Assembly: GCA_026415135.1 (NCBI GenBank)
Contig: JAOAHS010000001.1
Location: 1 to 64,000 of the forward strand
DNA: 64,000 nucleotides
From: Calditerrivibrio sp.
GTDB taxonomy: Bacteria > Chrysiogenota > Deferribacteres > Deferribacterales > Calditerrivibrionaceae
Reading direction: 5' to 3'
Shown: positions 1 to 64,000 of the stretch, piece after piece
Numbering within the stretch: the first letter of the stretch is position 1
How the letters are laid out: the number at the start of each line of letters is the position of its first letter
Notes under the pieces: generated by a model
The model's input: the letters and a program-made list of their open reading frames with translations, nothing else
Told to the model about the DNA's origin: nothing
Database searches by the model: none
Program-made: the position numbers and the translations under genes

Positions 1-1
1 C

Positions 2-352
2 GGTTTGTTATCGTTGTTTTCATCAATTCCGTATAATTTATTTACGCATAACCGGATGTATGAGAGGGAGGGTTATTATGTGTCAGTGTTTTATGCGTAC
101 ATGAAGGGTATGGGTGTGGAGGTGATAGGAGAGGATGTGACGAATAAAGGTAGGATAGATCTGACGCTGATATTTCCAGATGTAGTGTATGTGATGGAGT
201 TTAAGGTTGATGAGGGTGGGGCATTGGAGCAAATAAAGGGTAAAAGGTATTATGAGAAATATCTTTCAATGGGTAAGGATGTCTATCTTGTGGGTATAGA
301 ATTTGATAGTGGTAGCAGAAATGTTAATAATATAGAATGGGTAAGATTGTAA
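2..352 (+). CDS. C-terminal part of a PD-(D/E)XK nuclease-domain protein (AAA-ATPase-like/DUF1703 type), 5' end outside window
   Basis: The reading frame is open to the left edge, so the apparent TTG start at base 5 is not the real start. The visible ~116 residues resemble the C-terminal PD-(D/E)XK nuclease-like domain (PDDEXK_9) that usually follows an AAA-ATPase-like domain in proteins of about 500-600 residues. The nuclease signature is visible as GRIDLTL (Asp), then VYVMEFKV (E-x-K core), followed by a Gln/Lys/Tyr helix (LEQIKGKRYYEKY). The protein ends VEWVRL-like, with a hydrophobic strand YLVGIEF just before. This family is often multicopy in anaerobes and its biological role is not established. 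No terminator is obvious in the 143 bases that follow. Confidence 0.75.
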   Translation, partial: GLLSLFSSIPYNLFTHNRMYEREGYYVSVFYAYMKGMGVEVIGEDVTNKGRIDLTLIFPDVVYVMEFKVDEGGALEQIKGKRYYEKYLSMGKDVYLVGIEFDSGSRNVNNIEWVRL

Positions 353-495
353 AAATAAGAAACAGTAGATGGATTTGGTATAATAGTTTAATGGAATGTT
401 ATTAAGTTTTTATTTTGTTTAATTATTTGACATTAGCTGATTTAAAAAAGATTACAGCCTTGAAATCTTTGAGTTTTTAAACTAAATTTTTATCT

Positions 496-1689
496 ATGGA
501 TCTTATAAAAAAAATAGAGATTTTGGCCGATGCAGCCAAATATGATGTTTCCTGTTCCAGCAGTGGAAGTAGAAGGGAAACACCACCTGGTGGCTTAGGT
601 AACGGTGCTTTTTCAGGTATATGCCACAGCTGGTCGGCAGATGGTAGATGTGTATCACTATTAAAAATACTATTGACAAATATATGTATTTATGACTGTG
701 CCTATTGCTACAACCGAAAATCAAATGAAATAAAAAGAGCGATTTTCGAACCAAGAGAGATCGCGAATCTAACAGTAGAGTTTTATAGAAGAAACTATAT
801 CGAGGGTTTATTTCTAAGTTCTGGTGTGTTTAGATCGCCTGACTATACAATGGAATTAATGCTAAGAACAGCAGAGATACTAAGAAATGAGTATAGATAT
901 GGGGGCTATCTACATATAAAGATAATTCCAGGAGCATCCAATCTTTTGATAAAAAAAGTTGCTACCCTTGCGGATAGGGTAAGTGCTAACATAGAGTTAC
1001 CTACTGAAAAGAGTTTATCGGTATTTGCACCTGAGAAAAATCGTCAAGTTATTGATAGGTCTTTTGAGATTGTTGATGAGTTAGGTAAAGAGATTGGTAG
1101 GAAAAACTCCACTTCCACCCAATTGATTGTTGGTGTATCTGATGAATCAGATAGAATCATTGTTTCTCAATCGGAACAGTATTACAAGAAAAAGCTTCTT
1201 TCGAGGGTGTATTACTCAGCGTATATCCCTGTTAATAACGCTATACCTGTAAAAATTAGTGAGCCACCATTATTGAGGGAGCATAGATTGTATCAGGCTG
1301 ATTTTCTGCTACGTTTTTATAAATTTACAAGTAAAGAGTTGTTTGCTAAAAGGGAAAATCTGGATGAGGTAGTAGATCCCAAGCTTAGATGGGCACTTGA
1401 TAATATAGAGCAGTTCCCTGTTGATATAAATAAGGCTGATTATGTACAGTTATTGAGGGTTCCGGGTATTGGGCCTAAATCAGCCAAAAAAATCATAGAA
1501 GCTCGAAAGTTTGGTTACCTAAATATTGAGCATCTGAAAAAGATGGGAGTCCCAATGGGTAAATCCCAATACTTTATAGTGATAAATGGTAAGAGGCTGA
1601 AAAAAACGCCTGAGGAGCTAATAGAACGGGAGATTATGAAGTACCATCAAGAGCATTCTCCCATATTTAAATTGTTGGGTGCCGATTGA
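496..1689 (+). CDS. Putative DNA modification/repair radical SAM protein (TIGR03916 type)
   Basis: This 397-residue protein is a radical S-adenosylmethionine enzyme. Its 4Fe-4S cluster ligands are Cys64, Cys68 and Cys71 in CIYDCAYC. The N-terminus has a conserved-looking Cys/Gly/Ser patch (CSSSGSRR, then GICHSW). The C-terminus carries a helix-hairpin-helix motif at about residues 317-332 (LLRVPGIGPKSAKK), which points to DNA binding. Radical SAM plus HhH matches the family annotated as a probable DNA modification/repair protein linked to a uracil-DNA-glycosylase-like partner. That partner is the next gene, joined by a one-base TGATG overlap, so the two are almost certainly co-translated. The substrate is unknown. 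Family assignment is confident from the architecture and the pairing. Confidence 0.85.
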   Translation: MDLIKKIEILADAAKYDVSCSSSGSRRETPPGGLGNGAFSGICHSWSADGRCVSLLKILLTNICIYDCAYCYNRKSNEIKRAIFEPREIANLTVEFYRRNYIEGLFLSSGVFRSPDYTMELMLRTAEILRNEYRYGGYLHIKIIPGASNLLIKKVATLADRVSANIELPTEKSLSVFAPEKNRQVIDRSFEIVDELGKEIGRKNSTSTQLIVGVSDESDRIIVSQSEQYYKKKLLSRVYYSAYIPVNNAIPVKISEPPLLREHRLYQADFLLRFYKFTSKELFAKRENLDEVVDPKLRWALDNIEQFPVDINKADYVQLLRVPGIGPKSAKKIIEARKFGYLNIEHLKKMGVPMGKSQYFIVINGKRLKKTPEELIEREIMKYHQEHSPIFKLLGAD

Positions 1690-2405
1690 TGTATCAAATT
1701 GTGTACGATGGTACCTTTGATGGTTTTTTGACGGTATTTTATGAATATAAAAAGGGTCTTGATATTGATAGTGTAGTTAACAAAAAGATCACCCCCGTTT
1801 ATCAGCCTACTATATTTTCTTACGAAATTAACACAGATCATCATAAATCTATTGAAGCGATGAAATATATAAAGGATAAAGGTGATGATGTGTTTAAAAA
1901 AGTCTATTTTTCGTTTTTAGCTGATACTAGGGGCTTGGAGAGGATTATTTTTGAGTTTGTAGATATAGATTGTTGGCAGGACTTACGCAATCCTGTGGTC
2001 TGTGATGTGGAACGAGCTATTAAATCGGTGTTTTCTGAGAGGCATAAGATGTTAGGGTTTATTAGGTTTTCTGAGCTTTCGGATGGTAGTTTTGTTAGTT
2101 TTATCAAACCGAAGAATAATATTTTACCTTTGATAGGGGAGCATTTTAAAAAAAGGTTTTCAAACCAGAGATGGACCATAGTGGACAAGTTTAGGAGGGA
2201 GGTTTTAGCTTTTGATGGAAGTAAGTTATATTATGGAAGTTTGGTCGATAGCGAGGAAATGGAATTTTCTGAAAAGGAGATGTTGATCAGAAAAAGCTGG
2301 AAGAGCTTTTTTGACATTGTAGCTATACAGGAGAGAAAGTGTTATGAGAGACAGAGAAACAAAGTGCCCCTTTGGGTTCGAGAGGAAATGATTGAATTTT
2401 GGTAG
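1689..2405 (+). CDS. TIGR03915/DUF4130 family probable DNA metabolism protein, partner of the radical SAM protein
   Basis: This 238-residue protein starts at ATG 1689, which shares its A with the stop of the radical SAM gene (TGATG). It opens with the family-typical strand YQIVYDGTFDGFLTVFYEYK. The ending NKVPLWVREEMIEFW is rich in Trp and acidic residues. The family (DUF4130) is placed near uracil-DNA glycosylases and is nearly always found beside the radical SAM protein just upstream. In some genomes it is fused to a UDG domain; here it is the stand-alone form. A role in nucleic-acid repair or modification is inferred from the pairing only, since no biochemical function is established. Confidence 0.8.
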   Translation: MYQIVYDGTFDGFLTVFYEYKKGLDIDSVVNKKITPVYQPTIFSYEINTDHHKSIEAMKYIKDKGDDVFKKVYFSFLADTRGLERIIFEFVDIDCWQDLRNPVVCDVERAIKSVFSERHKMLGFIRFSELSDGSFVSFIKPKNNILPLIGEHFKKRFSNQRWTIVDKFRREVLAFDGSKLYYGSLVDSEEMEFSEKEMLIRKSWKSFFDIVAIQERKCYERQRNKVPLWVREEMIEFW

Positions 2406-2438
2406 AACTTTTATGGAGTATTTTATTCTAAAATAAAT

Positions 2439-3653
2439 ATGATTAGATTACTTTTGATATTGCAAGAGGCAATAAAATCTGTTTTGTCATATCGTTTGAG
2501 GAGTTTTCTTTCCATCATGAGCATTGCTTTGGGTATAATTGGTGTTACTGTTGTTGTGGGTGCTGTGAATGGGGCATATCAAAAAGCAGGTCAGATTTTG
2601 GATATGTTTGGTCCAGACTCTTTGTTGGTTTTTGGAGGCACCCAAAGGAATCAAGCTACAGGCTTCAGAACTAAAACCCTTACATTTGATGATCTCGAAG
2701 CTGTAAGGGATGCTTTCCCCACTGCTTATATCCTTGTACCGATGAGTGCTAGGGCTAATATAAAGGTCAGTTATCAGGGGAATCATATACAGACATTTGT
2801 AGTAGGGTCAACGCAAGGGTATGGAAAATCTTGGAGTTGGAACGTGGTGGAGGGAACTGATTTTACTAAAGAGGATGTGGATAAGGCGATGAGGAAATGT
2901 CTATTGGGTAGTTATGTCAAGGATCAGCTCTTTGGTAATGAAGATCCAATCGGTAAGTTTATATATATAAACGATTTCTCCTGTGAGGTTTCTGGGGTTT
3001 TGGAGGAAAGGGGAGTATCTAACTTTGGTGTCAATATAAATGATCGTATTGTGATACCTATTACAGTACTTAGCAAGTTTGTTACTAAGGAATATAAATA
3101 TATTACAGCGATGAGGATAAGGTTTGAAGATGTTTCAAACCTTGAGAATAGGGCTGAGGAGTTGAGACAGTTTCTAAGATTTCGTCATAATTTAGGTGAT
3201 GGTAAGGAGGATGATTTTTCTATAGTTGGCCCTAAGGATGTTTTGAAGTTTTTTGTGGCTATTGGTGGAGCTATGATTGCATTTTTGACAATAATCACAA
3301 TAATAACAGTATCTGTAGGTGGCTTTGTCATGGCAAATCTATTCCTCATTTCTGTAACGGAACGGGTTAAAGAGATAGGTATAAGAAGAGCTCTTGGTGC
3401 TCGAAAAAAAGATATTTTTTTACAGTTTATACTGGAATTTTTTATCATTACAGTATTAGGTGCTTTTTTAGGTTTTTTGTTAGGTTCACTTTTAGCAGGT
3501 CTTATTTCAAGCTTTAGGGTGTTTGATGTGGTGATATCTTTGCAGGTATTTATTGTAGCAATAGTTGTATCGGCTATATTGGCGTTGGTTTTTGGAGTGG
3601 CTCCTGCTAAAAGGGCTTCTGAAATCAATCCGATAAGTGCTATACGGAGTTAA
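2439..3653 (+). CDS. MacB/FtsX-type ABC transporter permease (first of two)
   Basis: This 404-residue inner-membrane protein has the MacB layout. There is one N-terminal transmembrane helix (about residues 20-45), a large periplasmic MacB_PCD domain (about 46-265), and three C-terminal helices (about 275-300, 325-355, 365-390) forming the FtsX domain. The cytoplasmic coupling motif is visible as ERVKEIGIRRALGARKKDI, and the C-terminal PAKRASEINPISAIRS is typical. The gene is followed immediately by a paralogous permease, so the two probably form a heterodimer. No ATP-binding subunit or membrane-fusion protein lies in the neighbourhood, unlike canonical MacAB or LolCDE loci. The transported substrate cannot be deduced. 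Confidence 0.88.
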   Translation: MIRLLLILQEAIKSVLSYRLRSFLSIMSIALGIIGVTVVVGAVNGAYQKAGQILDMFGPDSLLVFGGTQRNQATGFRTKTLTFDDLEAVRDAFPTAYILVPMSARANIKVSYQGNHIQTFVVGSTQGYGKSWSWNVVEGTDFTKEDVDKAMRKCLLGSYVKDQLFGNEDPIGKFIYINDFSCEVSGVLEERGVSNFGVNINDRIVIPITVLSKFVTKEYKYITAMRIRFEDVSNLENRAEELRQFLRFRHNLGDGKEDDFSIVGPKDVLKFFVAIGGAMIAFLTIITIITVSVGGFVMANLFLISVTERVKEIGIRRALGARKKDIFLQFILEFFIITVLGAFLGFLLGSLLAGLISSFRVFDVVISLQVFIVAIVVSAILALVFGVAPAKRASEINPISAIRS

Positions 3654-3654
3654 A

Positions 3655-4875
3655 ATGAGGAAGATCCTTTTGTATTTGAAGATAGTTTATGGAGTATTCA
3701 AATCGTTTAAGGTTAGAACAGCTCTTGCTGTTTTTGGTGTTTTACTTGGGGCATTATCTCTTACATTGGTAAATAATATATCTAAATCCCTTAAGATGAA
3801 AGTGGAATTGGAATTGGAAAAGTTTGGTAAAAATACAATTAACGTTGCTTCAGGTAGATTAGCCAGACATGGCAAGGGTGGTTTTTTCGAAAAAGCAAAA
3901 ACGATGACCCTTAAAGATGCAGATATGATAAAGAGAAACATAGCTCACATCCAGACAGTTTCCCCCTACGTAAAGAGGGGTGGAGTATTGAGATATGAAA
4001 TGAACAATATCTCATCATCAATACTGGGTGTGGATACGAATTATTTTTTTCTTAAAAAACTCAACGTTGTAGAGGGTTCACTGTTTGACAATGATCATCT
4101 GAATAGAATGGAGAGGGTGTGTGTTTTAGGAAGTGAAGTGAAAAGGAAACTTTTTGGAAATGATTCGGCATTAGGTAAGACGGTTCTTATATATAGAGCA
4201 CCTTTTACAGTTGTTGGAGTATTAGAAGAGAAGGGTTCAGATCTAAATGGAACAAATCTTGATGATATGGTTTACATTCCTGTTACTACATTTATGCGTA
4301 GAGCGGCAAATCTGGATTATATTGATGGTATGGAGATAGAGATCGATGATTGGAAGAATTTTGAGATGATCAAGGAGCATATTACGGTCATCTTAAGGGA
4401 GAATCATAGGTTGTATGGGGATACAAAGGACGATTTCACAATTATAAATCCTGTGGATGCTCTAAATATACAAAATCAAACCATCAGGATAGTTACTTTT
4501 TTGGGGCTTGTTACTGCTGGAATTTCTTATCTAATAGGTGGTCTCGGTATCTTTTCTATTATGATACTGTCTGTGAGTCTTAGAAGGACTGAAGTGGGTA
4601 TTAGAAGGGCAGTTGGAGCTCGAAAGAAGGATATATTTAGACAGTTTCTATTGGAATCAGGTATTATTGGTATTTCTGGCAGCATATTAGGGGTCATTTT
4701 TGGGGTAGTTATAAGTGTAGTTGCTTTTAAGTTGGCAGCATTGCCCACTGTTGTGTCTATAATGGGGCTTGTGATCTCTATTGTGATGTCTTTTGTTGTG
4801 GGAATAATCTCTGGGATCTACCCTTCCATGACAGCAGCCAAGACAGATCCCATTGTTGCCCTTAGAAGTTTATAA
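3655..4875 (+). CDS. MacB/FtsX-type ABC transporter permease (second of two)
   Basis: This 406-residue paralogue of the preceding gene has the same order: an N-terminal helix (about 20-42), a periplasmic domain, and three C-terminal helices. It also has the coupling motif RRTEVGIRRAVGARKKDIF and the ending AAKTDPIVALRSL. ATG 3655 is preferred because CGGAG lies seven bases upstream; the in-frame GTG at 3637 would overlap the previous gene and has no ribosome site. Its last 14 bases overlap the 3' end of convergent tpiA. Together the two permeases would form the membrane part of an efflux or lipoprotein-type exporter whose ATPase is encoded elsewhere. Confidence 0.88.
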   Translation: MRKILLYLKIVYGVFKSFKVRTALAVFGVLLGALSLTLVNNISKSLKMKVELELEKFGKNTINVASGRLARHGKGGFFEKAKTMTLKDADMIKRNIAHIQTVSPYVKRGGVLRYEMNNISSSILGVDTNYFFLKKLNVVEGSLFDNDHLNRMERVCVLGSEVKRKLFGNDSALGKTVLIYRAPFTVVGVLEEKGSDLNGTNLDDMVYIPVTTFMRRAANLDYIDGMEIEIDDWKNFEMIKEHITVILRENHRLYGDTKDDFTIINPVDALNIQNQTIRIVTFLGLVTAGISYLIGGLGIFSIMILSVSLRRTEVGIRRAVGARKKDIFRQFLLESGIIGISGSILGVIFGVVISVVAFKLAALPTVVSIMGLVISIVMSFVVGIISGIYPSMTAAKTDPIVALRSL

Positions 4876-5617
4876 TTTTACTAAAACTTTCGAATTTTAA
4901 ACTTGCTCCTCCCACAAGGGCACCATCTATATTTGGCATACTCATTAACTCAGATATATTTTCTGGTTTTACACTGCCACCGTAGAGAATCCGGATTCTG
5001 TTTGCAGATTTTTTACTATATTTGTATTGGATAAATTTTCTTATTGCAAGGTGCATCTCTTCGGCATCCTCTGCTTTTGCGGTTTTCCCTGTTCCTATTG
5101 CCCATACCGGTTCATAAGCGATGACAACCTGCTTTAGTTCTTCTTCACTTACTCCCCAGAGGGCCATGCCAAGCTGGCTCAATACAAGCTCCTTTTCAAT
5201 TTTTGCTTCCCTCTCTGGTAGCTGTTCTCCTATGCAGAGGATGATATTTAGTTTTTTTTCCAGTGCTTTTTTGACTTTTTTGTTGATGATTATATCTGTA
5301 TCACCAAAATACTGCCTTCTTTCCGAATGCCCTATTATTGTCCAGTCTATACCTATGGAACAAAGCATGTCTGCCGAGATCTCTCCTGTGAATGCTCCAC
5401 TGGATTCAAAATGAATGTTTTGAGCTGAGATCTTTATTTTTTTGTTTATCCTTGAGAGAGTTTTTTTCAATTCGTAGAGGTAAACAGAAGGGGGCGCTAT
5501 GAGAACCTCCCTTGTTTTATTATCGTATGAAAAATGTTTAAAAGATTTTACAAAGTCTATTGCCTCCTCTAAAGAGAGGTTCATTTTCCAGTTAGCAGCT
5601 ATTAGGGCTTTTCTCAT
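4862..5617 (-). CDS. tpiA: Triosephosphate isomerase
   Basis: This 251-residue TIM-barrel enzyme interconverts dihydroxyacetone phosphate and glyceraldehyde 3-phosphate in glycolysis and gluconeogenesis. All hallmarks are present: AANWKMN at the N-terminus (substrate Asn/Lys), GHSERR with the electrophilic His, AYEPVWAIGTGK with the catalytic Glu and loop 6, and the phosphate-binding ILYGGSVKPEN. Length is normal. The start has CAGGAG upstream and overlaps the bactofilin stop by four bases. It is therefore the last gene of the parA-parB-bactofilin run, which is an unusual place for it because tpiA more often sits with gap/pgk. Confidence 0.97.
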   Translation of the reverse strand: MRKALIAANWKMNLSLEEAIDFVKSFKHFSYDNKTREVLIAPPSVYLYELKKTLSRINKKIKISAQNIHFESSGAFTGEISADMLCSIGIDWTIIGHSERRQYFGDTDIIINKKVKKALEKKLNIILCIGEQLPEREAKIEKELVLSQLGMALWGVSEEELKQVVIAYEPVWAIGTGKTAKAEDAEEMHLAIRKFIQYKYSKKSANRIRILYGGSVKPENISELMSMPNIDGALVGGASLKFESFSKIINF

Positions 5618-5973
5618 TTTGTATCTCCTGACTTGTTCATCTCTATGGTTCCATTTATTATTACTCCTTCCTCTATCTTTATTGAGGGTGTTATTATAGT
5701 GCCGTTAACTATAGCTGGTTTGAGTAGCTCCACAATCGATTTCGCTTTTATTGTTCCCTTGAAGGTACCAGATATCTTAACCACAGATGTTTCTATATCT
5801 GCTTCCACGTTCCCAGTATTTGCAATGACGAGGGTATCGGATGAGATGATATTACCTTTGAATATCCCATCAATCCTTACTATTCCATCAAAAATAAGTG
5901 TTCCGTTGAAGTTTGTTTTATTACCTAAAAAGGCATTGATGGTTACTTCATCGTTTTTCTTTTCTTTTAACAT
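5614..5973 (-). CDS. Bactofilin (polymer-forming cytoskeletal protein)
   Basis: This 119-residue protein is mostly short beta-helix repeats rich in Gly/Thr/Ile (for example FNGTLIFDGIVRIDGIFKGNI and VVKISGTFKGTIKAKSIVELLKPAIVNGTI). That pattern is typical of the DUF583/bactofilin domain, which self-assembles into cytoplasmic filaments without nucleotide. The start has GAGGTG ten bases upstream. It overlaps parB by seven bases and tpiA by four. Bactofilins of other bacteria (for example Myxococcus) scaffold ParAB segregation machinery, so the adjacency to parAB suggests a link to chromosome positioning. That link is inference. No hydrophobic anchor is seen. Confidence 0.92.
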   Translation of the reverse strand: MLKEKKNDEVTINAFLGNKTNFNGTLIFDGIVRIDGIFKGNIISSDTLVIANTGNVEADIETSVVKISGTFKGTIKAKSIVELLKPAIVNGTIITPSIKIEEGVIINGTIEMNKSGDTK

Positions 5974-6809
5974 TTTTCACCTCTTAGAAGAGAGATTATT
6001 CGATTTAGCTCTTTATCGTTTCTATAGACTAATTCAATTTTACCACCTTTACGAGAAGGCTTTATATTCACCTTTGCTTGGAATATATCCTCTATCTCTT
6101 TTTTGATGGAGTCTAAAAAAAGATCAAGCTCCTTCTTTTTAGTGTTTTCTTGCGATTTGGTGACATGTTTGACCAATTTTTCCAACTCTCTAACAGAAAG
6201 GTTTTTATCAAGTATTTTTTGTAAAAGTTGTAAAGCCATAGATGGTTCAATACCAACCAGTGTTCTGGCATGACCTTCCGATATTAGGTTTTGAGATAAT
6301 GCTTCTAAAATTTTATGATGAAGAGTAAGTAGTCTAAGGGTATTGGCTATAGTACTTCGATTTTTGCCAACTATTTGGGCAAGCTGTTCCTGGGTATAGT
6401 GATATTTTTCTAACAATGACTTATATGCTCTGGCCAACTCAACAGGGTTTAGATCTTCTCTTTGGATATTTTCTATTAGGGCTAATTCCAATTTTTCTTT
6501 TTCTTCATTGATATTTTTTATTATTACAGGTATTTTTTTTAAGCCGGCTAAACCTGCAGCACGCCAACGTCTTTCACCAGCAATTATCTGATACTTACCA
6601 TTAGTGCTAACCACTATCAAGGGTTGGATGATACCTTTTTCTTTTATAGATTGGGCAAGCTCTAAAAGCTTTTCTTCATCAAAAACTGTTCTTGGTTGGT
6701 TTTGGTTTGGAATAATATCTGAGATATCAACTTCTAAAATAGATCTACTGTCGGTATTTTTAGGTATAAGGGAATCGAGACCTCTTCCTAATGGGCTTTT
6801 TTTTATCAT
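5967..6809 (-). CDS. parB: Chromosome partitioning protein ParB
   Basis: This 280-residue protein has the chromosomal ParB order. The N-terminus SPLGRGLDSLIP contains the Leu/Gly/Arg peptide that stimulates ParA. A ParB/Srx CTP-binding domain (about 25-115) follows with PNQNQPRTVFDEEKL and GERRWRAAGLAG. Then comes a KorB-type helix-turn-helix (YTQEQLAQIVGKNRSTIANTLRLL, SEGHARTLVG) and a C-terminal dimerisation segment. ParB binds parS sites and spreads by CTP-dependent clamping. The start overlaps the parA stop by four bases (ATGA), showing translational coupling. I looked for a canonical parS palindrome around the locus and did not see one. Confidence 0.95.
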   Translation of the reverse strand: MIKKSPLGRGLDSLIPKNTDSRSILEVDISDIIPNQNQPRTVFDEEKLLELAQSIKEKGIIQPLIVVSTNGKYQIIAGERRWRAAGLAGLKKIPVIIKNINEEKEKLELALIENIQREDLNPVELARAYKSLLEKYHYTQEQLAQIVGKNRSTIANTLRLLTLHHKILEALSQNLISEGHARTLVGIEPSMALQLLQKILDKNLSVRELEKLVKHVTKSQENTKKKELDLFLDSIKKEIEDIFQAKVNIKPSRKGGKIELVYRNDKELNRIISLLRGEKC

Positions 6810-7567
6810 AATTTTTTTAATATCTCCTTAGCGAGATCTATGTAGCTTTCAGCACCTTTAGATTTTATATCGTACGATATGATTGGTACCCCATAACTGG
6901 GGGCTTCACTTAATTTTACGTTTCTGGGGATAATGGTCTTAAACATTTTATCCCTGAAATATTCTCTTACCTGTCTATAAACCTCTTTTGAGAGGTTGTT
7001 TCTCGGGTCGTACATCGTTAGTAGTATCCCTTCCAGATCTAAACTTGGGTTTAGCCCCTCTTTAACAAGCCTAATAGTGTTTAGTAATTGCGTGAGACCT
7101 TCTAAGGCGTAGTATTCACATTGGAGTGGTATAAGGACTGTATCGGCCGCCGTTAAAGAATTGATAGTAAGTAGCCCAAGAGATGGTGGGCAATCTATGA
7201 TCACTATGTTATAATTATCTTTTATTATATCTATGGCTCTTTTTAATCTTGTTTCCCTCGAAAGGACTGTAACAAGCTCAATTTCTGCTGCAGTTAGATC
7301 AATTTTGCTGGGTATTAAACTGAGCCCGTCTATTTTCGTATCCATTATTACATCTTCTATCCTTAAATTATTTATTATGACATCATAGATACTTTGGCTT
7401 AGTTCTGATGGGTTAAAACCGAGTCCACTTGTGGCATTAGCTTGGGGATCCATGTCGACCAATAATACCTTTGCCTCAGCAAAAGCTAAAGCAGAAGCAA
7501 GATTTACAGCTGTAGTTGTTTTGCCCACTCCACCTTTCTGATTTGCTACAACCATTACTTTTCCCAT
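6806..7567 (-). CDS. parA: Chromosome partitioning ATPase ParA/Soj
   Basis: This 253-residue deviant Walker-type ATPase has KGGVGKTTTAVNLA at residues 11-24 (two lysines, the signature Lys being at the start of the motif), LLVDMDPQANATSGLG as Walker A', and IVIIDCPPSLGLLT as Walker B. Length and sequence fit chromosomal ParA/Soj rather than MinD, since there is no C-terminal amphipathic membrane helix. It forms an operon with parB and bactofilin. ParA binds DNA nonspecifically in the ATP state and moves ParB-parS complexes. The gene is divergent from the Sir2-like gene, with a 122-base region between them that presumably holds both promoters. Confidence 0.95.
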   Translation of the reverse strand: MGKVMVVANQKGGVGKTTTAVNLASALAFAEAKVLLVDMDPQANATSGLGFNPSELSQSIYDVIINNLRIEDVIMDTKIDGLSLIPSKIDLTAAEIELVTVLSRETRLKRAIDIIKDNYNIVIIDCPPSLGLLTINSLTAADTVLIPLQCEYYALEGLTQLLNTIRLVKEGLNPSLDLEGILLTMYDPRNNLSKEVYRQVREYFRDKMFKTIIPRNVKLSEAPSYGVPIISYDIKSKGAESYIDLAKEILKKL

Positions 7568-7689
7568 AATGGAAGTTTATTAAAATAATCATCAAAAATC
7601 AAGGATTTTATTTCTCCCCCTCTTAAGTGTTTTTGTGCTTGATTAGCTATAACTAATTTGATAAAATATCGATAAAAATAGGTGTGTTT

Positions 7690-8517
7690 ATGGAAGAGAT
7701 TATCAAAAGAGCAGCAGAAGAGATAAAGAATTGTAATATTCTTATCATCACAGCTGGTGCTGGTATCGGGGTGGATTCGGGATTGCCAGATTTTAGAGGG
7801 GATAAAGGTTTCTGGAATGCTTATCCATTGTACGAAAAGCTGGGTATGAGTTTTGTTGATTGTGCAAATCCTGTTCACTTTAGGAGTGATCCGTCATTTG
7901 GTTGGGGTTTTTATGGACATAGACTCAATATGTATAGAGAAACAAAGCCCCATAAAGGTTTTTTCATCATGCTTGATTGGTGTAAAAGTATAGCTGAAGA
8001 TTATTTTGTGGTTACATCCAATGTCGATGGTCAATTCCAAAAGGCAGGATTTGATGAGAATAAGATATATGAGATACACGGTTCTATACATCATCTACAG
8101 TGTATAGTGCCCTGTTGTGATGAGATATGGTCCAATGACGAGATTATTGAGGTGGATTTTCAGACGATGAGGTCTAAACAGATCCCTAAATGTAGGTTTT
8201 GTGGTGATGTGGCAAGACCCAATATATTGATGTTTGGTGATTTTAGTTGGATTCCCGATAGGACTAACAATCAACGAAAAAAGTATGAAGATTTTTTGAG
8301 AAGAAATGGTGATAAAAGGATAGTGGCCATAGAGATAGGTGCTGGGACTGCAATACCTTCCATTAGATATGCAGGTGAGAGACTTGTAAACAGGTACGAT
8401 GCTTTTCTCATTAGGATAAATGTAAGGGAGCCTTATGTGGGGGATTTGGGTGATAAAGCAGTGGGAATACCTATGTCGGGGTTAAAAGCGCTGGAAATGA
8501 TTAAGTCATATTTATAA
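7690..8517 (+). CDS. Sir2-like NAD-dependent protein deacetylase/deacylase family protein
   Basis: This 275-residue protein carries the sirtuin NAD-binding motif GAGIGVDSGLPDFRG (about residues 23-37). It also has a variant T-S-N-V-D-G motif in place of TQNID, the catalytic EIHGS histidine, and a possible zinc ribbon (LQCIVPC and KCRFCG). Known Sir2 enzymes remove acyl groups from lysine using NAD or transfer ADP-ribose. The insertion pattern (WNAYPLYEKLG, PSFGWGFYGHRLNMYR) resembles a bacterial subgroup rather than CobB, so the exact activity is uncertain. ATG 7690 is chosen over GTG 7684 because AGGTG then sits at a normal distance. It is followed four bases later by a transporter gene. Confidence 0.85.
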   Translation: MEEIIKRAAEEIKNCNILIITAGAGIGVDSGLPDFRGDKGFWNAYPLYEKLGMSFVDCANPVHFRSDPSFGWGFYGHRLNMYRETKPHKGFFIMLDWCKSIAEDYFVVTSNVDGQFQKAGFDENKIYEIHGSIHHLQCIVPCCDEIWSNDEIIEVDFQTMRSKQIPKCRFCGDVARPNILMFGDFSWIPDRTNNQRKKYEDFLRRNGDKRIVAIEIGAGTAIPSIRYAGERLVNRYDAFLIRINVREPYVGDLGDKAVGIPMSGLKALEMIKSYL

Positions 8518-8521
8518 AAAC

Positions 8522-9820
8522 ATGTTAAAAATCGATGAAAGCGATATAACATATAAAAAAATTCTGATTTTTTGGCTTCCTTTACTATCTGCCTGGATGA
8601 TGATGGCTTTTGAAGGGCCATACATCGCTGCTATGATAGGTAGATTACCAGACGTTAAATTGAATCTCGCAGGTTATGGTATAGCATATTCTGTTGGTCT
8701 GTTGGTGGAGGCTCCTATTATTATGCTTATGAGTGCTTCCACTGCTTTGGTAAAATCTAAGCAAAGTTATATTAAATTGAGAAATTTCTCTTTTATTCTC
8801 ATTGGAGTATTAACAGCTGTTATACTTATTATTCTCATAAAACCTGTGTACATATTCATTTTTAATGACTTGTTAAAACTCGAAGAAAAACTGCAATCAA
8901 ATGTTTATTGGGCTATATGGGGATTGGTGCCATGGGCTGGTGCCATAGGGTATAGAAGGTTTTATCAAGGTATTATGATTAAAGATGGTAAAACAAAATA
9001 CGTTGCGTATGGTACTCTCACAAGGATGTTGACTGTGATATTTTTGGCGGTTTTTATAAAAAACTTTACAAAAATAAATAGTGCCTTGCTGGGGACAATG
9101 ACTCTGAGTGGTGCAGTAGTGGTGGAGGCGATTTTTGCAAGGGTATTGGCTAAGGATTCTGTGAGTAAGGTGATGAAAATGGAGATCAAAGATGATCTAA
9201 ACTTTAGGAAGATTGCCAAATTTTACTTCCCTATGGCCATGACTCCTCTTATTGCTCTTGCAGTTCCTCCAATGACAACTTTTGTTTTGTTAAAAGGGAC
9301 TAATCCATTAGAATCGGCTGCTATTATGCCTGTCCTAAACTCTTTGACATTTGTGTTCAGGGCTGTGGGGTTATCTTTTCAGGAAGTAGCTATTGCCTTG
9401 TTAGATGGTGGCTTTAGGCATTATGAGAAAGTGAGAAATTTCATGAGGGGTCTGTTTTTGTTTAACCTTTTGGGTTATGGCATGATAAGCTTTACTCCTA
9501 TGGCTGAGGTGTATTTTGTGAATATCTCAGGGATGACACCAGAACTTGCAGAGATGGCAAAAATCCCTTCAATGATCCTTACTTTTGTTCCTCCTTTTAC
9601 AGCATTACTTTCCTTTCAAAGGGCTATTATTGTTAAGAAAGGGGTTACTATTCATATGACCATAGCTACATTTATAGAGGTTATTATTACTTTTGGCATG
9701 TTGTTTACTATACCTTTTGTGCCTGTTACAGGGATTATTGTAGCAGCCACAGCCCTTTTAGTGGGAAGAGTAGTGAGTAACCTTTATTTGCATATTATTA
9801 TTTCAAAATCGTTTTTATAG
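8522..9820 (+). CDS. MOP-superfamily multispanning transporter (MATE/ANKH-like)
   Basis: This 432-residue integral membrane protein has about twelve hydrophobic segments distributed in two halves and a short cytoplasmic N-terminus. The N-terminal FWLPLLSAWMMMAFEGPYIAAMIGRL and the segment YRRFYQGIMI recall MATE/flippase folds. They are closest in feel to the bacterial relatives of ANKH, a transporter of pyrophosphate or citrate-type anions in animals. The substrate in bacteria is unknown to me. It begins four bases after the Sir2-like gene and so is probably co-transcribed. Its 3' end overlaps the convergent small membrane gene by 23 bases. Membrane transporter is certain; subfamily is tentative. 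Confidence 0.65.
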   Translation: MLKIDESDITYKKILIFWLPLLSAWMMMAFEGPYIAAMIGRLPDVKLNLAGYGIAYSVGLLVEAPIIMLMSASTALVKSKQSYIKLRNFSFILIGVLTAVILIILIKPVYIFIFNDLLKLEEKLQSNVYWAIWGLVPWAGAIGYRRFYQGIMIKDGKTKYVAYGTLTRMLTVIFLAVFIKNFTKINSALLGTMTLSGAVVVEAIFARVLAKDSVSKVMKMEIKDDLNFRKIAKFYFPMAMTPLIALAVPPMTTFVLLKGTNPLESAAIMPVLNSLTFVFRAVGLSFQEVAIALLDGGFRHYEKVRNFMRGLFLFNLLGYGMISFTPMAEVYFVNISGMTPELAEMAKIPSMILTFVPPFTALLSFQRAIIVKKGVTIHMTIATFIEVIITFGMLFTIPFVPVTGIIVAATALLVGRVVSNLYLHIIISKSFL

Positions 9821-10166
9821 CTACAAGGCTTGTTACAGAAACAAAGGCAATCATTCCAAGGGTGCCACCTAACCCTCTGAAAAAACTAAAAAAAGAGAAG
9901 TAAACGATCGTAATGATAAATGATATCGTAATAATGTCGATACTATTTGATATGTTTTGTGGAGAGGACATCCCAGCAAAAGATGACGTAACTGCTATGT
10001 TTATTACAAAATCATGGATGAAATTTGAAAGGGAACCAGTGATAATCATGATTACAGAGGACGCAAATACTGGACCAAGACCCAATCTGTGATGTATTAT
10101 GAAAGTAAGTGATAATGAGGTAAAAGCTACTAACAAACCTATTGCAAATTCAGATAAAGATACCAT
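9798..10166 (-). CDS. Small integral membrane protein, paralogue of the adjacent upstream gene
   Basis: This 122-residue protein has about four hydrophobic helices and no soluble domain. It contains FAGMSS near residue 64 and GLGGTLGMIAFVSV near residue 97. These match FAGMTS and GIGGKLGALAYVAI in the C-terminal half of the gene just upstream, so the two are paralogous half-size membrane proteins. The start overlaps the upstream gene by 17 bases, which suggests coupled expression and perhaps a two-subunit complex. I do not recognise a named family, and no catalytic or transport motif is evident. Its 3' end overlaps the convergent transporter gene. Confidence 0.7.
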   Translation of the reverse strand: MVSLSEFAIGLLVAFTSLSLTFIIHHRLGLGPVFASSVIMIITGSLSNFIHDFVINIAVTSSFAGMSSPQNISNSIDIITISFIITIVYFSFFSFFRGLGGTLGMIAFVSVTSLVAIKTILK

Positions 10167-10707
10167 TTAACACCATAAAGATAATTATGGCTACGTAAGC
10201 TAAAGCCCCCAGTTTTCCACCAATTCCTAAAAAGATATTTCTGCTGATGAAAAATAAAACCCCTACGAAAAAAGGAAGTATCTGTATTATTTTAGATGAA
10301 TGAAGGAATATATGTGATGTCATTCCAGCGAATACCCCGCAAAAAGCTGAAAACTGTAGGTCGTAAACCTTTTTGTAAGAATTTGATATTAAGGAAAATA
10401 TCATTCCTGTTAGCCCTGCTGATAAAGTAATGTTCATTCCCTGTGAGAGGTAGTAAGTCATATAAAAACCTAAGGTTGCTCCACACAGATCAAGTATAAC
10501 GTCTTTATAAATTAATCGGAGGTATAAATCTTTTTGTGTAAGGTTGTGTCGGAGAGTTATCTTTTTAATGTTTAAATAGATGAGGAATAGGCTAAAAAAA
10601 ATGGTAGACAAAAAGATGTGTAACTTAGATGGGTTATATAAATCAATAGAGCTGAACAGGAAGAAAAAAACAGAAAAGATGAGCAAAAAATAGCCCATCT
10701 TTTCCAT
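10150..10707 (-). CDS. Integral membrane protein with FAGMTS and GxGGxLG motifs, paired with the downstream gene
   Basis: This 185-residue protein has two N-terminal helices joined by a basic loop (LNIKKITLRHNLTQKDLYLR). A C-terminal membrane module follows with about four helices containing GVFAGMTS (about 130) and GIGGKLGALAYVAI (about 160). The C-terminal module aligns by eye over its full length with the 122-residue protein downstream. ATG 10707 has AAGG at a suitable distance upstream and lies three bases past the chemoreceptor stop. The gene therefore belongs to the chemoreceptor transcription unit. Function is unknown. The conserved Gly-rich motifs inside predicted helices hint at a transport or channel role, but that is only inference. 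Confidence 0.7.
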   Translation of the reverse strand: MEKMGYFLLIFSVFFFLFSSIDLYNPSKLHIFLSTIFFSLFLIYLNIKKITLRHNLTQKDLYLRLIYKDVILDLCGATLGFYMTYYLSQGMNITLSAGLTGMIFSLISNSYKKVYDLQFSAFCGVFAGMTSHIFLHSSKIIQILPFFVGVLFFISRNIFLGIGGKLGALAYVAIIIFMVLNGIFI

Positions 10708-10710
10708 GTT

Positions 10711-12333
10711 TTATACCTTAAATTTTTTCACTAAAGTAAGCAGTTCGTTTGCCAACTTGCCGAGGTTGTCTGCAGCGTTCATCACTTCATCAGCACTTAG
10801 GTTTGAATTGCTCAGGCTGTTTGCAAGGGTATTTATATCAACTGTTACCTGATCTGAAACTTTCGACATCTGCTCTACAGAGGATGCTACCTGCATGATC
10901 TTGTTTTGTAGATTTGCTACTTCTTCTACTATTTCTTCCAAAGCTGTAATTGCTTCTTTTGAAAGTTCTACACCTTCATCTACCTTATGAACTCCAGCAT
11001 CCATCTTTTCCACTGCTATATGTACCTCTTTTTGGATACCTTTTATCATCTGTTCGATCTCTGCTGTGGCTGATTGGGTTCTCTCGGCTAATTTTCTGAC
11101 TTCATCAGCAACTACAGCAAAGCCTCTTCCATGCTCTCCTGCTCTTGCAGCTTCGATAGCAGCATTTAGGGCAAGGAGGTTTGTTTGATCAGCGATATCC
11201 CTTATAACATTTGCTATCTCACCTATCTGCTGGGATTTCTCCCCTAAAGAGGAGACTACTTTTGATGTCTCGAGTACGGTGTTGGCTATCGATTGAACCT
11301 CTTTGGTGGTTTTGTTTACTATATCTTTACCTTTGACTGCCATCTGGGCTGCATGGTCTGCGTTTTGGGACATTTCGGTGGCATTCATTGCAATTCCTGA
11401 GACTGTTTGAGTCATCTCTTCTGCAGCTGTGGCAATCTGGTTTGCTCTATCGTTTTGTTCTGATATGGCGTTTTTGTTTTCCACTGATGTGGAGTGGAGT
11501 TCTTCTGAGGCAGCAGAAATAGTGTCAGCAGAAGATTTGATATTGTTTAATACGTTGGATAACTCTTTGATCATGTTAGATGTGTATTCCACTACACTGT
11601 TTGGGGCTGGGTTTTCTATTTTTACAGTGAGATCACCATCGGATACCTTTTTAAGCACATCCTTTACAAACTCTGGTTCTCCTCCTAAAGGTCTAAATAC
11701 AGCTTTTAGGGTGGTAAAGCCTATGAATGAAATAATCAAAAGATAGAGTATAGAAGAGTATATGATCACATTAGATAGCATTTTTATAGATTTTTGAGTA
11801 TGTTTGCTGTGTTCTTCCATGTCTTTTTCTTCATAAGTGGTAAATTCTTTTATTGCTTTTACATAAGGGTTATATGCTGCAGGTACTAACGTGGCCATCT
11901 CCACCATTGCAACCTCTATTTGTCCTGAATTTACTTTATCAATGATGCTTTTTTGGACAGATATATAGGCTTCTCTTGCGGTTATGATATTTTTTAAAAG
12001 CTGTTTTTCTTTGTCTGTCACAAGTTTTGGTTCTATCTCTTTAATGATCTGGGTGATTTCGTTTCTAAGTTGCTCTATTTCTTTGATATGCTCTTTTGAT
12101 TCTCCTAAACTGTATCCCAGTACTGCATCCCTTAGGTTTATTCCTATTGCATTAACTTTATCCAATATCTTTCCAGATCTATCAACTTTGAAGTAATGAT
12201 CTTGAATGAGTTCTCCTATATCTTTTTTAGCAATATAGAGCTCATAGATGGAAAATATCTGTACAAACACTATTAGGATTGTGAGAAAGGCAAAAGATGT
12301 AATAATTTTCTTTTTTAAACTCCCTTTATTCAT
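10711..12333 (-). CDS. Methyl-accepting chemotaxis protein
   Basis: This 540-residue chemoreceptor has an N-terminal transmembrane helix (about residues 10-30). A four-helix-bundle periplasmic sensor follows (about 31-185; many heptads, no obvious Cache domain). Next come a second transmembrane helix (about 187-208), HAMP, and a long coiled-coil signalling domain. The kinase-contact hairpin tip is unmistakable: [20 protein letters not shown] followed by [18 protein letters not shown]. Gln/Glu methylation helices flank it. No C-terminal CheR-tethering pentapeptide is present (it ends LVKKFKV). AGGAGG precedes the start. No che genes are nearby. The ligand is unknown. Confidence 0.95.
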
Positions 12334-12353
12334 ATATCCTCCTGGAAGGTAGT

Positions 12354-12707
12354 TTATTGAAAAAATTTATCGACAAACTCATGATCATATAACCCAAGAT
12401 ACTCCCTTTGGTTTTTATAGTCGTTAATGTATCTTTCTTTTAAGTCTTTAAGCTTAGAAAGCTCACATTTTAACATAATAATCTTTCTATCGACCCTGTC
12501 CCTGAGTTCTTTAAGCTTTTTTCTTTTGAAAAAACCAGATTTTTTTATCAAATTATCTATTTTTAACAATATCTTCTCTTCTCGATTTAATATTCTTTCT
12601 TTTTTTGTTATCATCTCTATTGCAATTTCTATCTTTTTACCGTACTCTGATAATGTTTGGGCTTTGAGTTGTTTTAACTCTGCATCCAAGCTATTTAAGT
12701 CAAACAT
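12354..12707 (-). CDS. Small coiled-coil hypothetical protein
   Basis: This 117-residue protein is highly charged (Lys/Glu rich). Most of it (about residues 5-100) can form a long coiled coil, with heptads such as [11 protein letters not shown] and [16 protein letters not shown]. It has no signal peptide, membrane segment or cysteine. The last 15 residues ([16 protein letters not shown]-like) are less helical. It sits 20 bases upstream of the chemoreceptor and in the same direction, so it may share that transcript. Only 20 bases separate its ATG from the divergent endonuclease III-like ATG. I do not recognise a family. Confidence 0.6.
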
Positions 12708-12727
12708 GAAGGTTTAATATATCTTTT

Positions 12728-13387
12728 ATGGAAATAAATCAAGAATATTTAATAAAAATTTACAGTTTGTTATATAAAAGATATGGTGATATGAAATGGT
12801 GGCCTGCTGAGACACCCTTTGAAGTGGCGGTTGGGGCTGTTCTTACTCAAAATACTACTTGGAAAAATGTTGAAAAGGCTATTTCGAACCTAAAATGTGA
12901 AGATTGTCTAAATCCAGTATGTTTGGTGGGCTTAGAAAATGATAAGTTAAAAGAGTTAATAAAACCTGCTGGGTTTTTCAATCAGAAATCGGAGAGGCTA
13001 AAGAGGTTGGCAGAGTTTGTTTTAGAAGTTTGCTATGGGGATATTAGATATTTATTAGGTTTAACTTTACAGGAGGCAAGGGAACAGCTTTTAAATATAA
13101 AAGGGGTCGGTTTTGAGACGGCTGATTCCATATTGCTTTATGCGGTAGGGCACCCCATTTTTGTCATCGATAAATACACGATGAGGATGTTTAAAAGAAT
13201 AGGAGTGGTATTGACAGAAAAGTATGAATTGTTTCAACGTATGTTTATGGAAAATCTTCCTAAGGATACAGAGCTTTTTAAAAACTATCATGCTGTTATT
13301 GTTGAGAATGTAAAGAGATTTTGCAAGGTAAAGCCAGATTGTACCTATTGTCCTCTTGAAACTATTTGTGAAAAAAATATAATATAG
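12728..13387 (+). CDS. Endonuclease III-like HhH-GPD DNA glycosylase with 4Fe-4S cluster
   Basis: This 219-residue protein has the HhH-GPD fold. It shows AVGAVLTQNTTWKNVEKAI near the N-terminus, the helix-hairpin-helix LLNIKGVGFETADSILLYA (about residues 120-138), and the catalytic-Asp region FVIDKYTMRMFKRIG. A four-cysteine iron-sulfur loop lies at the C-terminus (C-x5-C-x2-C-x5-C, from CKVKPDCTYC to ETIC). The PF-VAVGAVLTQNT opening and the YTMRM stretch resemble the 'endonuclease III domain' branch that includes thermophilic mismatch (MIG-type) glycosylases rather than classic Nth. The Lys of Nth (usually HVDTH..R region) is not clearly present, so it may be monofunctional. The rnpB promoter lies inside its 3' end. 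Confidence 0.85.
   Translation: MEINQEYLIKIYSLLYKRYGDMKWWPAETPFEVAVGAVLTQNTTWKNVEKAISNLKCEDCLNPVCLVGLENDKLKELIKPAGFFNQKSERLKRLAEFVLEVCYGDIRYLLGLTLQEAREQLLNIKGVGFETADSILLYAVGHPIFVIDKYTMRMFKRIGVVLTEKYELFQRMFMENLPKDTELFKNYHAVIVENVKRFCKVKPDCTYCPLETICEKNII
13356..13383 (+). promoter_or_regulatory. Predicted sigma-70 promoter of rnpB
   Basis: TTGAAA (13356-13361) and a perfect TATAAT (13378-13383) are separated by 16 bases, placing a start site around 13390-13393, exactly where the RNase P RNA begins. The promoter is embedded in the last codons of the upstream endonuclease III-like gene. Confidence 0.75.
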
Positions 13388-13392
13388 TTAAT

Positions 13393-13739
13393 CAGGCGGA
13401 AATGCAGTTGCTATGGAGAACTCCATAGAGGAAAGTCCGGACACCATAGGGTATGATGGTCGCTAACAGCGACCCGCCGTGAGGCGAGGGAAAGTGCCAC
13501 AGAAAACAGACCGCCCGGTCATATATCATGACCGGGTAAGGGTGAAAAGGTGGGGTAAGAGCCCACCGCTCCTTCCGTGAGGATAGGAGGCATGGCAAAC
13601 CCCATCAGGTGTAATGCCAAATAGGCAGGCGTTTGAGGGTGACCCGCCCGATGCTTGTGGGTAGGCAGCAGGATCTGATCAGCAATGATCAGACAAGATA
13701 AATAACTGCATAAAACAGAATCCGGCTTATTTCCGCCTG
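13393..13739 (+). ncRNA. rnpB: RNase P RNA (bacterial type A)
   Basis: The catalytic RNA of ribonuclease P, which matures tRNA 5' ends. Its ends pair as helix P1: CAGGCGGAA at 13393-13401 with TTCCGCCTG at 13731-13739. The universally conserved core is present in order: GAGGAAAGTCCGGACACC (13419-13436), then AGGGAAAGTGCCACAGAAA (13488-13506), and GCAAACCCCATCAGG (13595-13609). The 3' core ACAGAATCCGGCTTA precedes P1. Length (~347 nt) is normal. A GC-rich stem in the middle gives spurious short reading frames on both strands. A possible hairpin with TTGCA/TGCAA arms lies just downstream at about 13754-13773. Confidence 0.97.
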
Positions 13740-13787
13740 GGTTTAAAGTTTTATTGCATATTTCTTTTTGCAATGTATTATTAAAGT

Positions 13788-14771
13788 ATGGATAGGTTTA
13801 ATAAAAATTATGTTAGAAAGATTGTTATTATTTATGCTGTTTGCTCTACCTTCTGGATCTTTTTCAGTGATCATTTGGTTTATCTTCTATTCCCCAATGG
13901 CTTCGTCTATATGTCGATATACAAGGGCATTTTGTTTGTTTTGGTTACGTCTTTATTATTGTATATTCTTTTGTTAAGGTTTTTAAAGGAGATTAAACTA
14001 CAGCATATAAAAAAAGATCGTGCCCTTGATGAGTTGCAAAAACTTAAAAATGACCTCGAAAATAGGGTAGAAGAAAGAACTTATGAGCTTAAGAGATCCA
14101 ATGAAACTTTGGAGGCTTTTGCTTATTCAATAAGTCATGACTTGAAGGCACCACTGAGAGCTGTAACAGGTTTTGCCAAGATTCTTGAAGAGGATTATGG
14201 AGATAAACTGGATGAGGAGGGCAAGAGAGTACTGACAGTGATAAAGGATAATGTGGCAAAAATGGACACCCTTATAAATGACATTCTCACTCTATCAAGG
14301 GTTCAGAGGGCTAAGGTGGAATTTATCGAGATAGATGTAAACCATCTGGTAAGGGATATTTTAGAACAATTGGCAAATATTTATGTTTTTAGTAAGTATC
14401 ATATTCAGGTGAATCCTTTAACAAATTGTTATGGGGACGCCATATTGTTGAAACAAGTATTTTATAATCTCATAGAAAATGCCCTGAAATACTCCAGTAA
14501 GGTGGATTCACCTAAAATTGAAATAGGTTCTTATGTTGAAGGGGATTGGGTAGTTTATTACGTTAGAGACAACGGTGTAGGTTTTGACAGTCAATACAAA
14601 CACAAGCTATTTACACTTTTCCAAAGACTCCATCAATCTTCTCAATTTTCCGGGACAGGTGTGGGTCTTGCTATAGTGAAGAACATTTTACAGAGGCATG
14701 GTGGAGATGTTTGGGCTGAAGGGGAAAAGGATAAAGGTGCTACTTTTTATTTTAAATTAAAAAAGAGGTGA
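13788..14771 (+). CDS. Membrane sensor histidine kinase (phytochrome/Cph1-like kinase core)
   Basis: This 327-residue protein has two N-terminal membrane helices (about residues 10-30 and 42-62) and a coiled coil (about 70-105, KKDRALDELQKLKNDLENRVEERT). A HisKA dimerisation domain follows with phospho-accepting His in YSISHDLKAPLRAVTGFAKIL, then a HATPase_c domain with N box NLIENALKYS, G1 RDNGVGFD, and G2 GTGVGLAIV. The short periplasmic loop (about ten residues) argues against an extracellular ligand. It is transcribed directly after rnpB and four bases before a single-domain response regulator, its likely partner. The signal is unknown. Confidence 0.92.
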   Translation: MDRFNKNYVRKIVIIYAVCSTFWIFFSDHLVYLLFPNGFVYMSIYKGILFVLVTSLLLYILLLRFLKEIKLQHIKKDRALDELQKLKNDLENRVEERTYELKRSNETLEAFAYSISHDLKAPLRAVTGFAKILEEDYGDKLDEEGKRVLTVIKDNVAKMDTLINDILTLSRVQRAKVEFIEIDVNHLVRDILEQLANIYVFSKYHIQVNPLTNCYGDAILLKQVFYNLIENALKYSSKVDSPKIEIGSYVEGDWVVYYVRDNGVGFDSQYKHKLFTLFQRLHQSSQFSGTGVGLAIVKNILQRHGGDVWAEGEKDKGATFYFKLKKR

Positions 14772-14774
14772 CGT

Positions 14775-15200
14775 ATGACAGATAATGCTGTGGAGATATT
14801 ATTGGCAGAGGACAACGAATATGATGCAGAGCTTACTATAAGAGCACTCAAAAAAGCGAATGTGGCAAATAATATAAAATGGGTAAAGGATGGTGAAGAG
14901 GCTTTAAATTATATCTTTGGCAACGAAAATGATGTAAAAACGTCTATGAAACTCATCCTTTTGGATATCAAGATGCCAAAGGTGGATGGGCTTGAGGTGT
15001 TAAAAAGGATAAAGTCTGATAATAGAACCAAGTTTATGCCAGTGGTGGTTTTAACCTCTTCTGATGATGAAGTCGATCTTGTTAAGGCTTATGAATATGG
15101 TACAAACAGTTATATAGTTAAGCCTGTGGACTTTGAGAAATTTCTCGATGCTGTGCAAAAAATCGGCTTTTATTGGGTATTGTTTAATAAAGTGATATAG
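14775..15200 (+). CDS. Single-domain response regulator (CheY/Rcp1-like)
   Basis: This 141-residue receiver domain has acidic pocket [20 protein letters not shown], phospho-acceptor Asp in [17 protein letters not shown] (about residue 58), a switch Thr/Ser in VVLTSSDD, and the conserved Lys in [11 protein letters not shown]. There is no output domain. The Rcp1-style sequence ([18 protein letters not shown]) fits regulators that take phosphate from phytochrome-like kinases such as the adjacent upstream gene. It starts after GAGGTG and is tightly spaced between two kinases, suggesting a phosphorelay intermediate. Confidence 0.93.
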
Positions 15201-15208
15201 AGGTATTT

Positions 15209-17155
15209 ATGGGTAGTGTTCTTAAATTTCTTATTGTTGAGGACAATGAGGCAGATATAGAGTTGATGTCAAGGGAGTTGAAGAAAATTTTTGATCATTA
15301 TGAATATAAAGTTTGTTGTGATAAAAATAGTTTTGTAGAGCTTTTTAAAAAGTTTGAGCCTGATCTCGTGATTACTGACTACCAGATAAGCTCAGAAATA
15401 AATGGTAAAGATATAATTATGTTATCAAAAAATTTAAACCCCTTTGTTCCAGTAATCATAGTTTCTGGTAGTATTGGGGAAGAGCTTGCTGTGGAATGTC
15501 TTCGTTTGGGTGCAGGGGACTATGTATTAAAGGATAGAATAAAACGCTTACCTTTCTCTGTTAAGGATCTTATTGAAAAAGAGAAGATAAGGAAGGAGAA
15601 TTTTGAACTAATGGAAAATCTCAAAGCAAGTAACGAAAGATATATGACTATGTTCGATAATTCAAGACTACCTATGCTCTTGATAGATCCTGATGATAGT
15701 CTAAAAATTTTAGATGTTAACAAGGCTGCTGTTAATTTTTATGGTTATTCCAAAGATGAGTTCAAGGTGTTAACGATATACGATTTAGTTATTCTACCTA
15801 AGGAGGAAGTTATAGATTTAGCTAAAATAGCTAAGAATGATTCCCAAAGCTTTTTTGATTTTCAGCATAGACTGAAAAATGGTGAGATGAAGTATGTAAA
15901 TGTCTATTCTGGTCCTATAAAATTTGATGATAGAGTCAACTTACTATCTATAGTAGTAGATGTAACAGAAAAAAAGAGACTTGAGGAAAAAGCAAAACAG
16001 TTGGAAGAAAGGATACATTTGATGAATAGGATAGAGTCTATGGGTAGGCTTGCTGGTACCATTGCCCATGATTTTAATAATATCCTTACTCCTATTATTG
16101 CTTATTCTGATGTAGGTTGTAGTATTACTTCTGAAGAGTCTGAATTACATAATTATTTTAAACAGATAAAATATGCAGCGGAAAAGGGTGCTTCATTGAC
16201 AAGGCAGATCTTAGCTCTGGGTAGAAAGCAGGTTATGATGTTTAAAAAGATAGAGATTAAAAAGTTTATAGATGAAAATGCAAATCTCTTCAGAAGACTT
16301 ATAAGGGAAGATATCGATTTTGTACTGGATGTAAGGGATTCGCAGAGTATAGTAAATATAGATGTGGGGCAGATAACCCAGGTGTTGGTGAATCTTTTGG
16401 TCAATGCTGTGGATGCACTGAAAAATGCCAAGGAGAAAAAGATAGTCATAGAGGTTGATAGATTTGTGGTTACCGAAGATATAATTGATAATTATGTAGA
16501 TCTTTCAATTGGGGATTATGTGAGGATTTCTGTATCTGATACAGGTTGTGGAATACCTAAAGAGCACATGAAAAATATTTTTGAGCCCTTTTTTACTACC
16601 AAGCTCGAATCTGGAGGATCTGGGCTCGGGCTATCTATATGTTTGGGTATAATAAAGCAACATAAAGGGGATATAAAAGTTTATAGTGAAGAGGGTGTGG
16701 GAACTACATTTAAAATATTTTTGCCTATTGTTAAGACAAAAGTTGAAGATGAGTTGAGTGACAATATAGGTACCAATAATACACTGAGGTTGAATTGTAA
16801 TGTGTTGTTGGTGGAAGATGATCTTCTGGTTTTAGAGGCTGTTTCAAAGGGTCTTGAGAAGATGGGCTGTAGGGTTTTGGCTGTTAGTGATCCAGCAGAA
16901 GCTATAGACAAAGTGTTAAACGAGGGGGTAAACTGCGATATATTAGTGACTGATATAATTATGCCTAAGTACGATGGTAAGCAGCTTTATAAGCTATTGA
17001 GTTCAATCATTAAAGGGTTAAAGGTGATCTTTATATCTGGTTATTCCCACGCGATGCTGGAGGATATTTTAGATATAGAAAAAGGTATTACTTTTATCCA
17101 AAAGCCATTTGATGCTAAGATGTTGGCTTTAAAAATAAAGGAGGTTTTGGGTTGA
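15209..17155 (+). CDS. Hybrid sensor kinase: receiver-PAS-HisKA-HATPase-receiver
   Basis: This 648-residue cytoplasmic protein has no membrane helix. Domain order: N-terminal receiver (1-125; LIVEDNEADIELMSRELKK, phospho-Asp in DLVITDYQIS, YVLKDRIKRLP), PAS (about 145-255; LLIDPDDSLKILDVNKAAVNFYGY), coiled coil, and HisKA (about 270-340; LAGTIAHDFNNILTPIIAYS, the His-Asp-Phe-Asn-Asn form). A HATPase follows (about 375-500; NLLVNAVDAL, SDTGCGIPKEHM, SGLGLSICLGI), then a C-terminal receiver (about 530-648; VLLVEDDLLVLEAV, ILVTDIIMPKYDGK, FIQKPFD). It lies nine bases after the response regulator. With no DNA-binding domain in the three-gene set, the output target is outside this locus. Confidence 0.93.
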   Translation: MGSVLKFLIVEDNEADIELMSRELKKIFDHYEYKVCCDKNSFVELFKKFEPDLVITDYQISSEINGKDIIMLSKNLNPFVPVIIVSGSIGEELAVECLRLGAGDYVLKDRIKRLPFSVKDLIEKEKIRKENFELMENLKASNERYMTMFDNSRLPMLLIDPDDSLKILDVNKAAVNFYGYSKDEFKVLTIYDLVILPKEEVIDLAKIAKNDSQSFFDFQHRLKNGEMKYVNVYSGPIKFDDRVNLLSIVVDVTEKKRLEEKAKQLEERIHLMNRIESMGRLAGTIAHDFNNILTPIIAYSDVGCSITSEESELHNYFKQIKYAAEKGASLTRQILALGRKQVMMFKKIEIKKFIDENANLFRRLIREDIDFVLDVRDSQSIVNIDVGQITQVLVNLLVNAVDALKNAKEKKIVIEVDRFVVTEDIIDNYVDLSIGDYVRISVSDTGCGIPKEHMKNIFEPFFTTKLESGGSGLGLSICLGIIKQHKGDIKVYSEEGVGTTFKIFLPIVKTKVEDELSDNIGTNNTLRLNCNVLLVEDDLLVLEAVSKGLEKMGCRVLAVSDPAEAIDKVLNEGVNCDILVTDIIMPKYDGKQLYKLLSSIIKGLKVIFISGYSHAMLEDILDIEKGITFIQKPFDAKMLALKIKEVLG

Positions 17156-17165
17156 TGAGCATTTC

Positions 17166-17579
17166 TTAGTTTTGTTTTAGATACATTTCTATTCCTTCTT
17201 CTACGGTATCACTCATATATTTTGATAGATCCATTATATTTTCAAAACCGAATAGTTGGAGGGATCTTAGATATCTTAAAATTATTATACGTCTTTCATT
17301 ATAAATAGCCAGTTTCCCAAAACCTTCTTTACTTATATCAAAGATGCAGTTCATCTCTGCATTAACTGCTTTTTCTATAATTTGTGCTATTGTTTCGTGT
17401 AGAACTTTTACCGAAAAGATTATGCTATCGTCTAATGGTTCGAATAATCTTTCAAGAGATCTATTTTTCTTTTGGTAATACTTTATGAGCAGATCTTCAT
17501 CGCTTAATCTGGCTAACGTTCCGAAGTTATCAAAGGATCTGATTTTATTAGCAAGATCATTTAGATAGTTGTTCTTCAT
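17166..17579 (-). CDS. NifX-associated protein (DUF269 family)
   Basis: This 137-residue protein fits the nif-associated DUF269 family. It has LANKIRSFDNFGTLARLSDEDLL near the start (family pattern: LVRQIRA-D-YGTW-x-x-SDEELL), EGFGKLAIYNERRIIILRYLR in the middle, and LFGFENIMDLSKYMSDTVEEGIE at the end. The family is always linked to nitrogenase genes, follows nifX, and has no fully established biochemical role; a contribution to FeMo-cofactor assembly is inferred. It overlaps nifX by 23 bases with no ribosome site of its own, so translation is probably coupled. It is the last gene of nifE-nifN-nifX-DUF269. Confidence 0.85.
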   Translation of the reverse strand: MKNNYLNDLANKIRSFDNFGTLARLSDEDLLIKYYQKKNRSLERLFEPLDDSIIFSVKVLHETIAQIIEKAVNAEMNCIFDISKEGFGKLAIYNERRIIILRYLRSLQLFGFENIMDLSKYMSDTVEEGIEMYLKQN

Positions 17580-17934
17580 GGAGTATCTTTTTTAACCATA
17601 TTGGAGGATTTTTTAGATTGTTTCTCATTGCATCTATGATATCCTCGATTTTAGAGCCTTCATTGACTTTTACGGGGAAAATTTTGTTTTTGATTACTTT
17701 TGCTGCTGCTGGTCCACCTATTTGGGTGAAATAGACAATTTTGCAATCGGATATCTTTTTTATTTTTTCATCAATGGCATCAAGGTGATCCACATTTGGA
17801 TTAGCTCTGACAGTGTTTCTTGTCTCCAGAAAGCTGTAAGTATCTTCGCGGATATCATAGATATAGATCTTTTCAGCATGGCCAAAATGTTCGTTGATTG
17901 TTATACCATCATTACTACAAAATGCAACTTTCAT
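17557..17934 (-). CDS. nifX: NifX-type iron-molybdenum cofactor-binding protein
   Basis: This 125-residue protein has the dinitrogenase iron-molybdenum-cofactor domain: MKVAFCSNDGITINEHFGHAEKI with the family's HFG histidine region, then YDIREDTYSFLETR and CKIVYFTQIGGPAAAKVI. Such proteins carry NifB-cofactor or FeMo-co precursors between NifB, NifEN and apo-nitrogenase. ATG 17934 is preferred over an upstream in-frame ATG (17976) because AGGAG lies at the right spacing and the domain starts there. The gene overlaps nifN by 20 bases. Because NifB here lacks a fused NifX domain, this protein is the only cofactor carrier visible. It could be called NifY/NafY-like, but position and length favour NifX. 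Confidence 0.88.
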   Translation of the reverse strand: MKVAFCSNDGITINEHFGHAEKIYIYDIREDTYSFLETRNTVRANPNVDHLDAIDEKIKKISDCKIVYFTQIGGPAAAKVIKNKIFPVKVNEGSKIEDIIDAMRNNLKNPPIWLKKILHEEQLSK

Positions 17935-19225
17935 ATTTAACTCCTTTATAGTTTTTATAGTGATAGCTTTTTTCATCTAAGATCTTTAGGGATATATTTG
18001 CAATATCCCTTAGAAGGTGCATTGAACCTTCATAACCTACAAATTTCTTTAAATGGTACGCTATTTCGTCCTTCACAGGGAAGCCTATTTTGTAAAGATG
18101 ATTGTTGTATTTTTCTGATATCAGCTCTGCATGTGAATTTGAGATAATAATATCTGCATCCAGTGCATATTTTTCAAATGCATATAGATCCCCATGATCG
18201 TAGTTATCACCCAATAGGTTATTCAAGTCTTCCCGTTTGTAAGTGGTGATACATTTTGAAGTGCTTATACCCAGTTCTTTATTTAAAAAGTAGTATAAGG
18301 CGTATAACATATCTGGTTCTATGGCGATGGCTATCTTTACTTGTCCTAAATAGAAATGGGCATCCATCATTGTATCTATAAGTCTTTTTCTCTGATTTAC
18401 GAGATGTTTGGATGGTTTTTTACCTGATGAGATGTATAAAAAGTCTAAGAAGTCATCCATATGCGTTAGACCTAATAGGGAGGGGAATACCTTTGTTTGT
18501 ATACCATGATTCTTTAGTTTGTTTAGTATAGGAGTGGTGGAGGATCCTATCCCAATGGCAGCCAACGGCTTGTTCATAACTCTTGAATATTTTGTTCCAC
18601 CTGTGGGGAGTTTATAGTAGGAGTCGTTTATAGAGCCTAATGTTTCAGAGAGATCTGGCACAAAATATGGTTTAATACCAAAGGATTCAACGATATATTT
18701 TATTTCATCGATATCTTGGGGGGTGAGGGAGAAGTTACCTATAATGATGAGGGTGTTTTCTTCCTGGTTATTGAAGGTTATTGTTTCAAATATTTCTGAT
18801 ATTGCAAAGGCAAATCCCTTTTCGGCATCGTCGTTGAAATCATTGGTGGGGATAATAAAGATATCAATATCGTTATATTCGGGGTATTTTTTTCTAAATT
18901 CAGTTATGGATATGTTTATATCATCACCTCTTAATTGGGTTAGGGATGTGGTCAGTATACAAATACCTTTTGGTTTAGATGACTCTACAACATTCTTTAA
19001 CCCATCTACCAATTCCGAATAAGAACCCATTATTGCGGATATATTGTATACAGCTGTTGTCTGTACTGGTATGATCTCTTTGAAATGCTGAGTTAAAATG
19101 TTTTTTATAAAAGCAGTGCAACCCTGTGCTCCATGATGAAACGGTAAAAAACCATCAAAACCTAATACTGCTAATGTTGCTCCTAAAAGTTGACTCTTTT
19201 TTAATGGGTTTATTGAGATGTTCAT
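17915..19225 (-). CDS. nifN: Nitrogenase FeMo-cofactor scaffold subunit NifN
   Basis: This 436-residue NifK-like scaffold protein partners NifE to finish FeMo-cofactor before transfer to NifDK. Diagnostic stretches are LKKSQLLGATLAVLGFDGFLPFHHGAQGC, where Cys36 corresponds to the single cluster-ligand Cys of NifN, and IIPVQTTAVYNISAIMGS. There is also ILTTSLTQLRGDDI in the central domain. NifK would have three cluster cysteines and the catalytic P-cluster serine, so NifN is the better call. GGAGG precedes the start, which overlaps the nifE stop by four bases. Expression is predicted from the sigma-54 promoter ahead of nifE. Confidence 0.95.
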   Translation of the reverse strand: MNISINPLKKSQLLGATLAVLGFDGFLPFHHGAQGCTAFIKNILTQHFKEIIPVQTTAVYNISAIMGSYSELVDGLKNVVESSKPKGICILTTSLTQLRGDDINISITEFRKKYPEYNDIDIFIIPTNDFNDDAEKGFAFAISEIFETITFNNQEENTLIIIGNFSLTPQDIDEIKYIVESFGIKPYFVPDLSETLGSINDSYYKLPTGGTKYSRVMNKPLAAIGIGSSTTPILNKLKNHGIQTKVFPSLLGLTHMDDFLDFLYISSGKKPSKHLVNQRKRLIDTMMDAHFYLGQVKIAIAIEPDMLYALYYFLNKELGISTSKCITTYKREDLNNLLGDNYDHGDLYAFEKYALDADIIISNSHAELISEKYNNHLYKIGFPVKDEIAYHLKKFVGYEGSMHLLRDIANISLKILDEKSYHYKNYKGVKYESCIL

Positions 19226-20574
19226 ATATCCTCCATAAAAAGAGGTTTGTGTTTGATTGTATTCCAGATAGGAGAAAACATAGTGTTGTAAATGTCTTCT
19301 GCTAAGTCTATCATCCCTTCGTAACCTGCGTAAGCTCTCAATCTTTCCTGGTTTACATCAACGTATGGGTAACGGGCTTTCATTGAGACAAACATATTTC
19401 TGCTTCCAGCTATAAAAAGGTCTGCATCATTTTTCTTAAGAAGCTCAATTATTTTCCCACCTTCACCTTTTTCTAGTAGAATCTTTTGCTTTCCTTCAAA
19501 ATGTTTTTTTAGTTTTTCTATATCCTGTTTAGAGGATTTTCTGATACCGCTACCTATTACCTCAAAACCCAGTTCTTCAAGCTGTAATACCATTGACCAA
19601 CTTTTTACTCCTCCAGAATAGATAAATACTTTTTTATCCTGAAATAGACTTATATATTTAGAAAGTTTTGATCTTATTTCCTTTTCCTTTATTTCTATAA
19701 ATCTTTCAATTCTTTCTATGAGGTTATTATCATTTAACATCTTCCCTATGGATCTTAGAGTGTTTGAGGTTTCCCTTATGCCATAAAAAGACCCTTCCAT
19801 GTATGGGATATTGTATTTTTTGTATAGCTTTTCTGCTAAATCCATGAGCGCTCTACTACAGATAACTACAGAACATTTTGCTCTATGGGCGTATGCCACC
19901 TCATCGTAAGTGGCATCACCTGTTATCTTGCTGAGGACATTTATGCCAAGTTCTTCAAAGTATGGTAATACCCTCCAGAGTTCACCAGCTATATTATAGT
20001 CTGCTATGATGGAGATATCAAAGGGTGTCGTTTTGATAGGTTCTTTAGTTCCTATTACATATTTAAAAAGTGTTTCTCCTGCTGCTTTGTTACCATAGTT
20101 TTTGTTGCCGATATATCCAGGGCTTTCCACTGGTATAACTGGAATATTTAGAAAGTTTGACATCTCCTGACAAATCCTTTGCAGATCTTCACCGTACATA
20201 TCGGTAACACAGGTATTATATACAAAGATCGCTTTGGGAGATAGTTTTTCATAGCTTTTAATTATTGTGTTTTTCAGTTTTTCTTCTGTACCTAAGATTA
20301 TTTCAATTTCGCTTATATTAGTGGTGATGCCATATCGGTATAAGGCTCTAACGGATGATCTTGTCCCTCTGTTGTTCCAGCTACAGGTGATACATGTGGA
20401 TGTGGAGTGTATAATATGGGCTGCATCGCTTATTTGGACTAAGGTAATCATGGCTCCATCAAAGGCACAGCCTCCTACTGCGGCGCCTGGGGTCGGTTTT
20501 GTACATTTGGGTTTTGAGTCTTTCTCTTTGTTTAGATGGCAGTTTTTATTTGATTCTACTTGTATTGCGCCCAT
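19222..20574 (-). CDS. nifE: Nitrogenase FeMo-cofactor scaffold subunit NifE
   Basis: This 450-residue NifD-like scaffold protein has cluster ligands Cys36 (GGCAFDGAM), Cys61 (STSTCITCSWNNRG) and Cys122 (VYNTCVTDMYGED). GTRSS follows the second, as in NifE. NifD's cofactor-binding motifs are not seen near the end (MFSPIWNTIKHKP). NifEN receives NifB-cofactor, adds molybdenum and homocitrate, and hands FeMo-co to apo-nitrogenase. The N-terminal ~25 residues are Lys/Cys-rich. It is the first gene of its operon, with a good -24/-12 promoter and a NifA site just upstream, and is divergent from a nif-type ferredoxin gene. Confidence 0.95.
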   Translation of the reverse strand: MGAIQVESNKNCHLNKEKDSKPKCTKPTPGAAVGGCAFDGAMITLVQISDAAHIIHSTSTCITCSWNNRGTRSSVRALYRYGITTNISEIEIILGTEEKLKNTIIKSYEKLSPKAIFVYNTCVTDMYGEDLQRICQEMSNFLNIPVIPVESPGYIGNKNYGNKAAGETLFKYVIGTKEPIKTTPFDISIIADYNIAGELWRVLPYFEELGINVLSKITGDATYDEVAYAHRAKCSVVICSRALMDLAEKLYKKYNIPYMEGSFYGIRETSNTLRSIGKMLNDNNLIERIERFIEIKEKEIRSKLSKYISLFQDKKVFIYSGGVKSWSMVLQLEELGFEVIGSGIRKSSKQDIEKLKKHFEGKQKILLEKGEGGKIIELLKKNDADLFIAGSRNMFVSMKARYPYVDVNQERLRAYAGYEGMIDLAEDIYNTMFSPIWNTIKHKPLFMEDI

Positions 20575-20595
20575 ATAACACCTCGAAGTGTTTTA

Positions 20596-20611
20596 AGCAA
20601 GGGATGTGCCG
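20596..20611 (-). promoter_or_regulatory. Sigma-54 (-24/-12) promoter of nifENX
   Basis: Read on the minus strand the sequence is CGGCACATCCCTTGCT, with GG and GC exactly ten bases apart and a near-consensus TTGC box. The predicted start lies about 12 bases downstream, near 20585, just ahead of the nifE ATG at 20574. Confidence 0.85.
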
Positions 20612-20629
20612 ATGATATCGCTGATAATT

Positions 20630-20645
20630 TGTAGACTTTTATACA
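20630..20645. promoter_or_regulatory. NifA upstream activator site (TGT-N10-ACA)
   Basis: TGTAGACTTTTATACA is a perfect TGT-N10-ACA palindromic NifA site. It lies 18 bases from the nifE -24 element and 41 bases from the fdxB -24 element, so one NifA hexamer could serve both divergent promoters. This is closer than the 80-150 bases usual in proteobacteria. Confidence 0.75.
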
Positions 20646-20686
20646 AGAAAATAAACAAATTGTAACATTGTGATGTTGATTTACCG

Positions 20687-20702
20687 TGGCATAGGATTTG
20701 TA
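20687..20702 (+). promoter_or_regulatory. Probable sigma-54 promoter of fdxB
   Basis: TGGCATAGGATTTGTA has the -24 GG and correct ten-base spacing, but GT in place of GC at -12. It sits 46 bases upstream of the fdxB start and shares the NifA site with nifE. The -12 mismatch suggests a weaker promoter. Confidence 0.6.
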
Positions 20703-20732
20703 GATTGGATAATAAAAAAAGTGAGGTGTCCT

Positions 20733-20990
20733 ATGAGCTATAGAACGTATTTGACAAAAAGCGGTGGTACTTACATACCCCAATATGTTATCAGTCTTGA
20801 CAAACAAAAGTGTATTGGTTGTGGGAGATGTTTTAAGGCCTGCCCTCAGAATGTCTTTGAATTGGTGGAAGATGAAGATGAAGGTAGATCTTATATGACC
20901 TTGGGAAATGATGGGAACTGTATAGGCTGTATGGCTTGTAATAAAGCCTGTCCAAAAGGTTGTTTAACCTTTGCCCGGATAGAAACTTAG
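20733..20990 (+). CDS. fdxB: Nif-type 2[4Fe-4S] ferredoxin (ferredoxin III family)
   Basis: This 85-residue ferredoxin has two cluster-binding sets: Cys27, 30, 33, 37 (CIGCGRCFKAC) and Cys63, 66, 69, 73 (CIGCMACNKAC). An acidic insert (ELVEDEDEGRS) separates them. The N-terminal TYLTKSGGTYIPQYV is characteristic of the nif-specific ferredoxin III family, which donates electrons in nitrogen fixation or cofactor synthesis. ATG 20733 has GAGGTG upstream; an in-frame ATG at 20670 lies upstream of the predicted transcription start and is rejected. The stop overlaps the convergent nifA stop by a few bases. A likely electron donor to NifB or nitrogenase, by context. Confidence 0.9.
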   Translation: MSYRTYLTKSGGTYIPQYVISLDKQKCIGCGRCFKACPQNVFELVEDEDEGRSYMTLGNDGNCIGCMACNKACPKGCLTFARIET

Positions 20991-22582
20991 ATCTTTTTTA
21001 TTTCTATGTTTAGTTTGGAAATACGATAGTTTAGTTGACGGATGGTCATGCCGAGGTATCTGGCTGCTTTGGCCTGTACCCATCCGCATTTCTCAAGAGC
21101 TTCTAATATTAGATCTTTTTCAGAAGTCAGGACCCTTTTATGTTCTCTGATCTCTTGTTGTGATTCAGTTTCTTGGTGCTCTCTCTCTGTTGTATGAGAA
21201 GGGTACTGATTATCTACTTCAATTTGGGATATGATAACTCTACATGAGTTACACTTTAGAGCATTTTCTGTGATGATATTTGTTTTTGAATTGAAATAGG
21301 CTCTTTCTATACAGTTTTCAAGCTCCCGTATATTTCCGGGGAAGTTACATTTGAAAAGTTCATTTATGAATGTTGTGCTTAATTTTTTGTTTAATTTATA
21401 CTCTTTATTGAGCTTTGTGACGATGAAATTTGCTAACTCTGGAATATCCTCTTTCCTCTGGCGTAAAGGTGGGAGGTAGATGGTAAAAACATTTAATCTA
21501 TAGTAGAGATCTAATCTAAAGTTCCCTTTTTGTACCTCTTCGGATAAGTTTTTGTTGGTTGCCGCGATGATCCTTACATCTGCTTTAATGGTGGAGGTTC
21601 CTCCAACCCTTTCAAACTCTTTTTCTTGAATTATTCGCAGTAATTTGCTTTGTAAGCCCAAAGGCATATCACCTATTTCATCTAAGAAGAGTGTTCCACC
21701 GTTTGCTAACTCAAATTTACCTTTCTTCTGGGCTACAGCGCCGGTGAATGCACCTTTTTCATATCCAAAAATTTCACTTTCTATCAGTTCTGCAGGTATA
21801 GCTGCGCAGTTTATTGCTATAAAAGGCCCTTTAGCCCTGTCACTATTATAGTGAATGGTCTTTGCTACAACCTCTTTCCCTGTGCCACTTTCCCCAATTA
21901 ATAGCACAGGTGCTTTTGATTTTGTTACTATAGAAATCTGTTCAAATACCGTTTTCATCACCTTGCTTTTTCCCACGAGACTTTTATAGTTGTATTTGTC
22001 GATGACCTGTGTCATGAGTCTATCGTGGGATTGCTTTAAAGATTCTATCTCCTGTTGAAGAAGCTTTGTTCGTTTTAGGTAATTGCCTAACATGTTTGAT
22101 ATAATGCTCATTAGATCAAACTCTGTTTTTATGTTAATGGTTTCTGAAAGGTCTTTGTCAACAGCCAAAACCCCATATTTCTTATTCTCATTATCTTTAA
22201 TTATGACAGCATAAAAGGCTGTGTCTTCAAAATTAAAATCTCTGTGGATTTTATTTAAAAACATAGGTTCCTGACTTATATCAGGTATCATCATGGAGAT
22301 GCCCAGTTTAAAAACTCTACCGACTATGCCCTCACCAGGTTTATAGTGAATCTTTTTCAGTGTCTCTTGATCTATCCCTACTGCACCTTTTACAAACAAC
22401 AGGTCAGAGCTTTCATCGTAGATTAGGATCATCCCTCTCCTTAGTTTCATATGATCTACAAGTATATCTATGACTTTTTGGAAAGGGTTATATTTTTTTT
22501 CATCCTCCAAAAGTATTTTACTTATATTGTATACTGCTTCGAAAGCAAGCTTATAAAACCTTATTTTTTCTGTTTCTGGCAT
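20987..22582 (-). CDS. nifA: Nif-specific transcriptional activator NifA
   Basis: This 531-residue sigma-54 activator has an N-terminal GAF domain (about 20-170). The AAA+ domain (about 205-435) has Walker A GESGTGKE at 230-237, the sigma-54-contacting GAFTGA loop near 277, and TLFLDEIGDMPLGLQSKLLR. A Fis-type helix-turn-helix closes it (QAKAARYLGMTIRQLNYRI). Cysteines 412, 424, 444 and 447 form C-x11-C-x19-C-x2-C at the end of the AAA+ domain and linker. This closely matches the redox-sensing C-x11-C-x19-C-x4-C of oxygen-sensitive NifA proteins. No nifL is present. It follows nifB and a small gene in the same direction, so it is probably auto-activated from the nifB promoter. Confidence 0.95.
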   Translation of the reverse strand: MPETEKIRFYKLAFEAVYNISKILLEDEKKYNPFQKVIDILVDHMKLRRGMILIYDESSDLLFVKGAVGIDQETLKKIHYKPGEGIVGRVFKLGISMMIPDISQEPMFLNKIHRDFNFEDTAFYAVIIKDNENKKYGVLAVDKDLSETINIKTEFDLMSIISNMLGNYLKRTKLLQQEIESLKQSHDRLMTQVIDKYNYKSLVGKSKVMKTVFEQISIVTKSKAPVLLIGESGTGKEVVAKTIHYNSDRAKGPFIAINCAAIPAELIESEIFGYEKGAFTGAVAQKKGKFELANGGTLFLDEIGDMPLGLQSKLLRIIQEKEFERVGGTSTIKADVRIIAATNKNLSEEVQKGNFRLDLYYRLNVFTIYLPPLRQRKEDIPELANFIVTKLNKEYKLNKKLSTTFINELFKCNFPGNIRELENCIERAYFNSKTNIITENALKCNSCRVIISQIEVDNQYPSHTTEREHQETESQQEIREHKRVLTSEKDLILEALEKCGWVQAKAARYLGMTIRQLNYRISKLNIEIKKI

Positions 22583-22583
22583 A

Positions 22584-22850
22584 CTATCTTTTCATTATCG
22601 AGATTTCTTTTACCAAACTATCTGATTTTAACCGTTTAAAGAGGTACTTCATATCTCTAAACACAAGTATATCCTTCCCATTTATAAAACAGTAAGCCTC
22701 TCTTCCCACTTCAAGAGAACATTTGAACAGTTCGTGGGTGGGTAATAAAACAGAAATTACCCTTTTGCCACTTCTCAATGTAAGGCTTGTCATGATATCG
22801 CCTTTGTCTATTTCATCAACAATTACTTTTATAAGTGCATAACTTTTCAT
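22584..22850 (-). CDS. Small TOBE/Mop-like domain protein between nifB and nifA
   Basis: This 88-residue protein has a beta-rich pattern reminiscent of TOBE/Mop oxyanion-binding domains: IMTSLTLRSGKRVISVLLP, then SLEVGREAYCFINGKDILVFRD (family pattern: L-x-G-x-x-I-x-V...L-x-V-G-x-x-V-x-A-x-I-x-x-x-x-V). Such domains bind molybdate, which would fit a nif operon. The assignment is by eye and may be wrong. The second of two adjacent ATGs (22850) is chosen, with AGAGGT just upstream. The gene overlaps the 3' end of nifB by about 35 bases and ends one base before nifA, implying coupled translation of all three. Confidence 0.55.
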   Translation of the reverse strand: MKSYALIKVIVDEIDKGDIMTSLTLRSGKRVISVLLPTHELFKCSLEVGREAYCFINGKDILVFRDMKYLFKRLKSDSLVKEISIMKR

Positions 22851-23718
22851 CATCTACCTCTAATATTTTGTTTTCACTTATCAATCCAACCGCATCTGAT
22901 CTGCATTGCTTGCAATGTTTCATAACTTTAGATATACTACCCAGTTCAAGAGCTGAGTCGAATCTGGCTAACGTTAGCTCTTCATCTGTAGGAGGCCTTA
23001 TACCTTTTTTGGAAAACTTTGTAGAATTGTCTGCAGGGTGCATAAGGGGGATTATATTATGTATAAAGCCTCCATGTTTCTTTATCATTTTAGCTATTGA
23101 GGGTATATTAGCATCATTTATGCCAGGGATCAAAATGGTGTTTACCTTTACGATTATACCTTCTGCTGGGAGTAACTTTAATGCATTCATTTGGTTTTCT
23201 ATCAATAACTTGGCACCAGATTCCCCTTTCATTACTTTGTTTTTATACCTGATAAAGGAGTATATGAGACTGCCTATTTTTTCATCGGTAGTATTTATTG
23301 TTATAGTTACATGGTCAATTTTTAAAAAGCGTATTTCATAGATAAAATTAATGAGTTCCAATCCATTTGTACTTATACATAGCTTTATTTCGTTGTCTAT
23401 GTTTCTTATTAATTCAAATGTTTTAAAGGTTTCATAGGGATTGGCAAGGGGATCACCTGGTCCTGCTATACCGACGACAGATAGATTTTTTAGTATCTTC
23501 TTATATCTTACAAATATATCTGCGGCTTCATCTGGGCTTATTACCTTACTTGTGACACCTGGTCTAGATTCATTTACGCAGTCAAATTTTCTACTACAAT
23601 AATTACACCCTATGTTACACTCTGGTGCAACTGGTAGATGAATCCTTGCATATTTGGTGTGTGCCTTTTCACAATAGCAGGGGTGGTTTCTTATCTTTTC
23701 TCTGATTTGGTCGTTCAT
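22816..23718 (-). CDS. nifB: FeMo-cofactor biosynthesis radical SAM protein NifB (core-only form)
   Basis: This 300-residue radical SAM enzyme converts paired 4Fe-4S clusters into the 8Fe-9S-C NifB-cofactor. The SAM-cluster ligands are Cys34, Cys38 and Cys41 (CNIGCNYC). Extra cysteines expected of NifB are seen in HPCYCEKAH at the N-terminus and in HCKQCRSDAVG near the end. GIAGPGDPLANPYETF and IPLMHPADNSTKF are diagnostic. It lacks the C-terminal NifX-like domain found in longer proteobacterial NifB; a separate NifX lies in the divergent operon. AGGAGG precedes the start, and an excellent -24/-12 promoter lies 23 bases upstream. Confidence 0.95.
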   Translation of the reverse strand: MNDQIREKIRNHPCYCEKAHTKYARIHLPVAPECNIGCNYCSRKFDCVNESRPGVTSKVISPDEAADIFVRYKKILKNLSVVGIAGPGDPLANPYETFKTFELIRNIDNEIKLCISTNGLELINFIYEIRFLKIDHVTITINTTDEKIGSLIYSFIRYKNKVMKGESGAKLLIENQMNALKLLPAEGIIVKVNTILIPGINDANIPSIAKMIKKHGGFIHNIIPLMHPADNSTKFSKKGIRPPTDEELTLARFDSALELGSISKVMKHCKQCRSDAVGLISENKILEVDDEKLCTYKSNC

Positions 23719-23740
23719 ATTTACCTCCTAAGGATCTTTG

Positions 23741-23756
23741 TGCAACGGTAATGCCA
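23741..23756 (-). promoter_or_regulatory. Sigma-54 (-24/-12) promoter of nifB-nifA
   Basis: On the minus strand the sequence is TGGCATTACCGTTGCA, an almost perfect TGGCAY-N5-TTGCA with exact ten-base GG/GC spacing. It lies 23 bases upstream of the nifB ATG, so the transcript leader is very short. Confidence 0.88.
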
Positions 23757-23764
23757 TTTAGTTT

Positions 23765-23780
23765 TGTAATAAATGTGACA
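23765..23780. promoter_or_regulatory. NifA upstream activator site shared by nifB and nifV
   Basis: TGTAATAAATGTGACA is a perfect TGT-N10-ACA site lying between the two divergent -24/-12 promoters, about eight bases from each. The proximity is unusual: a bound NifA would sit directly beside sigma-54 polymerase on either side. Confidence 0.72.
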
Positions 23781-23787
23781 AAAAAGA

Positions 23788-23803
23788 TGGCATTTTTGGT
23801 GCT
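23788..23803 (+). promoter_or_regulatory. Sigma-54 (-24/-12) promoter of nifV
   Basis: TGGCATTTTTGGTGCT has a consensus -24 element and GC at exactly ten-base spacing, with one change in the TTGC box (GTGC). The start would fall near 23814, just before the AGGAGG of nifV. Confidence 0.78.
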
Positions 23804-23826
23804 TTGAAAAAATTTAGGAGGTAGTC

Positions 23827-24918
23827 ATGATGAGGAAGATCTTTTTAGACGATACCACACTAAGGGATGGAGAACAGACCCCAGGTATTGTTATGGCAAA
23901 AAAGGATAAAATAAAGATCGCAAAAATGCTGGATAGAATAGGAGTAGATGAGATAGAAGCAGGTTTTCCGGCGTCTAGTAGATATGCGTTGGATACTTTT
24001 TATGATATTAAAAGCTTGAATTTAAAGGCAAAACTCATAGCTTGGAATAGGGCAACAGTAGATGATGTGAAAAAGTCTATTGAGGCAGGTGCTGACCGGG
24101 TTGAAATATCTATCCCCATATCAGATTTGCATATAAGAAAAAAGTTAAATAAAGATAGGGATTGGGTTTTATATCAAATACAAAAAGTTGTTGAGTTTTG
24201 CAAAGAGAAGGGGTTGTATGTATCGGTAGGTGGTGAGGATTCTTCGAGGGCTGATGTGTACTTTTTATTACAATTTGTAAAACATATAGAAAAATGTGGT
24301 GCTGATAGATTTAGGTTTTGTGATACTGTTGGCGTTTTGGATCCTTTTAAGGTCTTTGAATTAGTTACTCAGATCAAAAGTATTACTAAGCTGCCGATAG
24401 AGATACATGCCCATAACGACTTTGGTATGGCTACCGCTAATGCTGTAGCTGCTATAGAAGCAGGTGCGGATTATGTGAATACTACTTTTTTAGGTATTGG
24501 GGAAAGAGCTGGCAATACCCCACTGGAAGAGATATTGATATGGTTGCAGTATAAAGGCGGTTTTGATCTGCAATATGACATATCTTCGTTGAAATCTATT
24601 GCTAAAGATATTTCTGATCTTCTTAAAATTAAGATCGCTTTTAATAAACCGATAGTTGGTAGAAATGCTTTTTGTCATGAATCGGGGATGCATGTAGATG
24701 GTGTGTTGAAGTCACCGGACAACTATGAGCCTTTTCCTCCGGAGGTAATAGGTGTGGAGAGAAAAATAAGTTTTGGGTTATCCAGTGGAAGATCAGGTCT
24801 GATCTATTTTCTGAAAAAACTTGGTTTTGGTATAGAAAAAGACTCTGTAAGTGTTAAGATATTGGAGATCTTTAAAAGAATTGTATTACTGAAAAAGATA
24901 TTAAGACCTATGTATTAA
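23827..24918 (+). CDS. nifV: Homocitrate synthase NifV
   Basis: This 363-residue DRE-TIM metallolyase condenses acetyl-CoA with 2-oxoglutarate to homocitrate, the organic ligand of FeMo-cofactor. Diagnostic motifs are DDTTLRDGEQTPGIVM, the metal-binding EIHAHNDFGMATANAVAAIEAGADYVNTT, and the lid NAFCHESGMHVDGVL. There is no C-terminal regulatory (LeuA allosteric) domain, which fits NifV rather than isopropylmalate or citramalate synthase. Position beside nifB under a shared NifA site makes homocitrate synthase the best call. AGGAGG lies five bases before the first of two consecutive ATGs. It is convergent with mscL. Confidence 0.92.
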   Translation: MMRKIFLDDTTLRDGEQTPGIVMAKKDKIKIAKMLDRIGVDEIEAGFPASSRYALDTFYDIKSLNLKAKLIAWNRATVDDVKKSIEAGADRVEISIPISDLHIRKKLNKDRDWVLYQIQKVVEFCKEKGLYVSVGGEDSSRADVYFLLQFVKHIEKCGADRFRFCDTVGVLDPFKVFELVTQIKSITKLPIEIHAHNDFGMATANAVAAIEAGADYVNTTFLGIGERAGNTPLEEILIWLQYKGGFDLQYDISSLKSIAKDISDLLKIKIAFNKPIVGRNAFCHESGMHVDGVLKSPDNYEPFPPEVIGVERKISFGLSSGRSGLIYFLKKLGFGIEKDSVSVKILEIFKRIVLLKKILRPMY

Positions 24919-24920
24919 GG

Positions 24921-25307
24921 TTATTTCTTTTTTAGTTCATCAAGTATTTCTTTGAGGAGTTTTATATCCTCTGGGATAACAGGTTCTTGTTTTTCTTGGG
25001 ATTCTTTTAAAGATTCTTTTCTTGCTGCTATCTCGTTGAGTTTTTTCATCGGTTTTATAATACCAAAAAAGATTACAGAGGCTATTATCAGGAAGTTTAG
25101 AACTGAATTAATAAATTTCCCAATATTTATAGGACCTAATTTAATAGATGAAAAGTCTGGTGATCCACCCAATAGCCCAATAATGGGTGTGATAACATCT
25201 GCTACCATTGAGTTAACGATTTGATTGAAGGCGGCACCTATTATAACAGCTACTGCAAGGTCTACCACGTTTCCTTTAAGGATGAACTTTTTGAATTCTT
25301 CAAACAT
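24921..25307 (-). CDS. mscL: Large-conductance mechanosensitive channel MscL
   Basis: This 128-residue inner-membrane channel opens under membrane tension to release osmolytes during hypo-osmotic shock. The N-terminal amphipathic helix and pore helix are visible: FKKFILKGNVVDLAVAVIIGAAF, then a periplasmic loop with DVITPIIGLLGG, TM2 at about residues 68-90 (FINSVLNFLIIASVIFFGI), and a charged cytoplasmic helix ending in ILDELKKK. Length is normal. AAGGAG precedes the start. It lies downstream of the OmpA-family gene, with a strong terminator between them, so it has its own transcript. Confidence 0.96.
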   Translation of the reverse strand: MFEEFKKFILKGNVVDLAVAVIIGAAFNQIVNSMVADVITPIIGLLGGSPDFSSIKLGPINIGKFINSVLNFLIIASVIFFGIIKPMKKLNEIAARKESLKESQEKQEPVIPEDIKLLKEILDELKKK

Positions 25308-25318
25308 ATTGATCTCCT

Positions 25319-25341
25319 TAAAAAGCCGGGTTGCCCCGGCT
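25319..25341 (-). terminator. Rho-independent terminator after the OmpA-family gene
   Basis: On the minus strand AGCCGGG-GCAA-CCCGGCT forms a seven-base-pair GC-rich stem with a GCAA tetraloop, followed by a run of T. It begins four bases after the OmpA-family stop codon. Confidence 0.9.
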
Positions 25342-25344
25342 TCA

Positions 25345-26544
25345 TTATTTGATTATAACTGCTTCTACTCTTCTATTCTGCTGTCTACCATCTTCTGTGT
25401 CATTTGTTGCTATCGGTTTGTCTGGGCCATAACCTTTGGCTATAACTCTATTTTGGGGAATACCAAACTTCGTGACTAAAACGTTTGCAACAGCGCTTGC
25501 TCTGTCTTGGGATAGCTTAATATTTTTTTCTCTATCACCTCTACTGTCAGTATGACCTGCTATTTCTATTTTTATATCTGGATATTGTTTCATGAACTGA
25601 GCTACTTTTTCTATTTCGTCGTAATATTCTTCTTTAACTTCTGATCTATTGGTATCGAAGAATACTTTGAGGGATATAGATATTTCACATCCGTTCTCAT
25701 CTACCTTTGAACCTGCTGGAGAGTTTGGACATTTGTCTAATCCGTCAAAAACACCATCTTTGTCTGTATCCAGTGGACATCCTTCACTGTTCACTGTGGC
25801 ACCTTTGGGTGTATTAGGGCATTTATCGAGGTAATCAAAGACACCGTCTCCATCGGAATCAAGTGGGCATCCATCGGCATTTACCTTAACCCCTTCAGGA
25901 GTACCTGGACACTTGTCTAAGTAGTCGTAGACTCCGTCTTTGTCGCTATCAAGTGGGCAGCCATTGTTGTCTACTTTTACCCCTTTGGGTGTGTTGGGAC
26001 ATTTGTCTTGGTCGTCGTTAATTCCATCGCCATCAGAGTCTAATATAGGTTTGGCTTTTTTCCCCACATAGAAATTCAAACCTGCGGTAAGGATAACATC
26101 GTTGCCGTTGCCAAAGAGATAGTTATCCCTTGCTTCTATAAATATACCTATGTTATCTTTTATCTTGTACTTAGCTCCGAGGGCTATGGAAGGTCCGATG
26201 TTGGCACCATAATTTATGTCACCAGCCAAACCACATGATACATAAGGTTCGATACCAGAGTAGTTAACGAAATAATACTTTAAATGTGTGTGGTAATTTA
26301 TAAGGTCAAGGTTTTTACCATTCTTTTCCCTTTCTGTGGAGACATACCCCACACCTATCTCAAAGCCCAAATTGTTTTGTAAAAATCTTTCAACTTTGAG
26401 TCCAAACTCTGGTCGGTCCTTTTTATCTCTATCGTTGTCGAAGTAGTGATAACCGGCATATGGGGATAGGGAGTATTTGTAATCTTCAGCGTGTGCAAGA
26501 TTACATGTTAGAAACAACGAAAGTATAATGGCAAGTCTTTTCAT
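25345..26544 (-). CDS. OmpA-family outer-membrane protein with thrombospondin type-3 repeats
   Basis: This 399-residue exported protein has signal peptide MKRLAIILSLFLTCNLAHA. An eight-strand beta-barrel of about 145 residues follows (YKYSLSPYAGYHYFD through GLNFYVG). A calcium-binding thrombospondin type-3 repeat region follows (about 169-286; DSDGDGIND-type repeats each with a Cys pair). The C-terminal OmpA peptidoglycan-binding domain ends it (about 290-399; FDTNRSEVKEEYYDEI, IAGHTDSRGDREKNIKLSQDRA, NRRVEAVI). It would anchor the outer membrane to the cell wall, in the style of OprF. AAGGAGG precedes the start and a strong terminator follows, so it is monocistronic. Confidence 0.95.
   Translation of the reverse strand: MKRLAIILSLFLTCNLAHAEDYKYSLSPYAGYHYFDNDRDKKDRPEFGLKVERFLQNNLGFEIGVGYVSTEREKNGKNLDLINYHTHLKYYFVNYSGIEPYVSCGLAGDINYGANIGPSIALGAKYKIKDNIGIFIEARDNYLFGNGNDVILTAGLNFYVGKKAKPILDSDGDGINDDQDKCPNTPKGVKVDNNGCPLDSDKDGVYDYLDKCPGTPEGVKVNADGCPLDSDGDGVFDYLDKCPNTPKGATVNSEGCPLDTDKDGVFDGLDKCPNSPAGSKVDENGCEISISLKVFFDTNRSEVKEEYYDEIEKVAQFMKQYPDIKIEIAGHTDSRGDREKNIKLSQDRASAVANVLVTKFGIPQNRVIAKGYGPDKPIATNDTEDGRQQNRRVEAVIIK
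25687..26040 (-). repeat. Tandem thrombospondin type-3 repeat-coding segment
   Basis: About 3.7 repeats of a 96-base (32-residue) unit inside the OmpA-family gene encode alternating D-x-D-x-D-G calcium loops and Cys-Pro-x-[TS]-Pro turns (DKCPNTPKGVKV, DKCPGTPEGVKV, DKCPNTPKGATV, DKCPNSPAGSKV). Copy number could vary between strains. Confidence 0.85.
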
Positions 26545-26613
26545 CTGGGTTTCCTCCTTTTCATATATAATAAAAATTATAAAGGTTTTTAAAAAAATTA
26601 CAACAAGTTTATA

Positions 26614-28743
26614 TTATATTTTTGTTACCTCCAGATATTGCTCAAAAAAAGCAGATAAGTGTAAGACTTTTTTGTTTATTTGTTTTTTTAGAAGCCCACC
26701 CTCTATCTGCATAACACATCCTGGACAATCCGTTAGTACTATATCTGCACCTGTTTCTACAATATGTTCGATTTTTTTATCAAGTATGCCTTTTGAGATT
26801 TCAGCGAACTCTATTGAGTAGCTTCCCCCAAAACCACAACATACATTACTGTCTTTAAGGGGGATGAAATTGTTAGGCAGAATAATTTTCAAAAAACCTT
26901 CCGCTGATGAACCTAAACCTCTACCTTGATGGCATGGTGTATGATATGTAACTTTGGCATCGAATTTTGTGCTGATCTTTATCTTCTGCCTTTCTAAGTA
27001 TTCCCTTAGAGAGATTGTTTTAGCTCCTATTAACTCAGCTTTTTCTCTAATACTTTTGTCTGAGTACGTTGGGAAATCATCTTTGATAGCCATGCCACAA
27101 CTTGGGCATAATACGAGAAGGGCATCGTATTTAGTAATATCTGGCATGTATTCTAAATTCTTTCTAATTGTTTTTTCTCCTCCTGTTTTGTCTCCTGCAT
27201 GAAGAGCTGGAAGACCACAACAAACCTGAATAGGCGGGATATCTACACCTACACCTATTTTGTTTAATACTTTAACTAAAGCAGTACCCATTTCAGGGTA
27301 GAAATATTCAACAGCGCAGCCGGGATAGAAGAAGACTTTTTTGTCTGTTATGTTATTCCCTTTTATATTTGTAAATTGTTGTGAGAAAGTCTCAGAGGAT
27401 ATTGATGGTAGTATCCTGAAATTCTTGTCTGATGGTAAAGGGATGTTGTTTAGATGTTTTTTATCGTTTGTCAGGAAAGGTCTTTGAAGTAGTGATCCCA
27501 CCTTAAGTGTTTTTCTGAATGTGGAAGGGTTTGAGATTATGTTTCTATAGATCAATCTTTTGGATAGGGGAACTCCGTATTTTTCACCAAGATCCACGGT
27601 GAGGAGAGACATTATTTTTTGTAAGTCGATACCTGCTGGGCAAAATGATGAACAGGCTTTACAGCCTATACAAAGTCTCAAAAGCTCCTTGGCTACCTGT
27701 TCACTGTGATACATCTTGGTAAGTATCGTACCTATAGCCCCAATATAGATATAACCGAAAGTGTGCCCTCCAACCATTTCATAAGCAGGACAAATATTTG
27801 CACAACTACCACACCTAATACACTTTAAAGCTTCTTTTAATAGGGGATCATTAAAGAATGTTAGCCGCCCATTATCGAGAAATATATAATGGGTCTCTTT
27901 GATGCCTGATTGACTTTTAAAGGATGGGTTTTGACCTTTTATCCAGGTTACATATGTGCTTATTATTTGACCTGTAGCAGCTTTAGGTAAAAGTTTTATA
28001 ACCTTTAAAGCCTCGTCAAAATCTGATACAAGCTTTTCATACCCCAACAAAACTATATGAACAGGGGGCACTGTGGCTGTAAGTCTGCCATTTCCTTCAT
28101 TTGTAACAAGACCTATAGTACCGGTGCTGGCTACTGCTACGTTTGCTCCGGTTATGCCCACTTGTGCTTTGAAATAGTAATCTCTTAGGTATTTTCTGGC
28201 TATTTTTACCATTTTGTTTATGTCATCATCTTGTATATCTTCTCCTGTGTATTTTCTAAAGATTTCAGCTACCTGTTGTCTTGATTTGTGTATTGCTGGC
28301 ATTACCATGTGGGATGGGTGCTCGTTTGCTATTTGGAGGATCCATTCCCCTAAGTCGGTTTCGATAGGTTTTAGACCTTCTTTTTCTAAGTAATGGTTTA
28401 GTTTTATCTCCTCTGAGGTCATAGATTTTGACTTTACGATATATTCGCTATTATGTTTTATGCAAATGTCTGTTATATATTTACAGGCATCTAAAGCATC
28501 CTTTGCTTGATGAACCGTTGCTCCCTTATCCTCTACATTTTTTTTAAATTTATAGAAAAGCTCCATAATCTGGTCCAAACCCCTTGCTTTTCTTGTGCTA
28601 AGATCTGTAACCAACTTATGAAAATCTAACCCCTCAAAAGCTTTTTCACGGGAGATTTTGTATGCTGATGCAAAGTTTTTTAGGTTTCTATACAAAATAG
28701 GATCTTGAAGGCTTGCTCTTATTTTCTCTTTCAAAGTACTCAT
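26614..28743 (-). CDS. Fused LutB-LutA type iron-sulfur protein of L-lactate utilisation
   Basis: This 709-residue protein joins a LutB/LldF-like part (about 1-430) to a LutA/LldE-like part (about 455-709). The first part has an LUD-fold with GITGANVAVASTGTIGLVTNEGN, then two 4Fe-4S sets, CIRCGSCANICPAY and CIGCKACSSFCPAG. The second part has two CCG domains (YPGCAVEY...VCCGLPA...CPSCGM; HTPCHQGRG...VCCGFGGS...CPGCVMQIEG) that hold non-cubane Fe-S clusters. The fusion resembles the LldEF form described in sulfate reducers. With LutC it oxidises L-lactate to pyruvate and passes electrons to the membrane chain. It overlaps lutC by four bases. Confidence 0.9.
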   Translation of the reverse strand: MSTLKEKIRASLQDPILYRNLKNFASAYKISREKAFEGLDFHKLVTDLSTRKARGLDQIMELFYKFKKNVEDKGATVHQAKDALDACKYITDICIKHNSEYIVKSKSMTSEEIKLNHYLEKEGLKPIETDLGEWILQIANEHPSHMVMPAIHKSRQQVAEIFRKYTGEDIQDDDINKMVKIARKYLRDYYFKAQVGITGANVAVASTGTIGLVTNEGNGRLTATVPPVHIVLLGYEKLVSDFDEALKVIKLLPKAATGQIISTYVTWIKGQNPSFKSQSGIKETHYIFLDNGRLTFFNDPLLKEALKCIRCGSCANICPAYEMVGGHTFGYIYIGAIGTILTKMYHSEQVAKELLRLCIGCKACSSFCPAGIDLQKIMSLLTVDLGEKYGVPLSKRLIYRNIISNPSTFRKTLKVGSLLQRPFLTNDKKHLNNIPLPSDKNFRILPSISSETFSQQFTNIKGNNITDKKVFFYPGCAVEYFYPEMGTALVKVLNKIGVGVDIPPIQVCCGLPALHAGDKTGGEKTIRKNLEYMPDITKYDALLVLCPSCGMAIKDDFPTYSDKSIREKAELIGAKTISLREYLERQKIKISTKFDAKVTYHTPCHQGRGLGSSAEGFLKIILPNNFIPLKDSNVCCGFGGSYSIEFAEISKGILDKKIEHIVETGADIVLTDCPGCVMQIEGGLLKKQINKKVLHLSAFFEQYLEVTKI

Positions 28744-29228
28744 GCCTGAACCTCCCTTTTAATTATAAAGACTTTCATCTTTACTGGACCATGAACACCA
28801 ATAGTGAGAACCCTTTCTATATCAGCGGTCCTACTGGCACCAGTAATAAAAGCTATAAAATTGGATTCATCCTGAGTTTGTTTCTCAAGAAAATCTGATA
28901 AAGATTCGAGGTTGTCGGTGATTTTATCTTCCTCGATGACAACATGAAGCTCCTCTGTAAGGCAAGTGGCAAGCCTGAGATCCTCATCTTTGCTTAGAAT
29001 AACAACGGTTCCAGTTTCTGCAATACCAGCTTCTGCTTCTACAATGGCGGTATTTATACCATCTTTACCTATAGCAGTTTTTTTTGTGAAATCGAATGTT
29101 GGTAAGTGGGCAAAGTCGTAGTCTTGATTTTTTAAATAATTTAAAAAGTCTTCTTTATTAAAAATCATGTTTTCATTTGATACCAGGTTGGAGTAGTGAA
29201 TAAATTTCTCTAAGATGGAGTTTTTCAT
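28740..29228 (-). CDS. LutC/LldG-like LUD-domain protein (short form)
   Basis: This 162-residue protein has the LUD domain core: TAIVEAEAGIAETGTVVILSKDEDLRLATCLTEELHVVI, then FIAFITGASRTADIERVLTIGVHGP. That ending is the family's signature Thr-Gly-x-Ser-x-T-A-D-I-E stretch. It is shorter than Bacillus LutC (about 240 residues) because the N-terminal region is reduced. It is the first gene of the lactate operon, with GGAGG upstream of ATG 29228, and is coupled to the fused LutBA gene. Regulation by the divergent GntR-type protein is suggested by the operator over the promoter. Confidence 0.88.
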   Translation of the reverse strand: MKNSILEKFIHYSNLVSNENMIFNKEDFLNYLKNQDYDFAHLPTFDFTKKTAIGKDGINTAIVEAEAGIAETGTVVILSKDEDLRLATCLTEELHVVIEEDKITDNLESLSDFLEKQTQDESNFIAFITGASRTADIERVLTIGVHGPVKMKVFIIKREVQA

Positions 29229-29249
29229 TTGAGATCCTCCGGAAGGTTT

Positions 29250-29262
29250 TTGGTATTACCAA
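29250..29262. promoter_or_regulatory. Predicted operator for the FadR/LldR-type regulator (lut side)
   Basis: TTGGTATTACCAA is an almost perfect palindrome of the TTGGT-N3-ACCAA type bound by PdhR/LldR members of the FadR family. It abuts the -10 box of the lut promoter and would cover its start site, so binding should repress lut. Confidence 0.75.
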
Positions 29263-29289
29263 ATTATCTTAATTGTTGTTCAAAGTCAA
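29261..29289 (-). promoter_or_regulatory. Predicted sigma-70 promoter of the lut operon
   Basis: On the minus strand TTGACT (29289-29284) and TAATTT (29266-29261) are spaced by 17 bases. The start near 29254 falls inside the palindromic operator. Confidence 0.65.
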
Positions 29290-29350
29290 GAAATATGTTG
29301 AAAAAAAAAGTAGTTTAATATACATTTAAGTTGTAAAATGAGAATTAAAA

Positions 29351-29363
29351 TTGATACTACCAA
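29351..29363. promoter_or_regulatory. Second, weaker operator-like site before the regulator gene
   Basis: TTGATACTACCAA resembles the lut operator with one half-site change. It lies just before the ribosome site of the regulator gene, consistent with autoregulation. Confidence 0.5.
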
Positions 29364-29372
29364 AGGTGGATT

Positions 29373-30083
29373 ATGTTTCAGAAGATCAAACCAAAAAAGA
29401 TAAGCGATGAAGTGTATAATCAGATAAAAAGTGTAATATTGTCTGGTAAGTTGAAGCCAGGGGAAAAGCTTCCTCCTGAGAGGGATCTGGCATTGGAGCT
29501 TGGAGTGAGTCGAACGTCTCTTAGAGAGGCAATTCAGAAGTTAGAGGCCCAGGGGTTTTTGTACCAGGTGCAAGGGGGAGGAACTTTTGTCAAAACCATT
29601 ACCAATGGTATTCTCGATACTGCGATAGAGGAGTTTGTTAAAAGGGATGAGGCAATTTTTGATCTTATGGAGATAAGGAAGATTCTGGAGACCTGGGGTG
29701 CTCATACCGCGGCATCAAGGGCCACAGAGGAAGAGTTGGAAAATATGAGAAAATATCTGGAGGAGATGAGAGAGGCAAAAGAAAAGGGGCAAATTGGGCA
29801 TATTTCTGATGCAAACTTTCATCTTGCTATTTCCCATGCTACCCATAACGTGATGTTGATCCATCTGATGAAAAACCTTTTTTATTGGATAGAAAAGGTA
29901 AGTTATGAGGTTAGATCCAGAATGTATACTAATCCAGAGAGTCATGCCGATCTCTTTAGACAACATACAGATATTTATAATGCCATAGCCCAAAGGGATT
30001 CGGAAAAGGCTTATCATTGTATGTTAGTTCATATGAACTATATTGTCACAGAGTTAAATAGAATTTTCAAGAAGAATAGGTAA
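29373..30083 (+). CDS. GntR/FadR-family regulator, probable lactate-responsive (LldR/LutR-like)
   Basis: This 236-residue protein has an N-terminal GntR winged helix (about 8-72; VILSGKLKPGEKLPPERDLALELGVSRTSLREAIQKLEAQGF, VQGGGTFV). A C-terminal FCD all-helical ligand domain follows (about 95-225; FDLMEIRKILETWGAHTAA, DANFHLAISHATHN, HTDIYNAIAQRD). The FCD metal-binding residues Asp/His/His are visible. It is divergent from the lactate operon and two matching operator-like palindromes lie between them, so it most likely represses lut without lactate. AGGTGG precedes the start. PdhR is the main alternative, but no pyruvate dehydrogenase genes are near. Confidence 0.88.
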   Translation: MFQKIKPKKISDEVYNQIKSVILSGKLKPGEKLPPERDLALELGVSRTSLREAIQKLEAQGFLYQVQGGGTFVKTITNGILDTAIEEFVKRDEAIFDLMEIRKILETWGAHTAASRATEEELENMRKYLEEMREAKEKGQIGHISDANFHLAISHATHNVMLIHLMKNLFYWIEKVSYEVRSRMYTNPESHADLFRQHTDIYNAIAQRDSEKAYHCMLVHMNYIVTELNRIFKKNR

Positions 30084-30110
30084 TTTTTGGCTATGTTCTT
30101 TAAATAGCGG

Positions 30111-30139
30111 TTGACAAATCGTAAAATTGTTTGTAATAT
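30111..30139 (+). promoter_or_regulatory. Predicted sigma-70 promoter of the IclR-family gene
   Basis: TTGACA (30111-30116) and TAATAT (30134-30139) with a 17-base spacer lie 34 bases upstream of the IclR-family start. Confidence 0.7.
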
Positions 30140-30173
30140 AAAATATAGTTATAAAATTAAGTGGGGTTGACAT

Positions 30174-30959
30174 ATGAAGAGAGATAAGTCGGAATATTCT
30201 GTGCAGGCTGTGGATAATGCTCTTGATATTCTAGAGTTTTTAGGTGAAGTAGATGGTGAGCTTAGTGTTACTGAGATAAGTGCTCGTTTGAATTTGACAA
30301 AAAGCAATGTAAATAAGCTCCTTACAACACTTGAATACTTTGGATATGTTGATATAAATAAATATACTGGTAACTATAAGTTAGGTGTTAAAACATTTCA
30401 GATCTCCCAAGCATATTTCAATAAGCTTAATCTTATAGAGTCTTCCCAAAAGATTATGACGGATCTCAGAGATAAGGTTGGGGAATCTGTATATATTAGT
30501 GTCCTTAGAGGAACAAATGTTGTTTATCTTAATGTTGTGGAAACCTTGAAATCTGTTAGGGTAAGACCTAGAATAGGGAATGTTGGGCCCGCTTATGCGA
30601 CTGCTACAGGTAAAGTTCAGATCGCTTTTGTAGAGGATTTTTCTGTTGAGAAGTTTTTTGGTAACAATTTTATAAAGCTTACTCCAAACACAATAGACTC
30701 TGCAGAGAGGCTGAAAGAAGAGCTTGAGCATATCAGGCAGGTGGGTTATGCGTTAGATCTTGAAGAGTACGAAGAAGGTGTTGTGTGTGTTGCCGCACCA
30801 GTTTTTAATTTTATGAAAAAAGTCATTGCTGGTTTAAGTGTGTCTGCACCAGTCATGAGGCTTGATAAAGAGAAGCTTGTTAGGGATATCGCCCCTATTG
30901 TGAAAAATGCTGCCAAACAGTTATCGTATAAGTTTGGTTACAAAGAAAAGTCAAAATAG
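30174..30959 (+). CDS. IclR-family transcriptional regulator
   Basis: This 261-residue protein has an N-terminal winged helix-turn-helix (about 10-70; VDNALDILEFLGEVDGELSVTEISARLNLTKSNVNKLLTTLEYFGYV). The C-terminal IclR effector domain follows (about 85-255; VGESVYISVLRGTNVVYLNVVE, GPAYATATGKVQIAF, VGYALDLEEYEEGVVCVAAPVFN). Known members sense small organic acids or aromatics. It has its own promoter and sits between the lactate regulator and rpsT, so its target is not evident from context. Confidence 0.93.
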   Translation: MKRDKSEYSVQAVDNALDILEFLGEVDGELSVTEISARLNLTKSNVNKLLTTLEYFGYVDINKYTGNYKLGVKTFQISQAYFNKLNLIESSQKIMTDLRDKVGESVYISVLRGTNVVYLNVVETLKSVRVRPRIGNVGPAYATATGKVQIAFVEDFSVEKFFGNNFIKLTPNTIDSAERLKEELEHIRQVGYALDLEEYEEGVVCVAAPVFNFMKKVIAGLSVSAPVMRLDKEKLVRDIAPIVKNAAKQLSYKFGYKEKSK

Positions 30960-30988
30960 GTTTTAACTTCTGTTTTATAAAAAATATG

Positions 30989-31017
30989 TTGACATATTTT
31001 GTAGTCTGAGATATATA
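30989..31017 (+). promoter_or_regulatory. Predicted sigma-70 promoter of rpsT
   Basis: A consensus TTGACA (30989-30994), a 17-base spacer and TATATA (31012-31017) precede rpsT by 33 bases. Confidence 0.75.
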
Positions 31018-31050
31018 TGCAGTCCTTTGAATAATTATGAGGTGAGATAA

Positions 31051-31320
31051 ATGGCTCATACAGCTTCGGCAAGAAAAAGAATAAAGCAGTCAGAAAAAAG
31101 AAATTTAAGGAACAGGTCATATAAGTCAAGAATGAAAACTTATACCAAAAAGTTTCTGGAGGCTCTCAAATCTTCTGACCTTCAAAAGGTAGAGGCTGCT
31201 TTTAAAGAGGCTCAATCTGTTATTGATAAAACTGCAAGCAAAGGTGTGATACACAAAAATAATGCTGCTAGAAGGGTGTCCAGATTGAGACAGAAGCTTT
31301 TGGCTCTAAAAAGCAAATAA
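31051..31320 (+). CDS. rpsT: 30S ribosomal protein S20
   Basis: This 89-residue, very basic protein has the S20 pattern: AHTASARKRIKQSEKRNLRNRSYKSRMKTYTKKF at the N-terminus and the helical KGVIHKNNAARRVSRL near the end. S20 binds 16S rRNA early in small-subunit assembly and bridges its body and 3' minor domain. It is flanked by its own promoter and terminator, so it is a single-gene unit. Confidence 0.97.
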   Translation: MAHTASARKRIKQSEKRNLRNRSYKSRMKTYTKKFLEALKSSDLQKVEAAFKEAQSVIDKTASKGVIHKNNAARRVSRLRQKLLALKSK

Positions 31321-31345
31321 TGTTTTAAAGTCCCTAAAAATGAAT

Positions 31346-31371
31346 ACGGCCTTAAACAGGCCGTTTTTTTT
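31346..31371 (+). terminator. Rho-independent terminator of rpsT
   Basis: ACGGCCT-TAAAC-AGGCCGT forms a seven-base-pair stem followed by eight T, beginning 26 bases after the rpsT stop. Confidence 0.92.
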
Positions 31372-31434
31372 ATTTCAAAAGTCTTATTTTTCTGTTAATA
31401 TCTAATCAGGATTAAAAGTAATCGTGGAGTAAAG

Positions 31435-32895
31435 ATGGATAAATATAATATTCTTTTTATAGCAAGTGAGGCTGTGCCCTTTGCAAAGACTGGGGGATTG
31501 GGTGATGTTGTAGGTGTTTTGCCTAAATATATCAGGAAATTTGGTCATAATGTGAAGGTTGTTATCCCGAGGTACTATGTCATAGATATTCAAAAGTTTA
31601 AACTTGAAAAATTGATTCCACCATTGGGGGTGCCTATGGGGATTGCTGGTGAGTGGTGGTGTGGTGTCTATAGGGGATTTTTACCTAACTCCGATGTGGA
31701 GATCTATTTTATAGATCATGAGCAGTTTTATGGTAGAAAAGACTTGTACAATTATGAAGATGGTACAGGATACATTGATAATGATAATAGGTTTATGTTT
31801 TTATCAAAAGCCGCTTTACAGCTATCAAAGATGTTGGGTTTCAAGCCAGATATAATTCACATTAACGATTGGCACACTGCAATGGTTCCCCATATGTTAA
31901 AGACTTTTTATAAATGTGATCCACATTTTGAAAATGTTAAAACGGTATTAACTGTACATAATATGCAGTATCAAGGGGTATTTTATAAAGGGGTGATGGA
32001 TGTTTTGGGAAGTTGGGAGTACTTCTTTGATTATGAATTTAAGGGGCAGGTGAATTTTTTGAAGGGTGGACTTTATCTATCAGATATGGTGACTACGGTT
32101 AGCGAAGGCTATGCTCGTGAAATACAAACTCCGGCATTTGGATATGGCCTTGAAGGTGTGGTAAGGGATATTAGTTTTAAGCTTGTGGGTATTTTAAATG
32201 GTGTTGATTATGATGAGTGGAATCCAGAAACGGACAGATTAATACCTGCAAACTATTCTGAGGATGATTTTAGTGGAAAAAAGATCTGCAAAGCCAGACT
32301 ACAGGAGAGATTTGGTTTGCCCGTTAGGGATGTACCGCTATTTGGTATAGTTAGTAGGCTTGTTCATCAAAAGGGGATAGATATATTAGCTGAAGCTATA
32401 TACAGGATATTGTCCCTTGATATTCAATTTGTATTGCTGGGTAATGGTGATCCATGGGCACATTTCTTTTTTGGGAAAATTGCCTATGAAAATCCTGATA
32501 AGTTTGGTTGCTACATCGGTTATGAAAACGTTCTTGCTCATCTGGTGGAGGCTGGTGCTGACTTTTTTGTCATGCCTTCGAGGTTTGAGCCTTGCGGATT
32601 GAATCAGATGTACAGTTTAAGGTACGGAACACCTCCATTGGTTCACGCTGTGGGTGGGCTTAACGATACGGTGGAGAATCTTGATGAAACAACCGGTGAG
32701 GGGACAGGCTTTAAATTTTATGAGTTGAGTGCTAACACCCTTTTTGATACCATAGGTTGGGCTACTTATATATATTATAACAGGCAAGATATCCTCGAAC
32801 GTATGAGAAGAAGAGGGATGAAGAAGAGATTTACGTGGGAGGATGCAGCTGCTAAATATATAAACGTTTATAATAGAGCCAAAGGGTTCTTTTAG
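31435..32895 (+). CDS. glgA: Glycogen synthase (ADP-glucose type)
   Basis: This 486-residue GT-B fold glycosyltransferase (family GT5) adds ADP-glucose to the non-reducing ends of alpha-1,4-glucan. Signatures are the N-terminal KTGGLGDVVGVLP (ADP-glucose-binding Lys), DIIHINDWHTAMVP, TVHNMQYQGVF, the C-terminal VSRLVHQKGIDIL, and MPSRFEPCGLNQMYSLRYGTPPLVHAVGGLNDTV with the catalytic Glu. Length is normal. GTGGAG precedes the ATG. No other glycogen genes (glgB, glgC, glgP) are beside it. It ends eight bases before a diguanylate cyclase gene, in the same direction. Confidence 0.96.
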   Translation: MDKYNILFIASEAVPFAKTGGLGDVVGVLPKYIRKFGHNVKVVIPRYYVIDIQKFKLEKLIPPLGVPMGIAGEWWCGVYRGFLPNSDVEIYFIDHEQFYGRKDLYNYEDGTGYIDNDNRFMFLSKAALQLSKMLGFKPDIIHINDWHTAMVPHMLKTFYKCDPHFENVKTVLTVHNMQYQGVFYKGVMDVLGSWEYFFDYEFKGQVNFLKGGLYLSDMVTTVSEGYAREIQTPAFGYGLEGVVRDISFKLVGILNGVDYDEWNPETDRLIPANYSEDDFSGKKICKARLQERFGLPVRDVPLFGIVSRLVHQKGIDILAEAIYRILSLDIQFVLLGNGDPWAHFFFGKIAYENPDKFGCYIGYENVLAHLVEAGADFFVMPSRFEPCGLNQMYSLRYGTPPLVHAVGGLNDTVENLDETTGEGTGFKFYELSANTLFDTIGWATYIYYNRQDILERMRRRGMKKRFTWEDAAAKYINVYNRAKGFF

Positions 32896-32903
32896 GGCTG
32901 AGT

Positions 32904-34271
32904 ATGGTTATAAGTGAGGATATCTTAAAAACTATTCTTGATAGTTCATTAGATGGAATCTGTGCTGTTGATAAAAATTTTACAGTGGTCCATTACAATA
33001 AAGCTTTTGTGGAAGGGATTAGATATCTTTATGGTATAGATATTGAGAAGGGGGTATCTCTTAATGAGATTATTTTGGGGGTAGATAAGGAAAAATGGAG
33101 AAAATGTTTTGTTAAGGCTTTTAATGGCCTAAGCTTAAAAAGGCTATTTAGTGTGAGAGTAAACAACTCAAGCTTTACTATTCTTGTAAAGTTTTTCCCA
33201 TTGCGTAGTGTTTCTAATGAGATAATAGGGGCTGTAGCTATTGCTAGAAATGTTACGAAGGAGAAGAAAAAACAGCGGTTATTAAAACAGAACCTTGCTG
33301 AACAGTATGTGATAAATGAGGTATTTAAATCGCTTTTTAATCCCAAAGACTTTACCAAAGCTGTCAACAAAGTACTTTCTATCATCGGACATCATACAAG
33401 CTTGAGTGTGATCTACGTATATGAGGATTATTTTGATAGGGATTACTGTCATCTTAGCTATTTATGGACAAACAAACCGGATCATATAGAAAAGTACCGT
33501 AAAGAATTTAGCTATTCTAACTATGAAGGGTTTAAAAAGACAATTGTAGATAATGGGGTATTGATGTATAATCAATATGCTATACATTTAGAAAAGATTG
33601 AAAGGTTCTTTAAAGAACATGAAGCTAAATCGAGCATAATTTTCCCCATGATGATAAAGGGGGAGTATATTGGGTTTATCGGTTTTGAACAGTTGGAAAA
33701 TGATAGGTTTTTGACAGTATCTGAAATAGATGTTTTAAGGATATTTGCAAGTATACTTTCAAATGCCCTCATACAGAAATATACTGAAGACAAACTTACT
33801 TATGCAAGTACCCATGATCCTTTGACTGGATTATACAATAGGGCTTTTTTCGATGCAGAATTGGAAAGAGTGATACATGGAAGGGTCTTTCCTGTTGGTA
33901 TAATTGTGGCAGATCTCAATGGTTTAAAGCAGATCAATGACACGCTGGGGCACAAAGCTGGGGATGAGCTGATAATTAAGGCGTCTCAGGTGCTTATGAA
34001 GGTATTTCGTAAAGAGGATTGTGTCGCCAGAATTGGTGGTGATGAATTTGCGATTATATTACCAAAAGTAGATGAAGCTATGATGATGCATGCTATCGAT
34101 AGAATTAGACAGGTGGAAAAGGAATTAAATAGTAGTGGTGGCCCACAGGTTTCTTTTGCGTTGGGGGGGTATACTGCTACAAATAAGGATGAGATACATC
34201 AAGCACTCATTAAGGCTGATGAACTGATGTATCAGGATAAAAAAAGGATTAAAGGGAGCTTTAAGGGTTAG
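32904..34271 (+). CDS. Diguanylate cyclase with PAS and GAF sensor domains
   Basis: This 455-residue cytoplasmic protein has PAS (about 5-115; ILDSSLDGICAVDKNFTVVHYNKAF), GAF-like (about 130-290; SIIFPMMIKGEYIGFIGFEQ), and GGDEF (about 300-455) domains. The GGDEF domain has HDPLTGLYNRAFFDAELER, the active-site RIGGDEFAIILP, and ADELMYQDKKRI. The intact GGDEF loop predicts synthesis of cyclic di-GMP. No RxxD inhibitory site is seen at the usual position (DCVARIGG: the residues before do not fit R-x-x-D). No EAL domain is present. It lies directly after glgA, possibly co-transcribed, though a functional link is not obvious. Confidence 0.93.
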   Translation: MVISEDILKTILDSSLDGICAVDKNFTVVHYNKAFVEGIRYLYGIDIEKGVSLNEIILGVDKEKWRKCFVKAFNGLSLKRLFSVRVNNSSFTILVKFFPLRSVSNEIIGAVAIARNVTKEKKKQRLLKQNLAEQYVINEVFKSLFNPKDFTKAVNKVLSIIGHHTSLSVIYVYEDYFDRDYCHLSYLWTNKPDHIEKYRKEFSYSNYEGFKKTIVDNGVLMYNQYAIHLEKIERFFKEHEAKSSIIFPMMIKGEYIGFIGFEQLENDRFLTVSEIDVLRIFASILSNALIQKYTEDKLTYASTHDPLTGLYNRAFFDAELERVIHGRVFPVGIIVADLNGLKQINDTLGHKAGDELIIKASQVLMKVFRKEDCVARIGGDEFAIILPKVDEAMMMHAIDRIRQVEKELNSSGGPQVSFALGGYTATNKDEIHQALIKADELMYQDKKRIKGSFKG

Positions 34272-34283
34272 AGTTTTTTTCGT

Positions 34284-34312
34284 TTGACATAAAAGCTGTT
34301 CTTTGTTATTTT
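34284..34312 (+). promoter_or_regulatory. Predicted promoter of the M50 protease gene, possibly leaderless
   Basis: TTGACA (34284-34289), a 17-base spacer and TATTTT (34307-34312) place the start at about 34318-34319, coincident with the protease ATG at 34318. No ribosome site lies before that ATG. Confidence 0.6.
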
Positions 34313-34317
34313 TCATC

Positions 34318-34950
34318 ATGGACTTTGATATACAATCAATTTTAAAGCAGATTTCTGTGACATTGTTACCTTTTTTCCTCGCTGTTACCATACATGAGGT
34401 GGCCCATGGATATGCTGCTTATTATTTGGGTGATGATACAGCTAAGAGAGCTGGAAGACTTACAATAAACCCTTTTGCCCACATCGATCTGTTGGGGTTA
34501 TTTTTTCTACTTATAACACAGCTGTTTGGATGGGCAAAGCCTATTCCTGTGGATATGTCAAGACTAAGATGGCGAAAATATGGACCTGCAGTGGTGAGCT
34601 TTGCTGGACCCTTTTCTAACTTTGTTTTGGCTATATGTTCCGCTGTTCTATTGAATTTAATCAAGATAGATGAAACTAGTACTTTGCACAGATTTTTTTT
34701 GGAGCCTGTAGGGTATATGTTGTTTTATTCTGTTCAGATAAATATTGTGCTCGGTATTTTTAATCTCTTACCGATTCTACCTTTGGATGGTGGAAGGATA
34801 CTACAATCATTTCTGCCTCTGAATTTAGCCTATAAATTTTCCCATACAGAGAGGTATGGGTTTATAATAATACTTATTTTAGTAGTCACTGGTGTTGTTA
34901 GATTAGTCATTTCACCTGTAATAGAGTTTTTATTAAGATTGTTGTTATGA
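34318..34950 (+). CDS. Site-2 protease (M50 family) membrane metalloprotease
   Basis: This 210-residue integral membrane protein belongs to the compact M50B branch. The zinc motif HEVAHGYAAYYLGDDTAKRAG carries H-E-x-x-H in the first transmembrane segment. The third ligand is in LLPILPLDGGRIL (N/D-x-x-P-x-P-L-D-G-G), the usual site-2 protease Asp. There are about five to six helices and no PDZ domain, unlike RseP. Members of this branch often stand next to trpS and scpA, as here, but their substrates are unknown. ATG 34318 is preferred over TTG 34303; it lacks a ribosome site and may be leaderless. Confidence 0.92.
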   Translation: MDFDIQSILKQISVTLLPFFLAVTIHEVAHGYAAYYLGDDTAKRAGRLTINPFAHIDLLGLFFLLITQLFGWAKPIPVDMSRLRWRKYGPAVVSFAGPFSNFVLAICSAVLLNLIKIDETSTLHRFFLEPVGYMLFYSVQINIVLGIFNLLPILPLDGGRILQSFLPLNLAYKFSHTERYGFIIILILVVTGVVRLVISPVIEFLLRLLL

Positions 34951-34957
34951 GGTGTAT

Positions 34958-35938
34958 ATGTATAAAGTGTTAAGTGGCATGAGGCCTACGGGAAGATTAC
35001 ATATTGGTCATTATTTTGGGGCTTTAAAAAACTGGGTTAAATTACAGGATAGTTATGAATGCTACTATTTTGTAGCAGATTGGCATGCTCTTACTACAAA
35101 TTTTGAAAACCCCGAAAATATAAAGGAACTTCGCAGGGAGATGATTCTGGATTGGTTGTCTGTTGGGATAGATCCTAAAAAGTCTACCTTGTTTGTTCAA
35201 TCAAAAAATATATACCATGCAGAGTTATTCCTACTCCTTGGTATGATTACACCAGTGAGCTGGCTTGAAAGATGTCCAACTTATAAGGAGATGAAAGCAG
35301 AAATAACCGATAGGGATCTCTCATGTTTAGGTTTTCTTGGCTATCCTGTGCTTCAGACGGCAGATATTGTTATGTATAGTGCTAAATATGTTCCTGTAGG
35401 TGTAGACCAATTGCCACATATTGAAATAAGTAGGGAGATAGTTAGAAGATTTCATCATCTCTATGACTGTGATGTTTTTGTGGAGCCTGAAGGTTTGTTG
35501 ACTGATGTTCCCAAACTTTTAGGTCTAGATGGTAGAAAGATGAGCAAGTCCTATGGAAATGCCATAATGCTTACAGACGATCTTAAGGTGGTAGAATCTA
35601 ATATATTGAAAATGATTACAGATACTAATAGAAAAAGAAAATCAGATCCCGGAAATCCTGAGGTCTGCCCTGTTTTTGATTATCACAAGGTTTTTTCTAC
35701 TGAAGATGAAAAAAGTGAGATTGTGATTGGTTGTACTACTGCTAAAATAGGCTGTATAGATTGTAAAAAGATTCTGATAAAACATATTGTGGAATTTTTA
35801 GAACCTATTCAGAAAAAAAGGTATGATCTTGATAGAAGTATACAAGATATAGATGAATTCTTAAGCGATGGACAGAAGAAGGCCTGTGAGGTTGCCTCTA
35901 ACATAATGGAAAGGGTAAGACAAGTTTTAAAGCTATGA
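34958..35938 (+). CDS. trpS: Tryptophanyl-tRNA synthetase
   Basis: This class I synthetase of 326 residues activates tryptophan and charges tRNA-Trp. The HIGH signature is RLHIGHYFGALKNW and the KMSKS signature is GRKMSKSYGNAI. QTADIVMYSAKYVPVGVDQLPHIEISREI is the tryptophan-pocket region. ATG 34958 is preferred to GTG 34952, with GAGGTG four bases upstream. The stop overlaps the scpA start by four bases (ATGA). The M50-trpS-scpA-scpB order recurs in many bacteria. Confidence 0.96.
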   Translation: MYKVLSGMRPTGRLHIGHYFGALKNWVKLQDSYECYYFVADWHALTTNFENPENIKELRREMILDWLSVGIDPKKSTLFVQSKNIYHAELFLLLGMITPVSWLERCPTYKEMKAEITDRDLSCLGFLGYPVLQTADIVMYSAKYVPVGVDQLPHIEISREIVRRFHHLYDCDVFVEPEGLLTDVPKLLGLDGRKMSKSYGNAIMLTDDLKVVESNILKMITDTNRKRKSDPGNPEVCPVFDYHKVFSTEDEKSEIVIGCTTAKIGCIDCKKILIKHIVEFLEPIQKKRYDLDRSIQDIDEFLSDGQKKACEVASNIMERVRQVLKL

Positions 35939-36636
35939 CGGATCTACTTGATGTAAAACTATCAAATTTTGAAGGTCCGCTGGATTTGTTATTACATCTT
36001 ATCTATAAAAATGAATTGGATTTGTATGATATCCCTATTGCTCTTATTGCAGATCAGTTTGTGGATGCTATAAAGGGTATTGATGAAATAGATATTGAGG
36101 TTGCTGCAGAATTTATCCAGATGGCATCGTATTTGATTTACCTTAAGTCAAAGATGCTTTTGCCTCAGCAGATTGCGATTGAAGATGGTATAGATCCTGA
36201 AGAGGAAAAGTTTTTGTTCACCCAACGATTGGTGGAGTACTCCTTTTATAGGGATATGGCTTTACTTTTAAGGGAAAAAGAGTTTTTTAGCCAAAGGTAT
36301 TTAATACGAAAAAGTGAGATACATTTACCTGTTGAAAATCTTGGTGGTGATATATACAAATTGGCGAACTCCTTTTTTTCTTTGATGGTTAAAGAGGAAG
36401 AAGTTGTCGTTCCTATTACAAAAGAGCATGTGGATATAGATATTGTAGTTAAACAATTACTTAATCATTTTAGGAATGAAAAAGAGATGTTGTGGGGGCA
36501 ATTGAAAGCTATGTGTAGTAGTCGCAAGGAAATGGTGGTGTATTTTCTTGCAATTCTTGAGCTTGCTAAGCAGAAATTAGTAGATATTTTTCAAGCAGAA
36601 AATTTTGATGATTTTATGGTGCATTACAATGGATAA
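35935..36636 (+). CDS. scpA: Segregation and condensation protein A
   Basis: This 233-residue kleisin bridges the heads of the SMC dimer and, with ScpB, forms the condensin that compacts and separates chromosomes. The N-terminal signature FEGPLDLLLHLIYKNELDLYDIPI and the following EFIQMASYLIYLKSKMLLP are typical. The C-terminal winged helix (about 180-233; VVYFLAILELAKQKLVDIFQAENFDDF) is also typical. It is translationally coupled to trpS upstream and scpB downstream. Confidence 0.95.
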   Translation: MTDLLDVKLSNFEGPLDLLLHLIYKNELDLYDIPIALIADQFVDAIKGIDEIDIEVAAEFIQMASYLIYLKSKMLLPQQIAIEDGIDPEEEKFLFTQRLVEYSFYRDMALLLREKEFFSQRYLIRKSEIHLPVENLGGDIYKLANSFFSLMVKEEEVVVPITKEHVDIDIVVKQLLNHFRNEKEMLWGQLKAMCSSRKEMVVYFLAILELAKQKLVDIFQAENFDDFMVHYNG

Positions 36637-37144
36637 AGAAAAAAAGTTTTTCTACTCTTCACTCTTTTTGTCAGGTAAGGTGATAGGGGTTGCTTTTTTT
36701 CAGAAAATATTCGATCCGATAAATCTTGAAAATAGGTTATTAAACTATATGGATGAGTTTAATAATCTTGATTTAGGGCTAAAGATAAGAAGAGTTGGGG
36801 AAGGGTTTCAGATGGTAAGTGATTCTGATATGTATGAGGAATTAGTTCAGTTTTTTGGAGATAAAACCGAAAATTTGTCAAAAGCGATGTTGGAAACCCT
36901 GGCTGTTATAGCTTATAAACAGCCAATAACAAGAGCTGAGATTGATGAGATTAGAGGAGTAAATTCTTCCTTTAACATAAAGGCGTTACTTGATAGGAAT
37001 CTTATCAGAGTTGCAGGGAGAAAGGATGTCCCGGGTAAGCCTTTGCTTTATGTTACAACGAATACATTTCTCGAGTATTTTGGCATAGTTGATCTATCAG
37101 ACCTACCCAGCTTCAGAGAATGGCAGGAACTTAAAAATAGTTAA
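36629..37144 (+). CDS. scpB: Segregation and condensation protein B
   Basis: This protein of about 171 residues has two tandem winged helices and binds the ScpA linker in the SMC complex. The C-terminal module is diagnostic: LSKAMLETLAVIAYKQPITRAEIDEIRGVNSSFNIKALLDRNLIRVAGRKDVPGKPLLYVTT (about residues 87-150). ATG 36629 is chosen because the upstream in-frame start (36605) would only extend into scpA coding sequence. The overlap with scpA is eight bases. Confidence 0.94.
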   Translation: MDKEKKFFYSSLFLSGKVIGVAFFQKIFDPINLENRLLNYMDEFNNLDLGLKIRRVGEGFQMVSDSDMYEELVQFFGDKTENLSKAMLETLAVIAYKQPITRAEIDEIRGVNSSFNIKALLDRNLIRVAGRKDVPGKPLLYVTTNTFLEYFGIVDLSDLPSFREWQELKNS

Positions 37145-37155
37145 TAGGGTGATTT

Positions 37156-37857
37156 ATGAGGCTTAATAGGTATATAGCGTTTAATTCTAATTATTCTAGA
37201 AGGGAAGCAGATGAGCTGATTTTTTCTGGTCACGTTACGGTGAATGGAAAACCTGTGCTTATTCCTGCTTATGAAGTAAAAGAAGAGGATAAAGTAGCTG
37301 TTTTGGGGAAACTAATAGAAAGTTCTGATTTTCTTTATGTTAAATTCTATAAGCCAAGAGGTATATTGACTGCTTATGGCGATCCCCATGGTAGAAAAAA
37401 TCTCAATGATTTTGAATTTTTTAAAAAAACAAAGCTTGCTTATTCAGGAAGGCTTGACAAAGATAGTGAAGGTCTTATCTTTTTCTCTAATGATGGCAAT
37501 ATCATTAATAGACTTCAGACGCCTAAATATAATGTGGAAAAAGAGTACATAGTATACACAAGTAGGCCATTATCAGATGATGAGAAGAATGCTTTAGAAG
37601 ATGGATTGGTGGTAGATGGTTTTAGATTTAGAGAATGTAAGGTGGATAAAATTGGGAGAAACAAATATAACGTAATCATAACAGAAGGGAAGAAAAGGCA
37701 GATTAGGATCATGTTTAAGCATTTTAAAATCGAAGTGGAAAGACTTATTAGGATCAGGATAGGTAATATTAAAATAGGTGATCTAAAACCAGGCGAATTT
37801 AAGTTTTTAACTAAAAGAGAACTGGAGGAACTAAAAAAATGTTTAAACTTAGAGTAA
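37156..37857 (+). CDS. rRNA pseudouridine synthase, RsuA/RluB family
   Basis: This 233-residue protein has an N-terminal S4 RNA-binding domain (about 1-50; RLNRYIAFNSNYSRREADELIFSGHVTVNGK). The RsuA-type catalytic domain has VKFYKPRGILTAYGDP, the active-site GRLDKDSEGLIFFSNDG with catalytic Asp, EKEYIVYTSRP, and EGKKRQIRIMF. RluB (23S U2605) and RsuA (16S U516) are the candidates. The scpB-rluB order common in bacteria favours RluB, so the symbol is left open. It overlaps queD by 19 bases. Confidence 0.9.
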   Translation: MRLNRYIAFNSNYSRREADELIFSGHVTVNGKPVLIPAYEVKEEDKVAVLGKLIESSDFLYVKFYKPRGILTAYGDPHGRKNLNDFEFFKKTKLAYSGRLDKDSEGLIFFSNDGNIINRLQTPKYNVEKEYIVYTSRPLSDDEKNALEDGLVVDGFRFRECKVDKIGRNKYNVIITEGKKRQIRIMFKHFKIEVERLIRIRIGNIKIGDLKPGEFKFLTKRELEELKKCLNLE

Positions 37858-38198
37858 TTGATTATTTCGCTTCAGCACACAATTTGAGAGGTTATGAGGG
37901 TAATTGTGAAAGGTTGCATGGTCATAATTGGAAGATTGAAGCAGAACTGATGGGAGAGCATCTGGATAGTATTGGAATGTTGGTGGATTTTAAGGTTTTT
38001 AGAAAGAGTTTGAAAAAAATTCTCGATGATCTGGATCATATATACTTAAATGAACATTCCTACTTTAGAGAGATTAACCCAACGAGCGAAAATATAGCAA
38101 GGTATATCTTTTATAGGCTTAAAGAAGATTTTGGGAACCTTGTCCATAAAGTTGTCGTGTGGGAGAGCCACAACGCTGCGGCGGAGTACTTTGAGTAA
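37839..38198 (+). CDS. queD: 6-carboxy-5,6,7,8-tetrahydropterin synthase QueD
   Basis: This 119-residue T-fold enzyme converts dihydroneopterin triphosphate to 6-carboxytetrahydropterin, the second step to queuosine and other 7-deazaguanines. Zinc ligands are visible as FASAHNLRGYEGNCERLHGHNWKIEAE (H, then H-G-H). The catalytic Cys is in NCERLHGH, and the late signature is VVVWESHNAAAEYF. Length is normal. GGAGG lies ahead of the ATG, which is inside the rluB 3' end. QueE follows immediately; queC and queF are not in the window. Confidence 0.95.
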   Translation: MFKLRVIDYFASAHNLRGYEGNCERLHGHNWKIEAELMGEHLDSIGMLVDFKVFRKSLKKILDDLDHIYLNEHSYFREINPTSENIARYIFYRLKEDFGNLVHKVVVWESHNAAAEYFE

Positions 38199-38883
38199 AG
38201 GTTTTATAAAAGAGATGTTTATGTCAGTTCAGGGTGAAGGTAAGTATGTAGGCGCTTTACAGCTTTTTATAAGGTTTTCTGGTTGTGATGTTGGCTGTAA
38301 AGGGTGTGATACTGACTATAGCTTTTGTGATACTTTCGATTTTGAGGGTGAAAAGTTTGTAAACCCTGTTGAAGCAAAAGAATTGGTAATATTTTTGAGT
38401 GATCGCATCGATCCAGTTGGTATTCATTCTGTTGCTATCACTGGTGGTGAACCGTTGCTTCAGATAGATTTTCTAACGGAATTATGTAGATTGTTAAAAA
38501 GAGAAGGATACAAGGTTTTTTTAGAGACATCTGGGTTTTATGTGGATATTTTAAATGGATTATCCCAATTTTTAGATATTGTCAGTTTAGATTTCAAATT
38601 GAAATCTACTTTTGGCGTAGAATTCTTTTTGGATGACCTAAAGAAGATGAATGAAGATGTTAGAAAAAAGGTGTATGTCAAGTTGATCGTATCAGAAAAC
38701 ATAAGTAAGGAAGATGTGGACAAGGTTATAAATGGATTGGATGTTTTGGGTAAGAAAGAAATATACTTGCATAATCTTAATAATTATAATAAAATTAATA
38801 TGTCTATATTGACAGAGTTTTATAAAAGAGGTATATTTGCTTATTTTATACCTCAGGTTCATAAATTTTTGGAGATAAGGTGA
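38191..38883 (+). CDS. queE: 7-carboxy-7-deazaguanine synthase QueE (TTG start)
   Basis: This 230-residue radical SAM enzyme rearranges QueD product to 7-carboxy-7-deazaguanine. The N-terminus matches the family only from FIKEMFMSVQGEGKYVGAL, followed by the cluster motif CDVGCKGCDTDYSFC (C-x3-C-x2-C) and AITGGEPLLQ. A longer frame opens at 38131, but it lies inside queD. The TTG at 38191 has GGAG at the right distance and overlaps the queD stop by eight bases, so TTG is the likely start. The C-terminal half is moderately diverged but complete. Confidence 0.92.
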   Translation: MSKGFIKEMFMSVQGEGKYVGALQLFIRFSGCDVGCKGCDTDYSFCDTFDFEGEKFVNPVEAKELVIFLSDRIDPVGIHSVAITGGEPLLQIDFLTELCRLLKREGYKVFLETSGFYVDILNGLSQFLDIVSLDFKLKSTFGVEFFLDDLKKMNEDVRKKVYVKLIVSENISKEDVDKVINGLDVLGKKEIYLHNLNNYNKINMSILTEFYKRGIFAYFIPQVHKFLEIR

Positions 38884-41027
38884 TGATGTTTTTTGGCAAA
38901 AAAGAAACAACGATCAATGAAATAAAAGATCTTTATTTAAAGGGCCAAATAAGCAAAGCCATTGCCTTGTGTGAATCCCATTTGAAAAAAAATGTTGATG
39001 ATTTCGATGCCTTCAATCTCTTAACTGAGATGTATTATAAAACAGGGGATAAAAATAAATATATAAGTTTGGTTCTTGATACACTTCGTAGACTTGAGGA
39101 ATATAAGTATTATGAAAGGGCAGCTGCTGTCTTACGTAAGTCTATTAAGTACTATCCAGAGTATAGTGATTTTTATAAATACTTAGCCAGAGTCTTTGGG
39201 GCAAAGGGGTTGGTTGCTGATCAGATAGGTGCCCTTAAGGAACTTGCAAATGTGTATGAAAAGTCTGGAGAAGTTGAAAAAGCAATAGATATTCTATTAG
39301 ATATTTTTGAATTAGATAGAAATAATTTAGCATTTGTTCGTTTATTAAGGGACAAGTTGAAATTATATAAGAGGGATAGGGAGATATGTAAGGTGTTATC
39401 CAATTGTCTTGAGATAGCAAAAAAGAACAACGATAGAGAATTGGTTTTTGGTTTGGTGGAGGATGGGTTAAAAAATAACTGTATTTTTGGTAAAGCCATT
39501 AAATTCACATTTGAATATTTTGAAAAAAATAATGATAAGAGAGAAATATTTATAAAAAATGCCACAAATGCTCTTCTACAAGATTTTGATGCGGAGCTTT
39601 TTAATCAGGTGACAAAATATCTTGATTACAAGAACGATAAAGATTTTTATATCGCTCTTTTTAATAAGTATACTGATCCTGTGCTCTTTGATTATCTTAT
39701 ACAGTTTTTTGTTGTGGAAGATATGGAAAAAGTGTTTATAATGCTGGAAAGGATAAAGGAATTACCCCCGAAAGATTTTGATAAGAGATATGCTGCTATT
39801 TTTGAAAGATATTTAGATGAGCTACCTTTGGGTGATATGTATGATAACTTGTTAGTTGTTGCAAAGATGGCTTCGAATGAAAGTCTTAAAATCAAAGTTT
39901 TGAACAAAGTGGATAAACAGGAGGAACCTAAGAGGTCTCTTGTTTTAGATCTGGATCAATTAGATGAAGCACCAAAGGCTACAGAACAGAGCCTTTTTGA
40001 TATGATAGAAAGAACGGAACTCACTGCTGATCATGAAAAAACCAACTTTGATATAGATCTCGATCTGTCTGAGTTTCAAGATCAACGTGATGCTAAAACC
40101 GGTTTAGAAATTACCTCTACAGAAGTGGATGATAAAAAACAGGATGTTGAACTGTTTGAGTTGGATCTATCCGAACATACCTTGGATAGTAATACATTGG
40201 AAAGTACTGCTGATAAGCAGGTAGATATAAACGAAAGTACTTTGAATGATATATCTTTGGATTTTTTTGAAGATGTAAAGATAGAGGTAGCCAAAGATGA
40301 GATTATAAAAGTTGACTTTTCAAAGGAGATAGAGGAGATAGAGGATCTTATATCAGCTGGTAAGATTGAATATGCAAAAGTAAAGTTAGAAGATCTGATG
40401 TTGTTAGATCCTGATAATGAGCAACTCAAAGATCTTGCTGTAAAATTGTACTCTTTTACTTCTGATTCTCAACTGGATACGAACTATCAAGGAGAAGACC
40501 AGATTGTTGATATGGATCCGGAAACAAAAAAGATTGTAAAAAATATAAAAGACAGCATAGCAAGGTTGATTAGTCATGACGATTATGAAATGCATTATGA
40601 TCTTGCACAGGCTTATTTCGAAATGGAACTTTATGATGAAGCTATAGAAGAATTCAAAAAATCAGCCACTGGTAAGATGAGATGTCAAAGTTTTGTGATG
40701 ATTGCAGAATCCCTAAAGAGGTTAAAAAGATACAACGATGCAATAGATATCTTGAAACTGATTCTTTTAGATTATGGCAAGGATAATGAGATACTTAAAA
40801 ACACTATATATGAGTTGGCTTCTGTATATGAACTTAAGGGGGATCTCTCTTCATCTTATGCAAATTTTCAAAAGATCTATAGCCTGGATGCTTCTTTTAG
40901 GGATGTTAAAGAAAGGCTTGATCGGATATCAGCAGCATTATCAGCAAAAACGGATTTAGGAGAAACTACTTCACCTGAATCTCAGGATACAACTGAGAAG
41001 AAAAAGAAAAAAATATCTTTTGTTTAA
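38883..41027 (+). CDS. Large TPR-repeat protein with acidic low-complexity middle
   Basis: This 714-residue soluble protein has TPR-like helical repeats at the N-terminus (about 10-170; KNVDDFDAFNLLTEMYYKTGDKNKYI, AAAVLRKSIKYYPEYSDFYKYLARVFGAKG) and C-terminus (about 545-690; YEMHYDLAQAYFEMELYDEAIEEFKKS, AESLKRLKRYNDAIDILKLIL). An acidic, Asp/Ser/Thr/Leu-rich stretch lies between them (about 345-480), with repeated short elements such as DLDLSE and LDLSEH. A Lys-rich tail ends it. There is no signal peptide. ATG 38883 overlaps the queE stop by one base (TGATG). The FimV-like mix of TPR and acidic linker and the ExeA-like neighbour suggest a pilus or envelope-machinery scaffold, but this is only inference. 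Confidence 0.8.
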   Translation: MMFFGKKETTINEIKDLYLKGQISKAIALCESHLKKNVDDFDAFNLLTEMYYKTGDKNKYISLVLDTLRRLEEYKYYERAAAVLRKSIKYYPEYSDFYKYLARVFGAKGLVADQIGALKELANVYEKSGEVEKAIDILLDIFELDRNNLAFVRLLRDKLKLYKRDREICKVLSNCLEIAKKNNDRELVFGLVEDGLKNNCIFGKAIKFTFEYFEKNNDKREIFIKNATNALLQDFDAELFNQVTKYLDYKNDKDFYIALFNKYTDPVLFDYLIQFFVVEDMEKVFIMLERIKELPPKDFDKRYAAIFERYLDELPLGDMYDNLLVVAKMASNESLKIKVLNKVDKQEEPKRSLVLDLDQLDEAPKATEQSLFDMIERTELTADHEKTNFDIDLDLSEFQDQRDAKTGLEITSTEVDDKKQDVELFELDLSEHTLDSNTLESTADKQVDINESTLNDISLDFFEDVKIEVAKDEIIKVDFSKEIEEIEDLISAGKIEYAKVKLEDLMLLDPDNEQLKDLAVKLYSFTSDSQLDTNYQGEDQIVDMDPETKKIVKNIKDSIARLISHDDYEMHYDLAQAYFEMELYDEAIEEFKKSATGKMRCQSFVMIAESLKRLKRYNDAIDILKLILLDYGKDNEILKNTIYELASVYELKGDLSSSYANFQKIYSLDASFRDVKERLDRISAALSAKTDLGETTSPESQDTTEKKKKKISFV

Positions 41028-41036
41028 GGTGGTCAA

Positions 41037-41852
41037 ATGCAGAATATAAAAGAGTTTTTTGAGTTGGAGCATATGCCTTTTACTAACACCCCGGATTCGA
41101 AATTCTTTTTTAGGTCCCCCCAGCATGAGGAAGCTCTATTGAGGCTAAATTATGCTGTTCATGGGAAGAAAGGTCTTGCTGTAATAAAGGGAAATATTGG
41201 CATGGGTAAGACACTCTTATCCAGACTTTTTTTAGCATCTCTTGATGAGAACGAGTATGAAGCTGCTTTGATTGTTATTGTCCATTCTGAGATAAATTCT
41301 GAATGGTTTCTTAAAAGATTAAGTCAACAGTTGGGAATTGACAATTTGTCAAATGTTAAGACAGAAATGGTTGCTGCTATATATAAAAGGCTTTCATATT
41401 TAAACGATCAGGGTAAAAAGGTTGTGATTATCATAGATGAAGCCCAAATGATAAAAGATAAGCAGGTGATGGAGGAGATTAGGGGGGTTCTTAATTTTGA
41501 AGATGAACATGGCAAGATGATAACCTTTGTTCTTTTTGGATTGCCTACGATTGATGAGGTTTTATCTGTAGATGAATCACTTAAACAGAGGATAGCTGTA
41601 AAATTTTCTTTGACACCTTTTGATTTCGATACCATGAAGAGATATATCATTCATAGGTTAAAAGTAGCTGGGTCAAAATATAATTATTTTATAGATGATG
41701 CGATGAGCATGATTTTTGACTTTTCAAAGGGGATCCCAAGATTGATAAACACTATTTGCGATAATGCTATGTTTGAAGCCTATCTTTTGAAGAAAAAACA
41801 GATCGATAAGGTGATAATAGCACAGGTGATAGAAAATCTCGGGTTGAAATGA
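41037..41852 (+). CDS. ExeA/MshM-like AAA+ ATPase
   Basis: This 271-residue protein has the GspA/ExeA-type N-terminus FFELEHMPFTNTPDSKFFFRSPQHEEALLRL. It also has Walker A VIKGNIGMGKTLLSRLF (about residues 42-58), Walker B KVVIIIDEAQMI (about 124-135), sensor 1 FVLFGLPT, and arginine-finger region SLKQRIAVKFSLTPF. It stops at the AAA+ domain with no membrane helix or peptidoglycan-binding domain, like MshM rather than full ExeA. Such ATPases help assemble type II secretion or type IV pili. It lies nine bases after the TPR gene and overlaps the kinase gene that follows by four bases. Confidence 0.9.
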   Translation: MQNIKEFFELEHMPFTNTPDSKFFFRSPQHEEALLRLNYAVHGKKGLAVIKGNIGMGKTLLSRLFLASLDENEYEAALIVIVHSEINSEWFLKRLSQQLGIDNLSNVKTEMVAAIYKRLSYLNDQGKKVVIIIDEAQMIKDKQVMEEIRGVLNFEDEHGKMITFVLFGLPTIDEVLSVDESLKQRIAVKFSLTPFDFDTMKRYIIHRLKVAGSKYNYFIDDAMSMIFDFSKGIPRLINTICDNAMFEAYLLKKKQIDKVIIAQVIENLGLK

Positions 41853-44002
41853 TCGATTTTTTTAAAAAAAGTAGAAAACTTTTTATATATATTTTTCTCT
41901 TTTTATTACTGTTGGTCTCAAATATATCGGTAAGCAATCATATCGTAAGTAGTAATTTCCCATGGTACTCTAATATAGCAATATTTTTAATAATAAATGT
42001 GAATCTGGTTTTATTGCTGATACTTGCGGTGGTTATCTTCAGAAATATTGGTAAACTGTTTCTTGAAAGAAAGAGTAGCATTTATGGTGCAAAACTCAAA
42101 ACAAAGCTTGTTGTTTTTTCTGCTCTATTAACGATTTTACCTGTTGTAGTTGTATTTTTGTTGTCTAATAGCATAATAAATAAAAGTATCGATAAATGGT
42201 TTGATGCACAGATAGAGCTATCGCTTAAAAGCTCTGTAGAGCTTTATCAAGAGTACCAGGAACAGATAAAATCTGAGGTTATTCAACAGGCAAAGGTTTT
42301 ATCTCAGCTTATTGCTTCAAAGGGATTTATCTATAATGAAAACTTTCCTCTGTTAAAGGATTTTGCAAAGGAGCTCATAAATAGTAAAAGAGCAGATGGT
42401 TTGATAATATATAAGGCGTTAAGAATAGTTATAATAAATGAAGATGTTAGTGATTTCTTATACAAACATATCGGTGAACAAGAACTATCTCGAGTTTTAG
42501 ATGGTGAAGATGTTAATAAGATGATCGTATCAGAATCGGAACAGGTGTATATATCAGGGTCTCCTCTGATGGTGAATAATAATGTGGTGGGGGCTTTGTT
42601 TATCTATAAAAGGATCCCTAATAATCAGTTGGCTAAAGCTTCGAGGATACTTACATCTTATGAAAATTACAAACAACTAAAAGTCTTTTCCCAGCCTATT
42701 AAACACTCTTATAAAATTCTTCTCTTTTTGATGACTCTATTGGTATCTTTTGCTGGTATTTGGGGTAGTATTGTATATGCTAAAAATATTACTACCCCCC
42801 TTGAGAAGCTTTTAAAGGCCTACAATGAGGTGGAAAAAGGTAATCTAAACATATATCTTGAGAAAAGTGGGGATGATGAGGTATCGATGCTTATTGAATC
42901 GTTCAATCACATGGTTCTAAAGCTAAAGGAACACACTGAAGAGCTCAATGCTAAAAATAAGGCTCTTTCGGAGATGTTTGTGCAGATTTCAAAGGATAAC
43001 CAATATATAGATACAATTTTTAAAAATGTAGGTGCAGCAATTTTCCTTTTTGACAATAGATTAAAAGCTTTAAAAATAAACCATGCTGCAAAAGTGTTTA
43101 TAGATGATAAGCTTAAACTGAATGAAAAGATTGCTACACATATTAGAGATTTTGTAAAATCTAATGTAAATGAAAAAACTATACAGGTGGAGATTAATAT
43201 CAGGAATGATATAAGAACATATAGTTTAGGTATGACAAAATTATATACCGAAGATGGTAGACTTGATAATATCATTGTTGTCATTGATGATATTACTGAT
43301 GTGGTGTATGTGCAGAGGGTAAATATTTGGAGAGATATTGCAACAAGGATGGCTCATGAAATAAAAAATCCACTTACTCCAATAAAGCTCAACGCAGAAA
43401 GGATCTATCATAAAGTCAAAGATTTAAGTGATGAAAAGTTAAAAGGTATCATATCGGAAGGGATGCAAACTATAATCAACGAAGTGAGTGAATTGCAAAA
43501 ACTTGTGGCAGAGTTTAACGATTTTGCGAGGTTGCCTGCGTTAAAAAAAGAGAGGTTCCAATTTATTGAACTTATTAATTCTGTTTTAAGTATGTACAAA
43601 GAAGGGTTTCCTGATGTAGTATTTTCGGTAATGTGTGATGAACATTATTTTATTTATGCAGATAGAATGCAAATAAAAAGGGTTTTGGTAAACTTGATTT
43701 CAAATGCTTTACATGCTATTAAGAATAAGGGGCTTATCAGTATCTCAGTGATTGAGTTCGAAAACTATTACGAAATAGTTGTGGCGGATAATGGCCACGG
43801 TATTCCAGAGGATGAACTGGGTAGAATATTTTTGCCATATTTTAGTAAAAGACCAGATGGAACTGGGCTTGGTCTTGCAATTGTAAAAAAGATTGTTGAT
43901 GAACATGGTGGTAAGATATATGCTAAAAGTGAAGTGGGGGAGTGGACCAAGATAATAATTGAGTTACCTAAAGGTGAGATGTATGAGGATCTTAATAATT
44001 GA
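41849..44002 (+). CDS. NtrY-like membrane sensor histidine kinase
   Basis: This 717-residue kinase has several N-terminal transmembrane helices (about 10-30, 38-65, 85-110), a periplasmic sensor region (about 115-285), and another helix (about 290-310). HAMP follows (about 312-365; KNITTPLEKLLKAYNEVEKGNL), then PAS (about 380-480). HisKA has the phospho-His in RMAHEIKNPLTPIKLNAERI (about 507). HATPase has NLISNALHAI, ADNGHGIPEDELG, and GTGLGLAIVKKIV. The transmembrane layout and H-box match NtrY, the partner of NtrX, which is the next gene with overlapping ends. In other bacteria NtrYX responds to nitrogen or redox state. Confidence 0.92.
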   Translation: MIDFFKKSRKLFIYIFLFLLLLVSNISVSNHIVSSNFPWYSNIAIFLIINVNLVLLLILAVVIFRNIGKLFLERKSSIYGAKLKTKLVVFSALLTILPVVVVFLLSNSIINKSIDKWFDAQIELSLKSSVELYQEYQEQIKSEVIQQAKVLSQLIASKGFIYNENFPLLKDFAKELINSKRADGLIIYKALRIVIINEDVSDFLYKHIGEQELSRVLDGEDVNKMIVSESEQVYISGSPLMVNNNVVGALFIYKRIPNNQLAKASRILTSYENYKQLKVFSQPIKHSYKILLFLMTLLVSFAGIWGSIVYAKNITTPLEKLLKAYNEVEKGNLNIYLEKSGDDEVSMLIESFNHMVLKLKEHTEELNAKNKALSEMFVQISKDNQYIDTIFKNVGAAIFLFDNRLKALKINHAAKVFIDDKLKLNEKIATHIRDFVKSNVNEKTIQVEINIRNDIRTYSLGMTKLYTEDGRLDNIIVVIDDITDVVYVQRVNIWRDIATRMAHEIKNPLTPIKLNAERIYHKVKDLSDEKLKGIISEGMQTIINEVSELQKLVAEFNDFARLPALKKERFQFIELINSVLSMYKEGFPDVVFSVMCDEHYFIYADRMQIKRVLVNLISNALHAIKNKGLISISVIEFENYYEIVVADNGHGIPEDELGRIFLPYFSKRPDGTGLGLAIVKKIVDEHGGKIYAKSEVGEWTKIIIELPKGEMYEDLNN

Positions 44003-45359
44003 TGATGAAAAGAATATATGTACTTCTATTAAGAATATTGTAGAAGATGAAGGGTATGAGGCAACATTTGCTTTGACTTATAGTGATGGTATGGAGAAAT
44101 TAAAGTTGTATGATTTTGATGTGCTGTTTTTAGATATTTGGCTACCTGATAAAGATGGAATGGAAGGGTTAAAGGAGATCAAAAAGGCTTATCCCGATCT
44201 TGAAGTGGTAATGATAAGTGGTCATGGGAATATAGAAAGTGCAGTGGATTCTGTGAAGTTGGGAGCATACGATTTTCTTGAGAAACCACTCTCCTTTGAA
44301 CGTATCATTTTAATTTTAAAGCATCTCAATGAAAAGATGTCTCTTAAAAATGATATCAAAGAGTTAAAGAGCAATGAAATTGCTAAGTATCAGCTTATTG
44401 GTGAGAGCAAATACATAAAAGAGCTCCAGAATACCATCGAAAAAGTAGCTTCCACTAATGCTTGGGTGCTCATAACAGGAGAGAATGGAACAGGTAAAGA
44501 GCATGTTGCACGACTTATACATCTTATGAGTAAAAGATCTCAGCATAAATTTGTGCCGGTAAACTGTGCCGCTATACCCTCAGAACTTATAGAAAGTGAG
44601 CTTTTTGGCTATGAAAAAGGGGCATTTACAGGTGCCGTAAGTCAAAAAATAGGGAAGTTTGAGCTTGCGGATAAAGGTACTATATTTTTAGATGAAATTG
44701 GGGATATGGACCTGACTGTTCAGGCCAAACTCTTAAGGGTGTTGGAAAGTGGGGAGTTTTCGAGGGTTGGGGGTAATGAGATTATAAAATCCGATTTCAG
44801 GCTGATTTCTGCTACAAATAGGGATCTGCAGACGGAAATAGAAAACAACAATTTCAGAGAGGACCTTTACTATAGAATAGGCGTTGTTCCCATTTATGTC
44901 GAACCATTGAGAAAGAGGAGGGAAGATATCCCTATACTTGTGAAACATTTTGTTAGGAATGCCTGTTCCACCAATGGTATACCACTTAAATCTGTTTCTG
45001 ATTCTTTAATGGAGATATTTATAAACTATGATTGGCCGGGTAATGTAAGGCAGTTAAAAAACATAATAGAGCGTATAGTGGTGTTATCTGATTCTGATTT
45101 GTTGGATTCTTCGGATGCTCCAGAAATCCTACTGAAAAAGGGAACTGCTTATGATAATTTTATCTCGGATACAGAAGGTTCGTTGAAGTCAGCTAAAGAG
45201 AATTTTGAAAAATATTATATCCTCAATATCCTAAAAAAATGTGAATGGAATATATCTAAAGCTGCAAGAGTGCTTGAGATCGAAAGAACTTACCTACATA
45301 AAAAGATTAAGTTTTATAACCTTGAGTCGCTAAGGGGGTATGATGAAAATGGGAAATGA
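43983..45359 (+). CDS. NtrX-like sigma-54-dependent response regulator
   Basis: This 458-residue protein has a receiver (1-120; ILIIDDEKNICTSIKNIVEDEGY, phospho-Asp in DVLFLDIWLPDKDGMEGL, FLEKPLSFERI). The AAA+ domain (about 140-370) has Walker A GENGTGKEHVARLIH, GAFTGAVSQKIGKFELA, and IFLDEIGDMDLTVQAKLLR. The Fis-type HTH is at the end (WNISKAARVLEIERTYLHKKI). The GAFTGA loop is intact, so sigma-54 activation is expected. ATG 43983 is preferred over an upstream in-frame codon at 43959 because AAGGTG lies upstream and the receiver begins there. The target genes are not evident. Confidence 0.93.
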   Translation: MRILIIDDEKNICTSIKNIVEDEGYEATFALTYSDGMEKLKLYDFDVLFLDIWLPDKDGMEGLKEIKKAYPDLEVVMISGHGNIESAVDSVKLGAYDFLEKPLSFERIILILKHLNEKMSLKNDIKELKSNEIAKYQLIGESKYIKELQNTIEKVASTNAWVLITGENGTGKEHVARLIHLMSKRSQHKFVPVNCAAIPSELIESELFGYEKGAFTGAVSQKIGKFELADKGTIFLDEIGDMDLTVQAKLLRVLESGEFSRVGGNEIIKSDFRLISATNRDLQTEIENNNFREDLYYRIGVVPIYVEPLRKRREDIPILVKHFVRNACSTNGIPLKSVSDSLMEIFINYDWPGNVRQLKNIIERIVVLSDSDLLDSSDAPEILLKKGTAYDNFISDTEGSLKSAKENFEKYYILNILKKCEWNISKAARVLEIERTYLHKKIKFYNLESLRGYDENGK

Positions 45360-45825
45360 ATCAATAATGATGGATGAGTTTAAAAATAGAGTAGAGAATT
45401 TGAAAGTTAATTATAGGGGTAGTAGTTTTAACCCTTTTAAATTTCATAGAAATGTGAATGGAAAACAGATCCCCGTTTATTTCATAGGAGCCCCAGGTTT
45501 GTATGTGGCGATTGTAGCTACTATTGTTTCCATTGTTATGATGATCATGTTTAGGTTTAATGCTGGTTTGGGGTATTGGGCTTTTATGCTGATTTTTTCT
45601 GCATTTCTCCTAAGGATTTCTTTAAAAATAGATAAAGCTAGACAGATCAGGTTTTTTTGTAATGATATTTTGTTGAAAAGCTATAGTTTGATAAAAAAGT
45701 ATGAAGAGACGTTGGATCTGAATTGTTTAAGGGAAGCTAACAAGTTACTGGATGAATTCTCAAAATATATATATGATGATGTTGTTGAAAATCAAAAATT
45801 AGTTTTGCTAAAAATACTTAATTAA
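45343..45825 (+). CDS. Hypothetical membrane protein after ntrX
   Basis: This protein of about 160 residues has an amphipathic N-terminal half (residues 1-45, with FNPFKFHRNVNGKQIPVYFIGAP), two transmembrane helices (about 48-68 and 75-92), and a helical cytoplasmic C-terminus. It has several closely spaced ATG codons (45340, 45343, 45349); AAGGGGG lies just ahead. It overlaps ntrX by 17 bases, so it is the last gene of the TPR-ExeA-NtrY-NtrX run. I do not recognise a family. Confidence 0.65.
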   Translation: MKMGNESIMMDEFKNRVENLKVNYRGSSFNPFKFHRNVNGKQIPVYFIGAPGLYVAIVATIVSIVMMIMFRFNAGLGYWAFMLIFSAFLLRISLKIDKARQIRFFCNDILLKSYSLIKKYEETLDLNCLREANKLLDEFSKYIYDDVVENQKLVLLKILN

Positions 45826-45841
45826 TAATAATGACTTAAAA

Positions 45842-45860
45842 GTAGGGGGGATCCCCCTAA
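45842..45860. terminator. Likely bidirectional terminator (GGGGGATCCCCC palindrome)
   Basis: A perfect 12-base palindrome GGGGGATCCCCC with flanking TA pairs lies between two convergent genes. T-rich sequence follows on both strands (TTTATTT on plus; CTTTTAAG on minus). The tight GATC loop is slightly unusual for a terminator. Confidence 0.55.
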
Positions 45861-45862
45861 CT

Positions 45863-46198
45863 TTATTTGTGACATGTTGTACAAGACTTACCGTTTTTAA
45901 CTTGTTTCTTTTCATGACATGGGAAGCAAAAGTTTTCATGAATAGCATTTTTGACACCTTTTACTTCACCTGGAACTAACTTTTGACCATTGGCAGCTTT
46001 TAAGTCTTTACCGCCTTTGGCATCCATGTGGCAGTCGGTGCACTGGTTCTTTGCCTGATGAGCTTTGTGGGGGAATACTACTGCCTTTTTGGTTGGCTTG
46101 TCCACTTTGAAAGATTTGCTCAAGTCGATTGTTTCAGGGTTTGCAAAGGCAACTACTGATATTGCCATAATAGAAAATAGAATAGCTAATTTTTTCAT
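45863..46198 (-). CDS. Periplasmic triheme cytochrome c (c7/c3 family)
   Basis: This 111-residue secreted protein has signal peptide MKKLAILFSIMAISVVAFA and three CxxCH heme motifs at residues 53-57 (CTDCH), 91-95 (CFPCH) and 106-110 (CTTCH). Extra histidines (FPHKAHQ, IHENF) fit bis-His axial ligation. The three-heme layout and KAHxAK segment resemble the class III/c7 family, such as the PpcA-type electron shuttles of metal- and sulfur-reducing bacteria. ATG 46198 with AGGAGG upstream is the start; the longer frame to 46237 lacks support. It is convergent with the membrane-protein gene and divergent from corA. Confidence 0.92.
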   Translation of the reverse strand: MKKLAILFSIMAISVVAFANPETIDLSKSFKVDKPTKKAVVFPHKAHQAKNQCTDCHMDAKGGKDLKAANGQKLVPGEVKGVKNAIHENFCFPCHEKKQVKNGKSCTTCHK

Positions 46199-46268
46199 TA
46201 TAAACCTCCTATGTTTATTAGTAGTTTTGTATAACAATGTAATATATTTGTCAATAGATAGTTAATAA

Positions 46269-46297
46269 TTGACAAAGAAAAATCTGTGTAATATAAA
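46269..46297 (+). promoter_or_regulatory. Predicted sigma-70 promoter of corA
   Basis: TTGACA (46269-46274) and TATAAA (46292-46297) with a 17-base spacer lie just before the corA ribosome site. The -10 overlaps an upstream in-frame ATG at 46297, which argues against that codon as the start. Confidence 0.7.
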
Positions 46298-46314
46298 TGT
46301 CGAAGGAGTTTAAT

Positions 46315-47271
46315 ATGGTTAAAATCTACGCATTTGTTAATTCCAATTTCAAGGTGTTCAACCTTAGTGAAGATAATTTAGATGATATTCCTTCCAAAGA
46401 AGAGCTCATCTGGGTAGATATGTTTTCACCTTCAACGGAAGAGTTTAAATTTTTAGAGAAGTTTTATGAGATAGAATTCCCGACTAAGCAGGAGACCGAG
46501 GAGATTGAGATTAGTTCTCGATATTGGGAATCCGAAAAGGATATAACAATAAACAGTTATTTTCTTGTAGTAGACGGGGATGCTGGTCATAATGAAACGG
46601 TGACATTTATTTTACAGGATAATTTCTTGGTTACGATAAGATATCGAGAGCTAAGAACTTTTGGTGAGTGTCTTAAAAAGATGATTGCAAACCCTTCTAC
46701 ATTTAAAGATGGTTCTTATATCTTGTCTGCTATTTTTGAGGCTAGAATAGATTTAGATGCTGATATTCTTGAAAATCTATCTAAAAATGTTTCCAACCTG
46801 AGGAAAAAGCTTTTCGCCAATGATATCTCTGATGAGGATATCTTGGAATCTATTTACCATTATGAGAACTTAAACACCAATATTAGGGATAGTCTAATCG
46901 ATAAACAAAGGATTATATCATCACTTTTAAAATCCCATAAATTAACGGATCTTATTAAAAATAACTTCAGAATCATGATTAAAGATGTGAACTCTCTTAT
47001 AGACTATACAAGATATAACTTTGACAGATTGGACTATATCCAAAATATCTTTCTGGGCTTGCTGAATATTGAACAAAACAAGGTCATAAAGATATTTACT
47101 GTGGTAAACGTAATATTTTTACCACCAACATTGGTGGCAAGTATCTATGGTATGAATTTCGAGTTTTTCCCTGAGATTCATTGGAGGTATGGCTATCTAT
47201 TTGCATGGGTGGTCATGATAGCCTCGGCAGTTTTGCCTGTCTATATTTTTAAGAAAAAGGGGTGGCTATAA
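46315..47271 (+). CDS. corA: CorA-type magnesium/cobalt transporter
   Basis: This 318-residue protein has a large cytoplasmic alpha/beta funnel domain (about 1-250) and two C-terminal transmembrane helices. The family-defining YGMN motif is at the end of the first helix (LVASIYGMNFEFFPE). The ending is basic (FKKKGWL). CorA pentamers carry Mg2+ and sometimes Co2+ or Ni2+ inward. The start ATG 46315 has GAAGGAG at ideal spacing. It sits divergent to the cytochrome gene and upstream of recO. Confidence 0.93.
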   Translation: MVKIYAFVNSNFKVFNLSEDNLDDIPSKEELIWVDMFSPSTEEFKFLEKFYEIEFPTKQETEEIEISSRYWESEKDITINSYFLVVDGDAGHNETVTFILQDNFLVTIRYRELRTFGECLKKMIANPSTFKDGSYILSAIFEARIDLDADILENLSKNVSNLRKKLFANDISDEDILESIYHYENLNTNIRDSLIDKQRIISSLLKSHKLTDLIKNNFRIMIKDVNSLIDYTRYNFDRLDYIQNIFLGLLNIEQNKVIKIFTVVNVIFLPPTLVASIYGMNFEFFPEIHWRYGYLFAWVVMIASAVLPVYIFKKKGWL

Positions 47272-47280
47272 TTTGATTAA

Positions 47281-47943
47281 ATGGGTGTTGTTAAAACAAG
47301 GGGTATTATTTACAGAATAGTCAAGTACTCGGAAAAATCTGCTATTTGTCATGTTTTTACCGAAGATAAAGGTAAGATCAAAATATTCATACCAAATGCC
47401 TATGGGAGACATAGAACATTACAAAAATTATATCCATCTGAAATCGGTTATGTTTACAAAGAGACCACAGATCTCCACAGATTTCTGGAGATAGAATATC
47501 TTCATAAGTATAGTTTTTTCCATGAATGTGTTCCCCTCTACTTTCGATTAAACCTTTTTTTTGAAATCGTAGATCATCTTTTGCCTTATGATTATGTCTT
47601 GGAAGAGCTTTGGAGATACCTCATGGGTCTTAACACTAAAAATTACAAAAAAGGTATATTTTTTATGATAATGTTTATTATGGATAAGGCTGGTCTTATT
47701 AGGCATGGGGAATGTTGCCTCTGTGGGTTGAGTGTATATGAAGGCTGTATTTGTAAAAAGTGTGTCGGCCCATCAGATCGTTCTTTAACTACTATTTTGT
47801 CACTATATTATAAAAAAGATCTTTTAAAACAAGCTGTATTTGATGATATACTTTTCTTTAAGTTTTTAAAGGACTATCTTAAAAGGAATAACATTTTGTT
47901 AAGATCAGTGGATGCGATAACCGAACTAGATAGTTTTATTTGA
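47281..47943 (+). CDS. recO: DNA repair protein RecO
   Basis: This 220-residue protein is a RecFOR-pathway mediator that anneals ssDNA and loads RecA onto SSB-coated gaps. The N-terminal OB fold is typical: KTRGIIYRIVKYSEKSAICHVFTEDKGKIKIFIPNAYG. Four zinc cysteines are visible at the C-terminus (HGECCLCGLSVYEGCICKKC). It starts nine bases after corA, with a weak ribosome site. It is convergent with the SspB-like gene. Confidence 0.9.
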   Translation: MGVVKTRGIIYRIVKYSEKSAICHVFTEDKGKIKIFIPNAYGRHRTLQKLYPSEIGYVYKETTDLHRFLEIEYLHKYSFFHECVPLYFRLNLFFEIVDHLLPYDYVLEELWRYLMGLNTKNYKKGIFFMIMFIMDKAGLIRHGECCLCGLSVYEGCICKKCVGPSDRSLTTILSLYYKKDLLKQAVFDDILFFKFLKDYLKRNNILLRSVDAITELDSFI

Positions 47944-47947
47944 TAAG

Positions 47948-48349
47948 CTATTTTACTATCTTTAGATTCGGTCTATTTTGGTTTTTGTTTGGTTTTGTGG
48001 TAGAGGAGTTGGGTTTACCTATTTTAAATTTAAACACGAAGTTTGGATTATTTAAATCATCGACAATGTAATTTATCGCATATATTGGGATACTAAGGTC
48101 TTCCCATATTCCATTGAAGCTCATTTGGCAGCATATGTAATGTTTGTCTGTGGTCAAATTTTTATACGAGGTCCTTGTGAAGACAAGTAGTAGCCCCATC
48201 TCTTTCTCGTTTTCTGTTAATCCCCTTTTACCTACTATAAGATCATTGACGGGATGTATATTCATATAAAATTTATCGCCTCTCTGGATTAGCATGTTAA
48301 AGATCTCTTTTTTGATGGTATTCATGGAATCATTTAACATATCTGTCAT
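47948..48349 (-). CDS. sspB: SspB-like ClpXP adaptor protein
   Basis: This 133-residue protein resembles SspB, the adaptor that brings ssrA-tagged peptides to ClpXP. It has a beta-rich substrate-binding domain (about residues 15-105), with QMSFNGIWEDLSIPIYAINYIV matching the F-x-G-x-x-x-x-x-x-x-P-x-x-A-x-x-x-I pattern. A disordered Asn/Lys/Pro linker follows (NSSTTKPNKNQ). The last residues RPNLKIVK closely match the ClpX-docking tail of E. coli SspB (LRVVK ending). The ATG at 48349 has AGGAG six bases upstream; a TTG one codon earlier is not needed. It follows panE in the same direction. No sspA is near. Confidence 0.82.
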   Translation of the reverse strand: MTDMLNDSMNTIKKEIFNMLIQRGDKFYMNIHPVNDLIVGKRGLTENEKEMGLLLVFTRTSYKNLTTDKHYICCQMSFNGIWEDLSIPIYAINYIVDDLNNPNFVFKFKIGKPNSSTTKPNKNQNRPNLKIVK

Positions 48350-48361
48350 CAAAAACTCCTA

Positions 48362-49282
48362 TCAGTAACTTTGTTCTATTCCTTTTATGATATCATAAAA
48401 AATTGTGTTATATGGTACCTGTAAGTTATATTTTTTTGCAATTTCTTTTACTTTGCCAGCAAAGATATCTACTTCTGTGGGTCTTTTGGCTTCTACATCC
48501 TGTAGCATAGATGTTTTACCATTTGGGTCTAAGCTGTATAAGACGCTGTACCACCTTTCTTTGAGATCATTTTCATAGTCTAAAGGGATACATTCTAATC
48601 TTGAGATGTCAATTACCTCTTTCATCAAGTTTTCCATCAATCCCCTTACACTTTCATCCCTTTGAAAAACGCCGTAAGTTGCCCTTAATACTGCAGAAAC
48701 CTGATTCATACCGACGTTTACCATAAACTTCCACCAGATCTCTTTTTCCATATCAATCGGTGTTTCGTATAATATACCTGCCTTTTGAAAAGCTGAATGG
48801 ATCCTTGATAACTTTTTGCTGTATGTATTGTTTTTAAGCTCACCAATTATAAGTTTACCAAAATTTTTGCAAGTAATTTTATTTCCAACTCTTACAGCAT
48901 CCATACCTACTGTAATGGTATAAAGTACTTTTTCCTCTCCATAATAGGAGGCGATAATCTTTTCACTATCAAGGCCGTTTAATAATGAAATTATTGTAGT
49001 GTTTTCATGGATAATATTTTTAAGTTTGGGTACAATTTCATCTAATACATTGTGTTTTACGGCAACAATCACTAAATCCACAGATGTTTGGGGATTGATG
49101 AGGTCTAATGTGTTAAACTTGTACTTTTTATCATTAAATATGAATTGAGTTTGAACAAGTTTTGCTAATCTTTCACCATCTGCTGCAAGAAATGTCTCAA
49201 AACCTCTTTCTAAAAACTGGTGGGCATACAGTACTCCCATTGCACCTGCACCAACTATTGCAACCTTTTTAACTTCATTCAT
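48362..49282 (-). CDS. panE: 2-dehydropantoate 2-reductase (ketopantoate reductase)
   Basis: This 306-residue NADPH-dependent enzyme reduces ketopantoate to pantoate in the pathway to pantothenate and coenzyme A. The N-terminal Rossmann fold is VAIVGAGAMGVLYAHQFLERGF. The active-site Lys and helix region are visible as KEIWWKFMVNVGMNQVSA. The C-terminal signature TSMLQDVEAKRPTEVDIFAG is characteristic. Length is normal. The start overlaps the radical SAM gene stop by four bases. Confidence 0.92.
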   Translation of the reverse strand: MNEVKKVAIVGAGAMGVLYAHQFLERGFETFLAADGERLAKLVQTQFIFNDKKYKFNTLDLINPQTSVDLVIVAVKHNVLDEIVPKLKNIIHENTTIISLLNGLDSEKIIASYYGEEKVLYTITVGMDAVRVGNKITCKNFGKLIIGELKNNTYSKKLSRIHSAFQKAGILYETPIDMEKEIWWKFMVNVGMNQVSAVLRATYGVFQRDESVRGLMENLMKEVIDISRLECIPLDYENDLKERWYSVLYSLDPNGKTSMLQDVEAKRPTEVDIFAGKVKEIAKKYNLQVPYNTIFYDIIKGIEQSY

Positions 49283-50208
49283 ATTTTCCTCAGACTATAG
49301 TATGTTTCGCCAGTATATTGTGATTCTTGTAAATTTTCAATATTAGAAAGTATGCTAAATAACTCATTCTTTTCAAGGCCGAAAAGAAGCCTTAAATCTT
49401 CTATGGTACATGGCCTCATCAGAAGAAGAGATCTGATTGTTGTTTTAATATCTGTATCGTTTTTATATGGTAGCTCTTTAACGAAATTACCTGTTGCTTC
49501 GACCTTGATCCCTTTTCTTCTGAAGAATATTGCTATATTTATTAGTTCATTGTAATCTAAACCTAACGTTTGAGGGTAAGCGGGAGGGCGAAATACTGTA
49601 TTTAGTTGGACCTTATCGTATTTTAATTGAAGAATATAATGTGCCAGTTTTGTTAGTTCCTCCTCAGAGTCGTTTATACCCTTTACAAATAGTATTTCTA
49701 TAAATAATTCCCCTCTGTAGATATAGGAAAAGTTTCTAAGCTCTTCTAATATCTTAGGCCAGTTTAATTTCTTATGGGGGCGGTTTATGATATTAAAGGT
49801 ATCGACTGTTATTGCATCTATGCTTGGGACAAGAATATCTACATCCATTAGGGCATCCCTTACTTTTTCATCATCAATATTTGTGGAGTTCGTTAAAAGT
49901 GCTAAAGGATGGTGAACGATCTTTTTTACCTCGAAGATGATCTTTTTCAGATCTTTGTTCAATGTGGGTTCACCGGCACCAGTTATTGTTACTACATCAA
50001 GATGTTCGTGAAATTTTTCATATTGGTATTTTAATTCTTCTAACATGATATCGATATTGATGTAGCTATCTTTTTTTATTGTTAGTTTTGTTGTCTTACC
50101 TACTTCACAATATATACAGTCTAAATTACAGATTTTATGTGGGACTACATCAATCCCTAAAGAACTTCCCAATCTTCTGGAAGGAACAGGACCAAAAATG
50201 TATCTCAT
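49279..50208 (-). CDS. Radical SAM protein of the COG0731 (GPVPSRRLG) family
   Basis: This 309-residue radical SAM enzyme has the family opening FGPVPSRRLGSSLGIDVVP and cluster motif CNLDCIYC (C-x3-C-x2-C). TITGAGEPTLN follows as the SAM-binding Gly/Glu region. The C-terminal ~60 residues form a small helical domain (LLLMRPCTIEDLRLLFGLEKNELFSIL) that looks like a winged helix. The family is related to archaeal Taw1/TYW1 wybutosine synthases but is widespread in anaerobic bacteria, where its function is unknown. AAAGGAG precedes the start. Confidence 0.85.
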   Translation of the reverse strand: MRYIFGPVPSRRLGSSLGIDVVPHKICNLDCIYCEVGKTTKLTIKKDSYINIDIMLEELKYQYEKFHEHLDVVTITGAGEPTLNKDLKKIIFEVKKIVHHPLALLTNSTNIDDEKVRDALMDVDILVPSIDAITVDTFNIINRPHKKLNWPKILEELRNFSYIYRGELFIEILFVKGINDSEEELTKLAHYILQLKYDKVQLNTVFRPPAYPQTLGLDYNELINIAIFFRRKGIKVEATGNFVKELPYKNDTDIKTTIRSLLLMRPCTIEDLRLLFGLEKNELFSILSNIENLQESQYTGETYYSLRKI

Positions 50209-50316
50209 ATTTTCTCCTTTTTGTACAAATATTCAGGATAGTTACTTGATTTTTTTTGTCAATGATTTTCTGAAAATATAAGGTTTTTTAAAATAATCTG
50301 GTTAGTAGCTTTTTAT

Positions 50317-50344
50317 TTGACACATTTAGTTTGTATGGTATAAT
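50317..50344 (+). promoter_or_regulatory. Strong sigma-70 promoter of nqrABCDEF
   Basis: A perfect TTGACA (50317-50322) and perfect TATAAT (50339-50344) are separated by 16 bases. The predicted start at about 50351 coincides with the nqrA ATG, and no Shine-Dalgarno sequence lies in between, suggesting a leaderless transcript. Confidence 0.85.
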
Positions 50345-50350
50345 TTAATT

Positions 50351-51658
50351 ATGACTAAGAGAAAAGGGCTTTCAATACCGATATTTAATAGTGTATCAGG
50401 TTCAGTAGAGGAATTTTATTCGGAACGATTTGGGGTTGTAGCCGATGATTTTGTATCCATAAGGCCTAAATTTGAGAAACAAGAAAATGTTGAGATCTGT
50501 GTTGGTGAATTACTATTCTATGATGCTAAAAATAGAGGGATAAGGTTTTATTCCTTTGTGGATGGCATGGTAAGAAGGATCGTGAGAGGGGATAAAAGGA
50601 AGTTTGTAGCATTTAAATTTGAGGGGGAACCTAAGGTATATGAATTTCATAGAGATGTTTCCACCATAAAACTGATTGAGAGCAATAGGGCTGAGATAGT
50701 TGATGCTATTATAGAAAGTGGTTTGTGGGTTTCATTTAGGCAAAGGCCCTATGATAGGGTGGCTGATCCTGATGTTGTTCCTGATAGAATTTTTGTTATG
50801 CTTGTGGATACAAGACCTCAGGCTCCTGAGGTGAAGGATGTTTTTACTGGATCTGAAAATTATTTTAAAAAGGGTGTTGAACTGCTTACAGCACTTACCA
50901 AAGGGTATGTTCATGTGATAAAACAGAGTGGTATTCATTTTGAAATGGAGCATGAAAAAGTTAGAATGGTGGAGGTAACTGGAGCTCACCCCATTGGTCT
51001 TGTAGGAACGCATATAAACAGATCATTTCCTTTGAACAGAAATAGAAAAGTATGGTATTTGGATTATCAGGATCTTATTGCTATTGGGAAGTTGTTTGTT
51101 GAAAATATCGTCGACAATAGAAGAATTGTATCCATCTACGATGGAAGGCTTATGAGGCTTTTTAATTATTCTAGTTGTGAAGGGTTAGTGGAGTTTTCTG
51201 GTAGAAACAGATATATTGCTGGTTCTGTCCTATATGGTAGGCGTTTGGAACAAGAAGTCCCCTATATTCATAGATATATCAATATATTATCGAGAATTGA
51301 AGAGGTTAGTGAGAGAAGATTTATGGGATGGCTTAGGGGAGGCTTTGATAAATTTTCTGTAAAAAATGTTTTTCTTTCAAAATTTTTTCCTGGTAAAATA
51401 AAGTTTAACACATCTTTAAATGGTAGTTACAGACCTATGGTGCCGGTAGGATCCTATGAAAGAGTTAGTCTCTTCGATGTGCCAATTACATATTTTTTAA
51501 GGGCACTTTTAACGAAAGATGTGGAGATCTTAGAGCGATTGGGTGTGCTTGATTTTGGCGAAGAGGATATGTCCCCTTTTACTTTTGTATGTGTAGGAAA
51601 ATATGATTATGCCCTGTATCTGAGGGAGATGCTTGATGAACTGGAGGCTCAACATTGA
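50351..51658 (+). CDS. nqrA: Na+-translocating NADH:quinone reductase subunit A
   Basis: This 435-residue membrane-associated subunit of Na+-NQR docks at the NqrB face and takes part in ubiquinone or menaquinone interaction. The N-terminal KGLSIPIFNSVSG, the region RPKFEKQENVEICVGELLFYDAK, and GAHPIGLVGTHINRSFPLNRNRKVWYLDYQDLIAIGKLF are typical. The C-terminal SPFTFVCVGKYDYALYLREMLDELE also fits. RnfC is excluded because no 4Fe-4S cysteines are present. It is the first of six contiguous nqr genes. The ATG sits at the predicted transcription start. Confidence 0.96.
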   Translation: MTKRKGLSIPIFNSVSGSVEEFYSERFGVVADDFVSIRPKFEKQENVEICVGELLFYDAKNRGIRFYSFVDGMVRRIVRGDKRKFVAFKFEGEPKVYEFHRDVSTIKLIESNRAEIVDAIIESGLWVSFRQRPYDRVADPDVVPDRIFVMLVDTRPQAPEVKDVFTGSENYFKKGVELLTALTKGYVHVIKQSGIHFEMEHEKVRMVEVTGAHPIGLVGTHINRSFPLNRNRKVWYLDYQDLIAIGKLFVENIVDNRRIVSIYDGRLMRLFNYSSCEGLVEFSGRNRYIAGSVLYGRRLEQEVPYIHRYINILSRIEEVSERRFMGWLRGGFDKFSVKNVFLSKFFPGKIKFNTSLNGSYRPMVPVGSYERVSLFDVPITYFLRALLTKDVEILERLGVLDFGEEDMSPFTFVCVGKYDYALYLREMLDELEAQH

Positions 51659-52848
51659 AAAGATTATTTGAAAGGTTATCGCCTTACTTTCAGAAAGGTG
51701 GAAAGTATGAAAAGTTCTTTCCTATTTTCGAGATGGTGGAGACATTCCTTTATGATCCTTTGATCAAAACTGAAGGGAAGACCCATATACGGGATGGGCT
51801 TGATCTTAAGAGAACAATGATTATAGTGTTTTTGTCCATAATCCCTGCGGCATTATTTGGTATTTACAATGTTGGTTATCAGGCAAACCTATTCATAAAT
51901 AGCAATGGCATCGATCCTGTTGGTTTTAGAGATATATGTATGGATTTTTTCAGGTTAAAATATGATCCAAATAGTGTTATTTCAAATTTTTTCCATGGTC
52001 TACTGTATTTTCTACCATTGTACTTTGTTACTCTTGTTGTGGGTGGTTTTTGGGAGGTGCTATTTGCCGTTGTTAGAAGACACGAGGTGGCAGAAGCGTT
52101 TTTAGTAACAAGTCTTCTTTATCCCCTTATCCTTCCCCCCACTGTTCCTCTTTGGCAAGCTGCTGCTGCTTTGAGTATTGGTTTGGTGTTTGGGAAAGAG
52201 GTATTTGGGGGTACAGGTAGAAACTTTATAAACCCAGCGCTTTTTTCAAGGGCAATTCTCTTTTTCTCCTATCCCCAATCAGTTACGGGTAGCTCAGTAT
52301 GGGTTCCAGTGGATGGGTATTCAAAGGCTACACCGTTATCTGCTTTTAAGGAGAGAGGGTTTGACTTTGGTTATAGTTTTCTTGATGGTTTATTAGGATT
52401 TATTCCTGGTTCTATAGGAGAAACATCTGCTTTGTTGTGCTTGTTTGGAGCTTTTATTCTTGTTGTTACTGGTATAGGATCTTTTAGGCTTATGTTGGGG
52501 ATGGTGTTGGGGATGGGGTTGACAACTTTCCTCTTTAATTTGATAGGAAGTGATACCAACAATATGTTTAACATGCCCTTTTACTATCATTTTGTTTTTG
52601 GTGGCTTTGCCTTCGGTATGGCTTTTATGATTACTGATCCTGTATCCGCAGCATTGACGGATGCAGGAAAATGGGTTTATGGTTTTTTAGTGGGGTTCAT
52701 GAATGCTCTAGTGAGGGTTATAAACCCTGCTTTCCCTGAGGGAACAATGCTTGCCATATTATTTGGTAATATATTTGCACCCTTTATAGATAGTTTTTTT
52801 ATAAGGGGATATATAAAAAAGAGAGAAAAACTCTATGAAAGAAACTAA
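51655..52848 (+). CDS. nqrB: Na+-translocating NADH:quinone reductase subunit B (TTG start)
   Basis: This 397-residue integral membrane subunit has about ten transmembrane helices and a covalently bound FMN. The flavinylation site is the Thr in DGYSKATPLSAF, matching the S-x-A-T flavin-transferase motif. GGTGRNFINPALFSRA and MITDPVSAALTDAGKW are typical. The start is a TTG at 51655 overlapping the nqrA stop, with GGAGG seven bases upstream. With NqrD/E it forms the Na+ pathway, and it is thought to bind riboflavin and quinone. It overlaps nqrC by 14 bases. Confidence 0.96.
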   Translation: MKRLFERLSPYFQKGGKYEKFFPIFEMVETFLYDPLIKTEGKTHIRDGLDLKRTMIIVFLSIIPAALFGIYNVGYQANLFINSNGIDPVGFRDICMDFFRLKYDPNSVISNFFHGLLYFLPLYFVTLVVGGFWEVLFAVVRRHEVAEAFLVTSLLYPLILPPTVPLWQAAAALSIGLVFGKEVFGGTGRNFINPALFSRAILFFSYPQSVTGSSVWVPVDGYSKATPLSAFKERGFDFGYSFLDGLLGFIPGSIGETSALLCLFGAFILVVTGIGSFRLMLGMVLGMGLTTFLFNLIGSDTNNMFNMPFYYHFVFGGFAFGMAFMITDPVSAALTDAGKWVYGFLVGFMNALVRVINPAFPEGTMLAILFGNIFAPFIDSFFIRGYIKKREKLYERN

Positions 52849-53548
52849 GGCTAAAATTTTTATGGTTTCACTTGGAGTTGCTCTTTTTTTCTCCTTTATA
52901 GTGTCTGCTACTGTACAGCTTCTCAAAGACAAACAGGAGGAAAATGTAAGGCTTGATAGATTAAAACATATCTTTTCTCTGGTGGAAAATGGAAGTATAG
53001 AGCCTAAGGTATTACTTGTGGACATAAAAACTGGAGACTCAAAAGAGGTCACCTCGGATGTAGATTTTTTTAATAATTTCAGGTTGTTAGCCACAGGTGA
53101 AGGGGCCGTGAAGATAAATAAAAAAGATGATTTTATAGGTGTGGGGTCTCATCCACGATATATGCCTGTATATCTTTTTTATGATGGGGATAAATTGATA
53201 AATGCAGTTTTTTTTGTTTATGGGAATGGGCTATGGTCTACAATGTATGGTTTTTTAAGCCTTAAAGGAGATCTTAGAACTATTCAGGGTATAACCTTTT
53301 TTGATCAGAAGGAGACACCGGGGTTAGGGGGAGAGGTGGATAACCCTATTTGGAAAGCAAAATGGGAAGGGAAGAAGCTTTTTGATGATGATGGTAGGTT
53401 TAGGTTTTCTGTTTCAAAAGGTAGTGATCAGTTTTCTGTTGATGGTCTTTCAGGGGCAACACTCACCACAAGAGGTGTGGATAATATTGTAAAATTTTGG
53501 TTTGGTGATAATGGGTATAAGAAATTTTTAGAAAGGTTGAAGGGGTAG
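52835..53548 (+). CDS. nqrC: Na+-translocating NADH:quinone reductase subunit C
   Basis: This 237-residue subunit has one N-terminal membrane helix (about 8-30) and a periplasmic FMN-binding domain. The FMN is covalently attached to the Thr of VDGLSGATLTTRGV (about residues 204-217). YGFLSLKGDLRTIQGITFFDQKETPGLGGEV is the usual FMN_bind stretch. It overlaps nqrB by 14 bases and precedes nqrD by three. A flavin transferase (ApbE) must exist elsewhere to load it. Confidence 0.96.
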   Translation: MKETKAKIFMVSLGVALFFSFIVSATVQLLKDKQEENVRLDRLKHIFSLVENGSIEPKVLLVDIKTGDSKEVTSDVDFFNNFRLLATGEGAVKINKKDDFIGVGSHPRYMPVYLFYDGDKLINAVFFVYGNGLWSTMYGFLSLKGDLRTIQGITFFDQKETPGLGGEVDNPIWKAKWEGKKLFDDDGRFRFSVSKGSDQFSVDGLSGATLTTRGVDNIVKFWFGDNGYKKFLERLKG

Positions 53549-53551
53549 ACA

Positions 53552-54169
53552 ATGGGTGTTAAGAAGGATACCTTTGTTGGACCGATCTTTATTAATAATC
53601 CTATTACTATACAGGTACTTGGGATCTGTTCTTCTCTGGCTGTTACTACTCAACTTAAGACAGCTCTTGTGATGGGACTCTCGGTTACAGCTGTTGTGGC
53701 TATGAGTAATCTACTCATTAGTATGATGAGAAATCATATCCCCCCATCAGTAAGGATCATTATAGAGATGACAGTTATTGCTTCCTTTGTTATTATTGTG
53801 GATCAGTTTTTAAAGGCTTATCTTTTTGAAATAAGTAAACAGTTGTCAGTTTTTGTGGGACTTATCATTACAAACTGTATATTGATGGGTAGAGCTGAGG
53901 CGTTTGCTATTAAAAACCCACCTCTGTTGAGCTTTCTGGATGGCTTAGGTAATGGGCTGGGGTATGGTATGATACTGGTTATCGTGGGCGCTATAAGGGA
54001 GCTTGCTGGTAGTGGCAGGTTGTTTGGTTTTGAAATTTTTAAGATGCAAGTAAATGGTGGGTGGTATGTGCCTAATGGGATGTTTTTGCTTGCTCCAAGC
54101 GGTTTTTTTATCATTGCTACGATAATCTGGTTTGTTAAGGAAAGGGAAAAGAGAATAAGGAGGGGATGA
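53552..54169 (+). CDS. nqrD: Na+-translocating NADH:quinone reductase subunit D
   Basis: This 205-residue six-helix membrane subunit is homologous to RnfE. Conserved features are [31 protein letters not shown] with a Cys at about residue 26, and [13 protein letters not shown] with a Cys at about residue 109. These cysteines coordinate an intramembrane Fe-S cluster together with NqrE in solved structures. The dimer forms part of the Na+ route. It starts three bases after nqrC. Confidence 0.95.
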
Positions 54170-54170
54170 G

Positions 54171-54782
54171 ATGTTGGAGCATTATCTAAGTTTACTCATC
54201 AAATCTATATTTATAGAGAACATGGCTCTTTCTTTTTTCCTGGGGATGTGTACGTTTCTTGCAGTGTCTAATAATATGGAGACGGCAAAGGGGCTTGGTG
54301 TTGCGGTTGTTGTGGTGCAATCTATTACAGTACCTATAAACAATATCTTGTATCAATTGATTTTCAGAGATGGAGTTCTCGTAAAATGGGGTTTGGGAGA
54401 TATAAATCTGAATTTTTTGAGTTTAGTTGTGTATATTGGAGTTGTGGCAGCTATTGTTCAGGTGTTGGAGATGGTTTTGGATAGGTTCTTTCCTAAGCTT
54501 TACAATGCCTTAGGTATATTTTTGCCACTTATTACTGTGAATTGTGCGATTTTAGGTGGGACATTGTTCATGGCCCAAAGGGGGTATACTTTTACGGAGT
54601 CGCTGGTGTTTGGTTTTGGTAGTGGTTCTGGTTGGGCATTGGCTATCGTTGGGCTTGCCGGTATAAGGGATAAAATGAAGTATAGTGATGTGCCTGATGG
54701 TTTAAAAGGGCTTGGGATTGTTTTCATTGCTGCAGGTATTATGGCCGTGGCTTTCATGATCTTTTCTGGAATACAATTATGA
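54171..54782 (+). CDS. nqrE: Na+-translocating NADH:quinone reductase subunit E
   Basis: This 203-residue six-helix membrane subunit is homologous to RnfA. Features include [30 protein letters not shown] with a Cys at about residue 26, and [21 protein letters not shown] with a second conserved Cys near 122. It pairs with NqrD in inverted topology and shares the intramembrane Fe-S cluster. AGGAGG-like sequence lies ahead of the ATG, and its stop overlaps nqrF. Confidence 0.95.
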
Positions 54783-55993
54783 TAGTATTTTTGGGGACTA
54801 TTTTTTTTACAGCGATTATCCTTTTGTTGGTGGGGTTAATAGTAGAAGCCCGTAGGTTCCTGATCAAAGAGGGTAATGTTAGGGTGATTATAAATAATGA
54901 AAAAGTTTTAGAAGTATCGCCTGGGGATAAGTTGTTAAACGTTTTAGCTGCTGAAAAAATATTTGTATCGTCAGCATGTGGTGGTGGTGGATCATGTGGT
55001 CAATGTAAAGTCAAGGTTATTGAGGGTGGTGGTTCTATTTTACCTACTGAGAAGGCCCATATCAATAAGAAGTTGGAGAGAGAGGGATTTAGGCTTTCAT
55101 GCCAGTTACCTGTTAAGAATGACGTAAAAATTTATCTGCCTCCTGAGGTGTTTAGTGCAAAGGAATACCTATGTGAGGTGGTTTCCAATCGAAATGTGGC
55201 AACATTTATAAAAGAGCTGGTATTGAAGTTACCCACAGATGAGTTTGATTTTGAGGCTGGTGGATATATCCAGATTAAAATACCTCCATATTTTGTTGAC
55301 TTTAAAGATTTTGATATAGATGAACAGTTTAGGCCTGATTGGGATAGGTTTTCTTTATGGCATCTCAAATCAAAAAATGATAGGGAGGTTATAAGGGCTT
55401 ATTCTATGGCCAATTTCCCCCTTGAAAAGGGGTTTGTTAAACTGAATGTGAGGATTGCTACACCACCCCCAAAAAGTGTAGGGATACCTCCTGGTGTGGG
55501 GTCATCTTATATTTTTTCTTTAAAACCTGGGGATAAGGTAACGATACTTGGTCCTTTTGGTGAATTCAAGGCATCTGATACAGACGCTGAGATGGTTTTT
55601 ATAGGTGGAGGTGCTGGAATGGCACCGCTACGCTCGATTATTTTTGATCAACTTATTCGCTTGAAAAGCAAAAGGAAGATAACCTATTGGTATGGGGCTC
55701 GAAGCTTAAAGGAGATTTTTTATAGTGAGGATTTTGAGAGGTTACAAAAAGAGTACAATAATTTTAAATGGTATGTAGCTCTATCTGAACCACTTCCAGA
55801 GGACAACTGGACTGGACTTGTTGGTTTTATCCATCAAGTGGTTTATGATAATTATTTGAAGTATCATCCTGAACCGGAATCTGTTGAGTATTATTTATGT
55901 GGCCCTCCACTAATGCTTAAAGCAGTTTTAAATATGTTAGATAGTTTAGGAGTGGAAAAAGGTAATATCAGGTTTGATGATTTCGGTAGTTAA
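54779..55993 (+). CDS. nqrF: Na+-translocating NADH:quinone reductase subunit F
   Basis: This 404-residue electron-entry subunit has one N-terminal membrane helix (about 2-24) and a 2Fe-2S ferredoxin domain (about 34-130; [15 protein letters not shown] plus a fourth Cys in FRLSCQLP). An FAD-binding domain (about 135-265; [11 protein letters not shown]) and an NADH-binding domain (about 270-404; [31 protein letters not shown]-terminus) follow. It oxidises NADH and passes electrons to NqrE/D and NqrC. It closes the six-gene operon. Confidence 0.97.
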
Positions 55994-56069
55994 AACATTT
56001 CTATAAATTTTTACTTGTAATTTTTGCTTTTTCAGTTTATTTAATGCGAAGAAATATTCGATAGGTGCT

Positions 56070-57077
56070 ATGGACTCTGTAAAAAGATCTACAAAGATCA
56101 ATAAAGATCAGGTTACTGAGAGGAATTTTACAGAGTTTTATATTGCTGTGATAGATGGGGAACCAGAGGAGGCTCTCGATGATTTTTCTGAAGTCGAAGA
56201 ATCAGAGGAGAATGAAGAACAGGAGCTTGATGAAAAAAGATCGGACTCAAGCTATGATATTCTTAACATATATCTAAAAGATCTATCCAAATGTCCCGTC
56301 CTATCCAAAGAGGAAGAGGTTGAACTGGCAAAGCTCATAGAGCAGGGTGATGAAAAAGCAAAGGAGATGATGATAAGCTGTAATCTTCGCCTTGTGGTTT
56401 CAATCGCTAAAAAATATGCAAACAAAGGGGTTCCCCTTGAAGATCTCATTTCAGAAGGGAATATAGGTTTGATAAAAGCTGTAGAGAAATTTGATTATAA
56501 AAAAGGTTTTAAATTTAGCACTTACGCAACTTGGTGGATAAGACAAGCTATAGAAAGAGCTATAATTACAAACACAAAGATTGTTAAAGTACCGATCCAT
56601 ATAATGGACTATATAAAAAAGATACTTAGGGCTACCTCAGAACTAAAAGAACAATTGGGGAGGAACCCCACATACATGGAGTTGTCAGCTTTTACAGGTA
56701 TATCTATTGCAAATCTTTATAAAGCGGTGGAGGCTATGAGGCAGGATGTATCTTTGGATGCTCCCATCTCTGAGGATGAACAGGAAAACCTTCATAACCT
56801 TATTGCTGATGAGATACAGAAGGACCCCTTTAAGCATGCTTTTGAGATGAATATACAAAATCTTGTGAGTAAATGGATGACCTATCTTACAGATATGGAA
56901 AATCAGATTATCACCATGCGATTTGGTCTGGATGGTAAAAAACCAAAAACGCTTGATGAAGTGGGAAAGGAACTAAATCTGACAAGAGAAAGGATCAGAC
57001 AGATAGAAAAAAGAGTACTTAGTAAATTAAGGAACTTTTTTTGCAATAAAAATATCAGAAAGGAGTCTCTGTTATGA
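56070..57077 (+). CDS. RNA polymerase sigma-70 family factor (RpoS/RpoD-like, group 2)
   Basis: This 335-residue sigma factor has an acidic N-terminal extension of about 65 residues (Glu/Asp-rich) and then region 1.2 ([32 protein letters not shown]). Region 2 follows ([57 protein letters not shown]), then region 3 ([27 protein letters not shown]) and region 4 ([38 protein letters not shown]). It lacks the large region 1.1 and non-conserved insert of housekeeping RpoD, so an alternative RpoS-like role is likely. Its stop overlaps the peptidase gene by four bases. Confidence 0.88.
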
Positions 57078-58252
57078 TTTCAAAACAGGAACTTTTGGAG
57101 AGAATAGAGCGATTCAGGAAAAATTTAACTTGTCTGGATGATAGTTGGGAAGTGGTTGCAATATTTGGAAAGGTAAATATATTTTATTTTACGAACACAA
57201 TGCAGAACGGTGTTTTAATCATAAAAAGGGATGGGAGTAACTATTTTTTTGTTCGAAAAAGTTATGAAAGAGCTAAGCTGGAATCTCCCCTTGACTTTAT
57301 TTACCCTATTAAAAGTTTCAAAGATATATTAGCAGTTACAGATTTATCAGGTGATGTCATTCATGTGGAAAAGGATATTGTACCTTTAGGATTTTTCGAA
57401 AGGTTTAATAAAACATTTGGATTTAATACAATTGCATCAGCTGATCTGGCTATTTATAAGACGAGGGCTGTAAAATCCCAGTACGAATTGGGGCTGATCA
57501 AAAAGAGTGGGGAGATACATGAGTATGTAATGCAGAAATATCTACCTCAGGTTTTTAGGGAAGGGATGAGTGAGGCGGAGCTTGGGGCTTTGGCTCTTAA
57601 GGAGATCATAGTGCAGGGTGGGCAGGGTTTAACAAGGATGGGTAGCTTTAATTCTGAGCTTTTCGCAGGTAACATCTGTTTTGGGGATAGCAGTAATTAT
57701 TATAACTCCTTTGATGGTCCTGCAGGTATTTTGGGTGTTTCTCCAGCTGTTCCCCTTTTGGGGAGTCATAAAAAGTTCTTAAAAAAAGATACTATAGTGA
57801 TGCTGGATATAGGTTGTGGTTTTGAGGGTTATCATACGGATAAAACAACGGTCTATGCTTTTGGTAATATACCCGATGTAGCGTATGAATATCACAAAAG
57901 ATGTGTTGAGGTGCAGCATCTTGTGGCGGAGAGACTAAGGCCAGGGGAGATACCATCGAAGATATATGAGGATATCATGTCAAAGATAGATAGTGCATTT
58001 GATGTGCATTTTATGGGTTATGGATCGAATAAGGTCAAGTTTTTGGGGCATGGGATTGGGTTAGTGATCGATGAGTATCCTGTTATTGCGAAGGGATTTG
58101 ACGAGCCGTTGGAGGAGAATATGGTGCTGGCTATAGAACCTAAAAAAGGGATTGATGGTTGGGGTATGGTGGGTATTGAGAATACTTTTGTGGTTACCAG
58201 GAATGGTGGTGTGAGTATAACAGGCAATGATTTTGATATAATAAAATTATAA
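57074..58252 (+). CDS. M24-family aminopeptidase (Xaa-Pro dipeptidase-like)
   Basis: This 392-residue protein has an N-terminal creatinase-like domain (about 1-135) and a C-terminal pita-bread metallopeptidase domain. Metal ligands are visible: the two Asp of [18 protein letters not shown], His in [10 protein letters not shown], Glu in VLAIEPKKG, and Glu in [10 protein letters not shown]. These support an active dinuclear metal peptidase with specificity near Xaa-Pro. It is co-transcribed with the sigma factor (overlapping ATG/TGA) and precedes a reductase gene. Exact substrate is unknown. Confidence 0.9.
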
Positions 58253-58263
58253 TGGAGTTAATG

Positions 58264-59244
58264 ATGAAGAGTTTTAAGGCTGTTGTGGTTGAAGAGATAG
58301 ATGGTAAGTTTGAGATTAAGTTGAAGGAAAAGGAAGTAGATGCTCTTCCTTCTGGGGATGTTTTGGTAAATGTTAAGTATTCTTCAATCAACTACAAAGA
58401 TGCACTCTCCTGTAGTGGTAATAAAGGGGTTACCAAAAGCTACCCCCATACACCTGGGATAGATGCTGCTGGTATAGTAGAGGAGTCTACTTGTGATGAG
58501 TTTAGAAAAGGGGATGAGGTCATAGTTATAGGCTTTGATCTCGGGATGAATACCCCCGGTGGTTTTGCAGAATATATTAGGGTTCCAAAGAGCTGGGTAG
58601 TAAAAAAACCAAGTGGGTTATCCCTTAGGGAATATATGATATATGGTACGGCAGGTGTTACTGCAGCTTTATCTGTAGATAAACTTATCCAGTATGGGAT
58701 AAAGGTGGGGTATGGTAAGATAGCTGTAACAGGAGCTACAGGTGGTGTTGGCCTGTTTTCTATTGCTATTTTAAGTGGGCTTGGTTATGATGTTGTTGCA
58801 ATCACAGGTAAGATGGAGGAGGCAGATTATCTAAAATCTTTTGGGGCAAAAGAGGTAGTTGATAGGAAGGAATTTGAACAGGTTAATACTAAAGCACTTT
58901 TAAAACCACAGTTTATAGCAGCTGTGGATACTGTAGGAGGTGAGGTCCTGGTGAATGTCATAAAATCGATTAACTACGGGGGGGCAGTGGCTGTCTGTGG
59001 TATGGCTTTTTCTCCTAATATTTCCCTTACCGTTTTCCCATTTATACTGAGAGGGGTTTCTTTGCTTGGTATAGATTCTGTTGAGATAAGGAAAAACGAT
59101 ATCCTTAATAAAATATCTAACGTTTATAAACTAGAAAATCTCGATAGATTTTCTACTGAGATAGGGCTTGAGGATATATCAGGTGCAGTTGAAAAGATCA
59201 AGAAGGGCGAGGTAAAAGGTAGATATCTTGTAAGAGTTAGTTAA
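58264..59244 (+). CDS. YhdH/AcuI-family NADPH-dependent alkene (acrylyl-CoA/quinone) reductase
   Basis: This 326-residue medium-chain dehydrogenase/reductase lacks zinc ligands. It opens with FKAVVVEEIDGKFEIKLKE and has YSSINYKDALSCSGNKGVT and PHTPGIDAAGIVEES. The NADPH-binding AVTGATGGVGLFSIAIL follows, and GVSLLGIDSVEIRKND comes near the end. The YhdH/YhfP/AcuI subfamily reduces acrylyl-CoA or related activated alkenes. Two adjacent ATGs (58261, 58264) follow a GGAG; the ATG at 58252 overlaps the upstream stop and has no ribosome site of its own. Confidence 0.9.
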   Translation: MKSFKAVVVEEIDGKFEIKLKEKEVDALPSGDVLVNVKYSSINYKDALSCSGNKGVTKSYPHTPGIDAAGIVEESTCDEFRKGDEVIVIGFDLGMNTPGGFAEYIRVPKSWVVKKPSGLSLREYMIYGTAGVTAALSVDKLIQYGIKVGYGKIAVTGATGGVGLFSIAILSGLGYDVVAITGKMEEADYLKSFGAKEVVDRKEFEQVNTKALLKPQFIAAVDTVGGEVLVNVIKSINYGGAVAVCGMAFSPNISLTVFPFILRGVSLLGIDSVEIRKNDILNKISNVYKLENLDRFSTEIGLEDISGAVEKIKKGEVKGRYLVRVS

Positions 59245-59246
59245 TC

Positions 59247-59447
59247 ATGTCAAAAGGGCTCTGGATTTGGCTCGTCTTTTTTGCGTGCGGATTTGTTTTT
59301 ATAAATTACCCATTTATTAGGATCTTTGATAAAAATATATTTCTCTTTAAGATCCCTCTTTTATACATCTATTTTTTTATGGGTTGGATCTCTTCGATAT
59401 TCGTTGTATATATCTTTAAAAAAATATTTCTAAAACATGAAAATTAG
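59247..59447 (+). CDS. Small two-helix membrane protein ahead of the SLC5-fusion sensor
   Basis: This 66-residue protein has two hydrophobic helices (about 5-24 and 37-60) with a short loop (RIFDKNIFLFK) and a basic C-terminus (FKKIFLKHEN). It starts two bases after the reductase gene and overlaps the giant sensor gene by 11 bases. Small two-helix proteins often precede sodium:solute symporter genes and act as accessory subunits. By position this is a candidate partner for the SLC5 domain of the next protein. No named family is recognised. Confidence 0.7.
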   Translation: MSKGLWIWLVFFACGFVFINYPFIRIFDKNIFLFKIPLLYIYFFMGWISSIFVVYIFKKIFLKHEN

Positions 59448-62400
59448 TTTGAGTGTCGTTTTCCTCATAAGTTTTTTGTATATCCTTCTACTTTTTTTTA
59501 TTGCATTAATCTCTAATATTCTGGTTAGAAGAAAAAGAAGGGTGATTTATAATCCTTATATTTATGCGTTAAGTATAGGGGTGTATTGTACTGCATGGAC
59601 CTATTACGGTTCTGTTGGTAGAGCAAGTGTTGATGGAATTGAGTTTCTTGCTATATATATTGGACCTACACTGATGGTTTTTTCCTGGTGGTTTTTATTG
59701 AGAAAAATGGTAAACATTGTAGAAAGACATAATATAAATAACTTGGCTGATTTTGTCAGTTTTAGATTTGGTCGATCTAAAAGAGTGGGATTGGTTGTAG
59801 CTGTTGTGTGTGTTGTCGGTATTATACCCTATATTTCGCTGCAATTGAAATCTATAAATGAAACTATACTAATACTTGCAGATCTTGGTTCAGATTTTAC
59901 TTCACCATTGTTTTTTGATACATCCTTTTATGTGTCACTTTTTATTGGTATTTTAGCTTCTCTTTTTGGAGTTCACCATATTGCTGAGGGGAGAAAGCAT
60001 CCAGCTTTAGTTGGTGTAATAGCTTTTGAATCGGTTGTTAAGTTGATTATTTTATTAATAGCAGGAGGGTATGTGGTTTATCTGTCTGGGGGCTTTAGCC
60101 AGATATTTGGATATTTATATACTAATCAAAATGATCCTGCTGTGGCAAAACTTATAGTACTTGACAAAGGTAATAATTCTTACGGTAAATGGTTTTCTAT
60201 GATGGTGATGAGTATGTTTGCTGTGATGTTTTTGCCAAGACAGTTTCAGATGGCGGTTGTGGAGAATGACTCCCCAAAACATATAAAAGAGGCGATGTAT
60301 CTTTTCCCCCTTTATCTGTTTTTGATAAACCTGTTTGTGATACCCATTGCTATCTCTGGGAAATTATTTCTCACAGGTGATTACAATCCTGATTACACAA
60401 TACTTTATATTCTAAGGGATAAGGGTTCTTTGTTTTTTATGGTATTGGTATATATTGGTGGTTTGGCAGCTGCCACTGGGATGATTATTGTTGCTTCGGT
60501 AAGTTTATCAAATATGTTTGTAAATAATATTATAGTTCATGTTTTTGTAAAACTTTTGATGTTTAGTAGATTTGGCAAGTACATAACATCATTAAAGAGA
60601 TTAATGGTTATTATTATTATCCTCGCTGGTTACTTTTTTTATCGTTATGTGGGGGAATTTTTTAGCTTGGTGGATTTGGGGTTGGTATCTTTTGCAGCCA
60701 TTTCCCAGATAGCTCCTGCTGTGGTGTTGGGTCTATTTGTTAAGAGGCTAAGTAGGGATGGGGTTTTTTGGGGTATTATATCAGGTTCTATTGTGTGGTT
60801 TTATACACTTGTTGTGCCTTATTTTGCTAAAGCTGGTATCATTGATTATCGTATTGTAACAGATGGTTTGTTTGGTCTTGCTATCCTTAAGCCCACTGAG
60901 CTTTTAGGACTTACAGGACTTGACTCATGGTCCCATACCCTTTTCTGGAGTATGTTATTAAATATTGTTATTTTGACTGTTATATCTTTGGTTTCCGAAC
61001 AAAACGAAGAGGAGAAAGAGACAGCCTCATTATGTGTGGATAGCTTGAAGCTACATTTTCTTCTTGGAAAGGAAGATGTTAGTAGGAGTTTAAGCCTAAC
61101 CGATATAAACAATATCTTATCAAATTTTTTTGGAAATGAGTATGCCAAAAAGGTTATAGATAACTTTTTAAACCAAATTGGCAAAGAGAGAAGGGATCTC
61201 AATGTGGATGATATAAAGTTGTTGGTAGATGAGGTAAAAACTCATCTTTCAAGTGCTGTGGGGCCTAGCGCTTCTGAGATCATTATAAATTCTTATTTGG
61301 AAATGGCAGGGAAAACAGGTAGAGATGTCATGAATGTATTTAAGGACCTTGTTAGCTTGGGGGTAGGTGAATCGAGGGATACATTGATACATCGTATAAC
61401 AGAGCTTAATATACTACTTGAGATCTCCAGACAGTTTACTTCAACAACAGATTTGGTTAAAAAGCTTCAAAATGCCATAGACATCATCCGTAATAACCTC
61501 AAAATAGATCTTGTAGTGATTAGAAAAAGAAGTGGTGATACATTGGAAACAGTTGTCTATTCTGGAGATATAAACTCATTCAAAATGATATCCAATATAA
61601 GGAGAATAGATTCCCAAAAGACATATATCGGTAGAACATTTGTTACTGGTAAGGCGGTATATATTGATGATATAGACAATGCGATGGAATCTGAGTATAT
61701 AAATGAACTCAAAAATAGAGGTGTTAGATCTTTTTGTCATATCCCCCTTGTTATTGATGGTAAAGTGGAAGGTGTATTATCATTATTTTCCAAAACATAT
61801 AAAAATCTGTTTAGTAGGGAATTTGTAAACATCCTCGAAAGCATTGTTAGCCAGATGGCTTTCTTGATGGATAATCATAATAAAGCGGAAGAGCTTATCA
61901 AAATAAAAGAGGTTTCCAAAGAATTGGAGATTGCAAAGATGATACAAGCATCCCTCGTATCTGTAGATCCTTTTAGCTTTGAAGGAATAAAAGTGGTTTC
62001 TGCCTATTCCCCTTCGGTGTATGTTGGAGGAGATTATTACGATATTATAAGGGTAGATGAAGAACAGGTAGATATAATTATTTCGGATGTTTCAGGTCAC
62101 AGTATATCTTCTGCTCTAATAATGTCGCAGATAAGAAGTATAATTCATACTTCTTTAAGTATAAACAAAGCGTTGAAACCTTCAGATATGTTACATCTAA
62201 TAACAAAACAGATATTCCCTCAGATAAATAGATATAATTTCATCATCACGATGTTATACATAAGACTAAACCTTTTTAGTGGAGACCTTACAATGGCCAA
62301 TGCAGGTCATTATAATCCAATACTCATAAAGGATGGTGAGGTTATCGAGCTTAGATGTGACGGGGTACTCATCGGTGTTTTTGATGATATGAAATATCTG

Positions 62401-62640
62401 GAGGAGAAATACAACATTAAAACTGGAGATTGTTTGGTTTTGTTTACCGATGGTGTAGTGGAGTCGGAAAATGAGAATGGTGAGTTTTTTGGAAAAGAAA
62501 GATTTCTTAATATACTAAAAGAACACGCCTATATGGAGCCTGAGAAGATCAGAAATGCGATCCTAACCTCACTTTCTGCTTTTACTAAAAATTATGTGCA
62601 GAAAGATGATATATCACTTTTGATAATTAAAAAGGTGTAG
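59437..62640 (+). CDS. SLC5-STAC-GAF-SpoIIE phosphatase fusion sensor
   Basis: This 1067-residue protein has an N-terminal sodium:solute symporter domain (about 1-520, around 13 helices; YCTAWTYYGSVGRAS, ADFVSFRFGRSKR, FLPRQFQMAVVEND). A STAC-like linker follows (about 550-640; LTDINNILSNFFGNEYAKK, HLSSAVGPSASEIII), then GAF (about 650-815) and a C-terminal PP2C/SpoIIE phosphatase (about 820-1067). The phosphatase motifs are complete: AKMIQASL, VGGDYYDI, ISDVSGHS, NAGHYNP, LFTDGVVESE, KDDISLLII. SLC5-STAC modules normally front histidine kinases such as CbrA; here the output is an RsbU-type phosphatase, expected to act on an anti-anti-sigma factor. No kinase or STAS gene is adjacent. Confidence 0.9.
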   Translation: MKISLSVVFLISFLYILLLFFIALISNILVRRKRRVIYNPYIYALSIGVYCTAWTYYGSVGRASVDGIEFLAIYIGPTLMVFSWWFLLRKMVNIVERHNINNLADFVSFRFGRSKRVGLVVAVVCVVGIIPYISLQLKSINETILILADLGSDFTSPLFFDTSFYVSLFIGILASLFGVHHIAEGRKHPALVGVIAFESVVKLIILLIAGGYVVYLSGGFSQIFGYLYTNQNDPAVAKLIVLDKGNNSYGKWFSMMVMSMFAVMFLPRQFQMAVVENDSPKHIKEAMYLFPLYLFLINLFVIPIAISGKLFLTGDYNPDYTILYILRDKGSLFFMVLVYIGGLAAATGMIIVASVSLSNMFVNNIIVHVFVKLLMFSRFGKYITSLKRLMVIIIILAGYFFYRYVGEFFSLVDLGLVSFAAISQIAPAVVLGLFVKRLSRDGVFWGIISGSIVWFYTLVVPYFAKAGIIDYRIVTDGLFGLAILKPTELLGLTGLDSWSHTLFWSMLLNIVILTVISLVSEQNEEEKETASLCVDSLKLHFLLGKEDVSRSLSLTDINNILSNFFGNEYAKKVIDNFLNQIGKERRDLNVDDIKLLVDEVKTHLSSAVGPSASEIIINSYLEMAGKTGRDVMNVFKDLVSLGVGESRDTLIHRITELNILLEISRQFTSTTDLVKKLQNAIDIIRNNLKIDLVVIRKRSGDTLETVVYSGDINSFKMISNIRRIDSQKTYIGRTFVTGKAVYIDDIDNAMESEYINELKNRGVRSFCHIPLVIDGKVEGVLSLFSKTYKNLFSREFVNILESIVSQMAFLMDNHNKAEELIKIKEVSKELEIAKMIQASLVSVDPFSFEGIKVVSAYSPSVYVGGDYYDIIRVDEEQVDIIISDVSGHSISSALIMSQIRSIIHTSLSINKALKPSDMLHLITKQIFPQINRYNFIITMLYIRLNLFSGDLTMANAGHYNPILIKDGEVIELRCDGVLIGVFDDMKYLEEKYNIKTGDCLVLFTDGVVESENENGEFFGKERFLNILKEHAYMEPEKIRNAILTSLSAFTKNYVQKDDISLLIIKKV

Positions 62641-64000
62641 TTATACCAATTTTGATATGTTAGGGAACTCAACAATAAATGTTGTTCCGTATTCCAGTGT
62701 TGATATAAAAGAACAATGACCACCAAGATATTTTTCTGTAAGTAACTTTATACAAAAAGTACCTAAACCATTTCCCTCTTTTTTGGTGGTAAAAACCTCT
62801 TTAAAGATCTTTTTTTGAATATCCTCAGGGATATACTCAGGATTATGAACAGATACCCTGAAAAATTTATCATCACCATAAAACTTGACAGTGATTGTTT
62901 TTTCAATATTGCTTGCCTCAATGGCATTTTTGACCATATTCATAACTATTCTGTTTAGTAGAATTTTGTCAGCAAAAATTCTATCAACTTCACATATAAA
63001 CTCAAAGGTTATGTGGTTGATATGAGAGAAGATCGATTTAATATTGTTGATTATAAAATGTGTAGAGAAGTCATCGAAGTGTGTTGTAATGTTGTTTTGT
63101 TGAGCCATGGTGAGAAATCTTTGGGCTTCGATCTCTTGATAAGCCAGTCCTATGTTATTGCTAAGGATATCAAGCAGATCAGCATTCATTTTTAAGTGCC
63201 CTTTTTTATAGGCTTCTAATAGGGAGTATGTAGTACCTACAACGTTTATGAGATCATGATAGAAGATTTTGTCCATGATCTTTCTGTTTTGTTCATCAAA
63301 GCCTTTTAATATATACATTATATATTCGCCTTTATCTGTTTTTATTGGGACCGTGGAGATATTAAATTTCATTGTATCAGATCTGTTTGTTTTAATTTCA
63401 CAGGTGGATATGGAATATATCCCTTTTATTGCATTGTTTATAGCAGTGTTCCCTTTACAGTTTTTACAAAAGATGGTGGTGCCACATTGATCATCATTAC
63501 CGTGGATACAATCGAAAAGTTCCCCAGGTTTTTTGTTTAATATCTGATCTAAAGGTTTATTGAAATATTCTAAAACCCTTCTATTCACAAAAATAATCCT
63601 CCTATCGGTGTCAAGGATTAAAATCATATCATCTATGTTGTTTATAACCTCTTCAAAATGGATGATGTTTATCACTTGTCCGAGATTGTTTTTTATTTCT
63701 GAGTAGGTTTTATATTGTTGATGGTCTTCGCTTGAGTTGGATACATTGCTCAACATCAATATATTTTTAAACTCTAAATACTTTTGGGTGACTACAAGCT
63801 GGCTAAGCTTTCTTATATTTTCTATCTCATCTATGTTGTTTTTCAGGGTTTTTACGATAGAATGATCTATTTTACCGCTTGAAGCAAAATTTTCGATGAT
63901 CTCTAAGGCTTTCGATGTGGGTAACCCTGGGCGATAAGGTCTGTCTTCCGATAGAGCTGTATAGATATCAGCAACGGTCATAATACGACAACCTATATCC
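62641..64000 (-). CDS. HD-GYP/PAS/histidine-kinase-like protein, N-terminal part outside window
   Basis: The frame is open through the right edge: DIGCRIMTVADIYTALSEDRPYRPGLP runs back from 64000, which is the conserved C-terminal part of an HD-GYP or HD phosphohydrolase domain. The apparent ATG at 63981 lies inside this domain and is not the start. After the HD end (about first 60 visible residues) come a PAS domain (about 115-220; ILDTDRRIIFVNRRVLEYF), a helix pair with FYHDLINVVGTTYSLLEA as a possible H-box, and a HATPase (NMVKNAIEASN, GNGLGTFCIKLL). HD-GYP domains cleave cyclic di-GMP; a kinase fused behind one is uncommon. Confidence 0.82.
   Translation of the reverse strand, partial: DIGCRIMTVADIYTALSEDRPYRPGLPTSKALEIIENFASSGKIDHSIVKTLKNNIDEIENIRKLSQLVVTQKYLEFKNILMLSNVSNSSEDHQQYKTYSEIKNNLGQVINIIHFEEVINNIDDMILILDTDRRIIFVNRRVLEYFNKPLDQILNKKPGELFDCIHGNDDQCGTTIFCKNCKGNTAINNAIKGIYSISTCEIKTNRSDTMKFNISTVPIKTDKGEYIMYILKGFDEQNRKIMDKIFYHDLINVVGTTYSLLEAYKKGHLKMNADLLDILSNNIGLAYQEIEAQRFLTMAQQNNITTHFDDFSTHFIINNIKSIFSHINHITFEFICEVDRIFADKILLNRIVMNMVKNAIEASNIEKTITVKFYGDDKFFRVSVHNPEYIPEDIQKKIFKEVFTTKKEGNGLGTFCIKLLTEKYLGGHCSFISTLEYGTTFIVEFPNISKLV

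Follow-up and report, generated by a model that had tools for sequence, protein, structure and literature searches.

CbrA of Pseudomonas joins an SLC5 transporter and a STAC domain to a histidine kinase. Its transporter is proton-driven, with K196 occupying the Na2 site, and cryo-EM reveals the small protein CbrX as a helical hairpin bound at TM3/TM8 of CbrA (PMC13022988). CbrX is 58 aa long, its gene overlaps cbrA by 17 nt, and translation of CbrX is required for translation of CbrA (PMC6591292).

The partner switch of B. subtilis is built from a PP2C phosphatase (RsbU/SpoIIE), a STAS antagonist with a DSSG motif (RsbV/SpoIIAA) and a GHKL kinase (RsbW/SpoIIAB). SiaA likewise acts in a partner switch. 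So does HsbR, and the HsbR/CrsR switches of Pseudomonas and Shewanella demonstrate that partner switching in Gram-negative bacteria can act on RpoS (PMC6482189). A solute symporter and a PP2C domain in the same protein have been mentioned in one sentence of a 2021 review, which refers to Actinobacterial proteins with SSS, GAF, PP2C_SIG and HATPase_c domains (PMC7918813). Here, we describe a locus from Calditerrivibrio sp. in which an SLC5-STAC module is fused to a SpoIIE-type phosphatase. It lies in the window, the whole stretch of 64,000 nucleotides that was analysed.

Architecture of the fusion protein

The fusion gene (positions 59437..62640, + strand) encodes a transceptor phosphatase of 1067 aa and is preceded by an open reading frame of 66 aa; both frames were found where the original prediction had placed them. 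As that prediction had also claimed, open reading frame, domain and AlphaFold2 analyses locate SLC5, STAC, GAF and complete SpoIIE/PP2C domains in a single chain. The AlphaFold2 model, built with 14 homologues (mean pLDDT 77), contains 13 TM helices, four helices between residues 554 and 623, a GAF domain, a long helix at 794-840 and a PP2C fold. The whole architecture is kept in 17 genomes of the window's phylum at 35-68% identity.

The SLC5 domain (residues 1-519, 59437..60993, +) has no SLC5/SSF match in Pfam, and the NCBIfam MctP model matches residues 77-518 with E=4.5e-18, far below its cut-off. Residues 1-622, however, form a single alignment with the cryo-EM structure of the Pseudomonas CbrA SLC5-STAC module (PDB 10ed_A, E=1.2e-68), and a Foldseek search with the fusion model returned NIS/SGLT transporters among the first-ranked structures, along with the PP2C domains of P. 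aeruginosa RssB and SiaA. The CbrA pocket residues Y51, W55, F71, Y75 and F406 are all conserved, as is the Na2-site lysine K196, and three pocket positions are changed (S53T, A56T and F248S). We infer that the solute of the fusion need not be histidine. Because CbrA is proton-driven with K196 in its Na2 site, sodium coupling is unlikely in the fusion by analogy. The 13-helix fold expected of a "sodium:solute symporter" is thus present according to the CbrA alignment and the AlphaFold2 model, but the sodium in that name is probably misplaced.

The STAC domain was assigned to about residues 546-625 (61072..61311, +), which form four helices in the AlphaFold2 model. When a profile of the linker (residues 524-648), built from nine homologues, was searched against the PDB, the STAC region of CbrA ranked first (E=0.0038). 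Of the 86 SLC5-STAC proteins without a phosphatase, 84 match this profile just past the last TM helix at E<1e-5, and no shuffled decoy does. The isolated STAC model (pLDDT only 68) had no match in Foldseek, so that support for a STAC domain in the predicted region, 550-640, comes from sequence comparison. On that footing, we regard the segment as a STAC domain.

Pfam places a GAF domain at residues 673-808 (E=1e-9) and a SpoIIE domain at 875-1065 (E=3e-42). The GAF domain as we delimit it (673-812, 61453..61872, +) is recognized by both PF01590 and PF13185 and matches PDB 2qyb. The helix at 794-840 (61816..61956, +), a probable coiled coil, forms the joint between the GAF domain and the phosphatase. 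The SpoIIE/PP2C domain (62059..62631, +) is supported by motifs, Pfam and fold, with the fold beginning near residue 845. Pfam finds neither HisKA nor HATPase_c in the protein, which agrees with the claim that a phosphatase replaces the C-terminal DHp-CA histidine kinase as the output.

The phosphatase domain has the PP2C fold and the metal-binding Asp motifs, and its GGDYYD, DVSGH, TDGV.E and DDIS motifs are intact. All 38 non-redundant phosphatase-type homologues retain the corresponding GGDYYD, DVSGH, TDG..E and DD[IV][ST] motifs. By PDB profile search and Foldseek, the closest solved PP2C domains are those of P. aeruginosa RssB/HsbR and SiaA (6k4e).

A CbrX-like protein belongs to the input module

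The 66-aa protein (59247..59447, +) has two hydrophobic helices, and its gene overlaps the start of the fusion gene by 11 nt. Neither Pfam nor NCBIfam has a family for it, and PDB profile searches with the 66-aa family gave no sequence match to Pseudomonas CbrX and no matching chain. An ORF of this kind nevertheless lies upstream of the fusion in 17/17 phylum orthologues and, among all 38 phosphatase-type loci, in about 36 (35 by motif and one, L227, by reading), so that the adjacency is constant in the phylum and nearly so overall. The family has the conserved motifs N-[YF]-P-F..IF and GW..S, and its invariant positions are W, N.PF, IF, P, Y, GW and S. We consider the protein to be the equivalent of CbrX on the basis of its size, position, gene overlap, topology and conserved pairing; a sequence match between the two was not found in the profile searches. 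Similar ORFs also precede some kinase-type SLC5-STAC relatives, which indicates that the CbrX-like protein belongs to the input module and not to the phosphatase. The tiny membrane partner of the original prediction is therefore real, but it is not a new kind of protein.

RsbV and RsbW accompany the phosphatase form

To place the fusion in context, we compared 38 non-redundant phosphatase-type loci with 86 other SLC5-STAC loci (85 kinase-type by motif and one unclassified), counting RsbV/RsbW neighbours with tblastn. In 23 of the 38 phosphatase-type loci, including most of those with distant homologues, the next genes on the same strand encode an RsbV-like STAS protein and an RsbW-like kinase, as opposed to 0/86 of the others. 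This linkage supports the predicted tie between the phosphatase output and partner switching. In family f10, genomes G048 and G050 have the fusion followed by a STAS gene with a DSSG motif and then by an overlapping HATPase_c_2 gene. The complete unit of CbrX-like, fusion, STAS and HATPase genes also occurs, among the matches listed when 84,980 species genomes were scanned, in records of Desulfuromonas, Geobacter, Malonomonas and Desulfuromusa. The full-length fusion is found in 12 of the 297 genomes surveyed from the Desulfuromonas/Geobacter-type phylum of G358; plasmid records gave partial matches only, none covering 80% of the query. Among solved structures, the pair is most closely related to B. 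subtilis RsbW and SpoIIAB and to anti-sigma factor antagonists of the SpoIIAA/RsbV type.

Two loci outside the window's order, that of G049 and one of the copies in G358, have no adjacent RsbV/RsbW pair. The sole RsbW match in G049 (4e-22) may be a paralogue. The second full-length fusion of G358 (L187) has neither an adjacent pair nor a recognized CbrX-like ORF, and the same genome holds the copy L227, which is followed by an RsbV/RsbW pair.

In the window's own genome (G000), the pair does not adjoin the fusion and lies on another contig (G000:C35:26278-27055, - strand), where a genome-wide search for STAS and RsbW-like genes located it. This RsbV is a STAS protein of 115 aa with the sequence FIDSSGLG, which includes the DSSG motif and its phosphorylatable Ser, and the RsbW is a HATPase_c_2 protein of 150 aa. 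Of the 17 phylum genomes with the fusion, 16 encode a strong RsbW homologue (E<1e-20), versus 0/34 of those without it, a co-occurrence that is phylogenetically clustered and was scored with a profile built partly from the counted genomes, such that Fisher values overstate the independence of the observations and the association is support, not proof. The only fusion genome without a strong homologue, G013, is 64% complete.

A query of the window's genome for other SpoIIE phosphatases found one, at G000:C1:95274-96863. The surrounding region (G000:C1:84000-102000) is, by inspection, a flagellar/chemotaxis cluster with FlhF/FlhG-like, FliM/FliN-like and CheA-like genes and a FliA-like sigma factor. 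The SpoIIE gene is followed in this cluster by a STAS gene (96864-97187) and then by a gene whose 472-aa product has a further STAS domain, and matches of this flagellar type persist in relatives that have neither the fusion nor an RsbW homologue. We judged this enzyme to be the less likely RsbV phosphatase because it belongs to a flagellar/chemotaxis cluster, has a STAS gene of its own and occurs in relatives without an RsbW homologue.

An apparent exchange of the output domain

In the phylum of G358, loci L211-L226 encode SLC5-STAC-GAF proteins that match the fusion to about residue 835; beyond it most carry a histidine kinase, and several are preceded by a CbrX-like ORF. Since these relatives share the SLC5-STAC-GAF portion up to that point and then have a kinase, the output appears to have been exchanged behind the GAF domain. 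A tree of phosphatase and kinase forms requires two changes, and that the phosphatase form arose only once is neither established nor rejected (AU p=0.24).

An RpoS-like sigma factor heads the gene run

The fusion belongs to a tight gene run on the + strand. The first is an RpoS-like sigma factor (56070..57077) that scores 312 bits against TIGR02394 (rpoS_proteo), below the cutoff of 378.7. It is followed by two probable passengers, an M24 peptidase resembling Xaa-Pro dipeptidase (57074..58252; Pfam, NCBIfam) and a YhdH/acrylyl-CoA reductase family oxidoreductase (58252..59244; TIGR02823, 403 bits, above cutoff), and then by the CbrX-like gene. Successive offsets in the run are -4, -1, +2 and -11 nt. 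The original prediction had noted a sigma factor gene about 2.4 kb upstream in the same direction; it is present, but that description understates the relationship because the gene heads the same run of overlapping and abutting genes. Scans for consensus promoters and terminators gave no more matches than shuffled sequence. Positions 51655-55993 hold a gene run that by inspection resembles an operon for Na+-translocating NADH:quinone reductase (Nqr).

Among the genomes sampled, the arrangement from sigma factor to fusion is kept only in G000, G001 and G003, with G002 cut by a contig end, and a linkage conserved beyond the genus was accordingly rejected. The RpoS-like sigma factor itself gives a strong match in every fusion-bearing family of the window's order, and it is also present in family f5, which is without the fusion. 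The fusion-bearing f10 genomes G048 and G049 have no RpoS-like sigma factor, their best sigma matches resembling RpoD and RpoH-type proteins, and we therefore rejected this factor as a universal target. Nor is any sigma gene conserved beside the four-gene unit in other lineages. The predicted step from partner switching to a sigma factor may apply in this genus, where the genes are linked; the linkage is not conserved elsewhere. Given linkage in the genus only and absence from f10, the RpoS-like protein is a reasonable candidate target within the genus and cannot be the general one.

Proposed mechanism and alternatives

We consider it highly probable that the fusion is a sensory transporter with a phosphatase output, in which the SLC5-STAC-GAF portion controls the dephosphorylation of RsbV and hence the RsbV/RsbW switch. 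As a solute binds or is transported, probably with protons as the driving force, the SLC5 domain would change its conformation. The CbrX-like protein would sit on this domain, perhaps aiding dimerization. The STAC domain, docked on the cytoplasmic face, would relay the conformational change through a signalling helix to the GAF domain and by way of the coiled coil to the PP2C domain, which would remove phosphate from the Ser of the RsbV DSSG motif. Once dephosphorylated, RsbV would bind the kinase responsible for its phosphorylation, RsbW, which would then free its target. In the window's genus, that target may be the RpoS-like sigma factor at the head of the gene run. The fullest version of this scheme, a conserved module of four genes (CbrX-like, SLC5-STAC-GAF-PP2C, RsbV and RsbW) in which transporter occupancy or turnover sets partner switching and, in the genus, releases the RpoS-like factor, is one that we put forward tentatively.

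The fusion might act on RsbV and RsbW in a switch that controls no sigma factor; like SiaABCD, the switch could for example control a diguanylate cyclase, or else another protein. We give this possibility slightly less than an even chance. It is favored by the structural match of the PP2C domain to SiaA, by the two f10 genomes that carry the fusion without an RpoS-like factor (G048 even with an adjacent RsbV/RsbW pair) and by the lack of a conserved sigma neighbour in other lineages. Against it, the solved proteins most closely related to RsbW are anti-sigma kinases, and a sigma gene does head the run in the window's genus. Control of that RpoS-like factor through RsbV and RsbW is possible but somewhat doubtful: the genes of the run overlap or lie no more than 2 nt apart, linkage is seen in three genomes, the sigma factor is matched strongly throughout the fusion-bearing families of the order, and the HsbR/CrsR switches offer a precedent, whereas the linkage is confined to one genus and the sigma factor and the fusion part company in both f5 and f10.

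It is unlikely that the SLC5 domain is an ordinary transporter, with the fusion serving mainly to place a phosphatase at the membrane and the GAF domain doing the sensing. GAF domains commonly bind small molecules, as this explanation would have it. A passage of the 2021 review also states that the transporter and kinase parts of CbrA can function apart (PMC7918813). The STAC domain and the SLC5 pocket are, however, conserved together across homologues of 35-68% identity, and the SLC5-STAC module is reused with kinases. Finally, SLC5-STAC and SpoIIE are not joined through an artefact of gene prediction or assembly, a suggestion refuted by a single open frame without internal stops in the 17 phylum genomes and in Desulfuromonas/Geobacter-type genomes.

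With the fusion as a sensory transporter acting on RsbV, a gene-control switch is probably driven by a transporter that senses nutrients, in place of a histidine-kinase relay. If so, the SLC5-STAC-CbrX input would be a portable module, able to drive partner switches no less than two-component systems, and it would be a candidate for the nutrient input that RsbV/RsbW systems receive in Desulfuromonas/Geobacter-type bacteria. Were the RpoS-like factor also released, the result would be a transporter-gated stress or starvation switch that operates without a two-component system. Because the signal could be read out as a small soluble protein losing its phosphate, the fusion would also offer a simple system for asking how a transporter transmits to a signalling domain.

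Comparison with known systems

The original prediction had allowed that the architecture might be already common and described. The fusion is indeed not rare in its clades, but in the open-access literature we found no description of SLC5-STAC with SpoIIE, or of the four-gene unit, beyond the sentence on Actinobacteria. Compared by that description, the Actinobacterial proteins also combine a solute symporter and PP2C in one chain; they differ in having a fused HATPase_c, and the passage in question reports no STAC domain, CbrX gene or RsbV/W operon (PMC7918813).

All three components of the B. subtilis switch, the PP2C phosphatase, the DSSG STAS antagonist and the GHKL kinase, recur with the fusion; the input here is a transporter with a STAC domain and a CbrX-like subunit. 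Among solved PP2C domains, those closest to the fusion's belong to HsbR-HsbA/CrsR-CrsA and to SiaA. HsbR/CrsR, unlike the fusion, have a receiver domain as their input, and SiaA has a different membrane sensor.

CrbS/MxtR and RpuS have the SLC5-STAC input in common with the fusion and a kinase as their output, and RsbV/RsbW genes are never adjacent in the kinase-type loci that we examined. The likeness to CbrX-CbrA extends to the 13-TM SLC5 domain with STAC, the overlapping two-helix gene upstream, the Na2-site Lys and most of the pocket residues (PMC13022988, PMC6591292), with the three pocket substitutions given above. CbrA is an SLC5-STAC-PAS-DHp-CA kinase and acts on a response regulator; the fusion instead ends in a GAF-PP2C phosphatase. 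Both its input module and its output module are of known kinds, here combined in one chain.
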